A stretch of DNA of 52,569 nt, from assembly GCA_902529515.1 (NCBI GenBank), contig CABZWX010000008.1, forward strand, positions 1 through 52,569, given 5' to 3'. The stretch comes from an uncultured SAR116 cluster alpha proteobacterium (GTDB lineage: Bacteria; Pseudomonadota; Alphaproteobacteria; Puniceispirillales; Marisalimonadaceae). Positions 1-52,569 of this stretch are shown here, one piece after another (the stretch's first letter is position 1; every line of letters starts with the position of its first letter). The notes beneath the pieces were generated by a model. It worked only from the letters and a program-made list of their open reading frames with translations, did no database searches and had not been told where the DNA came from. Position numbers and translations under genes: made by a program.

Positions 1-207
1 TTTATCACATGAAAAAGAAATTGATATTAAAGTTTTTGAATTATTACAAACAAAACCAATTTGTTCATAAATTTTATTTAAAATTTTGTTTAATTTTTTA
101 TGAAAATTATTAATTAATATTTCGTCCCATAATGACAAAGTTATCGTAGATTCTACAACAAAATTTTTATTTTTCCATATTCTGTAATCTTGTTCAGCTT
201 CTTTCAT
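1..207 (-). CDS. ybeY: Endoribonuclease YbeY, N-terminal part (cut by window edge)
   Basis: A minus-strand frame opens with ATG at 207 and stays open for 69 codons to the window edge. YbeY is a metal-dependent RNase needed for 16S rRNA 3' maturation and ribosome quality control. The visible part ends in a beta-strand-like ISISFSCDK segment, resembling the strand before the family's LN-x-x-(F/Y)R region. The catalytic HGxLHLxGYDH motif would lie outside the window and cannot be checked. It starts 18 bases after the phoH stop, and phoH-ybeY is a conserved pair in most proteobacteria; the call rests mainly on this context. Only the C-terminal two thirds are missing; nothing suggests a broken gene. 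Confidence 0.7.
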   Translation of the reverse strand, partial: MKEAEQDYRIWKNKNFVVESTITLSLWDEILINNFHKKLNKILNKIYEQIGFVCNNSKTLISISFSCDK

Positions 208-225
208 GAATACTATTTTTAAATA

Positions 226-1218
226 TTAGTTATTAGAGTAGTTATCATATGCTTTGATTATTTTAGCAACAATTGGATGCCTTATAACGTCATTAGCATC
301 TAAAGATATTATCCCAATATCTTTAATTTTACTAAGTATTTTTTTTGATTCATTTAAACCAGAAATTTGACCTGTTGGCAAATCAACTTGACTTAAGTCA
401 CCATTAATTACCATTCTGGAGCCCTCACCAATTCTAGTTAAAACCATTTTCATTTGAATTGATGTGGTGTTTTGTGCTTCATCTACTATGACAAAAGAAT
501 TTGTAAATGTTCTTCCTCTCATAAATGCCAGAGGTGCAATTTCTATTTCTCCAGATTGAATTTTTTTTTCAACTCTATCTGCTGGTATCATTTCATATAA
601 CGCATCGTATATAGGTCTGAGATAAGGATCTATCTTTTCTTTCATATCACCTGGTAAAAAACCAAGCCTTTCTCCTGCCTCTACAGCTGGTCTAGTTAAA
701 ATAATTTTTTCAATAAGACCTTTTTTCAACATGTGAATACCTTTTGCAACAGCTAGATAGGATTTTCCAGTTCCGGCAGGTCCAAGTCCAAAGACTAATT
801 CAAAATTATTTAGAGCTTCAAAATATTTTTTTTGACCAACGCTCTTAGGGATAATAGTTTTTTTCCAGGTTTCAAATTTTAAATTTTCTTGTTTATCAAT
901 TTTTTGATTTAATTTTAGATTAGATGAAATGCCATTTATCATTCTTAACTCAGTTTCAAAGTTTGAAAAATCAAACTCAGAAATATCTGATTTTTCAAGA
1001 GATAATTTATTATAGACATTTGAAATAATTAATTTGGCTTTGTTTATATTTTCAGCATTTCCTGAAATATTAAATTGGTTACCAAACAAATTTATATTTA
1101 CGTCAATCAACTTTTCTAATTTTGCAAGGTTGATACTATGATGACCTACTAAAACTGCTATTAAAGAATTACTAGGAAGTTCAAGTAAAATTTCTTCTTT
1201 TTTTATTTTATAATTCAA
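226..1218 (-). CDS. phoH: PhoH-like ATPase (PhoL/YbeZ type)
   Basis: 330-residue cytoplasmic P-loop ATPase. The N-terminal 100 residues form a KH-like region, followed by the ATPase domain. Walker A is GPAGTGKS at residues 146-153 and Walker B is VIVDE at 243-247, followed by AQN. Family members work with YbeY in rRNA processing and probably act as RNA helicases or ATPases. The length is normal for the YbeZ/PhoL branch. The gene lies between miaB (25-base gap) and ybeY (18-base gap) on the same strand, the usual proteobacterial arrangement, so one transcript miaB-phoH-ybeY is likely. The name derives from the phosphate-starvation gene of E. coli, but this operon type is not necessarily Pho-regulated. 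Identification is firm; the exact molecular role is less settled for the family. Confidence 0.93.
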   Translation of the reverse strand: MNYKIKKEEILLELPSNSLIAVLVGHHSINLAKLEKLIDVNINLFGNQFNISGNAENINKAKLIISNVYNKLSLEKSDISEFDFSNFETELRMINGISSNLKLNQKIDKQENLKFETWKKTIIPKSVGQKKYFEALNNFELVFGLGPAGTGKSYLAVAKGIHMLKKGLIEKIILTRPAVEAGERLGFLPGDMKEKIDPYLRPIYDALYEMIPADRVEKKIQSGEIEIAPLAFMRGRTFTNSFVIVDEAQNTTSIQMKMVLTRIGEGSRMVINGDLSQVDLPTGQISGLNESKKILSKIKDIGIISLDANDVIRHPIVAKIIKAYDNYSNN

Positions 1219-1243
1219 TACGTATAAGCTTTCGATGTTTACA

Positions 1244-2590
1244 TTAAAAATCAGATAAAATATTACCTGTTAAACTATTTTGAAATGCTTCGGTAATATT
1301 TAAATCTATAAATGACCCTATCAAGTCATCATTATTAGAACTAAAGTAAACAGACTGATTAAATGGTGATCTTCCAATATATTGATGTTTTTTCTTTCCT
1401 TTTTTAAGGACTAATACTTTAATTATAGAATTAATAGTCTTTTTATTGAAAGATAATTGTTGTGATCTTAATAATTCTTGAACTTCATACAATCTAGAGT
1501 TCTTTATATCCTCATTAACATGATTAAGAAAAACACTGCCTGGTGTTCCAGGTCTTTTTGAATATTTGAATGAGTAAGCTTGAGCATAATTAACCTGTTG
1601 GATTAAACTTAGTGTTGACATATGATCCTTTTCGGTTTCTCCAGGAAAACCAACAATAAAATCTCCTGATATTGCAATCTCAGGATTGTAGTGCCTTACT
1701 TTTTCAATAATTTTTAAATATTCTTTTGCTGTGTGTTTTCTATTCATCATTTTGAGCACGTTATCTGAACCTGATTGAATAGGTAGATGGAGATAAGGCA
1801 TTAATTTTTTATTATTCCTATGGGATTTAATTAATTCAATATCCATATCTAGAGGATGAGAAGTAGTATATCTAATAAATTTAAGCTCATTAATTTTAGC
1901 AAGTTCATCTATTAATCTTCCAAGACCCCAATTTTGATTATCTAAACCTTCTGAACTCCAAGCATTCACATTTTGTCCTAATAAAGTAATTTCTTTAACA
2001 CCAACATCTATCAATTTATTTGCTTCATCTATAATTGACTTCAGAGGTCTCGAATATTCAGCGCCTCTTGTATAAGGAACAACACAAAAAGTACAAAATT
2101 TATCGCATCCTTCTTGAATTGTTAAAAATGCAGAAGGACCTCTTTCTTCAATGTTGGCATTTAACTGGTCGAATTTGGGAACAGTAGGGAAGTCGATATT
2201 AATGTTTTTATTTTTATTAACTGGATCAACTTTTGCAATTAATTCAGGAAGATTTTGATATGATTGAGGCCCAACAACTATATCAACCCATGGGGAGCGC
2301 TTAATAATTTCTTTTCCTTGAGCTTGGGCAACACATCCAGCAACAGCTACTATCGATCTTTTTCCATTTTTTTCTTTTCTAGCATTAATCTTATCTCTTA
2401 TACGCCCTAACTCAGAATATGTTTTTTCAACTGCCTTTTCACGTATATGGCATGTATTCAACACTATAAGATCAGCATCATCTTCACTGTCATCTAATTT
2501 ATAACCATGGGGTTTTAATAAATCAGTAATCTTATCAGAATCATAAAAATTCATCTGACATCCGTGAGTTTTAATAAATAGCTTTTTCAT
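1244..2590 (-). CDS. miaB: tRNA-2-methylthio-N6-dimethylallyladenosine synthase MiaB
   Basis: 448-residue radical SAM methylthiotransferase that adds the 2-methylthio group to i6A37 in tRNAs reading UNN codons. The N-terminal domain (UPF0004) starts KTHGCQMN and supplies the three auxiliary-cluster cysteines Cys11, Cys47 and Cys86. The radical SAM motif is Cys162, Cys166, Cys169 in GCDKFCTFC. The C-terminal 65 residues form a TRAM RNA-binding domain (KKHQYIGRSPFNQSVYF region). All six cysteines and the full length are present, so it should be active. It precedes phoH on the minus strand with a 25-base gap and follows an acyltransferase gene with a 45-base gap. MiaB rather than RimO or MtaB is supported by the N-terminal signature and the miaB-phoH-ybeY order. 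Confidence 0.96.
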   Translation of the reverse strand: MKKLFIKTHGCQMNFYDSDKITDLLKPHGYKLDDSEDDADLIVLNTCHIREKAVEKTYSELGRIRDKINARKEKNGKRSIVAVAGCVAQAQGKEIIKRSPWVDIVVGPQSYQNLPELIAKVDPVNKNKNINIDFPTVPKFDQLNANIEERGPSAFLTIQEGCDKFCTFCVVPYTRGAEYSRPLKSIIDEANKLIDVGVKEITLLGQNVNAWSSEGLDNQNWGLGRLIDELAKINELKFIRYTTSHPLDMDIELIKSHRNNKKLMPYLHLPIQSGSDNVLKMMNRKHTAKEYLKIIEKVRHYNPEIAISGDFIVGFPGETEKDHMSTLSLIQQVNYAQAYSFKYSKRPGTPGSVFLNHVNEDIKNSRLYEVQELLRSQQLSFNKKTINSIIKVLVLKKGKKKHQYIGRSPFNQSVYFSSNNDDLIGSFIDLNITEAFQNSLTGNILSDF

Positions 2591-2635
2591 TAATGCTTCA
2601 TCATAAATTAATGATAATTACTGCCAGTTATAAAA

Positions 2636-3460
2636 TTATTTTGCAAGTTTTTTTGATAAAGCGCTAGTATAAACTCTTCTTATTTTGTCTTCTAAATGAT
2701 TACTTAAATCTTTTCTGTTTTTAAAATTTTGGGTATTTACTGGTTCTAAGTAAATTAGTTTTGCTTTAATAGATATTAATCCAACTAATTTCGATAAATG
2801 TGGTTTAAGATCCATGTCTCCATACCACGCTATCATAGGCCTCAACCATCTATTAATCGGGATACCGTTTAAATCGGAATAAAGAATAACTATAGGCTGA
2901 ATTTTAAAGTTTTGATTTTCTACAGATGAAAATGAACTTGACTTAAATTCTAAAACTCTATTTCCATCAGAGGTAGTTCCTTCAGGAAAAATAAAAACTT
3001 TCTCCCCAGAAGATAAAACATCTAATATTTTATTTTTTTGATTAAAACTGTCTGTTTTATTCCTTCTTATAAAAATTGATCTACCTTTCTTGGCTAAAAA
3101 ACCAAAAATTGGCCAGCACTCAACTTCAGATTTTGCTACAAATCTCACTGGGAATTTAGATCCCAAAATTGGAATATCTAAATAAGATAAATGATTGCTG
3201 ATAAATAGGTTACTTTTTTTGGATTGGTCTATTTCACCTATTATTTCCACTTCTACAGACAATAACCATAGTAATATTTTGTGAAATAATACCGGTAACC
3301 ATTTTTCGATTGATGGTATTATTTTACCAAGTAGTATAGATAAAGTGATTAAGAGAGCAAAAGCAACTGTAAAAAGTACAAGTTTTGAATAAAAAATAAA
3401 ATTATCTATAAATGATAAATTGCTAATAGGACTATAATAAAAATTTTCTTTAGTTATCAT
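2636..3460 (-). CDS. olsA: Lysophospholipid-type acyltransferase, probably OlsA (lyso-ornithine lipid O-acyltransferase)
   Basis: 274-residue membrane-bound PlsC-family acyltransferase. Hydrophobic segment at about 24-46. The catalytic HX4D motif is NHLSYLD with His90 and Asp95; the substrate-binding motif FPEGTTSDG is at 158-166. These motifs are those of 1-acylglycerol-3-phosphate acyltransferases and of OlsA, which O-acylates lyso-ornithine lipid. The gene starts 6 bases after an OlsB-like gene, so it is almost certainly cotranscribed and probably translationally coupled with it, which favours OlsA. A plsC-like gene near miaB is also common in alphaproteobacteria that may use it for phosphatidic acid synthesis, and some OlsA proteins do both. 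The enzyme family is certain; the exact substrate is inferred from the neighbour. Confidence 0.8.
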   Translation of the reverse strand: MITKENFYYSPISNLSFIDNFIFYSKLVLFTVAFALLITLSILLGKIIPSIEKWLPVLFHKILLWLLSVEVEIIGEIDQSKKSNLFISNHLSYLDIPILGSKFPVRFVAKSEVECWPIFGFLAKKGRSIFIRRNKTDSFNQKNKILDVLSSGEKVFIFPEGTTSDGNRVLEFKSSSFSSVENQNFKIQPIVILYSDLNGIPINRWLRPMIAWYGDMDLKPHLSKLVGLISIKAKLIYLEPVNTQNFKNRKDLSNHLEDKIRRVYTSALSKKLAK

Positions 3461-3466
3461 ATTTTA

Positions 3467-4357
3467 TTAATTTAAATATTTCTTCATATATTTTTTATCT
3501 ATATTGTCAGTTGTCACAACCACGCATAAGTCTATTGTATTGAATTTATAGTCAACAAAACAATCATGACTAACCTTTCCACCTATTCTAAGATATCCTT
3601 TTATAAGTGGTGGCAATTTTACAAAAGTTCTTAGATCATTAGTAGTTGAATTAATTTTATTGTAAGCAGGATATATTTTTGTATCTAAACTTTTCACAGA
3701 CAATTCATCTGGTAAAGAAAAATTCTTTCTTAAGTAAGACAATTCATTAGTGTATTTCATTACATCAGTCCCGTGAAAACTTGCACATCCTAATAAGATT
3801 TTTATTTCATATAATTTTACATACTGAGCAATTGCTTTCCAAAGAAGGTTCACTATGGTTCCATTTCTATAATCTTGATGAACACATGACCTTCCTAATT
3901 CAAGTATTTGATTATTTTTGTAAGAATTCAATATCTTAGATAAATCAAATTCTGAAGAAGTATAAAACTCACCACAATGAGCTGCTATATCACCACGAAG
4001 AAGTCTATAGGTCCCTATAATTTTGTTTTTAAAACCTTTTCTATTCTTGTCTATTACAATTAGATGATCAGCAAATTTATCGACCTTGTCATAATCTAAT
4101 CTTAAAAGTTTTTTTGATATTGTTGGTATAGCTTTTTTTTCTTTGTAAAAAACTGAGTACCTAAGAGCTTGAGCTTTTTTTAATTCTGATTTTTTATCTG
4201 CAATTTTAATAATAAAATTATCGACTTCAATTTTAGAAAAAAATTTTTTAGTTTTTGTTGGTTCTAGAAAATAAATTTTTCTTTTAAAAATTGAATTAAT
4301 TGTTTTTACTTTTAGATCTTTTTTTACAATATTATCTTTTACTTTAGCGATTAACAT
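3467..4357 (-). CDS. olsB: L-ornithine N-alpha-acyltransferase OlsB (GNAT fold)
   Basis: Matches the OlsB family, which transfers a 3-hydroxyacyl group from acyl-ACP to ornithine, the first step to phosphorus-free ornithine lipids. Family signatures visible: ALRYSVFY, then an acidic segment and FADHLIVID, then GTYRLLR, FYTSSEFDL, LELGRSCV, and LLGCASFHGTD. The C-terminal part (LPPLIKGYLRIGG) is also typical. Start choice: the frame stays open to a TTG at 4423, overlapping rimI by 11 bases, and has an ATG at 4393. I prefer ATG 4357 because AGGTG lies 4 bases upstream and it yields 296 residues, a usual length. The downstream olsA-like gene completes the pathway. Bacteria often induce these lipids under phosphate limitation; no Pho box was recognised here. 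Confidence 0.87.
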   Translation of the reverse strand: MLIAKVKDNIVKKDLKVKTINSIFKRKIYFLEPTKTKKFFSKIEVDNFIIKIADKKSELKKAQALRYSVFYKEKKAIPTISKKLLRLDYDKVDKFADHLIVIDKNRKGFKNKIIGTYRLLRGDIAAHCGEFYTSSEFDLSKILNSYKNNQILELGRSCVHQDYRNGTIVNLLWKAIAQYVKLYEIKILLGCASFHGTDVMKYTNELSYLRKNFSLPDELSVKSLDTKIYPAYNKINSTTNDLRTFVKLPPLIKGYLRIGGKVSHDCFVDYKFNTIDLCVVVTTDNIDKKYMKKYLN

Positions 4358-4412
4358 AAAACACCTGCTAGAGTTTATTTTGATGAGATACATCTTAAGT
4401 ATTTCATTTTTA

Positions 4413-4844
4413 TTAAAACTCAAATAATAATCTTAATGCATCTATTCTTTGCTTGTTTACTGTATAGTAGGCTTTTCTTATTCCAATTTTTTTAAAACCA
4501 TTTTTTAAATAAAAATTTATTGCTTGGTTGTTTTCTACAGATACTTCAAGAAAAATTTTTCTTATATGTTTAAGTTTTTTTATTTTATTGAGTATTAGGG
4601 ATCCATAGTTCTTTCTTTGGCATGATTTCATGATACCAATTTTTATTATTTCGATATCATCTCTAACATGATAAAAAATTACAAATCCAATAATTTTTTG
4701 AGTTGAAATTTTCCAAAATTTAATTGTGTCCTCTTTAAGATAATTTTCAAAATCTTTTATATATGCAGGACAAGCAAAAATATCTTTGTCAATTCTAATT
4801 AATTTTAATAAATCAACTTTTTTTACTTGCTTTATATTAATCAT
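4413..4844 (-). CDS. rimI: Ribosomal protein S18 N-alpha-acetyltransferase RimI-like
   Basis: 143-residue single-domain GNAT acetyltransferase. The acetyl-CoA pyrophosphate loop is QRKNYG at 76-81 (Q/R-x-x-G/N-x-G type), and the C-terminal half reads EVSVENNQAINFYLKNGF, the classic RimI signature, with Glu100 in the catalytic position. RimI acetylates the N-terminal Ala of ribosomal protein S18. The start overlaps the tsaB stop by 4 bases, the usual tsaB-rimI coupling. The first 40 residues are divergent. The stop lies upstream of the preferred olsB ATG. Target protein in this organism is inferred from the family and from the tsaB neighbour. Confidence 0.88.
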   Translation of the reverse strand: MINIKQVKKVDLLKLIRIDKDIFACPAYIKDFENYLKEDTIKFWKISTQKIIGFVIFYHVRDDIEIIKIGIMKSCQRKNYGSLILNKIKKLKHIRKIFLEVSVENNQAINFYLKNGFKKIGIRKAYYTVNKQRIDALRLLFEF

Positions 4845-5563
4845 TTTAGGTTAATTTGTGCAGATCGAGCATATATAGGTTTAAATTTATCAAATGCATA
4901 GGAAGTTTTTTTGATACTTATTTTATTTGATATTATATATGAAGCAAGTTTTCCAACTCCCAAAGAATCAGGATTTTGTGTTGAGTTTTTAGAAACGTTC
5001 AAATTTTCTATTGTGTTTTTTGCAATATTAGATTGATGGCCAACAAATAAAACTTTTGTTAAAATTAAATTGTGTGTCACAAATAAACTGTATAGTTTTT
5101 CAATTTTTATAGTATAAATATTACCTATTTCAACAATTGGTAATAATTTATTTTTAGTATCATTAATCCTAAATAACTGCAAAAAAAGATCATCCTTTTT
5201 GCTGTCAATAGAGCTAATTATATATTTAAGTTTCATAATTTTGGCTTCATGTATTGCGGACATTGCTAAGCCAGCCAATGAATTTATACCTATACTTTTA
5301 ATATGACTGTTAGAAATAGTTATACCTAAAGCAGTTGAAATGATAGCACGAATTCCTGTAAAACTACCTGGTCCACAACCAACTGCCAAAAAGGAAATAT
5401 CATTAAAAGATATTAAGTTATCTTTTAAAAACATTTTGATTGTTGGTACAATAATTTCAGATAATTCATTCTTAATAGGTATAGATATGTGACTTAAAAC
5501 ACTCTTTTTTTTTAATAAAGTAAGTGATAAATCTGATGTACTGGTCTCAATAGAAATAATCAT
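4841..5563 (-). CDS. tsaB: tRNA t6A synthesis protein TsaB
   Basis: 240-residue ASKHA-fold protein. It begins with the nucleotide-binding phosphate-1 loop IISIETSTSDLSL and carries the signature GPGSFTGIR at 64-72. TsaB is the inactive paralogue of TsaD that scaffolds the TsaB-TsaD-TsaE complex, which makes N6-threonylcarbamoyladenosine at position 37 of ANN-decoding tRNAs. The C-terminal region ends PIYARSAQINLK, close to the family's usual P-x-Y-x-R end. It is the first gene of a minus-strand run tsaB-rimI-olsB-olsA-miaB-phoH-ybeY, so the 102-base divergent gap before it is the natural place for the operon promoter. Confidence 0.93.
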   Translation of the reverse strand: MIISIETSTSDLSLTLLKKKSVLSHISIPIKNELSEIIVPTIKMFLKDNLISFNDISFLAVGCGPGSFTGIRAIISTALGITISNSHIKSIGINSLAGLAMSAIHEAKIMKLKYIISSIDSKKDDLFLQLFRINDTKNKLLPIVEIGNIYTIKIEKLYSLFVTHNLILTKVLFVGHQSNIAKNTIENLNVSKNSTQNPDSLGVGKLASYIISNKISIKKTSYAFDKFKPIYARSAQINLK

Positions 5564-5665
5564 GAAAATCTTTAATCAACAATAACAAATATGTGGCATT
5601 TTCTAGATTAATTATATAATAAAGTTATTTATCTTTGAATTAAATTATTGACTATTGAGGATTAA

Positions 5666-6691
5666 ATGAAGTTAATACTTACTTTTTTATTTTTTATAAT
5701 ACCTACTTTTTCATTTTCTCAAACTAATGAAACAAGCCAAATTTCAAATGCCAATTATGCTTCTTTTATAATGTATCATAGATTTGGTGATAGTAGATAT
5801 CCATCAACTAATATTAAAAAAGAACAGTTTCTAAAACATATTAACGAATTAATAAAACCTAAATACAACGTTATTAGTATCGAAAATGCACTTCAAGCAA
5901 TAAATAATGTTAAACCAACAAAAGACAGGTCCGTAGTCATCACAATTGATGACGCTTACTCTTCAGTATACAAATATGCTTGGCCGATATTTAAAAAATA
6001 TAATTTGCCTTTTACTTTGTTCGTATCAACAGATGTTATCGATAATAAAACACCTGGATATATGAATTGGGAACAAATCCGAATTTTAAGAGATCATGGA
6101 GTTACTATTGGCAGCCAAACTAAGTCACACCCACATATGTTTGATTTAACAAAAGAAAAAATTATACAAGAACTATCTATTTCAAATAAAAGATTTATTG
6201 ACGAAATTGGGGGCACGCCAAAATATTTTGCCTATCCCTATGGAGAGTATAACTTAGAGGTTATAGAACAAGTTAAGCTACATGGATTTATTGCTGCTTT
6301 TGGTCAACATTCAGGAGTTGCACATAAAAGTTTAGGTATGTATGAGCTTCCTAGGTTTGCAATGAATGAAAAATATGGCGACATGGATAGATTTTTATTA
6401 GCAGTGAACGCATTACCAATGCCAATTTCTGATCTTTCACCTAAAAATCCAGTTATTTCAAAAAATCCACCTCCTTATGGATTTTCATTATCCAACAAAA
6501 TTCAACCCAGAAATGCTATCAGGTGCTTTGCAAATAATGGTTTAAGAGCAGATACTAAAAGATTAGGCAAAAACAGAATTGAAGTAAGATTAAACGGTCC
6601 TTTTTCAAAAGGTAGAGGAAGAATAAATTGTACAATGGCAGGAAACGATAACAGATGGCGATGGCTTGGAAGACAATTTATTATTAAATAA
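5666..6691 (+). CDS. Exported polysaccharide deacetylase (NodB/CE4 family)
   Basis: 341 residues with a signal peptide (residues 1-18, cut probably after SFS), so it acts in the periplasm or at the envelope. The NodB homology domain spans about 85-240: motif 1 is TIDDAY at 93-98, with Asp95 and Asp96, and motif 3 is AYPYGEY at about 199-205. Motif 2 reads IGSQTKSHPHM: the second His is present (His155) but the position of the first metal-binding His is Gln151. A C-terminal extension (about 280-341) with two cysteines and a basic, aromatic end is outside the CE4 domain and I do not recognise it. GAGG lies 5 bases before ATG. It stands alone on the plus strand and converges on the bax-like gene. 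The substrate is unknown; a cell-wall or capsule N-acetylglucosamine polymer is the usual class. Confidence 0.83.
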   Translation: MKLILTFLFFIIPTFSFSQTNETSQISNANYASFIMYHRFGDSRYPSTNIKKEQFLKHINELIKPKYNVISIENALQAINNVKPTKDRSVVITIDDAYSSVYKYAWPIFKKYNLPFTLFVSTDVIDNKTPGYMNWEQIRILRDHGVTIGSQTKSHPHMFDLTKEKIIQELSISNKRFIDEIGGTPKYFAYPYGEYNLEVIEQVKLHGFIAAFGQHSGVAHKSLGMYELPRFAMNEKYGDMDRFLLAVNALPMPISDLSPKNPVISKNPPPYGFSLSNKIQPRNAIRCFANNGLRADTKRLGKNRIEVRLNGPFSKGRGRINCTMAGNDNRWRWLGRQFIIK

Positions 6692-6698
6692 CATCAGA

Positions 6699-7673
6699 TT
6701 AAAAAGTTGCTAAATTCGATTTTTCATACTTACTTAATTGGTTTTTTTCAATCATATTTTTAATTTTAGTCACATACTGAAAACCTATTTCCGCATATTT
6801 ATTTAAAAAATTTGCCATGTCATTCCCAGTAATTTTTTTGCCTACGTTATATTGTGATGTTCTGAAATTTCTTAACGCTTTGTAAGCTTTATGAGTATTT
6901 AAATTCAATATATATGAATTAACTGAGTCTAGTAAGCTATCAAAATTTTTAACAGAAAAATTTGCATCCAGGTTTCCTTTTGGTTTTATTCCATCATCGT
7001 TTTTCCATGTCCATTGACCAAAAAGTGCATTTCCTTCTTGGGCAAACCTTGACGCTCCCCAACCACTTTCAATTATTGATTGAGCTAAAATTAGTGAAAT
7101 TGGTATACTATTAATTTTACTCAATAATTCCAATCTTATATTTCTTAGTTCTGATCTATTTAATTTACTAAAATTTAGTTTCTTAAAATTTTTAACTTTA
7201 TATTTTTTTGAAAGACGCTCTATTTGGTAAATGTTATTTGTAGAAAACGCTATCTTCATTAGCTTTCTTTCTTCTAATACCAATTCATTTGCTCTTAAAG
7301 CAAGTGGTATCAAAATAGCTATAAATGCTGATTTCCTATTATTTGTTTTATATTGACTGATATTTTTTGGGATATAAGGAAAATACATTCTTGGTATAGG
7401 GACATCATTTGTCACATAATTCAAAATCATTTTAGACCAATTAAATACAACATCTTTGTTATTAAATTGATCTGAAGATAAATAATTATTGTTAGAATAA
7501 AATAGATTCAATCTATCAATGCTAACAACAGGATTACTAAGATTATTTTGAATAGCTTTAAAGTTAAATAATGGTTGTGGTATCTTCCAAAATTTTGGAC
7601 CTAAAAAACCTATCAAAAATAATAAAATAGTGATAATTAAAAATAATGATTCATGATAACGATACAGACTCAT
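6699..7673 (-). CDS. Bax-like membrane-anchored glucosaminidase
   Basis: 324 residues with an N-terminal membrane anchor (about 9-28) and a periplasmic glycosyl hydrolase domain of the GH73/Bax type. The core motif is LILAQSIIESGWGASRFA with the presumed catalytic Glu202, followed by GNALFGQWTW at 214-223, a strongly conserved Bax/FlgJ-like block. Such enzymes cleave the glycan strand of peptidoglycan at N-acetylglucosamine. The 3' end converges on the polysaccharide deacetylase gene with 7 bases between stops. The two enzymes could act on the same glycan, but opposite strands give no evidence of coregulation. The long low-similarity spacer (residues 30-185) is helical and Asn/Lys rich. Enzyme class is secure; role in daughter-cell separation or sacculus turnover is inference. 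Confidence 0.85.
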   Translation of the reverse strand: MSLYRYHESLFLIITILLFLIGFLGPKFWKIPQPLFNFKAIQNNLSNPVVSIDRLNLFYSNNNYLSSDQFNNKDVVFNWSKMILNYVTNDVPIPRMYFPYIPKNISQYKTNNRKSAFIAILIPLALRANELVLEERKLMKIAFSTNNIYQIERLSKKYKVKNFKKLNFSKLNRSELRNIRLELLSKINSIPISLILAQSIIESGWGASRFAQEGNALFGQWTWKNDDGIKPKGNLDANFSVKNFDSLLDSVNSYILNLNTHKAYKALRNFRTSQYNVGKKITGNDMANFLNKYAEIGFQYVTKIKNMIEKNQLSKYEKSNLATF

Positions 7674-7713
7674 AACATAATTTTAGGTTGTATAAATAAT
7701 TAAAATTAAATTT

Positions 7714-8271
7714 TTATAATTCTGCTGCCCTTACTTCAGTGACTTCAGGAATATAGTGTCTAAGCATGTTCTCAATTCCCATTTTCAAAGTAGCTGTGCT
7801 AGATGGACATCCAGCGCATGCTCCTTTCATTTGTAAAGTAACAACGCCTTTTTCAAAAGAACAAAATGTAATATCTCCACCATCCATTGCAACAGCAGGC
7901 CTCACACGAGTTTCCAATAAATCTTTAATTTGTTTAATAGTTTCTGAATCTTCGATATTGTTTGACTCAGAGTTTTTACTCTCTGTTTCATTAATGGCTG
8001 GAAGACCAGTTGAATAATGTTCCATAATTCCTGTTAATATTGAAGGCTTTAAGTTATTCCAGTCTAATTGAGGATCTTTAGTTACAGAGATAAAATCAGT
8101 TGCTAAAAAAACTCTGCTAACTCCATCAATTTCGAACAATCTTGAAGCTAATGGTGAATCTGTTGCAACGTCTTTGCTTGAAAAATCTGCAGTTCCTGTT
8201 TTAAGAATGATATTGCCAGGAATAAATTTTAATGTTTCTGGATTTGGTGTATCTTCGGTTTGAATAAACAT
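7714..8271 (-). CDS. nfuA: Nfu-type iron-sulfur cluster carrier
   Basis: 185 residues. An N-terminal Nfu_N domain (MFIQTEDTPNPETLKFIPG start, residues 1-87) is joined by a short acidic, Asn/Ser-rich linker to a C-terminal NifU domain (110-180) with the cluster-binding CxxC Cys152-Ala-Gly-Cys155 inside GACAGCPSS. This is the mitochondrial Nfu1-like architecture of alphaproteobacteria, which carries a 4Fe-4S cluster to targets such as lipoyl synthase and radical SAM enzymes. A textbook Shine-Dalgarno AGGAGGT precedes the ATG, stronger than that of most genes here and suggesting good translation. It lies between the bax-like gene and trpS on the minus strand. Local clients could include MiaB and HemW. 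Confidence 0.93.
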   Translation of the reverse strand: MFIQTEDTPNPETLKFIPGNIILKTGTADFSSKDVATDSPLASRLFEIDGVSRVFLATDFISVTKDPQLDWNNLKPSILTGIMEHYSTGLPAINETESKNSESNNIEDSETIKQIKDLLETRVRPAVAMDGGDITFCSFEKGVVTLQMKGACAGCPSSTATLKMGIENMLRHYIPEVTEVRAAEL

Positions 8272-8275
8272 AATT

Positions 8276-8283
8276 GACCTCCT
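8276..8283 (-). promoter_or_regulatory. Strong ribosome binding site of the nfu gene
   Basis: Read on the minus strand the bases are AGGAGGTC, an essentially perfect anti-Shine-Dalgarno match, 4 bases before the ATG at 8271. It fixes the start codon. Most genes in this window have weak or no visible sites, so this one stands out. Confidence 0.8.
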
Positions 8284-8328
8284 GATAATTATATAAGCAT
8301 TATTTATTTTTTTCTACAAATTAAATTG

Positions 8329-9363
8329 TTAAATTACAAAACCAACTAATTCCTTTACTTGTTTTAATACAGGTTCTGCAATTTTTCTAGCATTGTCTGC
8401 ACCATTTTTTAATATTATATCAATTTCTTTACGATCACTTAATAACTTTCTCATTTCAAATGAAATTGGGTTTAATTTTTCAATTGCCAAATCAATGAGT
8501 TTCGGTTTAAAAGATGAAAATCCTTGTCCACAAAATTGACTTAAAGTTTGATCAATTGATTGATTGGATAAAGATGAATAAATATTTATTAAATTTAAAG
8601 CTTCAGGTCTTGTGCTGAGTTGTTCTCTAGTTTCAGGTAATGGGTGAGGATCAGTTTTAGCCTTTTTGATTTTATTTGAAATTTCTTCTTTTGTATCAGT
8701 TAAGTTTATTCTAGATGCATCAGAAGCATCAGACTTGCTCATTTTTTTTGTTCCATCTCTGAGACTCATAACTCGTGTAGCCGGTCCTAAAATTTGTGGC
8801 TCTGGCAAAGAAAAAAAGTCTTTTTGATCATCACGAGCAAACATACTATTAAAAGAAGATGCTATATCTCTAGCTAATTCAATATGTTGCTTTTGATCAT
8901 CTCCCACAGGAACATGCGTGGCTTTATATAACAAAATATCTGCAGCCATTAAAACTGGATATCCATATAAACCAACAGTAGCCTTTTCTCGATTTTTTCC
9001 AGCCTTTTCCTTAAATTGTGTCATTCTATTTAACCATCCTATTCTACATACACAATTAAAAATCCATGCCAATTCTGCATGTTCTTTTACTGAAGATTGA
9101 TTAAATACAATAGTGTTTTTAGGATCAATTCCTGATGCAATAATTGCCGCTGTTACTTCATGAGTTGAAGATTTAAGTTTAGAAGGATCTTGAGGAACGG
9201 TAATTGCGTGTAAATCTACGATTGAAAATATTGAAAAGATGTCTCCTTGAAGATTTACCCAATTTTTTATCGCACCTAAATAATTACCTAAATGTAAATT
9301 ACCTGTTGGTTGGATCCCAGAAAATATTCTTTTATTACTTTGTTTTGATGGTGAATTTATCAT
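8329..9363 (-). CDS. trpS: Tryptophanyl-tRNA synthetase
   Basis: 344-residue class I aminoacyl-tRNA synthetase charging tRNA-Trp. The signature replacing HIGH is GNLHLGN at 21-27 within [19 protein letters not shown], and the second signature KMSKS is at 207-211. Other hallmarks: the VGDDQKQH loop at 153-160 and [13 protein letters not shown] at 134-146. Length and motif order match bacterial TrpRS. The start is 4 bases downstream of the murJ stop, so murJ-trpS are coupled in one minus-strand transcript, a standard alphaproteobacterial order. Nothing unusual. Confidence 0.97.
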
Positions 9364-9367
9364 TATG

Positions 9368-11002
9368 TTATTTTGCTTTCTTGAATTTTAAAGATATAAA
9401 ATTGTATAATTCTTGAGGAATATGTCTAAATATCTTGGTAGTCAAAATATACATAAAAAAACCAATTATACATAAAATTATTAACACAAAAGTTTCATTT
9501 AAATTATTAATTTCTAATATATGCTCAGTTAGTTTCATACTTAATATCATCAAAAAAGAAATAAGTGTAATTTTCAAACCATAAAAAATAACTATAAATA
9601 AATTTGAATCTTCTTCTTTAATTGAAAATTTAGGCTTTGTAATTTTTCCTTTTTTTATTAGCAGTGTTATGTAAATTATCGTTCCTATCCAAGCTACTAT
9701 TGAAGTGGCTAATGCAATTCCGGCATGCCTTAAATAATTCATTAAGCCAAAAGATAAAATAATATTTAAAAATAATAGTACAAAACCAATATACATTGGA
9801 GTTTTGGTATTGCCTTCTGCCAAAAATGCTGGTTGACATGATTTAAGCATAACGAAAGCTGGAACTCCAAATGCATATGCTAATAATGCATGAGAAGTTT
9901 GAATTGTTTCTTCAAAGCTAAACTCACCTCTTTCAAATAATACTTTTATTATTGAGTCACTGAAATTAATAAAAACTAACGCAGCTGGAATTGAAAAAAA
10001 CAAACCTATTTTTAATGAAATGAATAATTCTTTAGAAAATTGATTGGCATCTTTTGTTGCATTAGATTTTGACAGTGAAGTTAATAAGGTTGTTCCTAAA
10101 GCAATTCCAATAATTCCTAAAGGTAATTGAGCAATTCTGTCAGCAAAATAAAGATAAGAAACAGATCCAAATCCAAGTAAGCTAGCTAGAATAGTGTCAA
10201 CTAATAAATTTATTTGTAGGACGCCCCCTCCAAAAGCTGCTGGTAAAAATTTTTTCCATGTTTGGCTTAATTGAAATTGAATTTGGTCATTGAACTTTCT
10301 ACTACCGCTATTTTTTTCTAAATTTTTGAAATCAAAAATCTTAAATTTTTTTATCATTATAAGGATAAATATAATTTGTATTAATCCTCCAAAAACTACT
10401 GCTATAGCTAATGGTAAAGATTTAATACTCCAATAATCATCTACAAAAAAACATCCAAGAATTATACTTAAGTTTAAAATTGTTGGAGTAAATGCTAAAA
10501 TCCAAAATTTTCCAGAAACATTTGTTATAACTCCAAATACAGCTACGATTGATATTAATGGCATAAAAATTATTGTTATTCTAGAAAGTGTGGTTATTTG
10601 ATTTATGACATTATCATTATCCATAAATCCAGGAGCCAAAAAATGAATTAAAAATGGCATAGTGATTTGAAATATTAGCATTAAAATAAACAAATAAATT
10701 ACTACCCTGTATAAAATGTTTTTAAAATAAATGAATGCAAAGACTTCACCATTTTGTATCTTCAATTTAGAATATATTGGTAAAAATGCAGCGGTAAGTG
10801 CACCTTCAGCTGTAATTCTTCTGAATAAATTAGGCAACTTAAAAGCTATTAAAAATATATCTGAAAAGATACCAGCACCTAAGAAACCTGCAATAAATAT
10901 ATCTCTTACAAAACCAGATATACGACTAATAAATGTTAGAAATGCTGATTGGGTAAAACCTCTTATAAAAAAGAATGTTTTGTTTTTTTCTGGGTTTTTC
11001 AT
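9368..11002 (-). CDS. murJ: Lipid II flippase MurJ (MviN)
   Basis: 544-residue polytopic inner-membrane protein of the MOP superfamily, with about 14 hydrophobic segments over its whole length. The N-terminus carries [20 protein letters not shown], the family's signature including the Arg near residue 26-29 that contacts lipid II, and the region [23 protein letters not shown] is diagnostic. MurJ moves lipid II across the inner membrane for peptidoglycan synthesis. It lies between glnD (12-base gap) and trpS (4-base gap), all on the minus strand; glnD-murJ-trpS is a conserved alphaproteobacterial block. Confidence 0.96.
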
Positions 11003-11014
11003 GTGTTTGATTTT

Positions 11015-13876
11015 TTATTTAGTAAAATTAATTTCTTCTAGTATTTTTAAAATTGACATTTTTATTTTATCTATTGTTGTTTTATCGTCTACTTTTGAGC
11101 CAAAGGCATTTTTAATATAGAAAATATCTACTACTCTATTACCATAAGTAGAAACATTCGCAGTGTTTATTTGGATACCTAAACTTGTTAAAGTTTTTGT
11201 AATTTTATATAAAACTCCTGGTGCATTTTTGCATTTAATATCTAAAATAGTAAAATTTTCACTTGTTTTATTATCAACTATTATTCTTGTTGGGGCCTTT
11301 ACAGCTCTAAAACGAACAGGAATTTCCTCCCATTTAATATTTAACGCTTTTTCTATGTCAAAATTACCTTCTAAACCTAAAGAAATTGTTTTAATCAGCT
11401 TTTTTCTTGGATTATCTTCTAATATAGGCTTTTTATTTTTATTTTGAATAAAAAATGTATCTAAAGCGTAACCGTCTGATCTTGTAATAATTTTGGCACT
11501 CACAACATCATAGCCTGAAGCGGCTACTAGCCCTGATATAAGAGAGAATAGACCATGATGATCAGGTGCAATAACTATTAGCTCAGTTGCTTGCAAATCA
11601 CTTTCTTTGGATAAATATATCTTAAACTTTTCTTTATCATCCAACATTTTTTTAAAAATATGAAAGTGATTAATTAGAGTTTGTAAATTGAATATTTTCC
11701 AGTAATTTTTATAATAATTCTTACAGTACCGTTCTATGAATTCATTCTTAATACCATTTTTCAACAAATTGCTCTTGAATAATTCCTTTGTTGTTTCAAC
11801 GAATTCATATACATTTTGAGTAGATATTCTTTTTTGAAGAATATTTAAAGTTTTTATATATAGTTCAGATATAAGAGAACCTTTCCAGTCGTTCCATATT
11901 TCTGGCCCAACGCCCTTTATATCTGCAACAGTAAGTACTAATAGTAACTTCAATTTTTCAACAGTTTTTACTTTTTCAGCAAAATCGCTGATTATTTTTG
12001 GATCTCCTAATTCATATCTAAAAGCTGTCTTGCTTAATAATAAATGATGAAGTACTAACCATTTAACAATTTCAGTCTCATCACTACTTAAACCTAGCCT
12101 TGGACAAACAGTTGATGCAACTATAGAACCATTGATAGAATGGTCTCCTTTCTTTCCTTTTGCAATATCGTGAAGTAACATTGCTACAAAAAGGCATCTG
12201 TAAGAACTTATTTCTTGTATTACTTTGCTAGCAAGTGGAGCAAAATCTATAAATTTTCCATTTTTTAGCGAGTGAAGATTAGAGATTGTAAAAATTGTAT
12301 GTTCATCCACTGTATAGGAATGGTACATATCAAATTGCATGAGACAAACAATTTTTTGAAATTCAGGGATAAATTTACCTAATACATTAGATTCATTCAT
12401 TAGCCTTAGAGTTCTTGTTGAATCTTTTTGACTTGTTAATATATCTAAGAACATTTGGTTAGCATTAAAATCACGTCTAACTTCAGAATTGATTAACTTT
12501 GTTAAACTTGTCATTAGTCTTAATGTGCTAGGATGAATATCTATATTTTTTTGGTGAGAAATATAAAAAAGTTTTATTATGTTCACTGGATTTTCGGTAA
12601 GTATTTTTTTATTTTGTACATGTAAACGACCTAGTTCAATACTAAATGGGTCTACATTTTCGCTTTTTTTAAAGCTTAAAAAGTTTAATCTCAATGGCTT
12701 GTTGAACTCTGTTTCAATAGCTGCACAAAAAATTCTTGTTAAATTTCCAACTGTTTTTGTAGCCAGAAAATATCTTTTCATAAATCTTTCAACATCTTTA
12801 TGAGTAATAGTATTTTTAAAATTCATGCTTTTAGCAATTTCTAACTGCGCATCCATTGCTAATCTATCATCTTCTCTTTGAGCTCTATAATGAAGGTGAC
12901 ATCTTACAGAAAGCAAAAAGCGTTGTGATTCAGCAAAAGCAAGAGCCTCATTTTTAGATAAAGCGCCCATTTGAATTAACTTAGATGTAGAGTCGACCTT
13001 ATAAGCAAATTTTAAAATCCAGATTAAAGTATGAAGATCTCTTAATCCACCCTTGCCATCTTTAACGTTTGGTTCAACAACATAACGAGATCTTCCAAAT
13101 TTTTTATGTCTTAAATCAGACTCTTTTAATTTAGCCTCTACAAAATTTAGGGTTTTACTATTCGTAATAAAAGAATTGAATTTAACACCTAATAAATCAA
13201 AGTCATTTTCATTTCCTACTATGAATCTTTTCTCTAATAAAGTTGTCGATATAGTGAGATCTGATTTACTTTTTTTAATACAATCAAAAATAGTTCTTGT
13301 GGAATGTCCAACCGTATAACCTAAGTCCCATAAAATGTGCAGTATTAGTTGAATAAGACCTTCTATATTTTTAGTTTCAATTTTTTTTAAATTGTCTGGA
13401 ATAAGAAATAACAGATCTAAATCTGAATGAGGTGCAAGTTCACCTCTACCATATCCACCAACAGCTATAATTGATAATTTATAATCCATGTTGTCAAAAA
13501 CATGTTGATGAACATTATTTATAATTTCTTTTAACATACTATCAATTAAAATTACATTTAGACCAACATTAAGTGACCCATCTGATGTTCTTAAAAACTC
13601 ATTTCTTATTTTTTGTTTACATTGATCTAATTGTTTCTTTAGATTAGTTAAAAGTAATTCTTTGAAATTTTTTGTGTCTCTACAATTAATTTTTATTTTT
13701 TTTAATTTATATAATTTTTTTCCATTGTTTTTAGCGTAGGTTATGGGTTCCATGCTTTGGAACCAGGTTGCATTAGTATCGATATTTTCTTCTAACCCAA
13801 AAGTACCAGCATTTGATACAATTACTTTAGATTTATTAAGAAATCTGAATTTATTTTTTAAATTTACCTTTGCCAT
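11015..13876 (-). CDS. glnD: PII uridylyltransferase / uridylyl-removing enzyme GlnD
   Basis: 953-residue bifunctional nitrogen sensor that uridylylates PII proteins when glutamine is low and removes UMP when it is high. Domains: nucleotidyltransferase with GGYGRGELAPHSDLDL at 140-155 (Ser151, Asp152, Asp154); a central helical PII-UR region; an HD hydrolase with His519, His526 and HD at 569-570; then two ACT domains at about 750-815 and 870-945 that sense glutamine. All catalytic positions are present. The start overlaps the mutS 3' end by 26 bases, so the true start could be slightly later; the first 90 residues are weakly conserved. Presence implies a PII gene elsewhere in the genome, a useful taxonomic clue because Pelagibacter is reported to lack this system. 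Confidence 0.96.
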   Translation of the reverse strand: MAKVNLKNKFRFLNKSKVIVSNAGTFGLEENIDTNATWFQSMEPITYAKNNGKKLYKLKKIKINCRDTKNFKELLLTNLKKQLDQCKQKIRNEFLRTSDGSLNVGLNVILIDSMLKEIINNVHQHVFDNMDYKLSIIAVGGYGRGELAPHSDLDLLFLIPDNLKKIETKNIEGLIQLILHILWDLGYTVGHSTRTIFDCIKKSKSDLTISTTLLEKRFIVGNENDFDLLGVKFNSFITNSKTLNFVEAKLKESDLRHKKFGRSRYVVEPNVKDGKGGLRDLHTLIWILKFAYKVDSTSKLIQMGALSKNEALAFAESQRFLLSVRCHLHYRAQREDDRLAMDAQLEIAKSMNFKNTITHKDVERFMKRYFLATKTVGNLTRIFCAAIETEFNKPLRLNFLSFKKSENVDPFSIELGRLHVQNKKILTENPVNIIKLFYISHQKNIDIHPSTLRLMTSLTKLINSEVRRDFNANQMFLDILTSQKDSTRTLRLMNESNVLGKFIPEFQKIVCLMQFDMYHSYTVDEHTIFTISNLHSLKNGKFIDFAPLASKVIQEISSYRCLFVAMLLHDIAKGKKGDHSINGSIVASTVCPRLGLSSDETEIVKWLVLHHLLLSKTAFRYELGDPKIISDFAEKVKTVEKLKLLLVLTVADIKGVGPEIWNDWKGSLISELYIKTLNILQKRISTQNVYEFVETTKELFKSNLLKNGIKNEFIERYCKNYYKNYWKIFNLQTLINHFHIFKKMLDDKEKFKIYLSKESDLQATELIVIAPDHHGLFSLISGLVAASGYDVVSAKIITRSDGYALDTFFIQNKNKKPILEDNPRKKLIKTISLGLEGNFDIEKALNIKWEEIPVRFRAVKAPTRIIVDNKTSENFTILDIKCKNAPGVLYKITKTLTSLGIQINTANVSTYGNRVVDIFYIKNAFGSKVDDKTTIDKIKMSILKILEEINFTK

Positions 13877-16484
13877 TGCTCTGTCTCTTTGATTTGAGTT
13901 TATATAAAAAATTTAGAGACTGACGTGGACTTAGATCATCAACATCTATTTTATCAAACTCTTCTAAAAAACTTTCAACTTCTTTTGAATTGACTGTGGC
14001 TACTTCTTTATTTATGTTTGTCTTTGTCTGATTTTTGCTTTGAAGATCAGATAAAATTTTAGCTGCACTTTCGGTTACTTCTATCGGAATTCCTGCTAAT
14101 TTTGCAACATGAATTCCATAAGATTTATCTGCCTCCCCATTTAAAATTTTATGCATAAAAATTATTGAATTGTTCCATTCTTTTACAGACATCTTGTAAC
14201 ATGATAAATTTTTTAGATTTTCTTTTAGGGCTGTTAATTCGTGATAATGAGTTGCAAATAGTGTTATTGGTTTAATTTTCTCGTGTAAATATTCTAAAAC
14301 TGACCAAGCAATTGCTAAACCGTCAAATGTAGATGTGCCCCTTCCAATCTCATCAAGAATTACAAGAGACTTTTCAGTAGAAGTATTTAAAATTAGTGAT
14401 GTTTCTATCATTTCAATCATAAAGGTAGATTGTCCTTTTGCCAAGTCGTCAGATGCACCCACTCTGGAAAATATTTTGTCAAATAAGCCGATTTTTGCTG
14501 TTTTTGCAGGTACAAATAAACCTGCTTGTGCCATTATAGCTATTAATGCATTTTGTCTGAGATACGTAGATTTTCCTGCCATATTAGGACCAGTTATTAA
14601 CCATATTAAGTTATCATTATTTAATTTACAGTCATTTGAAATAAAAGAATTTTCGGAAAGCCTCATCTGTTGTTCTACAACAGGATGTCTTCCCCCAATA
14701 ATTTCCAATATTTTATCATTAGAAATATTAGGACAAATATAATTTCTAGATACTGATTGATTAGCAACCATAAATGAAATATCTAGTTCAGAAATTGAAT
14801 TTACAATATTTAAAATTTCTTTCCCTTTTTGTAATATTTGATTAGCAAAATCATTGAAAATCTCTAGTTCTATTTTAATTGCTGTTTCAAATGAGTTTAA
14901 TATTTGTGTTTCAATGTCAACAAGTTCATTTGTTGTGAATCTTGATGCCTGAGCAGTGGTTTGCCTATGAATAAACAAATCGATGTTTCTAATTGATTGA
15001 TCATGCATGGCTCTCACTTCTATGTGATATCCAAGCATCCTGTTGTGTTTTATTTTCAATGAATTAATTTTTGTAAGTTCTGAGTACTTCTTTTGAAGTT
15101 TCATTATTTGATTTAACTCATTATTTCTAAGATTTCTTAAATGATCTAGTTCTGAATTAAAACCATCTGCTATAAATCCACCTTCTTTTGTAACCAAGGG
15201 CAAGTCTGATTTTAGAGCTTTTGCAATATTAAAGAAAAGACTATAGTCTATTTTTAGACTATCTAAGAGTGAATTGAGCAACTTAGGTTTTAAGTTTTTT
15301 TGCTGTAATATCAAATTTTTTGAAATTTCTTTTATATTAAGAAGGCCTTTAGAAATCAACGACAGGTCTCTTGGATTACCTCTTAACAAAGAAATCCTTG
15401 ATAATGACCTTTCTAAATCTGGTATGCCTTTTAAACTCTCTTGATAATTATTTATGTCAATATTATTTTCTAAAATCCAATTTATTATATCATATCTGTC
15501 CTGTATGAGATTGATATTATAAAAGGGTTCAATTATTCTCTGCTTTAGTAATCTTGCACCACTAGCAGTTTTTGTTTCATCAATGCAAGAAATTAAACTT
15601 CCCTCATCATTTCCTGACAAGTTTTTAAGAATTTCAAGTGATTTTTGAGTAAAATAATCAATCTCTAAAAAATCATTAATGTTTTCAGACTTAATCATTG
15701 AAAGAAATGGTATTTTTCCACATTGAGTTAGTTTTAAGTAAGATAATAAAACTCCTGCAGCAATAATTTCTCCATTACTGAAGGAGCCAACACCATCTAA
15801 TGAAATGACTGAGTAATATGAACAAATCTGATCAAAGCAAGATTGATAATGAAACAAACTAGGAGATAGTTTTTTTATTACAGGATGCCATTCATCAATT
15901 ATATAATCCATATCCATATCATCAGAGATTAATATTTCTGAAAATTCCTTTCGTAACAAAAAATTGGTTAATAATTGTTTTTTATTTGAATTTTTTTCTT
16001 TTCCAATAAGTCTTGATCTAAAATATCCTGTTGAGACATCTACCCATGCAACAGAAATTGAACCATTGATTATTGATATTGCACCTAAATAATTATTATT
16101 TTTTCTTTCAAGTAAATTATCTTCTGTTAAGGTGCCTGGTGATATTACTCTTATAACTTCTCTTTTAAGTGGTCCTTTTTTTAAGTTAAGTTTAGCCTCT
16201 TCAGCAGTTTCTGTTTGCTCACATACAGCGACATTAAAACCTTGTTTAATTAATTTTGGTAAATAATTATCAGCTGAATGAAAAGGAACACCACACATAG
16301 GAATATCTTTGCCATTTGATTTACCTCTTTTTGTTAGAGCAATATCTAATGCTTCTGAAGCTATAACTGCATCATCAAAAAATAACTCATAAAAATCTCC
16401 CATCCTATAAAACAATAAGGCATCTTTATATTTATTCTTAATATTTAAATATTGCTCCATCATTGGAGTGTGTAAATTTTTCAC
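13851..16484 (-). CDS. mutS: DNA mismatch repair protein MutS
   Basis: 877-residue mismatch-recognition ATPase. The N-terminal domain contains GDFYELF with the mismatch-wedging Phe31 and Glu33, followed by connector, lever and clamp domains. The C-terminal ABC ATPase has Walker A TGPNMAGKST at 631-640 and Walker B VILDEIGRGTSTFDG, then the ATHYHEL block. Length is typical of MutS1, so it is not MutS2. It is the first gene of the minus-strand run mutS-glnD-murJ-trpS; a promoter would sit in the 140-base divergent gap shared with the malic enzyme gene. Confidence 0.97.
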   Translation of the reverse strand: MKNLHTPMMEQYLNIKNKYKDALLFYRMGDFYELFFDDAVIASEALDIALTKRGKSNGKDIPMCGVPFHSADNYLPKLIKQGFNVAVCEQTETAEEAKLNLKKGPLKREVIRVISPGTLTEDNLLERKNNNYLGAISIINGSISVAWVDVSTGYFRSRLIGKEKNSNKKQLLTNFLLRKEFSEILISDDMDMDYIIDEWHPVIKKLSPSLFHYQSCFDQICSYYSVISLDGVGSFSNGEIIAAGVLLSYLKLTQCGKIPFLSMIKSENINDFLEIDYFTQKSLEILKNLSGNDEGSLISCIDETKTASGARLLKQRIIEPFYNINLIQDRYDIINWILENNIDINNYQESLKGIPDLERSLSRISLLRGNPRDLSLISKGLLNIKEISKNLILQQKNLKPKLLNSLLDSLKIDYSLFFNIAKALKSDLPLVTKEGGFIADGFNSELDHLRNLRNNELNQIMKLQKKYSELTKINSLKIKHNRMLGYHIEVRAMHDQSIRNIDLFIHRQTTAQASRFTTNELVDIETQILNSFETAIKIELEIFNDFANQILQKGKEILNIVNSISELDISFMVANQSVSRNYICPNISNDKILEIIGGRHPVVEQQMRLSENSFISNDCKLNNDNLIWLITGPNMAGKSTYLRQNALIAIMAQAGLFVPAKTAKIGLFDKIFSRVGASDDLAKGQSTFMIEMIETSLILNTSTEKSLVILDEIGRGTSTFDGLAIAWSVLEYLHEKIKPITLFATHYHELTALKENLKNLSCYKMSVKEWNNSIIFMHKILNGEADKSYGIHVAKLAGIPIEVTESAAKILSDLQSKNQTKTNINKEVATVNSKEVESFLEEFDKIDVDDLSPRQSLNFLYKLKSKRQSNGKGKFKK

Positions 16485-16624
16485 GATTAAATAATTTTCC
16501 CAAAAAAACTACTTGTTACATTATATATAATCGAAATTTATTTAATAAAATACAATTTATTAAGATCTTTTTAAAAATTTAAGTTATAATTTTAAATTAA
16601 AAAATTTAAATTTTTGAGGAAAAA

Positions 16625-18913
16625 ATGTCTGCCACCATTAACGACTCTAATAGTAAATCTAACCTAGAAAAAGAAGCCTTGGAATATCACAAAAAAGGTC
16701 GCCCTGGAAAACTAGAAATAACACCAACGACACCTCTTATTAGCTCTAATGATTTGTCTTTAGCATATTCACCTGGCGTTGCTACTCCATGTCTAGAAAT
16801 AGAAAAAAATCCTGATAATATTTACGATTATACATCAAAAGGCAATATTGTCGCCGTTATTTCTAATGGTACTGCAGTGTTGGGGCTTGGGAACATTGGG
16901 GCTGCTGCGTCAAAACCAGTTATGGAAGGAAAATCAGTATTATTTAAAAAATTTGCAGACGTGGATGGAATAGATCTAGAAGTAGATACAGAAGACACAG
17001 AAAGATTTGTTGATGCAGTTTCTTTGCTCGAACCTAGCTTTGGAGGAATTAATCTAGAAGATATTAAGGCTCCTGATTGTTTCATTATTGAACAAAAATT
17101 AAGAGAAAAAATGAATATTCCAGTTTTTCATGATGATCAACATGGGACAGCTATTGTAACCGCAGCAGGAATCATAAATGCTCTTCATTTAACTAATAGA
17201 AAAATAGAGGATACTAAGTTTGTAAGTAATGGCGCTGGCGCCGCTTCCATAGCTTGCGTTGAACTCTTAAAAGCGATGGGAGCAAAAAATAATAATATTA
17301 TTTTAGTTGATAGAGATGGTATATTATATAAAGGTAGACAAAGTAATATGAATCAATGGAAATCTGGTCATACAGTTGATACCAAATTAAGAACTTTAGA
17401 AGATGCTCTAAAAAATGCAGATGTTTTTTTAGGTTTATCAGTTCCTGGATCAGTAACAAAACAAATGGTAAAAAGCATGTCTGAGAAGCCAATAATATTT
17501 GCAATGGCCAACCCTATTCCTGAAATCATGCCAGAGGATGTTAAAAGCGTTAGATCCGACGCAATTGTCGCTACTGGAAGATCAGATTACCCAAACCAAG
17601 TTAATAATGTACTGGGATTTCCATATATATTTAGAGGTGCTCTTGATGTAAGAGCTACAACAATCAATGAGGAAATGAAAATCGCAGCTGCCAATGCTAT
17701 AGCTGAATTAGCTAGAGAAGATGTGCCAGATGAAGTAAATGCCGCATACCATGGTGTTCAACTCCATTATGGCAATGATTATATAATACCAGCTCCTTTT
17801 GATCCAAGGCTAATTTCGTCAGTATCATCTGCTGTTGCTAAAGCAGCAATGGATAGTGGTGTAGCAAAACAACCTATCAAAAATTTAGAGGCATATAAAA
17901 GAGAATTAGAGGGAAGAACTAATCCTATAGCTTCTATTTTAGAGCCAATTAAAGCTAGAATAAAAGGGAAAAAACAAAAGGTAGTTTTTGCAGAAGGAGA
18001 GGAAGAAAAAACTATAAGAGCTGCTTTATCATTTTATAATTCAGGGTTTGGAATACCAATATTAATTGGTAGAGAAAATCGAGTTAAAGAAACAATGGAC
18101 AGGGTAAATTTAGAGGGACTTGATGAGCTTATAATACATAATGCTAGTCTTAGTAAAAAAAATCAAAAATACATAGATAATTTATATAAGTTACTTCATA
18201 GAGATGGACATTTAAGAAGAGATTGTCAAAGACTAATTAACCAAGACAGGAATGTATTTGCAGCATCTATGGTATCTGCTGGTGATGCAGATGCGATGGT
18301 TACTGGAGTTACTAGACCATTTGGCAGATGCTTTAACGACATTACTAAAGTAATTTCTTCAAAAAATAACCAAAGTTTTTTATCTATGTCTATGATGGTG
18401 TCAAAAGAGAGAACTGTTTTTATTGGAGATGTAAATATACATGACACACCAAACGCAGAACAATTGGCCAATATTGCTACAGGTATTGCTAATACTGTTA
18501 AAAACCTTGGTTATAAACCTCGTGTAGCTTTATTGTCATTCTCTAATTTTGGAAGCTTATCTAGACCTAGTTCAAAAGATTTGAAAGAAGCAGTAAATAT
18601 ACTTGATAAAAAACATGTTGATTTCGAATTTGATGGTGAAATGACACCAGAGGTTGCTTTAGATTATAATCTAATAAAAGAAAATTATCCATTCTGCAGA
18701 CTATCTGGTCCTGCTAATGTTTTAATAATGCCAAGCCTCCTGGCAGCAAATATATCTTTTAAATTATTGCAAAAACTTGGTGGTGGATCTATTTTAGGAC
18801 CGCTTATGATAGGTGGCGAAAAGCCCTTCCAAATTGTTCAAATGGGTTCGTCTGTGTCAGATATTGTTAACTCTGCATCAATTGCTACATATAATGCAAT
18901 TTTTTCAAAATAA
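16625..18913 (+). CDS. maeB: NADP-dependent malic enzyme with C-terminal phosphotransacetylase domain
   Basis: 762-residue fusion. The N-terminal malic enzyme half (about 1-430) has SLAYSPGVATPC, VFHDDQHGTAIV and the Rossmann stretch FVSNGAGAASIACVELL. The C-terminal half (about 445-762) resembles phosphate acetyltransferase (VVFAEGEEEKTIRAAL start, ANVLIMPSLLAANISFKLLQ near the end). The enzyme decarboxylates malate to pyruvate with NADPH formation; the PTA-like half is usually thought to be regulatory, responding to acetyl-CoA, rather than catalytic. TTGAGGAA precedes the ATG. It is monocistronic and faces away from mutS, and its 3' end converges on the PfkB kinase gene 9 bases away. Confidence 0.96.
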   Translation: MSATINDSNSKSNLEKEALEYHKKGRPGKLEITPTTPLISSNDLSLAYSPGVATPCLEIEKNPDNIYDYTSKGNIVAVISNGTAVLGLGNIGAAASKPVMEGKSVLFKKFADVDGIDLEVDTEDTERFVDAVSLLEPSFGGINLEDIKAPDCFIIEQKLREKMNIPVFHDDQHGTAIVTAAGIINALHLTNRKIEDTKFVSNGAGAASIACVELLKAMGAKNNNIILVDRDGILYKGRQSNMNQWKSGHTVDTKLRTLEDALKNADVFLGLSVPGSVTKQMVKSMSEKPIIFAMANPIPEIMPEDVKSVRSDAIVATGRSDYPNQVNNVLGFPYIFRGALDVRATTINEEMKIAAANAIAELAREDVPDEVNAAYHGVQLHYGNDYIIPAPFDPRLISSVSSAVAKAAMDSGVAKQPIKNLEAYKRELEGRTNPIASILEPIKARIKGKKQKVVFAEGEEEKTIRAALSFYNSGFGIPILIGRENRVKETMDRVNLEGLDELIIHNASLSKKNQKYIDNLYKLLHRDGHLRRDCQRLINQDRNVFAASMVSAGDADAMVTGVTRPFGRCFNDITKVISSKNNQSFLSMSMMVSKERTVFIGDVNIHDTPNAEQLANIATGIANTVKNLGYKPRVALLSFSNFGSLSRPSSKDLKEAVNILDKKHVDFEFDGEMTPEVALDYNLIKENYPFCRLSGPANVLIMPSLLAANISFKLLQKLGGGSILGPLMIGGEKPFQIVQMGSSVSDIVNSASIATYNAIFSK

Positions 18914-18921
18914 ATAATATA

Positions 18922-19896
18922 TTATAAAATTGCTTTGAGTGGAGTTTTAGGACGAGCTCCGATATTTTTAATTATTTCTGAGGCTGCTTTGTTTCCTAAA
19001 TGTCCGCATTTTTCAATTGAGTATTTATTAATAAAACCAAACAAAAAACCAGCAGCAAATAAATCACCTGCACCAGTTGTATCAACTATTTCTACTAAGC
19101 TTATAGGATCTATAAAATATTCAAGTTTATTTTCAAAGACAACAGAGCCTTTTGAACCAAGCGTAATAGCACCAAAATCGACATTGTTTTTTATGTTATT
19201 TATGCTTTCTTTCAATTCTGATTGATACAAACTTTTAATTTCTTCTTCATTTGCAAAAATAATATCAACATATTCATCAATTAATTTAAGAAAATCTTTT
19301 CTATGTCTATCAACACAAAATGAGTCTGATAAGCTCAAAGATATTTTTTTGTCAAGAGATTTTGCCAAATTACAACAATAATATATTGCCTCTTTTGCCT
19401 CAGGTTGGTCAAATAAGTAACCTTCAATATAAATTATATTACTATTAATTATAAATTGTTTGTCAAAAGATTTAATATTAAATTTGTTACTAGCTCCCAA
19501 AAAAGTATTCATACTTCTTTCTGCATCAGGAGTAACTAAAACAACACTTTTAGAAGTTTTTTCCAGTAATTGAAGATCTTTATCTTGAAAAAGTACACCA
19601 GAATTATTTAGATCCTTTGAAAACAAATCCCCAAATTTATCGTTACCAATTTGACCTATAAAGCAACATTTACCTCCAAATGAGTTGTAACCTACTGCTG
19701 TATTTGCTGCGCTTCCACCAGAAATAATTGATGGGTTTTGAATATGTTTCAAAATTTTGTCACATGTTTCATGGTCAACGATTTGCATAGAGCCCTTAGG
19801 TATTTTTAGCTTATGGAGCGTTTCATTGCTTGTTTTAGATAAAATATCTACTATTGCATTACCAATAAAACAAATTTCAACTTTAGATTTTTTCAT
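18922..19896 (-). CDS. PfkB-family kinase, probably adenosine kinase
   Basis: 324-residue ribokinase-fold kinase. The sugar-binding motif GGSAANTA is at 60-67, and the second PfkB signature DTTGAGDLFAAGFLFG begins at 272 with catalytic Asp278. The N-terminal part (FIGNAIVDILSK; PKGSMQIVD) matches the alphaproteobacterial group annotated as adenosine kinase, which phosphorylates adenosine to AMP. Substrate specificity within PfkB cannot be fixed by motif alone; another sugar or nucleoside is possible. It is alone on the minus strand between the malic enzyme gene (convergent) and a small lipoprotein gene (divergent, 62-base gap). Confidence 0.85.
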   Translation of the reverse strand: MKKSKVEICFIGNAIVDILSKTSNETLHKLKIPKGSMQIVDHETCDKILKHIQNPSIISGGSAANTAVGYNSFGGKCCFIGQIGNDKFGDLFSKDLNNSGVLFQDKDLQLLEKTSKSVVLVTPDAERSMNTFLGASNKFNIKSFDKQFIINSNIIYIEGYLFDQPEAKEAIYYCCNLAKSLDKKISLSLSDSFCVDRHRKDFLKLIDEYVDIIFANEEEIKSLYQSELKESINNIKNNVDFGAITLGSKGSVVFENKLEYFIDPISLVEIVDTTGAGDLFAAGFLFGFINKYSIEKCGHLGNKAASEIIKNIGARPKTPLKAIL

Positions 19897-19958
19897 TTAA
19901 TCCTCAAAATGATTTTTTAAATAGACTTCTTTACTAACAATATTTATGAATATGATTT

Positions 19959-20483
19959 ATGAAATCTATTCTTATTAAAATTATCTTAGGCTTTTGTATA
20001 GTTTTTTCTATTAATGCATGCCACACCTTTGAACACCAAAACATTTTTAATCAAAATATCAATAAAAATTCTAATGTAGAGGTATTAGATAAAAAAAATA
20101 AATCATCAAAATATTCTGTTGAAAAACTTACAAATAATAGCGAAATGGCTCCAATAGAAATGCCTAAGAAAACACAAACAGTTCAAAAGCTAGCTTTACA
20201 AAAAAAAGTAAAAATACCAAATACTAATAAATTTAGTTTAGAGAAGTTTATAAATTGGAATGAAGAAAAACTTGTCAAGACACTTGGCAAAAGCCACTTT
20301 GTCAAAGAAGAGGGAAAATTAAAAAATTATCAATACCATTTTAAAGAATGTTTTATAGATGTGTTTATGCTAAAAAAAAATAGAGTTTATTCAGTAAACT
20401 ATATAGAAAAGAGGCCCACAAAATTAGATGGAACAGTTAATATTAAGGCTTGTTTAGAAGAAATAAAACAAATAATGGATTAA
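19959..20483 (+). CDS. Lipoprotein of unknown function
   Basis: 174 residues with a lipoprotein signal: hydrophobic segment 4-20 ending SINAC, acylated Cys21. A Lys/Asn-rich, probably disordered linker (25-90) follows, then a small conserved-looking domain (95-174): FINWNEEKLVKTLGKSHFVKEEGK, then YQYHFKECFIDVFMLKK and a Cys near the C-terminus (KACLEEI). The pattern of an LG-x-P/S-x-F-x-x-x-EG helix-turn and a W/YQY-C-x-L/IDVF strand recurs in small alphaproteobacterial envelope lipoproteins, somewhat like the SmpA/OmlA fold, but I cannot name a family. No clear ribosome binding site. It converges on dapB with 6 bases between stops. Likely membrane-anchored in the periplasm; function unknown. 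Confidence 0.78.
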   Translation: MKSILIKIILGFCIVFSINACHTFEHQNIFNQNINKNSNVEVLDKKNKSSKYSVEKLTNNSEMAPIEMPKKTQTVQKLALQKKVKIPNTNKFSLEKFINWNEEKLVKTLGKSHFVKEEGKLKNYQYHFKECFIDVFMLKKNRVYSVNYIEKRPTKLDGTVNIKACLEEIKQIMD

Positions 20484-20489
20484 TTATAT

Positions 20490-21302
20490 TTATCCACCAT
20501 TTTCCAATACATCTGCAAGAGAATAAAAACCTGGCATTGCACTTGCGGCCCAATACGAAGCACGTAAAGCTCCAGAAGCAAAAATCGACCTGTCTGTAGC
20601 TTTATGAGCTAATTCTATTCTCTCTCCAGAGTTACAAAATAATACTGAATGTTCTCCAACAACATCGCCACCTCTTAAAACTGCGAAGCCTATTTCATCT
20701 GGTTTTCTTTTTCCAACTAATCCATCACGTGAAATAGATTTTACATTTGACAGTTCTTGTTTTCTTGCTTCAGCTGCTGATTTTCCAAGTAATAATGCAG
20801 TCCCTGATGGCGAGTCAACTTTTTGTTTATGATGCATTTCTAAAACTTCAATATCCCAGTCAAAGCCTAATGTTTTTGTGGCGTTTGAAACTAGTTGAGA
20901 CAACAAAGTTACTCCTATTGAAAAATTAGCGGAATAAACAATGGGTATTTTTTTAGAAAAAGATCGTAATTCATTTTCTTGATCAACATTTAATCCAGTT
21001 GTACCAATTACAATTGCCATATTGTTGTTATAACATTCTTTAGCATGAAACATTGTTGCATCTGGAGCAGTAAAATCGATTAGTACATTAGAGTTTTCAA
21101 ACATTGACGAAGGTTCTGCGTTTATTTCCTTATTAATTTTGCTTTTTCCAGCAAACAAACCAATGTCAACACCTACTTCATCCTCATTAGGTAAACATGT
21201 TGCTGATGCTATTTCATATTTAGAACTTTCTAATATAAGGCTTAGGAGAGTTTTACCCATTTTTCCGTTACTGCCAGGAATAGAAATAGATATTTTATTC
21301 AT
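20490..21302 (-). CDS. dapB: 4-hydroxy-tetrahydrodipicolinate reductase
   Basis: 270-residue NAD(P)H-dependent enzyme of the diaminopimelate/lysine pathway. The dinucleotide-binding loop is GSNGKMG at 10-16. The substrate motif EMHHKQKVDSPSGTA is complete, including the catalytic His pair and Lys, followed by the family's GERIELAHKATDRSIFASGALRA. It supplies meso-diaminopimelate for peptidoglycan as well as lysine. It follows dnaJ on the minus strand with a 47-base gap; dnaK-dnaJ-dapB is a common alphaproteobacterial order, so heat-shock read-through into dapB is possible. Confidence 0.96.
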   Translation of the reverse strand: MNKISISIPGSNGKMGKTLLSLILESSKYEIASATCLPNEDEVGVDIGLFAGKSKINKEINAEPSSMFENSNVLIDFTAPDATMFHAKECYNNNMAIVIGTTGLNVDQENELRSFSKKIPIVYSANFSIGVTLLSQLVSNATKTLGFDWDIEVLEMHHKQKVDSPSGTALLLGKSAAEARKQELSNVKSISRDGLVGKRKPDEIGFAVLRGGDVVGEHSVLFCNSGERIELAHKATDRSIFASGALRASYWAASAMPGFYSLADVLENGG

Positions 21303-21349
21303 AGTAATCTCTTTTATTAATTCAGTGTTGAGTATACACAGATTTTAAA

Positions 21350-22450
21350 TTACTGAATTAATTTTTTAAATCTACTAGTTTTAGGACTGATTTTTTCTAA
21401 TCCTAAATCTTTAATTTGATTAAATAACTCTTCTTGTTTTCTTGAAAGGCCAACTGGCGTTTCAACATTAATCTGTACATATTGATCGCCTCTAGTTCCA
21501 CCTCGTAATCCAGGCATACCTTTCCCCTTCATTCTTAAACGAGTACCACTTTGTGTTCCAGCACTTAAATTCATTTTTGCTTTAGACCCATCAATACATG
21601 GAACTTGAATGGAATTTCCTAAAACAGCGTCAAAAAAGTTTACCGGCACCTCAATAAAAGTGTCTTTACCATCTCTTTGAAAAAGAGAATGTTCTTTTAT
21701 ATCAATAAAAATGTACAAATCGCCAGCTGATGAACCTCTTGAACCAGCTTCTCCTTCACCAGAAAGACGAATGCGCGTTCCGTTATCTACACCAGCTGGA
21801 ACATTCACTGATAACTTTTTATTTTTATTAGCTCGTCCCTGACCTTTACAGGATCTACAAGGATCACCAATAATTTCTCCTGCACCTGAACATGCCGCAC
21901 AAGTCCTTTCTATTGTAAAAAATCCTTGTTGAGCTCTTACTTTTCCATATCCACCACATTGACCACACTGCTTTGGTTGTGAACCTTTATTAGCTCCGGT
22001 TCCGTTACATGATTCACATTTTCCAGGTACTGTTAGGGAAATTTCAACTTGGTCTCCAGAAAAAGCTTGTTCAAGAGAAATAGATAAATCATATCTTAAA
22101 TCTGAGCCAGCAGAAGCGGATCTTCTTCTTGCATCACTTCCCATACCAAACATGTCTTCAAAAATATCTGAAAAACCACCAGTTCCAAAACCCGAAAATC
22201 CCCCACCTGGATTTCCTCCACCACCTTGAGAGAAAGCTGCATGTCCAAACTGATCGTAGGCAGCTTTTTTTTGGGGATCTTTTAAAATCTCATAAGATTC
22301 TGATATTTCCTTGAATTTTTCTTCTGCTTTTTTATCACCAGGATTTCTATCAGGGTGATACTTCATAGCTAATTTACGGTAAGAAGATTTTATTTCACTA
22401 TCCGATGCAGATTTAGATAAACCAAGTATCTCGTAATAATCACGTGCCAT
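21350..22450 (-). CDS. dnaJ: Chaperone DnaJ (Hsp40)
   Basis: 366-residue type A Hsp40 and co-chaperone of DnaK. J domain 1-70 with HPD at 32-34; a Gly/Phe-rich linker (about 72-110) with GGGGNPGGGFSGFGTGGF; four CxxCxGxG zinc-binding repeats (from CESCNGTG to CRSCKGQG, about 138-205); then the two C-terminal substrate-binding beta domains. Slightly short at the C-terminus but complete. It starts 31 bases after dnaK and is expected to share the dnaK transcript and its heat-shock promoter. Confidence 0.97.
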   Translation of the reverse strand: MARDYYEILGLSKSASDSEIKSSYRKLAMKYHPDRNPGDKKAEEKFKEISESYEILKDPQKKAAYDQFGHAAFSQGGGGNPGGGFSGFGTGGFSDIFEDMFGMGSDARRRSASAGSDLRYDLSISLEQAFSGDQVEISLTVPGKCESCNGTGANKGSQPKQCGQCGGYGKVRAQQGFFTIERTCAACSGAGEIIGDPCRSCKGQGRANKNKKLSVNVPAGVDNGTRIRLSGEGEAGSRGSSAGDLYIFIDIKEHSLFQRDGKDTFIEVPVNFFDAVLGNSIQVPCIDGSKAKMNLSAGTQSGTRLRMKGKGMPGLRGGTRGDQYVQINVETPVGLSRKQEELFNQIKDLGLEKISPKTSRFKKLIQ

Positions 22451-22481
22451 AAATTATGCCTTAAGTTTATCTTTAGTCTAT

Positions 22482-24401
22482 TTACGAAGCATCTTTCTTT
22501 TCTTCATTGTCTTTGACTTCTTCGAAATCAGCATCCACAACATCTTCTTTACTTTTACCAGTATCATCTGCGTTGTCTGCACCGTCAGCATTGTTTGCTT
22601 CATTTGCTTTGTAAGCTGCTTCTCCCATCTTCATCATAACTGCTGATAAAGACGATGTTTTTTCTTTTATTATTGAAATATCTTCACCTTCTAAAGCTGT
22701 TTTGAGTTCAGCAACAGCATCTTCTACCTCCTTCTTTGCGTTACTCTCAGCTTTATCACCTAAATCAGTTAGTGATTTTTCGGCTCCATGTATCATTGAT
22801 TCAGCTTGGTTTCTTGCATCAATGGCTTCTCTTTTTTCTTTGTCCGCTTCAGCATTATCTTCGGCTTCTTTTACCATTCTTTCAATTTCATTATCGTCAA
22901 GGCCACCAGATGCTTGTATTGTAATATTGTGAGCTTTTCCAGTAGCTTTGTCTTGAGCGCTTACGTTAACAATACCATTTGCATCAATATCAAATGTAAC
23001 TTCAATTTGGGGTACTCCTCTTGGAGCAGGTGCAATACCCTCCAAGTTAAATTCACCTAAAGATTTATTATCTGAAGCCATCTCTCTTTCACCTTGAGAA
23101 ACTCTAATTGTCACAGCGGATTGATTATCCTCAGCAGTTGAAAAAATCTGAGATTTTTTTGAAGGGATGGTTGTGTTTCTGTCAATTAATCTTGTAAACA
23201 CACCGCCCAATGTCTCGATCCCTAATGATAGCGGAGTAACATCCAATAAAAGGACGTCTTTGACGTCACCCATTAAAACCCCACCTTGTATTGCTGCACC
23301 TGAAGCAACAACTTCATCAGGGTTTACACCTCTATGAGGTTCTGTCTTAAAAAATGAGGTTACAGCTTCAACTATTTTTGGCATTCTAGTCATTCCACCA
23401 ACAAGAATAACCTCGTCAATATCACTTGCATTCACTCCGGCATCCTTCAAGGCAGCTTTGCATGGTTCAATACTTTTGGTAATGAGATCATCTACAATAC
23501 TTTCAAATTGTGATCTTGTTAATTTTACATTAAGATGCTTTGGCCCACTTGCATCAGCTGTTACAAAAGGTAGATTGATATCAGTTTGGGCTGCACTAGA
23601 AAGTTCTATTTTAGCTTTTTCGGCAGCCTCTTTCATTCTTTGAAGAGCTAATTTATCAGCCCTTAAGTCAATTCCATTTTCTTTTTTGAATTGTTCAGCT
23701 ATGTAATCTATTATTCTTTGATCAAAGTCCTCTCCACCTAAAAATGTGTCACCATTTGTTGATTTTACCTCAAAAACACCATCTCCTACTTCTAAAATTG
23801 AAACATCAAAGGTGCCACCTCCTAAATCATAAACTGCAATTGTACCGCTTTCTTTTTTGTCAAGACCATAAGCTAGAGCAGCAGCAGTTGGTTCATTGAT
23901 AATCCTAAGGACTTCTAATCCAGCAATTTTTCCAGCATCTTTTGTTGCTTGTCTTTGTGCATCATTGAAGTAAGCAGGTACTGTAATTACAGCTTTTTCA
24001 ACTTTTTCACCAAGAAATGCTTCAGCATCTTCTTTTAGTTTTCGCAAGATAAAGCTAGATACTTCAGAGGGTGCGTAGTCTTGTCCGTTAGCTTGAACCC
24101 ATGCATCTCCATTTTTGGCGGATGTAATTTTATATGGTACTAATTCAGAAAATTTTTTGGAATATTCGTCATCATGTCTGCGTCCTATCAACCTTTTAAT
24201 AGCAAATAAAGTGTTTTCGGGATTTGTTACTGCCTGTCTTTTAGCAGGCTGTCCAACTAATCGTTCATCATCTGTAATGCCTACCATAGATGGTGTTGTT
24301 CTGGCACCTTCACTGTTTTCAATAATTTTAGGTGATTTACCATCCATCACAGATACACATGAATTCGTTGTACCTAAATCGATACCTATAACTTTTGTCA
24401 T
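22482..24401 (-). CDS. dnaK: Chaperone DnaK (Hsp70)
   Basis: 639-residue Hsp70. The N-terminal ATPase starts [13 protein letters not shown], with the second phosphate loop [15 protein letters not shown] and the adenosine loop [13 protein letters not shown]. The linker [18 protein letters not shown] leads to the substrate-binding domain, and the acidic tail ends [15 protein letters not shown], the usual motif. A sigma-32-type promoter lies 63-92 bases upstream of the ATG and GGGAGCG is positioned as ribosome binding site. The gene stands between grpE (106-base gap) and dnaJ (31-base gap). Codon use is less AT-biased than in its neighbours, as for highly expressed genes. Confidence 0.98.
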
Positions 24402-24463
24402 TAATGCGCTCCCTAAATTCAGAATAATTCCTAAGAATTAGTTATTTAAATGATATAATTTTG

Positions 24464-24493
24464 TTATATGGGTTAAGTTGTTGAATTTACAAG
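24464..24493 (-). promoter_or_regulatory. Sigma-32 (RpoH) heat-shock promoter of dnaK-dnaJ
   Basis: On the minus strand, CTTG (24493-24490) is followed after exactly 17 bases by CCCATATAA (24472-24464). This fits the RpoH pattern CTTGAAA-N14-CCCATNT, equivalent to CTTG-N17-CCCAT. The -10 element ends 62 bases before the dnaK start codon, leaving room for a leader. Location before dnaK makes a chance match unlikely. Transcription start not determined. Confidence 0.8.
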
Positions 24494-24507
24494 ATTATAA
24501 ATAAAAA

Positions 24508-25152
24508 TTATTTCTGTTCTTTTTTCTTATTATTTTGTTTTGTAGTTTCATCTTCAGATTTTTTTGATATTCCTACCATTGCAGGCCTTACTAGTCTGTC
24601 ATGTAAAAGATATCCTTTTTGTGAAACTTCAACAACATACCCTGGTTCCTTTTCATTTGTTGGAACTTCAAACATTGCTTGGTGAAGGTTATAATCAAAC
24701 TTCTCTCCTAGTGGATTAATTTGTTTCAAACTATGTTTTTCAAATGTGTTTAATACTTCCTTTTCAACAATTTCTAAACCAATGATTAAGTTTTTTATTG
24801 GCTCAGAGAGTTGCAATTTGTCATCGGGAACTGCCTCTAGCGCTCTTTGAAGATTATCGACCGATGAAACTAAGTCTCTAATAAAAGAAATGTGACTATA
24901 TTTTTTAGCGTCGGCAATTTCTTTAATTGTTCTTTTTCTTAAGTTTTCACTTTCAGCTAGGCTTCTTAATAATTGATCTTTTAGTTCACTAATTTCTTTA
25001 TTCTGATTTTCAATTGTTTGTTTAATAGATATATTTTCATCACCATTTTCATCTAAATTAACATCACCAGTATTCGTATCTGGGTCAATATTTTCTTCCA
25101 AAGAATTTTCATCTTTATTATCTATTTCTGATGTCACCTTATTTTTAGACAA
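24508..25152 (-). CDS. grpE: Nucleotide exchange factor GrpE
   Basis: 214 residues. A long acidic, Asp/Asn-rich N-terminal region (1-45) precedes the coiled-coil dimerisation helix (about 46-105, ISELKDQLLRSLAESENLRKR) and the beta-domain that contacts DnaK, with the family motif FDYNLHQAMFEVP and the C-terminal GYLLHDRLVRPAMVGIS. GrpE releases ADP from DnaK. It is upstream of dnaK on the same strand with a 106-base gap that contains dnaK's own heat-shock promoter. A CTTGTAAAT match identical to the dnaK -35 region lies 58-61 bases upstream, but its -10 is poor. Confidence 0.96.
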   Translation of the reverse strand: MSKNKVTSEIDNKDENSLEENIDPDTNTGDVNLDENGDENISIKQTIENQNKEISELKDQLLRSLAESENLRKRTIKEIADAKKYSHISFIRDLVSSVDNLQRALEAVPDDKLQLSEPIKNLIIGLEIVEKEVLNTFEKHSLKQINPLGEKFDYNLHQAMFEVPTNEKEPGYVVEVSQKGYLLHDRLVRPAMVGISKKSEDETTKQNNKKKEQK

Positions 25153-25292
25153 TTTTAAACTCCGAATATTTAATAATAATAATCACATAATAAATATTAG
25201 GTTGATTTACAAGATTTAAAAAATTATAAAACTAAAAACAAATTTTTATAATTTGCACAAACTATGAGTAATTTAACTAATTATAAGTGCTA

Positions 25293-26018
25293 ATGTTTAA
25301 ACGACCTTCAAATAGAAATTTAGACGAATTAAGAGATATATCACTTGAAGCAAATTTTTCTCCTTATGCTGAGGGATCATGCTTTGCAAAATTTGGAAAA
25401 ACTCACGTTTTGTGCACTGCTTCAGTTGAAAGTAAATTACCACTATGGTTAAGAAATTCTGGTAAAGGTTGGATTACTGCAGAATATGGGATGCTCCCAA
25501 GATCCACTCATACTAGAATGGATAGAGAAGTGAGTAAAGGAAAGCCTTCAGGTAGGACTCAAGAAATTCAAAGACTAATTGGAAGATCCCTAAGATCAGT
25601 TGTTGACTTACGAAAATTGGGTGAATTTCAGATAAAGGTAGATTGTGATGTAATACAAGCCGACGGAGGTACAAGAACTGCATCTATAACCGGGGCATGG
25701 GTAGCCCTTTATCAAGCGATTAACTTTTTACTCAAGTCTGGAAAATTATCAGAAAACCCAATAATAGACCAAGTTGCAGCTATATCCTGTGGTATTTGTG
25801 AAAATCAAGAATTAATTGATTTGGACTATGAAGAAGATTCAAGCGCAGAAACTGATGGAAATTTTGTTATGACTTCAAATAATGGAATTGTTGAGATACA
25901 GACAACAGCTGAGGAAAAACCATTCAATAAAAAACAATTTCAAAGACTTTTAAATCTGGCAGAAATAGGTACAAAGAATATATTTAGAATTCAAAAAGAA
26001 GCTCTAGGTTTAAATTAA
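25293..26018 (+). CDS. rph: Ribonuclease PH
   Basis: 241-residue phosphorolytic 3'-5' exoribonuclease that trims tRNA 3' ends. Family blocks: [13 protein letters not shown] at the start; [32 protein letters not shown] with the conserved Arg; and [19 protein letters not shown] with the catalytic acidic pair. An in-frame GTG at 25287 is possible, but ATG 25293 gives the usual MxxRPS start. Divergent from grpE (140-base gap) and followed 5 bases later by rdgB: rph-rdgB-hemW is a typical alphaproteobacterial operon. Confidence 0.96.
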
Positions 26019-26023
26019 ATTTT

Positions 26024-26641
26024 ATGAAAAAACATATATTTAACGATACTAAATTAGTAATTGCTAGTCATAATGAAGGCAAGGTTGAAGAAATTAAAAT
26101 TATGCTAAAACCTCTGCAAATTGAGGTTTCATCTGCAATTGATTTCAATTTAAAAGAGCCAATTGAAAATGGTAATACGTTTGAAAAAAACGCTTTAATT
26201 AAATCATCTTATGTGTGTAAAAAAACAGGAATCCCAAGTTTGTCAGATGATAGTGGAATTTGCTTTTGTGATCTAAATAATGAACCAGGTATTTATTCTG
26301 CTAGATGGGCAGGAAAAGAAAAAAATTTTAATCTTGCAATGTCTAAAATCAAAGATTCAATAAATAAAGTAAAAAATCCAAATTATAAATGCTTCTTTGT
26401 GTGTGCTTTGTCACTTAGTTGGCCTAATGGAAATAACATAACTGTATCTGGAAAAATTGATGGTAAATTTTCATGGCCACCTAAAGGTAATTTTGGATTC
26501 GGTTATGATCCAATCTTTAAACCATTGGGATATAATGATACATTTGGAGAAATGGATCCAGAATTTAAACATAGTATCAGTCACAGAGCTTTAGCATTTA
26601 AGAAGTTAAAAAGTTTGTGTTTTCCTAGTTTAAAAAATTGA
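26024..26641 (+). CDS. rdgB: dITP/XTP pyrophosphatase RdgB (HAM1 family)
   Basis: 205-residue nucleoside triphosphate pyrophosphatase that removes dITP, ITP and XTP from the pool. Motifs: LVIASHNEGKVEEI at 11-24 (SHNEGK triphosphate-binding loop), SLSDDSGICF with the metal-binding Asp pair, YSARWAG, and GFGYDPIF followed by SHRALAF at the C-terminus. The gene begins 5 bases after rph and its stop overlaps the TTG start of hemW by 4 bases. Standard length, no anomalies. Confidence 0.96.
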   Translation: MKKHIFNDTKLVIASHNEGKVEEIKIMLKPLQIEVSSAIDFNLKEPIENGNTFEKNALIKSSYVCKKTGIPSLSDDSGICFCDLNNEPGIYSARWAGKEKNFNLAMSKIKDSINKVKNPNYKCFFVCALSLSWPNGNNITVSGKIDGKFSWPPKGNFGFGYDPIFKPLGYNDTFGEMDPEFKHSISHRALAFKKLKSLCFPSLKN

Positions 26642-27809
26642 ATAAATGTAATCAAAATACATTAAGTCTATATGTTCACTGGCCTTATTGTGAGTCAAAA
26701 TGTCCCTATTGTGATTTTAACTCTCATGTGAACGAAAAAATTGAAGTAAATGATTGGATTAAATCATATAAAAATCAATTATTAGCTATGAAAGAAGAAT
26801 TAATTGAAAACAATATAAATTTTAGACATCTTGATACACTTTTTTTTGGTGGCGGTACTCCTTCATTAATGCCATTAAAAATAGTTGAGAATATTATAGA
26901 TATATCCAAAAAATATTTGGTTTTAAAAAAGATATTGAAATAACACTTGAGGCAAATCCAAGTTCGTACGAAAGCAAAAAATTTAATAAATTTAACCAAA
27001 TAGGAATCAATAGAATATCGATTGGGGCACAGTCACTTAATAATAAATATTTAAGTTTTTTAGGAAGATTACACAATATTAAAGATATTAAAATTGCATT
27101 AAATGATGCATCCGGAATATTTGAAAATATTTCTGTTGATTTGATGTATGCTTTTTATGGTCAAAAAATACATGATTGGACAAATGAGTTAGAAAGTTTT
27201 CTAAATACTTATAATTTACAACATCTTTCTTTGTATCAATTAACAATTGAAGAAGGGACAAAATTTTTCAAAGATCACAAAAATGGTAAAATTAAACTCA
27301 TAGATAATGATGTAGCTGCAAAGTTTTATTATATCTCTAACAAAATACTCAGTAATTATAAATTTATAAAATATGAAGTTTCAAACTACGCAAAAAAAGG
27401 TTTCAAATGCAAACATAATCTAAATTACTGGAATTCTGAAAATTGGATTGGCGTTGGACCAGGTGCTTATGGAAGATTGTGGTTATTAGATGAAAATAAA
27501 AGTCGAATTGAATATCAAAATTATAAAAATCCCAAGACTTGGTTATTTAAAAATTTAAAGCGACCAGAATTTGAAAAAATCACTAAATTAAACTCTAGAG
27601 TTTCTGACATAGACACAATTACGATGGGGTTAAGGTTATATAATGGCATTAAAATTTCTAAGATAAATGATTTATCTATAATTAATTTTAGGTCTCTTAA
27701 AGAATTACAAAATAAAAAAATAATATCGTTTAAAGACAACACCTTAAAAGTAAACAAGAAACATATGATTAAACTAAATAGTATTTTAGATTATCTAATT
27801 AATCCTTAG
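26638..27809 (+). pseudogene. hemW: HemW-like radical SAM heme chaperone, reading frame interrupted (frameshift at A6 run)
   Basis: Two frames together make one HemW. The 5' part (26638 to a TAA ending 26943, 101 residues) has the radical SAM motif PYCESKCPYCDF and FFGGGTPSLM. The 3' part is open from the frame of GAT at 26931 to the stop at 27809: DIEITLEANPSS, then RISIGAQSLNN, and the HemW C-terminal domain (YEVSNYAKKGFKCKHNLNYW). The break is at bases 26921-26931, TTTTAAAAAAG. Adding one A, or a -1 slip on A-AAA-AAG, joins the frames and gives about 390 residues, the normal length. Start is TTG at 26638 overlapping rdgB; no better start is visible. Either a sequencing indel, a real mutation, or recoding. 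HemW delivers heme to respiratory enzymes. Confidence 0.85.
26925..26931 (+). other. Slippery heptamer A-AAA-AAG at the hemW frame junction
   Basis: In the upstream hemW frame the codons read TTA AAA AAG, making the heptamer A AAA AAG in the zero frame, the same type used for -1 frameshifting in E. coli dnaX. After a -1 slip the next codon is GAT, entering exactly the frame that encodes the rest of HemW. It is equally explained by a seven-A run recorded as six. No obvious strong downstream hairpin was seen. Confidence 0.5.
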
Positions 27810-29256
27810 ACTTACTGCATTTTTCAATTTTGGTTAATTTTCCTAAATCCTCTATTTGCATTACTTGAATAGGTTTTTTTACGTAACTTTTTCTGTCAAT
27901 AATTAGTCCAGTAACTGGACCTTTAATATTATTAAAATATAAGAGATCTTTTTGTAAATTATTGATATAATTAATTCCTATTATACCTGCATCAAAACCT
28001 GCATTGGAAAAATAATCATTAGTACCTCCCCACACAGCCTTCCAAAGAAATTTAAATGGATCATTATTCTTACTCAATATTAGAGGAAACCATGATTTTT
28101 CTAATGATGGTTCATTTTTAATTTCTTTAATATTAAATGTTTCAGTACCCAAAATTTTCACAAACTTTGAATCTACATTAAAGAAAGCTAATAATGGTGC
28201 TATTTCTAATATGAATTCTTTTCTTCCTCCTATAAGAATAGTTTCAAATTTTGAATGTGTTTCTTCTGTTTCAGAATACTCTAAAAATCTTCTTAAAGTT
28301 GAGTAAAGATTTGTTTTATTATTTAAATCTTCATTTGAAAGAAAAAGTGAGTTATGAGAATTTTTCTTACTTATTGAAATTAAATCTATTGCTTCTCTAG
28401 AAATGATTTTCCCATACAAGTTATCAGGAACTATTATGCCAAATTTACTATATCTATGCTTTATAGCACATGAAATTACACTTTGGATCTGTTCTTCTGG
28501 AGAGAATCCTAAGGACCATACATTGTTTTCAACCATTGCGATGTCATTTGAAAACGTTAAAATTGGAATATTATCCTTCTTTGCAAATTCCTTAATTTTT
28601 ATTAATACTTCCCTTGTAAATGGACCAATTATAAATTTCGGTCTTAGTTCATTAAATAAACTTGTAATGAGTCCATAATCAATAATTTTTCCAGTATCGA
28701 AGTAAATGAATTTTATTTCATTGTTACCAAAGTTTAATATACTTAAATCCAGTGATTTTCTTATTTTATTTCCAAAATTTGAATATTTTCCAGTTAATGG
28801 TAGAAAAACAATAATATTTTGATAATTTATTGTTTTACTTTTTTCAAAATTATACCTCTCTAAGGTAGAAATTTTATCATTGTTTTTTATATTAATTTCA
28901 TCATTACTTGAACTTAAATTTTTTTTAAACATTTTTTGAACAGCTGATAATGCCAACCTCGTTTTTTCTTCTTTAATATTATTAGTAATATTTCTTCCTT
29001 GAAGTAATCTCTCATTTCTAAATTCAAAAATAATATTATTATTTTCTTCTTTTAGTTTGGTGTTATTTTTTTCTGTTATGCCAGTTCGTAATATTTCTTT
29101 TTTTAAATCGTTTTTATTAAAAAATGTTTTATTTGTTTTTTCTTCTTTATTATTATTTTCAATTACTAATTTACTGTTTTTATCATTACATCCATTTATC
29201 ATTAATAATATACAAAAAATTATAATAAGATTATGTTTAGTATTATTAAAAAACAT
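27799..29256 (-). CDS. LpoA/LppC-like penicillin-binding protein activator lipoprotein
   Basis: 485 residues. Lipoprotein signal with lipobox MINGC and Cys23. An Asn/Lys-rich linker (25-145) precedes a type I periplasmic-binding fold of the Peripla_BP_6/LpoA class: IIVFLPLTGKYSNFGNKIRKSLDLSIL (about 150-176), FIGPFTREVLIKIKEFAK, and WKAVWGGTNDYFSNAGFDAGIIGI near the C-terminus. Enterobacterial LpoA is an outer-membrane lipoprotein that activates PBP1a; alphaproteobacterial homologues have only the C-terminal half, as here. Its divergent neighbour rsmI reproduces the common yraM-yraL arrangement. Its 3' end overlaps the hemW 3' end by 11 bases. The activator role is inferred from homology; a ligand-binding role remains possible. 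Confidence 0.85.
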   Translation of the reverse strand: MFFNNTKHNLIIIFCILLMINGCNDKNSKLVIENNNKEEKTNKTFFNKNDLKKEILRTGITEKNNTKLKEENNNIIFEFRNERLLQGRNITNNIKEEKTRLALSAVQKMFKKNLSSSNDEINIKNNDKISTLERYNFEKSKTINYQNIIVFLPLTGKYSNFGNKIRKSLDLSILNFGNNEIKFIYFDTGKIIDYGLITSLFNELRPKFIIGPFTREVLIKIKEFAKKDNIPILTFSNDIAMVENNVWSLGFSPEEQIQSVISCAIKHRYSKFGIIVPDNLYGKIISREAIDLISISKKNSHNSLFLSNEDLNNKTNLYSTLRRFLEYSETEETHSKFETILIGGRKEFILEIAPLLAFFNVDSKFVKILGTETFNIKEIKNEPSLEKSWFPLILSKNNDPFKFLWKAVWGGTNDYFSNAGFDAGIIGINYINNLQKDLLYFNNIKGPVTGLIIDRKSYVKKPIQVMQIEDLGKLTKIEKCSKSKD

Positions 29257-29296
29257 AAGTACTCGCTAATTATTTAAATAAATTTAAGGTAATATA

Positions 29297-30199
29297 TTGA
29301 AAAAAGTAAGTAAAGAAGAACCAAGACAATATGATGAAAACATAAATGGCTGTTTATATTTAATTTCCACTCCAATAGGTGATTTTGATGATATTAGCTT
29401 AAGGGCAATTAGGCTATTAGAGACTGTAGAAATTTTGCTTTGTGAAGATACCAGAAAAACAAAAAAATTACTTTCACATCTTAACATCAAGCGCAAAAAT
29501 CTTGTTTCGTATAACGACAATAATGCTTCAAAAAAGAGACCAGAGATTATTAATAAACTCCTCTCAAAAATAAACATTGGAATGGTAAGTGATGCGGGAA
29601 CACCATTAATATCTGATCCTGGTTATAAACTTGTCAAAGAATGTCATTTAAATAGTATTAAAGTAACTCACGCACCAGGCCCTTCTTCTCTTATTAATGG
29701 TTTAATATTATCTGGCCTTCCCACAAATCAGTTTTATTTTGGTGGATTTGTCTCTTCCAAAGAAAATTTTAAAAAAAAACAATTTATAGCCACTCAAACA
29801 TATAACATGACAGGAATATGGTTTGACACTTGTTTGAGAATTAATAATACACTTGCTATTATGCAAGAAGTTTATGGAAATAGAAAAATTTCAATTGCAA
29901 GAGAACTAACAAAGACCTACGAAGAAATTATTACTAGTGATTTAAATAGTGTAATAAAAATTGTTAGTGAAAGAGAAAAAAATAATAATCCCTTAAAAGG
30001 GGAAGTTATTTTAATAGTTGGTGGTTATGTTAAAAAAAAAATTAATATTGAGACATTAAATGTAATTATAAAAAACAAACTTGAAAGACTATCACTTCGT
30101 GACACTGTAAACGAAGTAATTACAGAGACTAAATTACCTCGTAGGGTAATATATAATGAAGCAATAAAGATAAGAAATGTTCTATATAGAAAAATTTAA
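29297..30199 (+). CDS. rsmI: 16S rRNA (cytidine-1402-2'-O)-methyltransferase
   Basis: 300 residues, tetrapyrrole-methylase fold. Motifs: LYLISTPIGDFDDISLRA, LCEDTRKTKKLL, VSDAGTPLISDPGYKLV, HAPGPSSLINGLILSGLP. RsmI 2'-O-methylates C1402 in the decoding centre of 16S rRNA together with RsmH. Start is TTG at 29297, with AAGGT 6 bases upstream; no ATG lies nearer the conserved domain. The gene is followed by a BON lipoprotein gene (53-base gap) and gshB. In many alphaproteobacteria a small yraN gene follows rsmI; it is absent here. Confidence 0.95.
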   Translation: MKKVSKEEPRQYDENINGCLYLISTPIGDFDDISLRAIRLLETVEILLCEDTRKTKKLLSHLNIKRKNLVSYNDNNASKKRPEIINKLLSKINIGMVSDAGTPLISDPGYKLVKECHLNSIKVTHAPGPSSLINGLILSGLPTNQFYFGGFVSSKENFKKKQFIATQTYNMTGIWFDTCLRINNTLAIMQEVYGNRKISIARELTKTYEEIITSDLNSVIKIVSEREKNNNPLKGEVILIVGGYVKKKINIETLNVIIKNKLERLSLRDTVNEVITETKLPRRVIYNEAIKIRNVLYRKI

Positions 30200-30252
30200 C
30201 GATGACAATTTTTTTTTTTTATTTAATGTTCTCTAATTAGAAAGGGTTAGGC

Positions 30253-30828
30253 ATGAGAAATTTATTATTTATATCAATTATTACTTTCTTTCTGCAGTCA
30301 TGTGCTCCAATTGTCGGGACTATTGGAATGGTTTCTTTAGGGGCTGCATCTAAACAAAAAGGGTTGGGCACATCAATAAACGATAACCTTATTAAAACAA
30401 AGATATCTAATCTGATTTATAAATATAATGAAGATTTGATAGCAGATACTAAAGTTTTTGTTAATAATGGTTCAGTTTTATTTACGGGAAAATTAAATAA
30501 TCCAAATGATAAAATTGAATTTTCGAAGTTAGCTTGGAATATAAAAGGTGTTAAAGAAGTTAATAACGAAATTCAAGTGACTGACATTTCTTCTATAAAA
30601 AATATTGCAAGAGACATAGCTTCGTTAGGCGAAATAAGAGCTAGGATAATGTCAGATAAATCAATTAATAGTCTTAATTTTTCAATAGATGTGGTTAACG
30701 ATAAAGCTTATATCAGCGGCGTTGCAACTGATGAACTTGAAATGAATCTTGTAAAAAGCCATGCTTCAAGTGCAAGATTTATTAAAGAAGTTTACAATTA
30801 TATTATACTAAATAAAGATACAAGATGA
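30253..30828 (+). CDS. BON-domain lipoprotein (DolP/YraP-like)
   Basis: 191 residues with a lipoprotein signal (hydrophobic 3-16, lipobox LQSC, Cys17) followed by two BON domains at about 45-115 and 117-187. The first BON carries the pattern DTKVFVNNGSVLFTGKL and WNIKGVKEVNNEIQV; the second DVVNDKAYISGVATDELE and VKEVYNYI. DolP in E. coli is an outer-membrane lipoprotein binding anionic phospholipid at division sites and supporting envelope integrity. The start is preceded by AAAGGG. It overlaps gshB by 4 bases (ATGA), so translation is coupled. Its place next to rsmI mirrors yraL-yraP of E. coli. Confidence 0.9.
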   Translation: MRNLLFISIITFFLQSCAPIVGTIGMVSLGAASKQKGLGTSINDNLIKTKISNLIYKYNEDLIADTKVFVNNGSVLFTGKLNNPNDKIEFSKLAWNIKGVKEVNNEIQVTDISSIKNIARDIASLGEIRARIMSDKSINSLNFSIDVVNDKAYISGVATDELEMNLVKSHASSARFIKEVYNYIILNKDTR

Positions 30829-31778
30829 GTCGTAACCTGAACATAGCATTCTTAATGGATCCCTTGGAAACATTAGATCTTAAAGGTGACACAACTTTTG
30901 CTCTTGCTTTGGAGGCTCAAAGAAGAAAACATTGCATAAGTTTTTTTAAACCTGAGGATTTGATATTCATTAACAATGATGTTTTAGCAAACATCTGTAA
31001 ATTAGAGTTATCTTCATCAAATAATTTATATGAGTTTAGATATCACGATACTTTTATAAAACCACTATCAAAATATGATGTGATTATGATGAGACAAGAT
31101 CCTCCCTTTAATATGGCATATATAAGTGCAACTCATATTCTTGAAAAACTACCAAGTTCAACATTAGTTGTAAACAACCCTTTCGAAGTTAGAAATTCTC
31201 CAGAAAAAATCTTTGTTACAAATTTCTCACATTTAATGCCAAAGACGTTAATAAGTCGAAATATTGATGCTATTAAAGAATTTAGAAAAAAATTCAAGGA
31301 CATAATTATAAAGCCACTCTATGGAAATGGCGGACAAGGTATATTTCATATTGTTCCTGAAGATGAAAATTTAAATTCAATCTTAGAGATGTTTTTTAGT
31401 CAAAATAAAGAGCCTTTAATGATACAAGAATATTTAAAAGATGTAAGGAGCGGTGACAAAAGAATTATTTTGTTGAATGGAGAGGCCGTTGGAGCAATAA
31501 ACAGAATTCCCAAATTAGGTGAAAGTAGATCAAACATGCATGTTGGAGGAAAGCCTGAGAAAACAGAATTAACTAAAAGAGATAAGATTATATGTAATGA
31601 AATTTCACCTTCTTTAATAAAAAAAGGACTATATTTTGTTGGAATAGACATAATTGGTGATTACATCACTGAAATAAACGTAACATCTCCAACTGGAATA
31701 AGAGAAATAAAAAATTTAGATTCAATAGCGATTGAAGAAATGTTCTGGGATTTTATAGAAAATAAATTGGAAATTTAG
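30825..31778 (+). CDS. gshB: Glutathione synthetase
   Basis: 317-residue ATP-grasp ligase joining gamma-glutamylcysteine and glycine. Hallmarks: NIAFLMDPLETLDLKGDTTFALALEAQRR at the N-terminus, MMRQDPPFNMAYISATHIL, ATP-binding KPLYGNGGQGIF, DVRSGDKRIILLNGEAVGAINRIP, and the C-terminal metal-binding EINVTSPTGIREI. Full length, all motifs present. It is the last gene of the rsmI-BON-gshB run and converges on the HIT gene 3 bases away. Presence implies glutathione-based redox buffering. Confidence 0.96.
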   Translation: MSRNLNIAFLMDPLETLDLKGDTTFALALEAQRRKHCISFFKPEDLIFINNDVLANICKLELSSSNNLYEFRYHDTFIKPLSKYDVIMMRQDPPFNMAYISATHILEKLPSSTLVVNNPFEVRNSPEKIFVTNFSHLMPKTLISRNIDAIKEFRKKFKDIIIKPLYGNGGQGIFHIVPEDENLNSILEMFFSQNKEPLMIQEYLKDVRSGDKRIILLNGEAVGAINRIPKLGESRSNMHVGGKPEKTELTKRDKIICNEISPSLIKKGLYFVGIDIIGDYITEINVTSPTGIREIKNLDSIAIEEMFWDFIENKLEI

Positions 31779-31781
31779 TAC

Positions 31782-32144
31782 TTAACCTATCATTTTTCCT
31801 AAATTTTTTCCAGCTAAGAGATGAATATGAAAATGAGGTACATCTTGATTACCAGTATTTCCTGAATTTGTAATAATTCTAAAACCTTCTACTTCAACTT
31901 TGTAATGTTCAATAACTTCGTTAACCAATTTCCAAAAACTTTCATGTTCTTTCGTTGAAGCGTTTTTTGTAAAGTCGTAAAAATTAATATAAGAGTTTTT
32001 AGGAATTACTAATGTATGAATTGGTGCTTGAGGGTTAATATCAGAAAAAGCCAAGGCATGTTCGTTTTCTAATATTTTATTACAAGGAACTTCAGATCTT
32101 AATATTTTAGCAAATATATTGTTTACATCATATAAATTATTCAT
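31782..32144 (-). CDS. HIT-family hydrolase (HinT type)
   Basis: 120-residue histidine-triad protein. The active motif is HFHIHLL with His104, His106 and His108. The N-terminal FAKILRSEVPCNKILENEHALAFSDINPQAPIH is the standard HINT sequence. HINT proteins hydrolyse adenosine phosphoramidates and aminoacyl-AMP species. Its start overlaps the hisE stop by 4 bases, so it is cotranslated at the end of the histidine cluster; a HIT gene next to hisE occurs in many alphaproteobacteria, but no role in histidine synthesis is established. Substrate in vivo unknown. Confidence 0.93.
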   Translation of the reverse strand: MNNLYDVNNIFAKILRSEVPCNKILENEHALAFSDINPQAPIHTLVIPKNSYINFYDFTKNASTKEHESFWKLVNEVIEHYKVEVEGFRIITNSGNTGNQDVPHFHIHLLAGKNLGKMIG

Positions 32145-32461
32145 TTTACTCCTCTATTTTTTTTCTCATCAATCCCAGATTTTGTTTTTCTAGAAGATAA
32201 TTCGTTCCAAATTTCACTAGGATCAATGCCTAAAGAGATCCAGACAACTAAAACATGATAAATTAAATCTGCAGATTCTTTTATTGCACCATGTTTATTT
32301 TTTTTTATAAAATCAATAATCAGTTCTGATGATTCTTCACCAATTTTTTTTGCTAGTAATTCAGGATTCTTTATCAAATGAGAGGTATATGATTGACCTT
32401 CACTAGATTTTTTTCTTTGTTTTAGAACACTATATAATTCTTTTATTGTTTGTTCATTCAT
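32141..32461 (-). CDS. hisE: Phosphoribosyl-ATP pyrophosphatase
   Basis: 106-residue all-alpha MazG-like enzyme hydrolysing phosphoribosyl-ATP to phosphoribosyl-AMP, the second histidine step. Conserved motif: LAKKIGEESSELIIDFIKK with the metal-binding EExxE, then ESADLIYHVLVVWISLGI. It is stand-alone (no HisI fusion); hisI must be elsewhere. It overlaps hisF by 8 bases upstream and the HIT gene by 4 bases downstream. Confidence 0.95.
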   Translation of the reverse strand: MNEQTIKELYSVLKQRKKSSEGQSYTSHLIKNPELLAKKIGEESSELIIDFIKKNKHGAIKESADLIYHVLVVWISLGIDPSEIWNELSSRKTKSGIDEKKNRGVK

Positions 32462-33233
32462 TATAATCGCAATCCCTTACAAGTATACCATTTTCAAACA
32501 TATGTTTTTTAACCGAATGTATTGTATGAATACCATAATGAAAAATTGATGCAGCTAGAACTGCTGATGCTCCGGCTTTTAAAACAACCTCAACCATATC
32601 TTTTGGGCTTCCAGCTCCACCTGATGCAATCACTGGTACAGAAACATTTTCAGCAATTAATTTTGTAAGTTTTAAATTATAACCTCTTTTTGTTCCATCT
32701 GATGTCATTGATGTCAATAAGATTTCACCAGCTCCATATTTTTCTCCCTGTTTTGCCCATTTAAGAGCGTCTAAATTTGTTTTTTTTCTTCCTCCATGAG
32801 TGGTTATCTCGTATCCGCTGGGCATATTTATGTTTTCAATCGCATCAATTGCTAGCACAACACACTGATTACCAAATTTGTCTGACGATTGTTTTATTAA
32901 CTTTGGATTATAAACTGCAGATGAATTAATTGATACTTTATCAGCTCCTGAGTTTAATAGATCTCTAAAATCACTGATATTATTTACACCTCCTCCAACA
33001 GTAAGTGGAACAAAGCAAGACTCAGCGGTTTTAGAAATTACATTAAACATTGCTCTTCTTTTTTCATGAGTAGCAGAAATATCTAAGAAACAAATCTCAT
33101 CAGCACCCATTGTGCTATATTGCTTTGCTTGCTCAACTGGATCACCTGCATCTTTTAAGTTAATAAAGTTTATTCCTTTTACCGTTCTCCCATTGTGCAC
33201 ATCTAGACACGCAATAACCCTTGTGGAAAGCAT
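32454..33233 (-). CDS. hisF: Imidazole glycerol phosphate synthase cyclase subunit
   Basis: 259-residue TIM barrel that receives ammonia from HisH and forms imidazole glycerol phosphate and AICAR. Catalytic Asp11 is in VIACLDVHNGRTVKG and the second Asp (about 130) in VVLAIDAI. Phosphate-binding motifs TVGGGV and ASGGAGSP are intact. It abuts hisA (last base of the hisF-side start shared with the hisA stop) and overlaps hisE by 8 bases, so the cluster is translationally coupled. Confidence 0.97.
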   Translation of the reverse strand: MLSTRVIACLDVHNGRTVKGINFINLKDAGDPVEQAKQYSTMGADEICFLDISATHEKRRAMFNVISKTAESCFVPLTVGGGVNNISDFRDLLNSGADKVSINSSAVYNPKLIKQSSDKFGNQCVVLAIDAIENINMPSGYEITTHGGRKKTNLDALKWAKQGEKYGAGEILLTSMTSDGTKRGYNLKLTKLIAENVSVPVIASGGAGSPKDMVEVVLKAGASAVLAASIFHYGIHTIHSVKKHMFENGILVRDCDYNE

Positions 33234-33988
33234 TAGATTTTTGCCTCCTTAATTTTTTGTAACGCCTCTGAGAATGAAAACTTTTTATCATATAATGCCC
33301 GTCCTACTATTACTCCTTGAACTCCATTTGAAAACTGTTTTGCTAATCTTGAAATATCATTTAAAGAAGAAACTCCACCTGAGGCAATAACTGGATGTGG
33401 GATTGATTTGGCAAATTTAGTCGTTTCTTCTAAACTTACACCTTTTAAACTACCATCTTTAGTTATATCAGTATAAATAACAGAACTAATAATAGAAGAA
33501 TTAAGACTTTTAATTAAATCTACGGCAATTATATCGGATTGTTTTTTCCAACCATGAGAAGCAATCATTCCGTTTCTTACATCTGCGCCTACAACTATTT
33601 TCTTTGAGTACTCTTTTTTTAATCGATTAATAAAACTTGGATTTTCAAGTGCTAATGTGCCCAAAATCACTCGATTTACTGAATTCTTTATCCAAAAATC
33701 AATATCATTAATATTTCTTATGCCCCCACCTAATTGGATTTTCACTTTGTTATGGAGCTTATGCAAAATTTTCTCAATTACTCTTTTATTAACATTCTTA
33801 CCAGTAACTGCACCATCTAAATCTACAATGTGCAACCATTCGGCGCCTTGATCAACAAACCACATAGCTTGGTCTAACGGGCTATTATTATAAACTGTCT
33901 CTTTTTCCATTTCTCCAAAAAGAAGCCTAACGCATTTGCCATCTTTAATATCAATGGCAGGATATAATGTGAAAACATTATCTTTCAT
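33233..33988 (-). CDS. hisA: ProFAR isomerase (phosphoribosylformimino-AICAR-P isomerase)
   Basis: 251-residue TIM barrel catalysing the Amadori rearrangement that feeds HisF. The general base Asp13 is in YPAIDIKDGKCVRL; the second acid is in the VIYTDITKDGSL motif. Phosphate-binding loops LGGGIRN and ASGGVSS are present. The stop abuts hisF and its start abuts a GNAT acetyltransferase gene that separates it from hisH. Typical length, no anomaly. Confidence 0.97.
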   Translation of the reverse strand: MKDNVFTLYPAIDIKDGKCVRLLFGEMEKETVYNNSPLDQAMWFVDQGAEWLHIVDLDGAVTGKNVNKRVIEKILHKLHNKVKIQLGGGIRNINDIDFWIKNSVNRVILGTLALENPSFINRLKKEYSKKIVVGADVRNGMIASHGWKKQSDIIAVDLIKSLNSSIISSVIYTDITKDGSLKGVSLEETTKFAKSIPHPVIASGGVSSLNDISRLAKQFSNGVQGVIVGRALYDKKFSFSEALQKIKEAKI

Positions 33989-34524
33989 TATTTTAGTTCT
34001 TTGTAATAATAGTAACCAGCTATATATTTTCCGTCTAATAAAACTGACTTAGGATTAATGCCAGATTTAACATATCCAGCCTGTTCATATAATTGAATTG
34101 CTCGTAACTGAGTTTCTCGTACTTCCAAATTAATTATTTTAAAACCATCTTGTTTAGCCTTCAATTCAGCTTTTTCAAAAACAGCTTTGGCAAGACCAAA
34201 TCCTCTTGCCCAAGAAGCAAAGAAAAAAGTACTTAATGTACAAGAATGAGACTGGGCTTCATTATTTTTAGCTGGTTTAATTAGCTGAGCAGAACCAGCT
34301 ACAACGTTATCTAATTTCCCGATAATCAAAATTCTTTCTGGAATGAGCAAAACCCCTTTCCAATAATCTTGAAGTGTTTTTAATGATGGCGGAGAAATCC
34401 ATCCAAAACCTCCCCCAGCTAAAATTGCCTCTTCAGTTGCATCACATAATTCTTGCAAATCAATTTTACTTAAACTTTTACATAATTCTGCTTTAACATT
34501 AAATTTTTTTAATTTCTTTTCCAT
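33988..34524 (-). CDS. GNAT N-acetyltransferase inside the histidine operon
   Basis: 178 residues, one GNAT domain. Visible: an N-terminal helical part (ELCDATEEAILAGGGFGWISPPS), strands VVAGSAQLIKPA and HSCTLSTFFFASWARGFGLAKAVFEKAE where the usual Q/R-x-x-G-x-G/A acetyl-CoA loop is represented by ARGFGLA, then INLEVRETQLRAIQLYEQAGYVKSG, the GNAT C-terminal signature. The gene lies between hisH (15-base gap) and hisA (1-base stop/start overlap) on the same strand and is surely cotranscribed. Substrate unknown: it could acetylate a small metabolite or a protein N-terminus. It is not a known histidine-pathway enzyme; only position links it. Confidence 0.88.
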   Translation of the reverse strand: MEKKLKKFNVKAELCKSLSKIDLQELCDATEEAILAGGGFGWISPPSLKTLQDYWKGVLLIPERILIIGKLDNVVAGSAQLIKPAKNNEAQSHSCTLSTFFFASWARGFGLAKAVFEKAELKAKQDGFKIINLEVRETQLRAIQLYEQAGYVKSGINPKSVLLDGKYIAGYYYYKELK

Positions 34525-34539
34525 TTAATCTCTCAAGTA

Positions 34540-35199
34540 TTATGGTCTCCATCTTAGCCAGTTATATATAAATTTTTGTCCAGAATCACCACTCTTTTCT
34601 GGGTGAAATTGAACTCCTATATAATTTTCTTTTCCAATTATAGCTGGAATTTTTTGAGTATAATTAGTGTTAGCTATTATTTGGTTAATTTGTTTACATT
34701 CCAAAGCGTAAGAATGAACAAAATAAAATTGTTCGTTTTCACTGATATTATCTAAAATAGGATGATTATTATATTCAATTTCTAGATTATTCCATCCCAT
34801 GTGTGGAATTTTATATTTCCTTCCAAGGTAATCTAAACCTTTCGTTTTAATTTTTTTAAAATAACCCTCAAGCCAACAAAAACCTTCAGTTTTTTGTTTT
34901 TCTAGACTAAAATCGACCATAAGTTGCATGCCCACGCAAATTCCTAAAAATTTTTTTCTTTTATTAATAACCTCACTTCTTAATAGTTCTATTAAGCCTT
35001 CTATATCTTCTAAACCTTTTTTACAGTCTGGGAATGACCCAACACCAGGTAAGACCAAGTGATCAGCCTTTGAAATTAAATCTAATTTGTTAGTAACTTG
35101 AATTTTAAATTTTAATTTATTTTTTTTAACAGAATTTTTAAAAGCGTTCTCTACTGACCTCAAGTTACCAGAACCATAATCAATTATAGCTAGGTTCAT
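34540..35199 (-). CDS. hisH: Imidazole glycerol phosphate synthase glutaminase subunit
   Basis: 219-residue class I glutamine amidotransferase that supplies ammonia to HisF. Catalytic triad: nucleophile Cys88 in GICVGMQLM, with His199 and Glu201 in GVQFHPEKSG. The N-terminal IIDYGSGNLRSV and the oxyanion region LPGVGSF are standard. hisB ends one base upstream of its start; the GNAT gene begins 15 bases after its stop. Active-site residues all present. Confidence 0.97.
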   Translation of the reverse strand: MNLAIIDYGSGNLRSVENAFKNSVKKNKLKFKIQVTNKLDLISKADHLVLPGVGSFPDCKKGLEDIEGLIELLRSEVINKRKKFLGICVGMQLMVDFSLEKQKTEGFCWLEGYFKKIKTKGLDYLGRKYKIPHMGWNNLEIEYNNHPILDNISENEQFYFVHSYALECKQINQIIANTNYTQKIPAIIGKENYIGVQFHPEKSGDSGQKFIYNWLRWRP

Positions 35200-35200
35200 G

Positions 35201-35818
35201 TTACATATTTCCAGTTAAAGTTCCTTTTGTAGAGGGAACATTGTCTAAGTTTCTAAGATCAAGATTAATTGCATTTCTAATAGAAATAGCCATAGACTTA
35301 AAACACGATTCTATAATATGGTGTGTGTTTTGACCATAAATATTTTCAATATGAAGTGTAAATTCTGCTGATTGCGAAAAAGATTGAAAAAACTCTCTGA
35401 ATATCTCAGTTTCAATATTATTTATTGTTACGTTTGGAAGAAAAACATTCCAAACTAACCAAGGGCGCCCAGATATATCAACGCAACACCTAGTTAGACA
35501 CTCATCCATAGGTAAATAATTGAAACTGTATCTTTTTATGCCTTGCTTATTACCTAATGCTTCTTTTATAGCTTTGCCAAGTGCCCAACCCACATCTTCA
35601 ATTGTATGGTGTGAGTCAATATCAAGATCACCATTACATTTCATTTCAATGTCAATTAGGCTATGTTTTGAAAGTTGTTGGATCATATGATCAAAGAATG
35701 GTAATCCTGTTGTTATAGAATTTTTGCCAGTGCCATCCAAATTAACATTCACTTTAATCTGAGTTTCATTAGTTTTTCTATCAACAGAGGAAACTCTTTC
35801 ATGAATTATTTTAGTCAT
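35201..35818 (-). CDS. hisB: Imidazoleglycerol-phosphate dehydratase
   Basis: 205-residue monofunctional dehydratase; the N-terminal histidinol-phosphatase domain of enterobacterial HisB is absent, as is usual for alphaproteobacteria. Metal-binding motifs: DSHHTIEDVGWALG and the second copy NTHHIIESCFKSMA, as well as LPFFDHM. A second enzyme must provide histidinol phosphatase. It is first of the histidine genes, 13 bases after the smr gene. Confidence 0.97.
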   Translation of the reverse strand: MTKIIHERVSSVDRKTNETQIKVNVNLDGTGKNSITTGLPFFDHMIQQLSKHSLIDIEMKCNGDLDIDSHHTIEDVGWALGKAIKEALGNKQGIKRYSFNYLPMDECLTRCCVDISGRPWLVWNVFLPNVTINNIETEIFREFFQSFSQSAEFTLHIENIYGQNTHHIIESCFKSMAISIRNAINLDLRNLDNVPSTKGTLTGNM

Positions 35819-35831
35819 TTTTTATCCACAA

Positions 35832-36296
35832 TTATTGATAATTTGTTTTGAATCTGTTTTTAAGTCTTACTAACAAAGCACCTTCTCCGCCAAATTGTTT
35901 TGGTGCAACTTTGAAATCTACAAGAAACTTACTGAGAAGTTTATCATTTAACCATTTTGGCACTTCCTCCTTTAAAACTCCTTTATTGTTATGACCTTTT
36001 CCAGTAATAATTAATATATTACGTATATTTTTTTCATAACAACTAGACATAAATTTATGCAATAATAATTTTGCAGAATAAAGCGTTTGTCCATGAAGAT
36101 CTAAAACAGTGTCTGGTTCTAACTTTCCTTTACTAAAACTTTTATGATTATTTAACGATTTATTTCTGAAAACAAGATTGTTGTTATTTCTTTTATTATT
36201 TAACAGGCTATTATTTTTAGGAAATAAAATATATTTTTCTAAGTTGGATACATAATTTTCCCATACTTTTTTATCGTATTTTGAAATTGAAGCCAT
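35832..36296 (-). CDS. Smr-domain protein
   Basis: 154 residues. The C-terminal half (about 65-152) is an Smr (MutS2 C-terminal-like) domain: VLDLHGQTLYSAKLLL, then ILIITGKGHNNKGVLKEEVPKWL and the C-terminal GGEGALLVRLKN. The LDLHG and TGKGxxxxG motifs are those of the stand-alone YdaL/SmrA/SmrB class, which includes nucleases; E. coli SmrB cleaves mRNA at collided ribosomes, but the substrate of this protein is unknown. The N-terminal half is basic and Asn-rich. It lies between the Tim44-domain gene (4-base gap) and hisB (13-base gap). In many alphaproteobacteria mltA separates smr and Tim44; it is missing here. Confidence 0.9.
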   Translation of the reverse strand: MASISKYDKKVWENYVSNLEKYILFPKNNSLLNNKRNNNNLVFRNKSLNNHKSFSKGKLEPDTVLDLHGQTLYSAKLLLHKFMSSCYEKNIRNILIITGKGHNNKGVLKEEVPKWLNDKLLSKFLVDFKVAPKQFGGEGALLVRLKNRFKTNYQ

Positions 36297-36300
36297 ACTT

Positions 36301-36930
36301 CTAATTACTTTTAGTTTCTACAAGCGTCCAGTTAGGAGTATTATTATTTATTTTTCTTTCAAAAACCCACTCATCTTTTACAAGAATTTCATTTTCACTA
36401 TCACCATCAATTATTTTATCATTTTTATCCAATAACGCTCTAATTTGGAAAGTTTCAAAGATTACATTTAACTTTATAGACGATTTTGTTATTTTTACTT
36501 TGGTAATTTTATTTTCTCTTATCGATTTCAAATCGATGATAAGTGTTTCTTGTTCACTATTTCTTTCATCAATAGCAGTTTTGAAACTTTTTAGGACAGA
36601 TAGTTTAGTGAAATCTTTAATATTTTCCAAGTTACCACTAACAAAGCTTTCTAAGACCATTCTAAAAAAATTTTTTGATCCCGAAAGGAAATCATTGATA
36701 TTAAAATTAGGATCAACACTTAAAATACCATTTAATTCTTTATCGTTTAGATCATTTTTTTCAGACTTTAGAGAGACAACATTAGTAAATTGTTTATCTT
36801 GTGTTTTTTCATTTATATTAGATTTTTCAAAACCTGTTTTTGTGCCCAAAATATTTTTAAGTCTAAAAATTAGAAAAATTGCTATCACTCCAAAAATCAA
36901 AATATCAATGTACGGGAAACTGTTCTGCAT
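36301..36930 (-). CDS. Tim44-domain membrane protein
   Basis: 209 residues. An N-terminal transmembrane segment (about 7-24, IDILIFGVIAIFLIFRL) is followed by an acidic linker and a Tim44/TimA-like domain (about 75-205) with the pattern FLSGSKNFFRMVLESFVSGNLENIKDFT. Family members occur near secB in alphaproteobacteria and resemble the soluble domain of mitochondrial Tim44; the bacterial role is not settled. It is the first gene of the minus-strand run to the his genes, with a 99-base gap to the divergent secB. Domain assignment by pattern and synteny. Confidence 0.85.
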   Translation of the reverse strand: MQNSFPYIDILIFGVIAIFLIFRLKNILGTKTGFEKSNINEKTQDKQFTNVVSLKSEKNDLNDKELNGILSVDPNFNINDFLSGSKNFFRMVLESFVSGNLENIKDFTKLSVLKSFKTAIDERNSEQETLIIDLKSIRENKITKVKITKSSIKLNVIFETFQIRALLDKNDKIIDGDSENEILVKDEWVFERKINNNTPNWTLVETKSN

Positions 36931-37029
36931 GTTTTAAGCCATCCTCATTTATAATAAATCATATTTTATTATACTAAAAAAATTATAAAAACTAATATTC
37001 ATAATTATTTATTTCATATATATATACGA

Positions 37030-37485
37030 ATGAAAAGTTATTTAGAGAATTATATGAATAATGTAAATATAAATAAAGTAGATAGTATTAAATTATTAAA
37101 AAATTTTATTAAAGACTTATCTTTTGAGAACCCTCAAAAGATTGATGAAATTAATGTTAAACATATTAACAACAGTGATCTTAACATTAGCATGAACGCA
37201 TTTTATAAACCTTACAACAATAATAATTTTTTCAGCTTACTACTTCGTTATAATTTTGACTGTTCTTCAAAAGAAAACAATAAAAATTTATTTAACCTTG
37301 AGTTGGATTATTATGGTTTCTTTGAAATTTTAAAACAAAAAAATTATGATCAAGAAGAATTAACTAAAAATGGTATAAAAATTTTATTTCCATTTGTAAA
37401 AGAAATAGTTGAAGATATTACAAGAAAAGGTGGGAGCATGCCTATTTCATTAAATGAAGTAGACTATCGTTTAATAAAAAACTAA
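37030..37485 (+). CDS. secB: Protein-export chaperone SecB (divergent)
   Basis: 151 residues. Recognisable SecB blocks: KNFIKDLSFENPQ near the N-terminus, FNLELDYYGFFEILK in the middle, and the C-terminal LFPFVKEIVEDITRKGGSMPISLNEVDY, which is the best-conserved SecB segment. The remainder is strongly diverged and Asn/Lys rich. SecB keeps precursors unfolded for SecA-dependent export. Context supports it: divergent to the Tim44-domain gene, convergent with dnaQ with a 4-base stop overlap, as in many alphaproteobacteria. The ATG at 37030 has no clear ribosome binding site; a later start is possible. Confidence 0.85.
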   Translation: MKSYLENYMNNVNINKVDSIKLLKNFIKDLSFENPQKIDEINVKHINNSDLNISMNAFYKPYNNNNFFSLLLRYNFDCSSKENNKNLFNLELDYYGFFEILKQKNYDQEELTKNGIKILFPFVKEIVEDITRKGGSMPISLNEVDYRLIKN

Positions 37486-38192
37486 CTATTTATTTTTTTC
37501 CATATACTATCTTCTATTGTTAGAATTTTACTTAAATGTAACTCATAATCTTCTTTATTTACTTCTAAATTTTTTTTCCTTTTTAAATTTATATTTTTAT
37601 TATAACCATCTAGGCTAAATAGTTGATCTTCTGCAGTGTTAACATTTTCAGTTATTATTTCAAAGTCTAGCCTTGATTGTCTTCCTCCTATTAATTCTAA
37701 ATACACAGAAGCTAGAAGTTTAGCGTCTTTTATAGCTCCGTGAATTTCCCTCCCGTTTAAGTCAATATTGTACTTCCTACAAAGTGAATCTAAACTGACT
37801 GATTGACTTAGAAATTTTTTCTTGGCTAGAATTAATGTGTCTATTATCTTATCATCGCTTAATTTTTTCATATTACATCTAGTTAATTCTGCGTTTATAA
37901 AACCAACATCAAATGCTGCATTGTGAATAATTATTTTGCTGTCCGATATATAATCAATAAATTCATTTGCTATATCTGAGAATTTTGGTTTGTCCCTTAA
38001 GAATTCTCGACTTAAACCATGAACTTCTTTCGCTCCTTTGTCTGAATCTCTTTCAGGGTTCAAGTAATAATGAAAAAAATCTCCAGTTGGTAAATGATTT
38101 TCCAGTTCAATTATTCCTATTTCAACTATTCTGTGACCAGTTTCGTAATCTAAACCAGTGGTTTCAGTGTCTAGCACTAACTCTCTAGTCAC
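37482..38192 (-). CDS. dnaQ: DNA polymerase III epsilon subunit (3'-5' exonuclease)
   Basis: 236-residue DEDDh proofreading exonuclease. Exo I: LVLDTETTGLDYETGHRIVEIG with Asp8 and Glu10; Exo II: IIHNAAFDVGFIN; Exo III: REIHGAIKDAKLLASVY (HxAxxD). The C-terminal tail, which in E. coli binds the polymerase alpha subunit, is Lys-rich. The start overlaps the coaE stop by 8 bases: coaE-dnaQ is a conserved alphaproteobacterial pair next to the origin. Full length. Confidence 0.96.
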   Translation of the reverse strand: MTRELVLDTETTGLDYETGHRIVEIGIIELENHLPTGDFFHYYLNPERDSDKGAKEVHGLSREFLRDKPKFSDIANEFIDYISDSKIIIHNAAFDVGFINAELTRCNMKKLSDDKIIDTLILAKKKFLSQSVSLDSLCRKYNIDLNGREIHGAIKDAKLLASVYLELIGGRQSRLDFEIITENVNTAEDQLFSLDGYNKNINLKRKKNLEVNKEDYELHLSKILTIEDSIWKKINS

Positions 38193-38796
38193 TGTATTTT
38201 ACTCTAAGTTTAATTTTTAATAAATAAAACAAAACTAAAACAAATGTTATTGTTTTACCAAATGATGTATAAATTATAAAAGGTTTTTCTTTTATTTTTC
38301 TTGCAAAACTCCATTGTGATTTTTTGATAAGTTCAAATTTTTTTTCAGTCATATTTGCTCTCTTTAAGACCCTTTTTTTTTGAATCTTCTTTGACGTTTT
38401 CATTAGAAAAACATAATCACATTTTTTATCTATTCCTGTCTCATATAGTAAAGGAATATCTAATCCCACTATCCCATCATTGCTAGGATTCTGTAAAAAT
38501 GTTTTTCTTTCTTTTTCAACAAGTGGGTGAATTATGTTTTCCAGTTTTTTTCTCTCTTCCTTATTTTTAAATATTTTGTTGCTTAAAGCCACTTTATCAA
38601 TTTTTCTTTTCATTTGATCAGATGATGTCGTATCTGGCCAAATTTTTAATATCTTTTCTATAACAAGTTGATTTTTATCTAATATTTCTTTTACTTCTTT
38701 ATCAGAATCGAAAATTGGTATTTTTAAAATTTTAAACATTTTTGATACAGTTGTTTTACCTGTACCTATTGATCCTGTTATACCGATTATTATCAT
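38185..38796 (-). CDS. coaE: Dephospho-CoA kinase
   Basis: 203-residue P-loop kinase performing the last coenzyme A step. P-loop GITGSIGTGKTT at 5-16; DSDKEVKEIL is the adenylate-kinase-like lid region; IVGLDIPLLYETG and the FLMKTSKKIQKKRVLKRANMT block are typical. The C-terminal 25 residues are unusually hydrophobic (FVLVLFYLLKIKLRV) where relatives are Arg-rich; probably a consequence of AT bias, though a frame error cannot be excluded. First gene leftward of the predicted origin; overlaps dnaQ by 8 bases. Confidence 0.93.
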   Translation of the reverse strand: MIIIGITGSIGTGKTTVSKMFKILKIPIFDSDKEVKEILDKNQLVIEKILKIWPDTTSSDQMKRKIDKVALSNKIFKNKEERKKLENIIHPLVEKERKTFLQNPSNDGIVGLDIPLLYETGIDKKCDYVFLMKTSKKIQKKRVLKRANMTEKKFELIKKSQWSFARKIKEKPFIIYTSFGKTITFVLVLFYLLKIKLRVKYSD

Positions 38797-39070
38797 TATA
38801 ATTTTCTTTTAGTGGATAAATTGTTGATAATCATACTTTATCTGTCAAAATTCAATATTTATCTTTTAATATATATATTTATCCATAACTTAATTACATG
38901 TTAGTAATTTTTAATTTCAAAAATTAAGGTTTGTGAATAACTTTAATTACTTATATAATTCAATAACATTTTTTTTAATAAAATGTGGATAAATTTAATT
39001 TTTTTTTTTATTCACAACTTTATGAAAAACTACAACTTCATTATTAAACTTTATATAAAGTATTTTCATT
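38797..39070. other. oriC: Predicted chromosomal replication origin (oriC)
   Basis: 274-base intergenic region between divergent coaE and hemE, the largest gap in the window. It contains six DnaA-box matches to TTATCCACA: 38811-38819 (minus, 8/9), 38822-38830 (minus, 8/9), 38879-38887 (plus, 8/9), 38932-38940 (minus, 8/9, TTATTCACA), 38984-38992 (minus, 9/9) and 39008-39016 (plus, 8/9, TTATTCACA). AT-only tracts at about 38865-38881 and 38966-39010 could be the unwinding element. Caulobacter and relatives have their origin beside hemE, and parS sites and parAB lie within 8 kb. Most genes to the left run leftward and the first eight to the right run rightward, away from the gap. Confidence 0.87.
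38984..38992 (-). promoter_or_regulatory. Perfect DnaA box
   Basis: On the minus strand it reads TTATCCACA, identical to the strongest E. coli DnaA box. It is 79 bases before the hemE start and is the only 9/9 match in the coaE-hemE gap; five one-mismatch boxes surround it. Confidence 0.8.
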
Positions 39071-40108
39071 GTGTCAGATAACTTAATAAATAATGTGTTT
39101 GAAAATAAAAAATCTTCTATTCCAATTTGGTTTTTAAGACAAGCTGGAAGGCATATACCTGAATATTATAAAATTAAAGAAAATGAGAAAAATTTTATTA
39201 AATTTTGTTTAAACCAAGACCTAATAATTAAAAGTACAACTTTACCATTAAAATATTATGATCTTGATGCAGCTATTATATTTTCCGATATCTTAATGAT
39301 ACCCTGGGCAATGGATAGAAATGTCAAGTTCACTAAAAATTTTGGTCCCTCTTTGAAACCTATGATACCAAATGAAACTAAAATTCTTCAAAATATATCT
39401 TTATGTTCTAAGCTTGAACCTCTTAAAAATTCAATAAGTATTCTTAGAGATAATTTACCAAAATCTGTTAGTTTAATTGGTTTTGCTGGGGCTCCATGGA
39501 CCCTTGCATGTTATATGATTGAAGGAACAGGAAGTAAAGACTTCATCAACACTAGGAAAGCTCTTTGGAGTTCATATAAATGGTTTATGGAGTTAATTGA
39601 AGTCCTAATAATTCATATTGCTGATAAATTGGAAATGCAAGCTAAAGCTGGAGCTGATGTTTTGATGATTTTCGACTCTTGGTCTCATATGATACCTAAT
39701 AATTTTTTTAATGATTGTGCCATAAGACCAACGGCTAAAATAGTAGATATTTTAAGAACTAGAAAAATTTATGCACCTGTTATTGGGTTCCCATTTAAAG
39801 CAGGAGGATCTATTATAAAATATTCCTTTGAAAGCAAAGTTGATTGTATTGCGTTGGATTGGACAGTTAATCTAAATTGGGCAATAAAGAGTCTTAATAA
39901 AGATGTTGCTTTACAAGGTAATCTTGATCCAGCTTCTCTTATTCCATCTCATAGCGAACATTTAAAAGAGAATGTATTAACTATTTTAGATACAATGAAA
40001 GACAGAAGATTTATATTTAATGTTGGTCACGGTTTAACTCCAGATTGTAAAATTGATAACGTTAAAGAAGTTATCAGTATCGTGAGAAATTATAAAAGGA
40101 AATTTTAA
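39071..40108 (+). CDS. hemE: Uroporphyrinogen decarboxylase
   Basis: 345-residue enzyme converting uroporphyrinogen III to coproporphyrinogen III in heme synthesis. N-terminal motif PIWFLRQAGRHIPEYYKI with the substrate-binding Arg pair, then the Asp of IIFSDILMIP, GFAGAPWTLACYMIEG, and C-terminal FNVGHGLTPDCKIDNVKE. Start is GTG at 39071; no in-frame ATG occurs before the conserved N-terminus. Its promoter must lie in or beside the predicted origin, as in Caulobacter. hemJ follows 3 bases later. Confidence 0.97.
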   Translation: MSDNLINNVFENKKSSIPIWFLRQAGRHIPEYYKIKENEKNFIKFCLNQDLIIKSTTLPLKYYDLDAAIIFSDILMIPWAMDRNVKFTKNFGPSLKPMIPNETKILQNISLCSKLEPLKNSISILRDNLPKSVSLIGFAGAPWTLACYMIEGTGSKDFINTRKALWSSYKWFMELIEVLIIHIADKLEMQAKAGADVLMIFDSWSHMIPNNFFNDCAIRPTAKIVDILRTRKIYAPVIGFPFKAGGSIIKYSFESKVDCIALDWTVNLNWAIKSLNKDVALQGNLDPASLIPSHSEHLKENVLTILDTMKDRRFIFNVGHGLTPDCKIDNVKEVISIVRNYKRKF

Positions 40109-40111
40109 TTT

Positions 40112-40552
40112 TTGCTTTACGAAATAATTAAATCTTTTCACCTTATTTCAGTAATATCATGGATGGTGGGGTTATTGTATTTACCTAGGCTTTTTGTGTA
40201 TCATAATGATACTAAAAATTTAAGTGAAATGGATGAAACTTTCTTAGTAATGGAGTATAAACTGTTGAGTTATATAATGACACCTGCACTAATTATAACT
40301 CATCTTTTAGGGTTAGTCTTATTGTACGATAATACGTATTTTTTAAGTGAAAATTATTTTTTAATTAAATTATTCTTTGTTTTTTGTTTAACTTTATTTC
40401 ATTACTATTTATATATTCTTTACAAAGATTTTAAAAAAGGTTATAGAATCAGAAAAACTAAATTTTACAGAATAATAAACGAAGTTCCTACATTATTGAT
40501 GATTTTTATTATTCTCTTAATAATAGTCAAACCAAATTTCCACATTATCTAA
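40112..40552 (+). CDS. hemJ: Protoporphyrinogen IX oxidase HemJ
   Basis: 146-residue membrane protein (UPF0093/DUF2269-like HemJ family) with four predicted membrane helices. The heme-binding His10 is in SFHLISVISWMVGLLYLPRLFVYH, with His31 at the end of that block. HemJ replaces the unrelated HemG/HemY in most alphaproteobacteria. TTG start at 40112, 3 bases after the hemE stop. hemE-hemJ-rho order is the usual one, although hemH, often in between, is absent here. Confidence 0.93.
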   Translation: MLYEIIKSFHLISVISWMVGLLYLPRLFVYHNDTKNLSEMDETFLVMEYKLLSYIMTPALIITHLLGLVLLYDNTYFLSENYFLIKLFFVFCLTLFHYYLYILYKDFKKGYRIRKTKFYRIINEVPTLLMIFIILLIIVKPNFHII

Positions 40553-40574
40553 ATTTCCAATTAACGAGAATTAA

Positions 40575-41834
40575 ATGCATTTAAAAGATCTTAAAGCAAA
40601 AAACCCATCAGATTTATTAACATATGCTGAGAGTTTAGAAATAGAAAACGCAAGCACTTTAAGAAAACAAGATATGATGTTTGCCTGTTTAAAAAAGCTT
40701 GCTGATAATGATATTGCTATATATGGAGAAGGAGTACTTGAGGTTTTATCTGATGGATTTGGTTTCTTAAGGTCTCCGGAATCTAACTATCTTGCTGGAC
40801 CAGATGACATTTATATTTCGCCCAATCAAGTTAGAAAATTTGGGCTTCGTACAGGTGATACAGTAGAGGGTCAAATAAGAGCCCCCAAAGATGGTGAAAG
40901 ATATTTTGCATTACTTAAAGTTGAAAATATAAATTTTGAGTCTCCAGAATCTGTTCGTCATAGGATAAATTTTGATAATTTAACACCTCTTTACCCCCAA
41001 GCAAAAATTAATTTTGAAACTGAATTTGATCCAAACAATAAAGATATAACTACAAGAGTTGTAGAAATGGTTGCTCCTATGGGAAAAGGCCAGCGAGGTC
41101 TAATTGTTGCACCACCGAGAACAGGTAAGACAATGATGTTACAATCGATAGCTCAAGCTATATCTAAAAATCATCCTGAGATCTATTTGATTGTTTTGTT
41201 AATCGATGAAAGACCCGAAGAAGTAACAGACATGCAAAGATCAGTTAATGGAGAAGTTATTAGTTCTACATTTGATGAACCTGCTTCACGACATGTACAA
41301 GTAACAGATATGGTTATAGAAAAGGCAAAAAGATTAGTTGAACACAAAAGAGATGTAGTAATTTTATTAGATTCTATCACCAGGTTAGCTAGAGCGTATA
41401 ATACTGTAATACCGTCAAGTGGCAAAGTATTGACTGGTGGTGTCGATGCAAATGCCCTTCAAAGGCCAAAAAGATTTTTTGGTGCAGCAAGAAATATTGA
41501 AGATGGAGGTTCTTTAACCATTATTGCCACTGCATTAGTTGAAACAGGGTCAAGAATGGATGAAGTGATTTTCGAAGAATTTAAAGGCACAGGAAACAGT
41601 GAAGTGATTCTTGATAGAAAATTGTCAGACAAACGTACTTTTCCAGCCATTGATGTAACTAGGTCAGGTACAAGAAAAGAAGAGCTTTTAGTTGAGAAAG
41701 ATACATTGTCCAGAATGTGGGTTTTAAGAAGAATTTTGATGCAAATGGGACCCGTAGATGCCATGGATTTTCTATCAGATAAATTGAAGCAAAGTAAATC
41801 TAACGAGGATTTCTTTAGAGCAATGAATAAATAA
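40575..41834 (+). CDS. rho: Transcription termination factor Rho
   Basis: 419-residue hexameric RNA helicase. N-terminal helical and cold-shock-like RNA-binding domain ([20 protein letters not shown]) followed by the RecA-type ATPase with Walker A APPRTGKT at 179-186, the [13 protein letters not shown] block, the Q-loop [16 protein letters not shown] and the R-loop [20 protein letters not shown]. Complete and canonical; no Asn/Gly-rich insertion. It follows hemJ by 22 bases and is separated from mnmE by 39 bases that contain a parS-like site. Confidence 0.98.
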
Positions 41835-41836
41835 CA

Positions 41837-41852
41837 TGTTTCATGTGAAACA
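41837..41852. promoter_or_regulatory. parS: parS-like centromere site 1
   Basis: TGTTTCATGTGAAACA differs from the 16-base ParB target TGTTTCACGTGAAACA at a single position. It lies in the rho-mnmE gap, 2.8 kb from the predicted origin and 4.6 kb from parB. Position and near identity make it a probable ParB site. Confidence 0.82.
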
Positions 41853-41873
41853 TTTTTAAAAAAGAGAGAAAAT

Positions 41874-43172
41874 TTGGATACAATCTTTTCCTCAGCTTCA
41901 AGCCCACAAAAAAGTGCAATCAAAGTTATAAGGGTTTCTGGAAGCGAAACAAAAAAAATTCCAAAAATTTTCTCATTTAAACCAACACAGCCACGTGTTG
42001 CTTCTCTTAGAAAAATTTATGATCAAAATCATAATATCATTGATAATGCCCTAATAATATATTTTCCCGGCCCAAACACTGTAACTGGGGAGGACGTCAT
42101 AGAGCTACACATTCATGGAAGTACAGTTATTGAGAAAAAAATTTATAAAGTTCTTTCTAGAATTAAGAGGTTTCGTATAGCTGCCAGAGGTGAGTTTACA
42201 AAAAGAGCATTTCTAAATGGAATCTTAGATCTTACACAAGCTGAGGGCTTAAATGATTTAATAAATTCAGAAACAGAAAATCAATTTAAGATATCTATGT
42301 CTCAGTATGAGGGATCTTTATCTAGCAAAATTTATTCGTGGAGAGAAGAGATCATCTGGTTGTTGTCAAAGTTAGAGGCTCTTATTGACTTTTCAGACGA
42401 AGAGCTTCCAACGGATTTAGAACAACTTTTTAATTTTAAAGTTATAAAAATATTAGAAGATATGAAAAATTCTTTGAAATATAGCAATTATGGAGAAAGA
42501 ATTAGAAATGGATTTATTATTACTCTTTTTGGTCGCCCTAATGTAGGAAAAAGTTCTCTTATAAATTATTTATCAGATAAAAGGGCTGCAATCGTAACTG
42601 ACGAAGCTGGGACGACAAGGGATATTATAGAGGTATTTATGGATTTTGAAGGTTTTCCTGTAATTTTAAATGATACCGCTGGCATAAGAAGCACAAATTC
42701 AGAAGTAGAAAAAATTGGAGTTAAGAGAGCATTAGAAAAAGCGGAATTGTCTGATATAATTCTTATTTTGTCTGACAATGAAGATTTTTCTTATCCAGAA
42801 CTTAAGTCAACATGTAAAAAAATTTTAGTACATACAAAATCGGATCTGAAAACATTACCTAATAAAGGTATCTATAATATTTCTGTTAAGGATAATATAG
42901 GGATTAACAAACTAATTAAAGCAATTGTTAGTCATTTAAAGTCCTTAGCTCCCAAACAGGATGCTTTGCTTACAAGAAAAAGGCATATAGAGGCAATAAA
43001 AAGGTCAATATATGCTCTAAATGATGTTCAGAAATTTGATCTAAACATCAATCCTGAGATAGTATCTGAGAATTTAAGAGTAGTTGCGAAAGAAATCGGA
43101 AGTATGACAAATATCATAAACGTGGAAGAAATTTTAGATGATATATTCAGTAGTTTTTGTATTGGTAAATAA
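41874..43172 (+). CDS. mnmE: tRNA uridine-5-carboxymethylaminomethyl(34) GTPase MnmE
   Basis: 432-residue GTPase acting with MnmG to modify U34 of certain tRNAs. The N-terminal tetrahydrofolate-binding domain (DTIFSSASSPQKSAIKVIRVSGS, AARGEFTKRAFLNGILDLTQAEGL) surrounds, with the helical domain, a G domain starting GRPNVGKSSLIN near residue 220, then DEAGTTRD and NDTAGIR. The invariant C-terminal CxGK is Cys429-Ile-Gly-Lys. TTG start at 41874. It lies 4 bases before mnmG and downstream of a parS-like site. Complete. Confidence 0.97.
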   Translation: MDTIFSSASSPQKSAIKVIRVSGSETKKIPKIFSFKPTQPRVASLRKIYDQNHNIIDNALIIYFPGPNTVTGEDVIELHIHGSTVIEKKIYKVLSRIKRFRIAARGEFTKRAFLNGILDLTQAEGLNDLINSETENQFKISMSQYEGSLSSKIYSWREEIIWLLSKLEALIDFSDEELPTDLEQLFNFKVIKILEDMKNSLKYSNYGERIRNGFIITLFGRPNVGKSSLINYLSDKRAAIVTDEAGTTRDIIEVFMDFEGFPVILNDTAGIRSTNSEVEKIGVKRALEKAELSDIILILSDNEDFSYPELKSTCKKILVHTKSDLKTLPNKGIYNISVKDNIGINKLIKAIVSHLKSLAPKQDALLTRKRHIEAIKRSIYALNDVQKFDLNINPEIVSENLRVVAKEIGSMTNIINVEEILDDIFSSFCIGK

Positions 43173-43175
43173 ATT

Positions 43176-45062
43176 TTGGTAACAAGCATAAAAAATTTTG
43201 ATGTGGTAGTAATTGGAGGGGGGCATGCCGGTGTTGAGGCGGCTTCTGCTTCATCAAGAATTGGTGCCAAAACTGTTTTAATAACTATGAAAATTGAGAC
43301 CATTGGTGAAATGTCTTGTAATCCAGCCATTGGCGGTTTAGGTAAAGGACACCTAGTAAGAGAAATTGATGCACTCGATGGATTAATGGCTAGGGCAATA
43401 GACTTTTCTGGAATTCAATTTAGAATGCTTAATCGTTCTAGAGGACCAGCGGTTCATGGACCAAGATCACAGGCAGATCGAAAGTTATACAAAAAAGCAA
43501 TTTTAAATTTGCTGGAATCACAAAAAAACTTAACAATCGTAGAGGGAACCGTAAAAGATCTTAGGATCGTCGATGATGTTATTAAAGGTATCGTTTTAAA
43601 TAATGACATTTCTATAAAAGCCAAATCAGTAGTATTAACAACAGGAACTTTTTTAGGGGGAGTTATACATATTGGAAATGATAGAATACAAGCAGGTAGA
43701 ATTGGAGATGAGCCTTCAAATCATCTGTCTGAAAAAATTAGGAAATTAAATTTACCAATTGGCAGGCTCAAAACTGGGACACCACCTAGGCTGCTTAAAT
43801 CTAGTATTAATTGGAATAAAGTGGAAATGCAGTCAGCAGATAATTATCCAATACCGTTCTCATATATGACTGAGAAAATATTAGTTCAACAAATTCAGTG
43901 TGGCATAACAAGAACCAATATTAACACTCACAAAATAATATCTGATAATATAAACATGTCTCCAGTTTATTCAGGAACAATTAAAGGGTCTGGACCAAGA
44001 TATTGTCCGAGCATAGAAGACAAAGTTAGTAGATTTTTCGAAAGGGATTCTCATCAAATTTTCCTAGAGCCAGAGGGTTTAGATAGCTCTATAGTTTATC
44101 CAAATGGTATATCAACCAGTTTACCAAAAAAAATTCAGAATGAATTTTTAAAGACAATTCCTGGTTTAGAAAGCGCCTCTGTAAAACAATACGGTTATGC
44201 AATAGAATATGACTATATGGATCCAAGAGCTCTAAAGAACACTTTAGAGACAAAAAAGATTAAAGGGCTTTTTTTTGCCGGCCAGATAAATGGCACCACA
44301 GGATATGAAGAAGCGGCAGCTCAAGGACTAATTGCAGGAACAAATGCTGCAATAAACCTCAACACTTATCCTAAATGGTTTACTCTTGATAGATCAGAGG
44401 CATACATTGGAGTTATGATTGACGATTTGATAAATAGAGGAGCGCCGGAGCCTTACAGAATGTTTACATCCAGGGCAGAATTTCGGCTTCTTTTAAGGTC
44501 TGACAATGCTGATCAGAGGTTAACAGACAAAGGATTAAAATACAGCATTATTGGCCCAAAAAGAGAAAAGCTATGGAAAGAAAAGAGAAAGCATCTACAA
44601 AATTCATATAGAATTATAGATAATTTAAGCGCTAAACCAAGATTATTAAAAAAACATAATTTACCAAGCACAAGGACTGGAAATCGAAGATCACCAAAGG
44701 ATATTCTATCGTCTGGAAAACATCAAATAAAAGATCTCTTTGAAATCTGGCCAGATTTAAAGATGATCCCAAAGGAACTACATACACAAATAGAAACTGA
44801 CTGTATATATAACGTCTATCTAAAAAGACAAAAAGAAGACATAAAAATGTATAGGCAAGAAAACAAAATTAAAATTCCTATGAATTTTGATTTTAACCTT
44901 ATTAAGGGGCTGTCTAATGAGATAAAAGATATTCTCCAAAAAAACAAACCAGCCACCGTTGCACAAGCATCAAAACTTCCAGGATTTACACCAACTGCTA
45001 CCTTGTTGCTTCTTAGACATTTAAAAAAAGAGAAAAAATACATAGTTGTTAACGAATATTAA
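43176..45062 (+). CDS. mnmG: tRNA uridine-5-carboxymethylaminomethyl(34) synthase MnmG (GidA)
   Basis: 628-residue FAD enzyme, partner of MnmE. FAD-binding loop GGGHAG at 14-19, followed by [25 protein letters not shown], with catalytic Cys in this block, and the second Cys in the region of RYCPSIEDK. The C-terminal helical domain binds tRNA and MnmE. TTG start at 43176, 3 bases after mnmE. Its 3' end overlaps rsmG by 17 bases. Length and motifs normal. Confidence 0.97.
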
Positions 45063-45702
45063 TACATATGAAAAGTTTTGTTCGCATATATTTGTTTCAC
45101 GTGAAACATATGAAAAATTATGTTTGTTTCAAAAAATTCTTATTAAATGGCAAAAGTCAATCAATTTAATAAGTAAAAAAACTATTGAAAATACTTGGGA
45201 TAGACATTTCTTAGACTCAGCACAATTGTACAAGTATGTTAAAGATATAGAAGGAAACATAATAGATTTTGGTTCTGGGGCTGGATTTCCGGGTATGGTG
45301 CTTGCAATAATGAGTAAAAAAAAAATCCACTTAGTTGAATCTGATCATAAGAAATGTGTTTTTTTAAAAGAAATTGCAATGTTAACAGAAACAGATATAA
45401 CTATTCATAATTGTAGAATTGAAGATTTGAACTTTATAAATGTTGACTTGGTTACTTGCAGAGCATTAGCATCATTGAAAAACCTAATTCAATATGTAGA
45501 GCTCTTCATAAATAAATCATCTGGAGAAAAACAAAAATTTCCTAAGATGCTGTTTTTAAAGGGGAAATCTTATTATTCGGAGATTGTTGAGTTAAGTAAA
45601 ATAAAAAAAATTAGTTTCGACGAATATCCTTCAATAACAGACAAAGATGGAAGAATTTTATATATAAATAAAGTTGATAATTTGAATATTGAAAATGATT
45701 GA
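45046..45702 (+). CDS. rsmG: 16S rRNA (guanine-527-N7)-methyltransferase RsmG (GidB)
   Basis: 218-residue SAM methyltransferase modifying G527 near the decoding site; its loss gives low-level streptomycin resistance in other bacteria. SAM-binding motif [17 protein letters not shown] at about 70-88; HFLDSAQLY upstream. The N-terminal [10 protein letters not shown] is encoded by DNA that is also a perfect parS site, a dual use known from other alphaproteobacterial gidB genes. TTG start at 45046 overlaps the mnmG end by 17 bases; parA starts within its last codons. Confidence 0.94.
45093..45108. promoter_or_regulatory. parS: Perfect parS centromere site 2, inside rsmG
   Basis: TGTTTCACGTGAAACA, an exact 16-base palindrome identical to the consensus ParB site. 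It lies in the fifteenth to twentieth codons of rsmG and is translated as VSRET, so sequence is shared by protein and centromere. It is 0.6 kb before parA. Confidence 0.95.
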
Positions 45703-46480
45703 TAAAGTTACACAGATCATTGCTATAGCAAATCAGAAGGGTGGCGTAGGAAAAACTACCACTGTAGTAAATTTGGCAACAGCTATGGCAGCCTGTGATA
45801 AAAAAACACTTATAATTGACGCAGATCCACAAGGAAATGCTAGTACTGGCTTTGGCATAAAATACGATCAAAGAGATAAAGATTTATATTCTATAATTTG
45901 TGGTAAGGATAATATAAATGTTTCAATTAAAAAAACTATGATACCAAAATTAGATATTATTCCCACCTCACCAGATCTTTCTGTCCTTGAACAAGAATTA
46001 GTTGATGTAAAAAATAGAGAATTTAAAATTCGTGATTTAATTAGAGAAATTGGTGAGTTTTACGATTACATATTCATTGATTGTCCACCTTCTCTAGGAT
46101 TGCTTACATTGAATGCTTTATGTGCGGCTAAAAGTTTAATTGTACCTCTTCAAACAGAATTTTATGCATTGGAGGGTTTAACTCAACTCATGAAAACATT
46201 GGAGTTAATTAAAAAAAATTTTAATAATAATATTACTCTCCAAGGTATACTCCTAACAATGTATGACAAAAGAAATAAAATATGTGAAATGGTATCAAAT
46301 GACGTTAAAAATCATTTTAATGATAAAGTTTTTAAAACTATAATTCCAAGAAACGTTAGAATTTCTGAAGCACCTAGTTATGGTCAGCCAGTATTGATGT
46401 ATGATATTTCATGTCCGGGATCTCAAGCATATGCTTCATTGGCAGGTGAAATAATTAATCAAGAGAGAGATTTTAAATGA
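45695..46480 (+). CDS. parA: Chromosome partitioning ATPase ParA (Soj)
   Basis: 261-residue deviant Walker ATPase. Walker A KGGVGKTT with both lysines begins at residue 15; DADPQGNASTGFG, then the FIDCPPSLGLLTLNAL block. ParA moves ParB-parS complexes after replication initiation. An in-frame TTG at 45689 would add two residues; I prefer ATG 45695, which overlaps the rsmG stop by 8 bases. Its stop overlaps the parB start by 4 bases. rsmG-parA-parB is the standard chromosomal par locus. Confidence 0.97.
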   Translation: MIDKVTQIIAIANQKGGVGKTTTVVNLATAMAACDKKTLIIDADPQGNASTGFGIKYDQRDKDLYSIICGKDNINVSIKKTMIPKLDIIPTSPDLSVLEQELVDVKNREFKIRDLIREIGEFYDYIFIDCPPSLGLLTLNALCAAKSLIVPLQTEFYALEGLTQLMKTLELIKKNFNNNITLQGILLTMYDKRNKICEMVSNDVKNHFNDKVFKTIIPRNVRISEAPSYGQPVLMYDISCPGSQAYASLAGEIINQERDFK

Positions 46481-47334
46481 AACAAAAGAAAAATTCCAGA
46501 CCTAATGGCCTTGGAAGTGGTCTTTCAAGTCTTTTAGGTGCTGAAGCAGAAAAAAATAATGATAATTATAAAATGGTACCAATAGAGTTTATCAAACCTG
46601 GACCATGGCAGCCAAGAAAAATTTTTGATAAAGATGAATTAGATTCCTTGTCCAATTCAATAAAAAAACAGGGCATAATTCAACCAGTAATCTTAAAATC
46701 TAACGATAAAGTTAAAAATGAATATTTTATAATTGCTGGTGAAAGAAGGTGGAGAGCATGTCAATTAGCAAAAATACATGAAATTCCAGCCATTATTAGA
46801 GATGATATAAATGTTGAAAAAATTGCTGAATTATCTTTGGTTGAAAATATTCAAAGATCTGAATTAAATCCTATTGAAGAAGCAGAAGGGTATCAGTCTC
46901 TTTTAAGCAATTATAATTATACTCAAGAAGATATTTCAAAAGCAGTTGGAAAATCTCGGTCTTATATTGGTAATATTATTAGATTATTATCATTGTCGGT
47001 TAAGGCTAAAGAATTATTATTAGAGAAAAAACTTACTATTGGTCAAGTCCGACCACTTATAGGACATAAAGATGCTGACATTTTTTTAGATATAATATTA
47101 AAGAAAAGACTTAATTCTAGAGATATTGAAAAACTCATAAAACAAGGAAATATAAAGTCCAATAAAAATAACGTCAAAAATATAGATATTATTAATTTAG
47201 AAAAAGAATTAACAGAAATAACAGGACTAGGCGTAAATATTGATTTTAATTATTTAAAAAACACTGGTACTATAAAACTAGAATGTAAAAATCTAGAACA
47301 ATTTAACTTTATAATTGAAAAATTTAAGAATTAA
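46477..47334 (+). CDS. parB: Chromosome partitioning protein ParB (Spo0J)
   Basis: 285-residue parS-binding CTPase clamp. N-terminal PNGLGSGLSSLLG ParA-interacting segment; IKPGPWQPRKIF; the CTP-binding box GERRWRA at 88-94; a helix-turn-helix around 135-165 (YTQEDISKAVGKSRSYIGNIIRLL); and a C-terminal dimerisation domain. Its targets are the two parS sites in this window. It overlaps parA by 4 bases and converges on holA with an 11-base overlap. Confidence 0.97.
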   Translation: MKQKKNSRPNGLGSGLSSLLGAEAEKNNDNYKMVPIEFIKPGPWQPRKIFDKDELDSLSNSIKKQGIIQPVILKSNDKVKNEYFIIAGERRWRACQLAKIHEIPAIIRDDINVEKIAELSLVENIQRSELNPIEEAEGYQSLLSNYNYTQEDISKAVGKSRSYIGNIIRLLSLSVKAKELLLEKKLTIGQVRPLIGHKDADIFLDIILKKRLNSRDIEKLIKQGNIKSNKNNVKNIDIINLEKELTEITGLGVNIDFNYLKNTGTIKLECKNLEQFNFIIEKFKN

Positions 47335-48364
47335 TTTTATTTCTTGCAAGAACAGATGTTGATAATATGAATTGTGATAAAAGAGTTTTTTCTATTGTAT
47401 GATTTAATTTACATCTTAGCTCTAGCTCGATTAAGCGTGCCAATATAATGTTAATTAATTTTAAATTCCACACTTTGCATTGAAAAATTATAAACTCTTT
47501 TTTTTTAAAAAAAATTGGTGGTTTTATATTTTCAATAATATTTATCAAGTTTTTGCTATTCTCAAAACGTAATAAAACTCTTTCAATTAATTTAAAGTGA
47601 TTAAAGAACATTCTTATTAAAGTCATACTCGTTGTTTGATTTTCATAAATATTTTCGAAAATTGTTATTGCTTCTCTAGGATTACCATTTGAACAATTTT
47701 CAATAATTTTATTTAAATTAACATCATCGTTTCTTGAAACAAGAGCTAAAATCATTTCTTCAGTAACGTTTTTGCTGTTGGTTAAAAAGATGTCTAGTTT
47801 TTCAAGTTCCATTTCATTAGTTAATGAATTTGTACTAAATTTAAGACTTAAATTTTTTATAAATTCTACTTTAAACTTAATTTTATGTCTAGAAAACAAA
47901 TCAGATAATTTAGAATGAATTGTATTTATTTTTTCTTCATAACATGGAACTAGAATAGCATTGTTTATATTCATAAAGTATTTTATAAATGAACTTAACT
48001 TTAAGTTTGTAGCTTTTATTAAAAGTAAATAATTGTTATTCTCAGTTTTGACACTTTCTAAAATGATACTTTCTAAGCTTTTATTTATAGTAATATCCAT
48101 TAGATCTAAAAGTATAAATCTTTTTTCCGAAAAAACACTCAAGGTATTTATATTGTCATGTAGTACCGTGGGATTATCCTTAAATTCATTACCGTTTATC
48201 TTTGAGACATTGAAAGGATCATTTGTATCTATTTTAAGAAGTTCTATAGTTTTTTTATATAAAAGGTCAACTAAGCCACTGTTAGTACCATGCAAAAAAA
48301 TTATGTTTATTTTTTCACTGCTGTTTTTTAAATTATATTCATAAAAAAGAGGATCTATTTTCAA
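47324..48364 (-). CDS. holA: DNA polymerase III delta subunit
   Basis: 346 residues, diverged but recognisable as the clamp-loader wrench that opens the beta clamp. N-terminal NIIFLHGTNSGLVDLLY corresponds to the degenerate P-loop; later GNPREAITIFENIY and the C-terminal collar region LARLIELELRCKLNHTIEKTLLSQFIL are typical. The position parB><holA-lptE-leuS is the conserved alphaproteobacterial order and supports the call. It overlaps lptE by 4 bases upstream and the parB 3' end by 11 bases. Confidence 0.9.
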   Translation of the reverse strand: MKIDPLFYEYNLKNSSEKINIIFLHGTNSGLVDLLYKKTIELLKIDTNDPFNVSKINGNEFKDNPTVLHDNINTLSVFSEKRFILLDLMDITINKSLESIILESVKTENNNYLLLIKATNLKLSSFIKYFMNINNAILVPCYEEKINTIHSKLSDLFSRHKIKFKVEFIKNLSLKFSTNSLTNEMELEKLDIFLTNSKNVTEEMILALVSRNDDVNLNKIIENCSNGNPREAITIFENIYENQTTSMTLIRMFFNHFKLIERVLLRFENSKNLINIIENIKPPIFFKKKEFIIFQCKVWNLKLINIILARLIELELRCKLNHTIEKTLLSQFILSTSVLARNKINS

Positions 48365-48837
48365 CTTAATCTTCTTATGATAATTTCAATACGTCTATAA
48401 AGAGATTTTGCTAAGCTTTTAGTTAATCTTTCCTTAATGTGATTAATGCTTTTTTCTTGAGTGTAAAGAGAATTTGATGAAGAGCTCAAAGCAGGAAAAC
48501 TATTTATGGATCCAGATTTGACGACCTGTGTATCTTTATTTACTAATTGATAATAGATTCTAGCTTTTGTTGATTTTAGAATATTTTGACCACTAACGGA
48601 CAATGTCTTTGTAGTTTCAAATGTTATCTGTGTAGTAAGTGTGTATTTTTTTTTATTATTAATATTCTGAAAATAACGTTTTAAACTTTCTTTAAAATAC
48701 AAGTTGTATTTATCATCAGGTGTTTTAATTTCGATTGAATAATTGTTAATATTTTGAATGTTTTCAAAATTTTTAACAGTACAGCTACTAATTAATATGA
48801 TTAAAGTAGAAAAGAATAATTTTTTTAAAACAAACAA
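48361..48837 (-). CDS. lptE: LPS-assembly lipoprotein LptE-like
   Basis: 158 residues with a lipoprotein signal ending ISSC, Cys19. The remainder is a small alpha/beta domain; the LptE-like pattern of strands YTLTTQITFETTKTLSVSG and a C-terminal helix pair (HIKERLTKSLAKSLYRRIEIII) is visible. LptE plugs the LptD translocon in the outer membrane. Sequence conservation in this family is low, so the call depends on size, signal and the leuS-lptE-holA context (12-base gap to leuS, 4-base overlap with holA). Confidence 0.85.
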   Translation of the reverse strand: MFVLKKLFFSTLIILISSCTVKNFENIQNINNYSIEIKTPDDKYNLYFKESLKRYFQNINNKKKYTLTTQITFETTKTLSVSGQNILKSTKARIYYQLVNKDTQVVKSGSINSFPALSSSSNSLYTQEKSINHIKERLTKSLAKSLYRRIEIIIRRLS

Positions 48838-48849
48838 TTTATGCTCAAT

Positions 48850-51372
48850 TCAAATTACAAAGTTAACAACACGATTAGGTATAATAATAACTTTTTTTGG
48901 TTTTTTATTCAAAAATTTTAGGACATTCTCTTCTTTTAAAGCAATTTCTTCAATATCATTCTTATCTAAGTCTATAGGTACTTCAACAACTGCTCGTACT
49001 TTTCCATTAACTTGAATAGGCATTTTTACAATACTCTTTTTAATGTACTTTAAATCAACTTTTGGCCAACTTTGATTTGAAATTGAGTTTTTATTACCTA
49101 AACTATACCATAATTCTTCGGCGATATGGGGAACCATTGGATTTATTAAGACAAGAAGTCTACTTATTACAAAAAGAACAATTTTAGCATCATCATCATT
49201 TTGAATTTTATGAGTAATAACTACGTTAAATAAATTTCTAATTTGAGCTACTGCAATGTTGAAGTGAAAGTCTTCAATTGCTTTTGTAACATCTTTAATT
49301 GCAGCGTGCATAACTGATAATAGTTCTTTATTTTGTAAAGAAATATTTTTTGGCAGTTTGTTGAGATTATCTTTATTAGGTAAATTTTTTACAAATTTCC
49401 ATAGTTTATTTAAAAAACGCCAAGAACCCTCTACTCCTGAGTCAGACCATTCCATATCTCTATTAGGAGGAGAATCAGATAACACAAAAAAGCGTGCGGT
49501 GTCTGCACCAAAGTCTTTAATTATTTGCTGAGGGTCAACTACATTTCTTTTTGATTTGCTCATTTTCTCTACTCTTCCAGCAATAACAGGCTCTTTTGTA
49601 TTTAAATGAAAGTGTTCATTACCTTTTTTTATTATATCACTGGGAAAAACCCATTTTGCTTCTTTCGTTTTAAAGGTTTGGTGACATACCATTCCTTGTG
49701 TTTGGAGAGAAGTAAAAGGCTCTTCAATATCTAGAATCTTTACGTGTTTCAAAGCTCTCATAAAAAACCTTGAATACAGAAGATGCATAACTGCATGTTC
49801 AACTCCTCCAATATATTGATCAACAGGCATCCAGTATTTGATTGCTTGTTTGGTAAAAGCACTTGAAGGATTAAGATCGGTAAATCTTGCAAAATACCAA
49901 CTAGACTCAAAAAAGGTATCGAACGTATCTGTTTCTCTAATAGCACTTTCATTGCATTTGGGGCATTGGGTGTATTTCCAAGTTGGATGATTATCTAATG
50001 GATTTCCCCTTGTGTCAAAATTAGCATCTTCTGGTAGTGTAATTGGTAAATGATCTTTTGGTACTGGCACTTCGCCACAATTGTTGCAAAAAATTATAGG
50101 TATTGGACATCCCCAATATCTCTGTCGAGAAACACCCCAATCGCGTATTCTAAAAGTTATTTTTTCTTCGCCAATTTCTAATTCAATTAATTTTTTTATG
50201 CATAATTTGATAGCATCATTAGTATTTAAGCCATTCAAAAATTCTGAATTGATATGAATACCATCACCTATAAAAGGTAGACTTTCTTTAGTTTTAATTA
50301 CAGGTATAATATCTAAAGAATATTTTACTGCAAAATCATAATCTCTTTGATCATGTGCAGGGCAACCAAAAATTGCGCCAGTCCCATAATCCATCAAAAT
50401 AAAGTTAGCGATAAAAATTTTTAACTTAACATTTTTTTTAAAAGGATGAGAGACAGTAAGGTTTGTGTCGTATCCATATTTTTCAGCTTTTTCTAAATCA
50501 GCTTCTTTGGTTGAATTTTTCTCACAAAATTTTATGAATTCAGCTGCTTTTGTATCCCTTTTACAAATTTTCTTTGTAAGTGGATGTTGAGATGATATCG
50601 CAATAAAAGTTGCTCCAAAGATTGTATCGGGTCTCGTTGTGAAAACAGAGATTTTTTCAGATGAGTTCTCTAATGAAAATTTAATTATAGCTCCATTGCT
50701 TTTTCCAATCCAATTTCTTTGCATTGTTTTTACTTTTTCAGGCCAACCATTTAAATTATCAATTTCATTGAGTAATTCATCTGCAAAATCTGAAATTTTA
50801 AGAAACCATCCCTTCATTTTTTTCTTTTCAACTTCAGCCCCAGACCTCCAACCCCGACCATCAACAACTTGTTCGTTCGCTAAAACTGTATTTTCAACTG
50901 GATCCCAATTTACCAAGGTTTCTTTTTTATAAGCAATTCCAGATTTATAGAAATCTAAAAACATTTTCTGTTCAAATTTATAGTAACTTGGATCACATGT
51001 GCTTAGTTCTCTTTCCCAATCATATGATAAGCCCATTTGCTTTAACTGTATCTTCATATTTTCAATATTAGAATTAGTCCATTTAGAGGGATGAGTTTTA
51101 TTTTCTATAGCGGCATTTTCTGCTGGTAGCCCAAATGAGTCCCAACCCATAGGATGAAGAACATTAAACCCTTGAGCCCTTTTATATCTAGCAATTAGAT
51201 CACCTAAAGTATAATTTCTTACATGTCCCATATGTATGGCTCCAGAAGGATATGGAAACATTTCTAATACATAATATTTAGGTTTGTTATAATCAACTTC
51301 GGCTTTAAAAGTGTTAAGCTCAGACCACTTACTTTGCCATTTTTTTTCAATTACAGACGGATTATATTTCAT
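48850..51372 (-). CDS. leuS: Leucyl-tRNA synthetase
   Basis: 840-residue class I synthetase. HIGH motif HMGH at 47-50 (YPSGAIHMGHVRNYTLGD); the CP1 editing domain with FTTRPDTIFGATF and the DYGTGAIFGCPAHDQRDYDFA block; zinc-binding-like Cys pairs in FCNNCGEVPVP and QCPKCNESAIRETDTFDTFFESSWYF; and KMSKSKRNVVDP near residue 600. Full length, all motifs intact. It is followed by lptE-holA and preceded by a DUF3576 lipoprotein gene 8 bases upstream, the conserved alphaproteobacterial set. Confidence 0.98.
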   Translation of the reverse strand: MKYNPSVIEKKWQSKWSELNTFKAEVDYNKPKYYVLEMFPYPSGAIHMGHVRNYTLGDLIARYKRAQGFNVLHPMGWDSFGLPAENAAIENKTHPSKWTNSNIENMKIQLKQMGLSYDWERELSTCDPSYYKFEQKMFLDFYKSGIAYKKETLVNWDPVENTVLANEQVVDGRGWRSGAEVEKKKMKGWFLKISDFADELLNEIDNLNGWPEKVKTMQRNWIGKSNGAIIKFSLENSSEKISVFTTRPDTIFGATFIAISSQHPLTKKICKRDTKAAEFIKFCEKNSTKEADLEKAEKYGYDTNLTVSHPFKKNVKLKIFIANFILMDYGTGAIFGCPAHDQRDYDFAVKYSLDIIPVIKTKESLPFIGDGIHINSEFLNGLNTNDAIKLCIKKLIELEIGEEKITFRIRDWGVSRQRYWGCPIPIIFCNNCGEVPVPKDHLPITLPEDANFDTRGNPLDNHPTWKYTQCPKCNESAIRETDTFDTFFESSWYFARFTDLNPSSAFTKQAIKYWMPVDQYIGGVEHAVMHLLYSRFFMRALKHVKILDIEEPFTSLQTQGMVCHQTFKTKEAKWVFPSDIIKKGNEHFHLNTKEPVIAGRVEKMSKSKRNVVDPQQIIKDFGADTARFFVLSDSPPNRDMEWSDSGVEGSWRFLNKLWKFVKNLPNKDNLNKLPKNISLQNKELLSVMHAAIKDVTKAIEDFHFNIAVAQIRNLFNVVITHKIQNDDDAKIVLFVISRLLVLINPMVPHIAEELWYSLGNKNSISNQSWPKVDLKYIKKSIVKMPIQVNGKVRAVVEVPIDLDKNDIEEIALKEENVLKFLNKKPKKVIIIPNRVVNFVI

Positions 51373-51380
51373 AATGATAT

Positions 51381-51881
51381 TTATTTATTTGCACTAATTC
51401 GTAAATTTCTTGCTTCATTTAAAATACTATTTTCTATTTTTGAAGCCAAATTATTATCTGTAAAAGTGTCAGACCAAATATTATTTATAAGTTTTTGGAC
51501 ATGGACTTTTACCTCTATACCATCTGATCTTAATTCACTTGTTTTTATATAAGCGGTAATTTTAATTCTTTTATCTTTAATATTTTTTTTTACATACCAA
51601 TCAGTTATTATAGTTCCACCTAAGGCATCTGTTGATATTAGAGGTGTAATAGATAATATATTTAAAGATGCTCTCCATAAATATCCATTAACATTAACAT
51701 TATCTCCAGAGGAGTCTTTTTGATTAAGCATGTCTGATAATGAGATACCTTTTTCTGAGTCTTTAGAGAACAAACCAGGTGTTTTTTTTTCACTTGTCGT
51801 GTGATTTTGAGATATTGAATTATTTGTTGAGCAAGCTGAAATTAAAATTAAAATAAATGCTAATAGAACATTCCTAGTCAT
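51381..51881 (-). CDS. DUF3576 lipoprotein
   Basis: 166 residues with a lipoprotein signal (LILISAC, Cys17), a polar linker, then the DUF3576 domain: VNVNGYLWRASLNILSITPLISTDALGGTIITDWYV and RIKITAYIKTSELRSDGIEVKVHVQKL. The family is restricted largely to alphaproteobacteria and sits just before leuS; its function is unknown but it is presumably an outer-membrane-anchored periplasmic protein. It starts a minus-strand transcript DUF3576-leuS-lptE-holA. The 120-base gap upstream holds the terminator of the porin gene. Confidence 0.9.
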   Translation of the reverse strand: MTRNVLLAFILILISACSTNNSISQNHTTSEKKTPGLFSKDSEKGISLSDMLNQKDSSGDNVNVNGYLWRASLNILSITPLISTDALGGTIITDWYVKKNIKDKRIKITAYIKTSELRSDGIEVKVHVQKLINNIWSDTFTDNNLASKIENSILNEARNLRISANK

Positions 51882-51946
51882 AAATTGTCCTTCTTGGTAT
51901 TACTATAATCTTTTATCAGTGTTTCACAATACATCATATAACTAAT

Positions 51947-51981
51947 AAAAAAAATAAAAAAAGGCGACCGAAGCCGCCTTT
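51947..51981 (-). terminator. Rho-independent terminator of the porin gene
   Basis: On the minus strand AAAGGCGGC-TTCG-GTCGCCTTT forms a 9-pair stem (one G-T pair) closed by a C-UUCG-G tetraloop, at 51981-51960, followed directly by a T-rich tract to 51947. It starts 20 bases after the porin stop and is by far the clearest intrinsic terminator in the window. Confidence 0.9.
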
Positions 51982-52001
51982 AAGTAGATTAAGTAAAGCA
52001 A

Positions 52002-52569
52002 TTAGAATGTTGCTTTAATTGTAAGTTTTGAAGCTGTTCCAGAGTCATTTGTATTACCTGTACTGTTTCCAGCTTTGTAATCATAGTCTTCCACGTTTAT
52101 GTAAGCAGTTAGACCAGACGCAATTGTGTACGCAACCTCAATACCTGAGTTTGAATAACTTTCAGTTTTTATACCATCGTCAGTTTCAGCAGTATGTAAA
52201 GTTATAGTCGTACCGTCATCTACTTTAAATGAAACGGCTGCACCTATAGACTCTTCGTCTGCTTGATCCATCGCTGTTATTGGAGCTACACGAGCCGCAG
52301 TATTAGTCGATGCACTACCGGCTACAGCTGCACGAGCTGCTTTTTCGAATGTTGACTGAGATACAGCTGCAGTTATGTTGCCAGAAGAAACCTTAACACC
52401 AATAACTGATGTATCTGTGTCTTGTGATGCTGCTTCAGTTGTACCTGTTGCGTAACCTATAGTAACGGCAGCTCCACCTGCATCCATTGAATACTTAGCT
52501 CCAAATTCTGTTGAGTCAGTAGAACCTGCTGTACCAGAATTCATGAAAGAAACACCAGCTGTTAGTCCA
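52002..52569 (-). CDS. Outer-membrane porin, C-terminal part (cut by window edge)
   Basis: The frame is open from the window edge to the stop at 52002 (188 visible codons, GLTAGVSFMNSGTAG at the visible start); an internal ATG at 52544 is not the true start. Alternating hydrophobic/polar strands rich in Ala, Gly, Thr and Ser, with repeated patterns such as AAVTIGYATGT, GIEVAYTIASGLTAYINVEDYDY and the terminal KLTIKATF ending in Phe, match beta-barrel porins of the general alphaproteobacterial type with a C-terminal Phe for BAM recognition. The DNA is clearly richer in G+C than its neighbours, as for very highly expressed genes in AT-rich genomes. Probably a major porin; pore selectivity cannot be told from this fragment. 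Confidence 0.85.
   Translation of the reverse strand, partial: GLTAGVSFMNSGTAGSTDSTEFGAKYSMDAGGAAVTIGYATGTTEAASQDTDTSVIGVKVSSGNITAAVSQSTFEKAARAAVAGSASTNTAARVAPITAMDQADEESIGAAVSFKVDDGTTITLHTAETDDGIKTESYSNSGIEVAYTIASGLTAYINVEDYDYKAGNSTGNTNDSGTASKLTIKATF

Follow-up and report, generated by a model that had tools for sequence, protein, structure and literature searches.

A probable hemE-type replication origin in a SAR116 cluster genome carries a triplet run resembling a DnaA-trio

The gap between coaE and hemE in an uncultured SAR116 cluster alphaproteobacterium, proposed as the chromosomal replication origin in an initial annotation made from the sequence alone, raises two questions: whether the chromosome starts to replicate here and, if so, which part of the gap DnaA would use to open it. 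The window that we analyzed is one whole contig of 52,569 nucleotides, from an assembly of 79 contigs that is 62% complete.

The coaE–hemE gap and its DnaA box cluster

The gap (positions 38797–39070) is 274 bp long with a GC content of 15%, and is kept in 26 congener loci. It is the largest between the main open reading frames of the window, of which the initial annotation called it the only sizeable gap; the next five (197, 140, 134, 120, and 106 bp) contain no DnaA box. The flanking genes diverge, with coaE (dephospho-CoA kinase, 38185–38796, minus strand; TIGR00152) on the left and hemE (uroporphyrinogen decarboxylase, 39071–40108, plus strand; TIGR01464) on the right, both over their family cut-offs. 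Beyond coaE lies dnaQ, encoding the DNA polymerase III epsilon subunit (37482–38192, minus strand). No RNA family was found near the gap and no tRNA in the window. Elsewhere in the window, a 485-amino acid open reading frame (27799–29256, minus strand) has no NCBIfam match at E ≤ 1e-20.

Counting as a DnaA box any site with at most one mismatch to TTATCCACA, we find six boxes within 206 bases (38811–39016), one perfect and five with a single mismatch, exactly as annotated. The left part of the cluster comprises TTATCCACT (38811–38819) and TTATCAACA (38822–38830), both on the minus strand, and TTATCCATA on the plus strand (38879–38887). To their right lie TTATTCACA on the minus strand (38932–38940), the perfect box TTATCCACA, also on the minus strand (38984–38992), and the last rightward box, TTATTCACA on the plus strand (39008–39016), which we propose as the loader of DnaA onto the triplets described below. 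Box offsets were scored in the 17 congener loci in plus orientation, the other nine being compared by alignment only. A box recurs at the offset of the perfect one (∼187) in 14 of these 17 loci, at that of the last rightward box (∼212) in 13, at that of the 38932 box (∼135) in 8, and at that of the 38822 box (∼26) in 7. Two of the 17 gaps (L032 and L035) have no box at this threshold.

This density is far beyond chance. Among 20,000 Markov sequences generated from the dinucleotides of the gap, 3 contained three boxes and none contained more, and the rest of the window reaches a maximum of one box per 275-base stretch starting at a box. A count over the whole assembly, which the initial annotation had asked for, gives 433 boxes in 1,280,379 bases; a backwards control pattern occurs 487 times, so DnaA boxes are not enriched genome-wide. 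At this frequency 0.07 boxes are expected per 206 bases, and the Poisson probability of at least six is ∼1.5e-10, or ∼1e-6 when all windows of that size are allowed for. Equally dense boxes in other gaps, which would have spoken against an origin, were absent from the ∼18% of the assembly covered by the density scan (the window and one further contig, C1, whose 79 boxes reach at most 2 per 210 bases). In addition, the inward-facing pair TGTGRATAA-N5..35-TTATYCACA (38984–39016) has its sole occurrence in the whole assembly in the coaE–hemE gap. The AT-only tracts are likewise borne out: the gap has three of at least 15 bases (19, 17, and 24 bases), compared with 0.67 expected per 274 bases of the window. 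Another locus on C1 (L001, G000:C1:90104–90123) pairs a perfect box with a one-mismatch box two bases on, and is possibly a DnaA-regulated site outside the origin.

A hemE match was found in 50 of the 61 genomes searched, 28 of them among the 37 genomes of the genus; 2 of these 28 loci end at a contig edge, leaving 26 readable congener loci. In all 26, coaE is the divergent neighbor across the gap, which measures 259–289 bp. Of three flagged in-frame stops inspected in congener hemE genes, two proved to be the terminal codon, and the third falls two codons short of the match end.

Flanking genes and replication landmarks

Origins beside hemE are known from Caulobacter and Rickettsia (excerpts of PMC1914354), in agreement with the annotation. 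Like Caulobacter crescentus Cori and the origins of Rickettsia, Wolbachia, and Anaplasma in those excerpts, the present gap is intergenic, AT-rich, furnished with DnaA boxes, and bounded on one side by hemE. In contrast, its other flank is coaE, where the hemE-linked origins described there have ppsR (COG1806/DUF299) or COG1253, and its 274 bp compare with >400 bp reported for Caulobacter and Rickettsia prowazekii (PMC1914354, in excerpt). The locus thus has the hemE-side gap with a DnaA box cluster expected of a hemE-type origin and lacks ppsR on the other side; since that flank is known to vary, with COG1253 in Wolbachia and its relatives (same excerpts), we did not treat the missing ppsR as excluding.

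The initial annotation held that ppsR, maf, and aroE usually lie between coaE and the origin and that the direct coaE flank is a compressed arrangement. The latter is found in all 26 readable congener loci; in the outgroup genomes of the order that we examined, the former stands for ppsR and a second maf and falls for aroE. Among 20 outgroup loci of the order, 17 show coaE and dnaQ upstream of the gap and three are too short; 13 of the 17 have two open reading frames between coaE and the gap, one the size of maf and one the size of ppsR. All four loci of one family (f3; L040, L051, L056, and L057) have just the ppsR-sized frame there, which we take to be an intermediate state of gene loss. Family searches confirmed ppsR in five of five outgroup genomes. 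In each of these they also located a second maf copy at the gap, scoring above the curated cut-off in one genome and just below it in the other four; aroE is not at the gap in any of the five. Within the genus, ppsR is absent from all nine genomes searched, and maf is present as one copy in eight of the nine, with none found in the incomplete assembly of the window. Hence coaE adjoins the gap because the genus is without ppsR and the origin-side copy of maf, and the coaE flank is best explained as a genus trait produced by loss of these two genes.

The partition genes annotated next door are present. A ParA-like ATPase (45689–46480, plus strand; best E 2.6e-32, a clear match with no family over its cut-off) and a ParB-family partition protein (46477–47334, plus strand; over the TIGR00180 cut-off, which is a domain cut-off) are encoded ∼6.6 kb downstream of the gap. 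Against what we take to be the parS consensus, there is one perfect site (45093–45108) and one with a single mismatch (41837–41852); these sites and the partition genes lie 2.8–8.3 kb from the gap. The dnaA gene lies elsewhere, on another contig in this genome and ∼62 kb from the gap in two congeners (G011 and G009).

The skew switch expected at an origin is seen at the matching hemE gap of two complete genomes of the order; in the window, one contig of a fragmented genome, the skew minimum lies near 38–40 kb. For the complete genomes, we took 20-kb samples and averaged the skew at 4-fold sites across the two gene orientations. In G042, with the hemE gap at ∼1.8087 Mb, all 10 samples between 0.56 and 1.80 Mb are negative; 4 of the 6 between 1.82 and 2.62 Mb are positive (the remaining two at −0.020 and −0.009), as are all 4 between 0 and 0.44 Mb. 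In G048, with the gap at ∼1.4915 Mb, all 8 samples between 0.56 and 1.485 Mb are negative and all 8 between 1.50 and 2.48 Mb are positive; three of four samples at 0–0.44 Mb are positive and one is negative. The sign therefore changes at the hemE gap in both. In 11 genus genomes, raw skew around the gap has a mean of −0.090 toward coaE and +0.031 toward hemE, and all 11 show the expected order. Gene direction accounts for part of this; after correction for gene orientation the means are −0.004 and +0.071, and 9 of the 11 show the expected order. A 727-kb contig of G011 shows weak and noisy skew, which we counted neither as proof nor as refutation.

Other landmarks were tried as marks of an origin and not adopted as evidence. 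Unlike Caulobacter Cori-type origins, the gap of the window has no exact CtrA site (TTAA-N7-TTAA); across the 26 gaps there are 12 such sites in 10 gaps, compared with 6.2 in shuffled sequences. IHF-like sites, searched with what we take to be the consensus, number 17 in 15 of the 26 gaps compared with 2.6 in shuffles, possibly by way of an overlapping DnaA box. GANTC, the methylation site of CcrM, does not occur in the 26 gaps (38797–39070 and 25 congener gaps), where shuffles give 8.4; it is also scarce across the whole window (80, compared with 137 in one shuffle), so no origin-specific claim can be attached to it.

Considered together, the flanks conserved in 26 of 26 loci, the skew flips in G042 and G048, and the two parS sites support the annotated origin, and the coaE–hemE gap is very probably the chromosomal oriC, of the alphaproteobacterial hemE type.

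A triplet run between the last box and hemE

The alignment of the 26 gaps has a period-3 pattern just upstream of hemE. In the window, a 13-nt spacer (39017–39029) follows the last rightward box and leads to the run CTA CAA CTT CAT on the plus strand (39030–39041; 3′-GAT GTT GAA GTA-5′ on the lower strand), a proposed variant DnaA-trio. The AT-rich tract beyond it (39042–39070), in which 26 of 29 bases are A or T, reaches to hemE and is the proposed opening site.

This arrangement recurs throughout the genus. The spacer after the last rightward box is 10–14 nt in 25 of the 26 loci, the exception being L033 with 26 nt, where the best box has three mismatches; six of the 26 have a last rightward box that departs from the consensus at two or three positions. 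C[A/T][A/T] triplets number four or five in 24 loci, three in L034, and two in L036. Alignment columns 1, 4, 7, and 10 are C in 26, 26, 25, and 17 of the 26 gaps, with almost only A or T between them. Runs of at least four triplets are present on the hemE strand in 24 of the 26 gaps and on the other strand in none, compared with 0.45 in shuffles. A strict pattern of box, 10–14 nt, and triplets occurs 16 times in the 61 genomes, 14 of these at the coaE–hemE gap (backwards control, 0); 14 of the 37 genus genomes carry it, and none of the 24 order outgroups does. A “reversed” control, with at least four triplets in 19 of the 26 genus gaps, was rejected as no true control, a backwards run being the same run in another phase.

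A close known counterpart is the basal unwinding system (BUS) of Bacillus, where DnaA bound at the boxes loads further molecules of the protein onto 3′-GAT-5′ triplets; a published survey gives a spacer peak of 10–13 bp and requires three 3′-NAN-5′ triplets (excerpts of PMC8287927). Both the B. subtilis system and the genus have a rightward box, a 10–14 nt spacer, at least three in-register triplets, and an AT tract after them, and the 13 nt of the window lie within the ≤16 bp that the BUS definition allows between box and triplets. They differ in the central base of the triplet, a conserved A in B. subtilis and A or T here: read as 3′-G[A/T][A/T]-5′, the 106 genus triplets have A in 38 and T in 68. 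They differ also in the last box, which usually stands alone in the genus, the window having an inverted box 15 nt before it. The published rule (three 3′-NAN-5′ triplets within 16 nt of the last rightward box), applied only next to that box, is satisfied in 12 of 26 gaps, the window not among them. The extended trio of Thermotoga maritima, three TAG repeats needed there for single-strand binding (excerpts of PMC10316083), is likewise a tandem triplet; L028, L030, and L032 have pure lower-strand TAG repeats (3′-GAT-5′), whereas in most members of the genus the run is mixed and includes central T. Inspection by eye of the sequence to the left of two leftward boxes (38822 and 38984) showed no TAG repeat.

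We infer that DnaA would use these triplets, and on the lower strand. In the mechanism we propose, DnaA would fill the box array, and the molecule on the last rightward box (39008) would be set next to the triplets at 39030–39041 by the 13-nt spacer; further DnaA molecules would then grip the lower strand, one 3′-GWW-5′ triplet each, and open the adjacent AT tract for helicase loading. Granted an origin, it is reasonably likely that the triplets are the unwinding element, and we hold the origin together with this general mechanism with good confidence. Judged from sequence comparison, the opening element is likely a DnaA-trio variant.

Outside the order, 119 class genomes have a hemE match; how far the element extends was examined in the 88 best-scoring of these and in 80 named loci. 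A first, motif-based location of hemE reached 55 of the 88 class loci and was replaced; two loci with an uncertain match position (L164 and L168) were kept in the class counts with an estimated one. At least three triplets are present in 37 of the 88 class loci (other strand, 7) and at least four in 22 (other strand, 2), whereas the named loci have at least three in 13 of 80 (other strand, 7) and at least four in 4 (other strand, 1). Among class and named loci with a divergent ppsR, the element is present in 31 of 67 and 9 of 48. Of the 20 order-outgroup loci, 8 have at least three strict triplets, or 9 with a different search window (other strand, 3), and further ones have interrupted runs by eye. 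Several class loci (L161, L171, and L194; also L365) combine box-like sites, a GG/CC block, triplets, and an AT tract, and in class loci the run precedes the hemE motif by 93–335 nt, in many cases following directly on box-like sites. The counts in the 88 and 80 loci reject class-wide universality and, given the rarity in named loci (13 and 4 of 80), the element appears to belong to part of the class, most clearly to the genus of the window. In one genome (G122; loci L222 and L273), a long run, CTACATCATCATCATCATCTT, lies upstream of hemE, and the DnaA of this genome has Arg rather than Tyr at the Asn187 position discussed below.

DnaA pocket residues and competing readings

In a structure of Bacillus DnaA, the guanine of the trio is held by Arg202 and Glu228 and the adenine by Asn187; changing the central A to T lowers initiation, and none of the pocket residues is universally conserved (excerpts of PMC10721633). 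The equivalent residues in the genus are Lys, Glu, and Tyr in nine of nine DnaA proteins, so that relative to B. subtilis Tyr replaces Asn187 and Lys replaces Arg202. We compared position 187 in 30 alphaproteobacterial DnaAs (9 of the genus, 5 of the order, 15 of 17 of the class, and L285; six alphaproteobacterial loci were unreadable), which have Tyr in 26, His in 2, Phe in 1, and Arg in 1. Other Pseudomonadota, in 20 readable of 23 loci, some of them close relatives of each other, have Asn in 7, Thr in 7, Gln in 3, Ala in 2, and Ser in 1. Lys202 is common outside the class (13 of 20), so the change at 187 alone marks the alphaproteobacterial group. The variable triplet center and the change at 187 are one correlation in one branch of the tree, which is not proof of co-evolution. 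An open-access literature search found no paper on central-T trios in Alphaproteobacteria, which is weak evidence of absence.

If the gap were not an origin, its box cluster could be a DnaA-regulated divergent promoter or a DnaA-titrating site, with the true origin elsewhere, for example at dnaA. The position of dnaA on another contig and the weak skew of the 727-kb G011 contig would fit, but two complete relatives show a skew switch at the matching gap, the parS sites lie nearby, and the hemE side is a known place for origins in Caulobacter and Rickettsia (PMC1914354, in excerpt), making this very improbable. A narrower alternative accepts the origin and assigns the triplets to the leader or promoter of hemE, for example as an unstructured CAA-rich translation enhancer, leaving DnaA to open another AT-rich part. 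CAA-rich leaders can act as translation enhancers, the whole gap is AT-rich, and the run ends near the start of hemE, its first triplet lying 33–54 nt from the gene in the 26 loci. However, within the genus the element keeps a more constant distance from the box (sd 0.90 when L033 is left out, 2.74 when it is included) than from hemE (sd 5.25), the class runs lie far upstream of hemE yet often directly after box-like sites, and there is no coding reason for a period of three upstream of a start codon. We consider a leader unlikely.

The remaining choice concerns how the triplets would be read. They may be an ordinary 3′-GAT-5′ DnaA-trio with tolerated mismatches, the drift of the central base being AT-rich noise and the residue change in DnaA unrelated. 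This is a possibility to be taken seriously, if a doubtful one: 12 of 26 runs begin with CTA (3′-GAT-5′), more than with any other triplet, in line with what is published for the position nearest the box (PMC8287927, in excerpt), three loci are pure 3′-GAT-5′, and the pocket residues are not universally conserved (PMC10721633, in excerpt). It accounts less well for the upper-strand C, which is held at the first three triplets in 26, 26, and 25 of 26 gaps while the center varies, or for (CAA)n elements, which in no register place an A on the lower strand, and it sits poorly with the lowered initiation of the central A-to-T change in Bacillus (PMC10721633, in excerpt). Alternatively, we tentatively suggest a shifted trio code in a branch of the Alphaproteobacteria, in which DnaA might read the 3′-G through Lys202 and Glu228 and accept a central A or T, tolerated because the adenine-reading Asn187 became Tyr; element and initiator pocket would then have changed together.

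As an origin the locus is ordinary: the call adds one hemE-type oriC, whose coaE flank is explained by gene loss. Of greater consequence is the triplet run. That a DnaA-trio has a central adenine was derived from the genetics and structure of the Bacillus system, and the program published for such searches requires a central A (PMC8287927 and PMC10721633, both in excerpt), so origins built on 3′-GTT-5′ or 3′-GTA-5′ would be missed or read in another register. The relaxed triplet code proposed here from sequence, rare in our second sample, would be a testable variant; if the DnaA of this lineage captures central-T triplets, then base recognition in origin opening can evolve.
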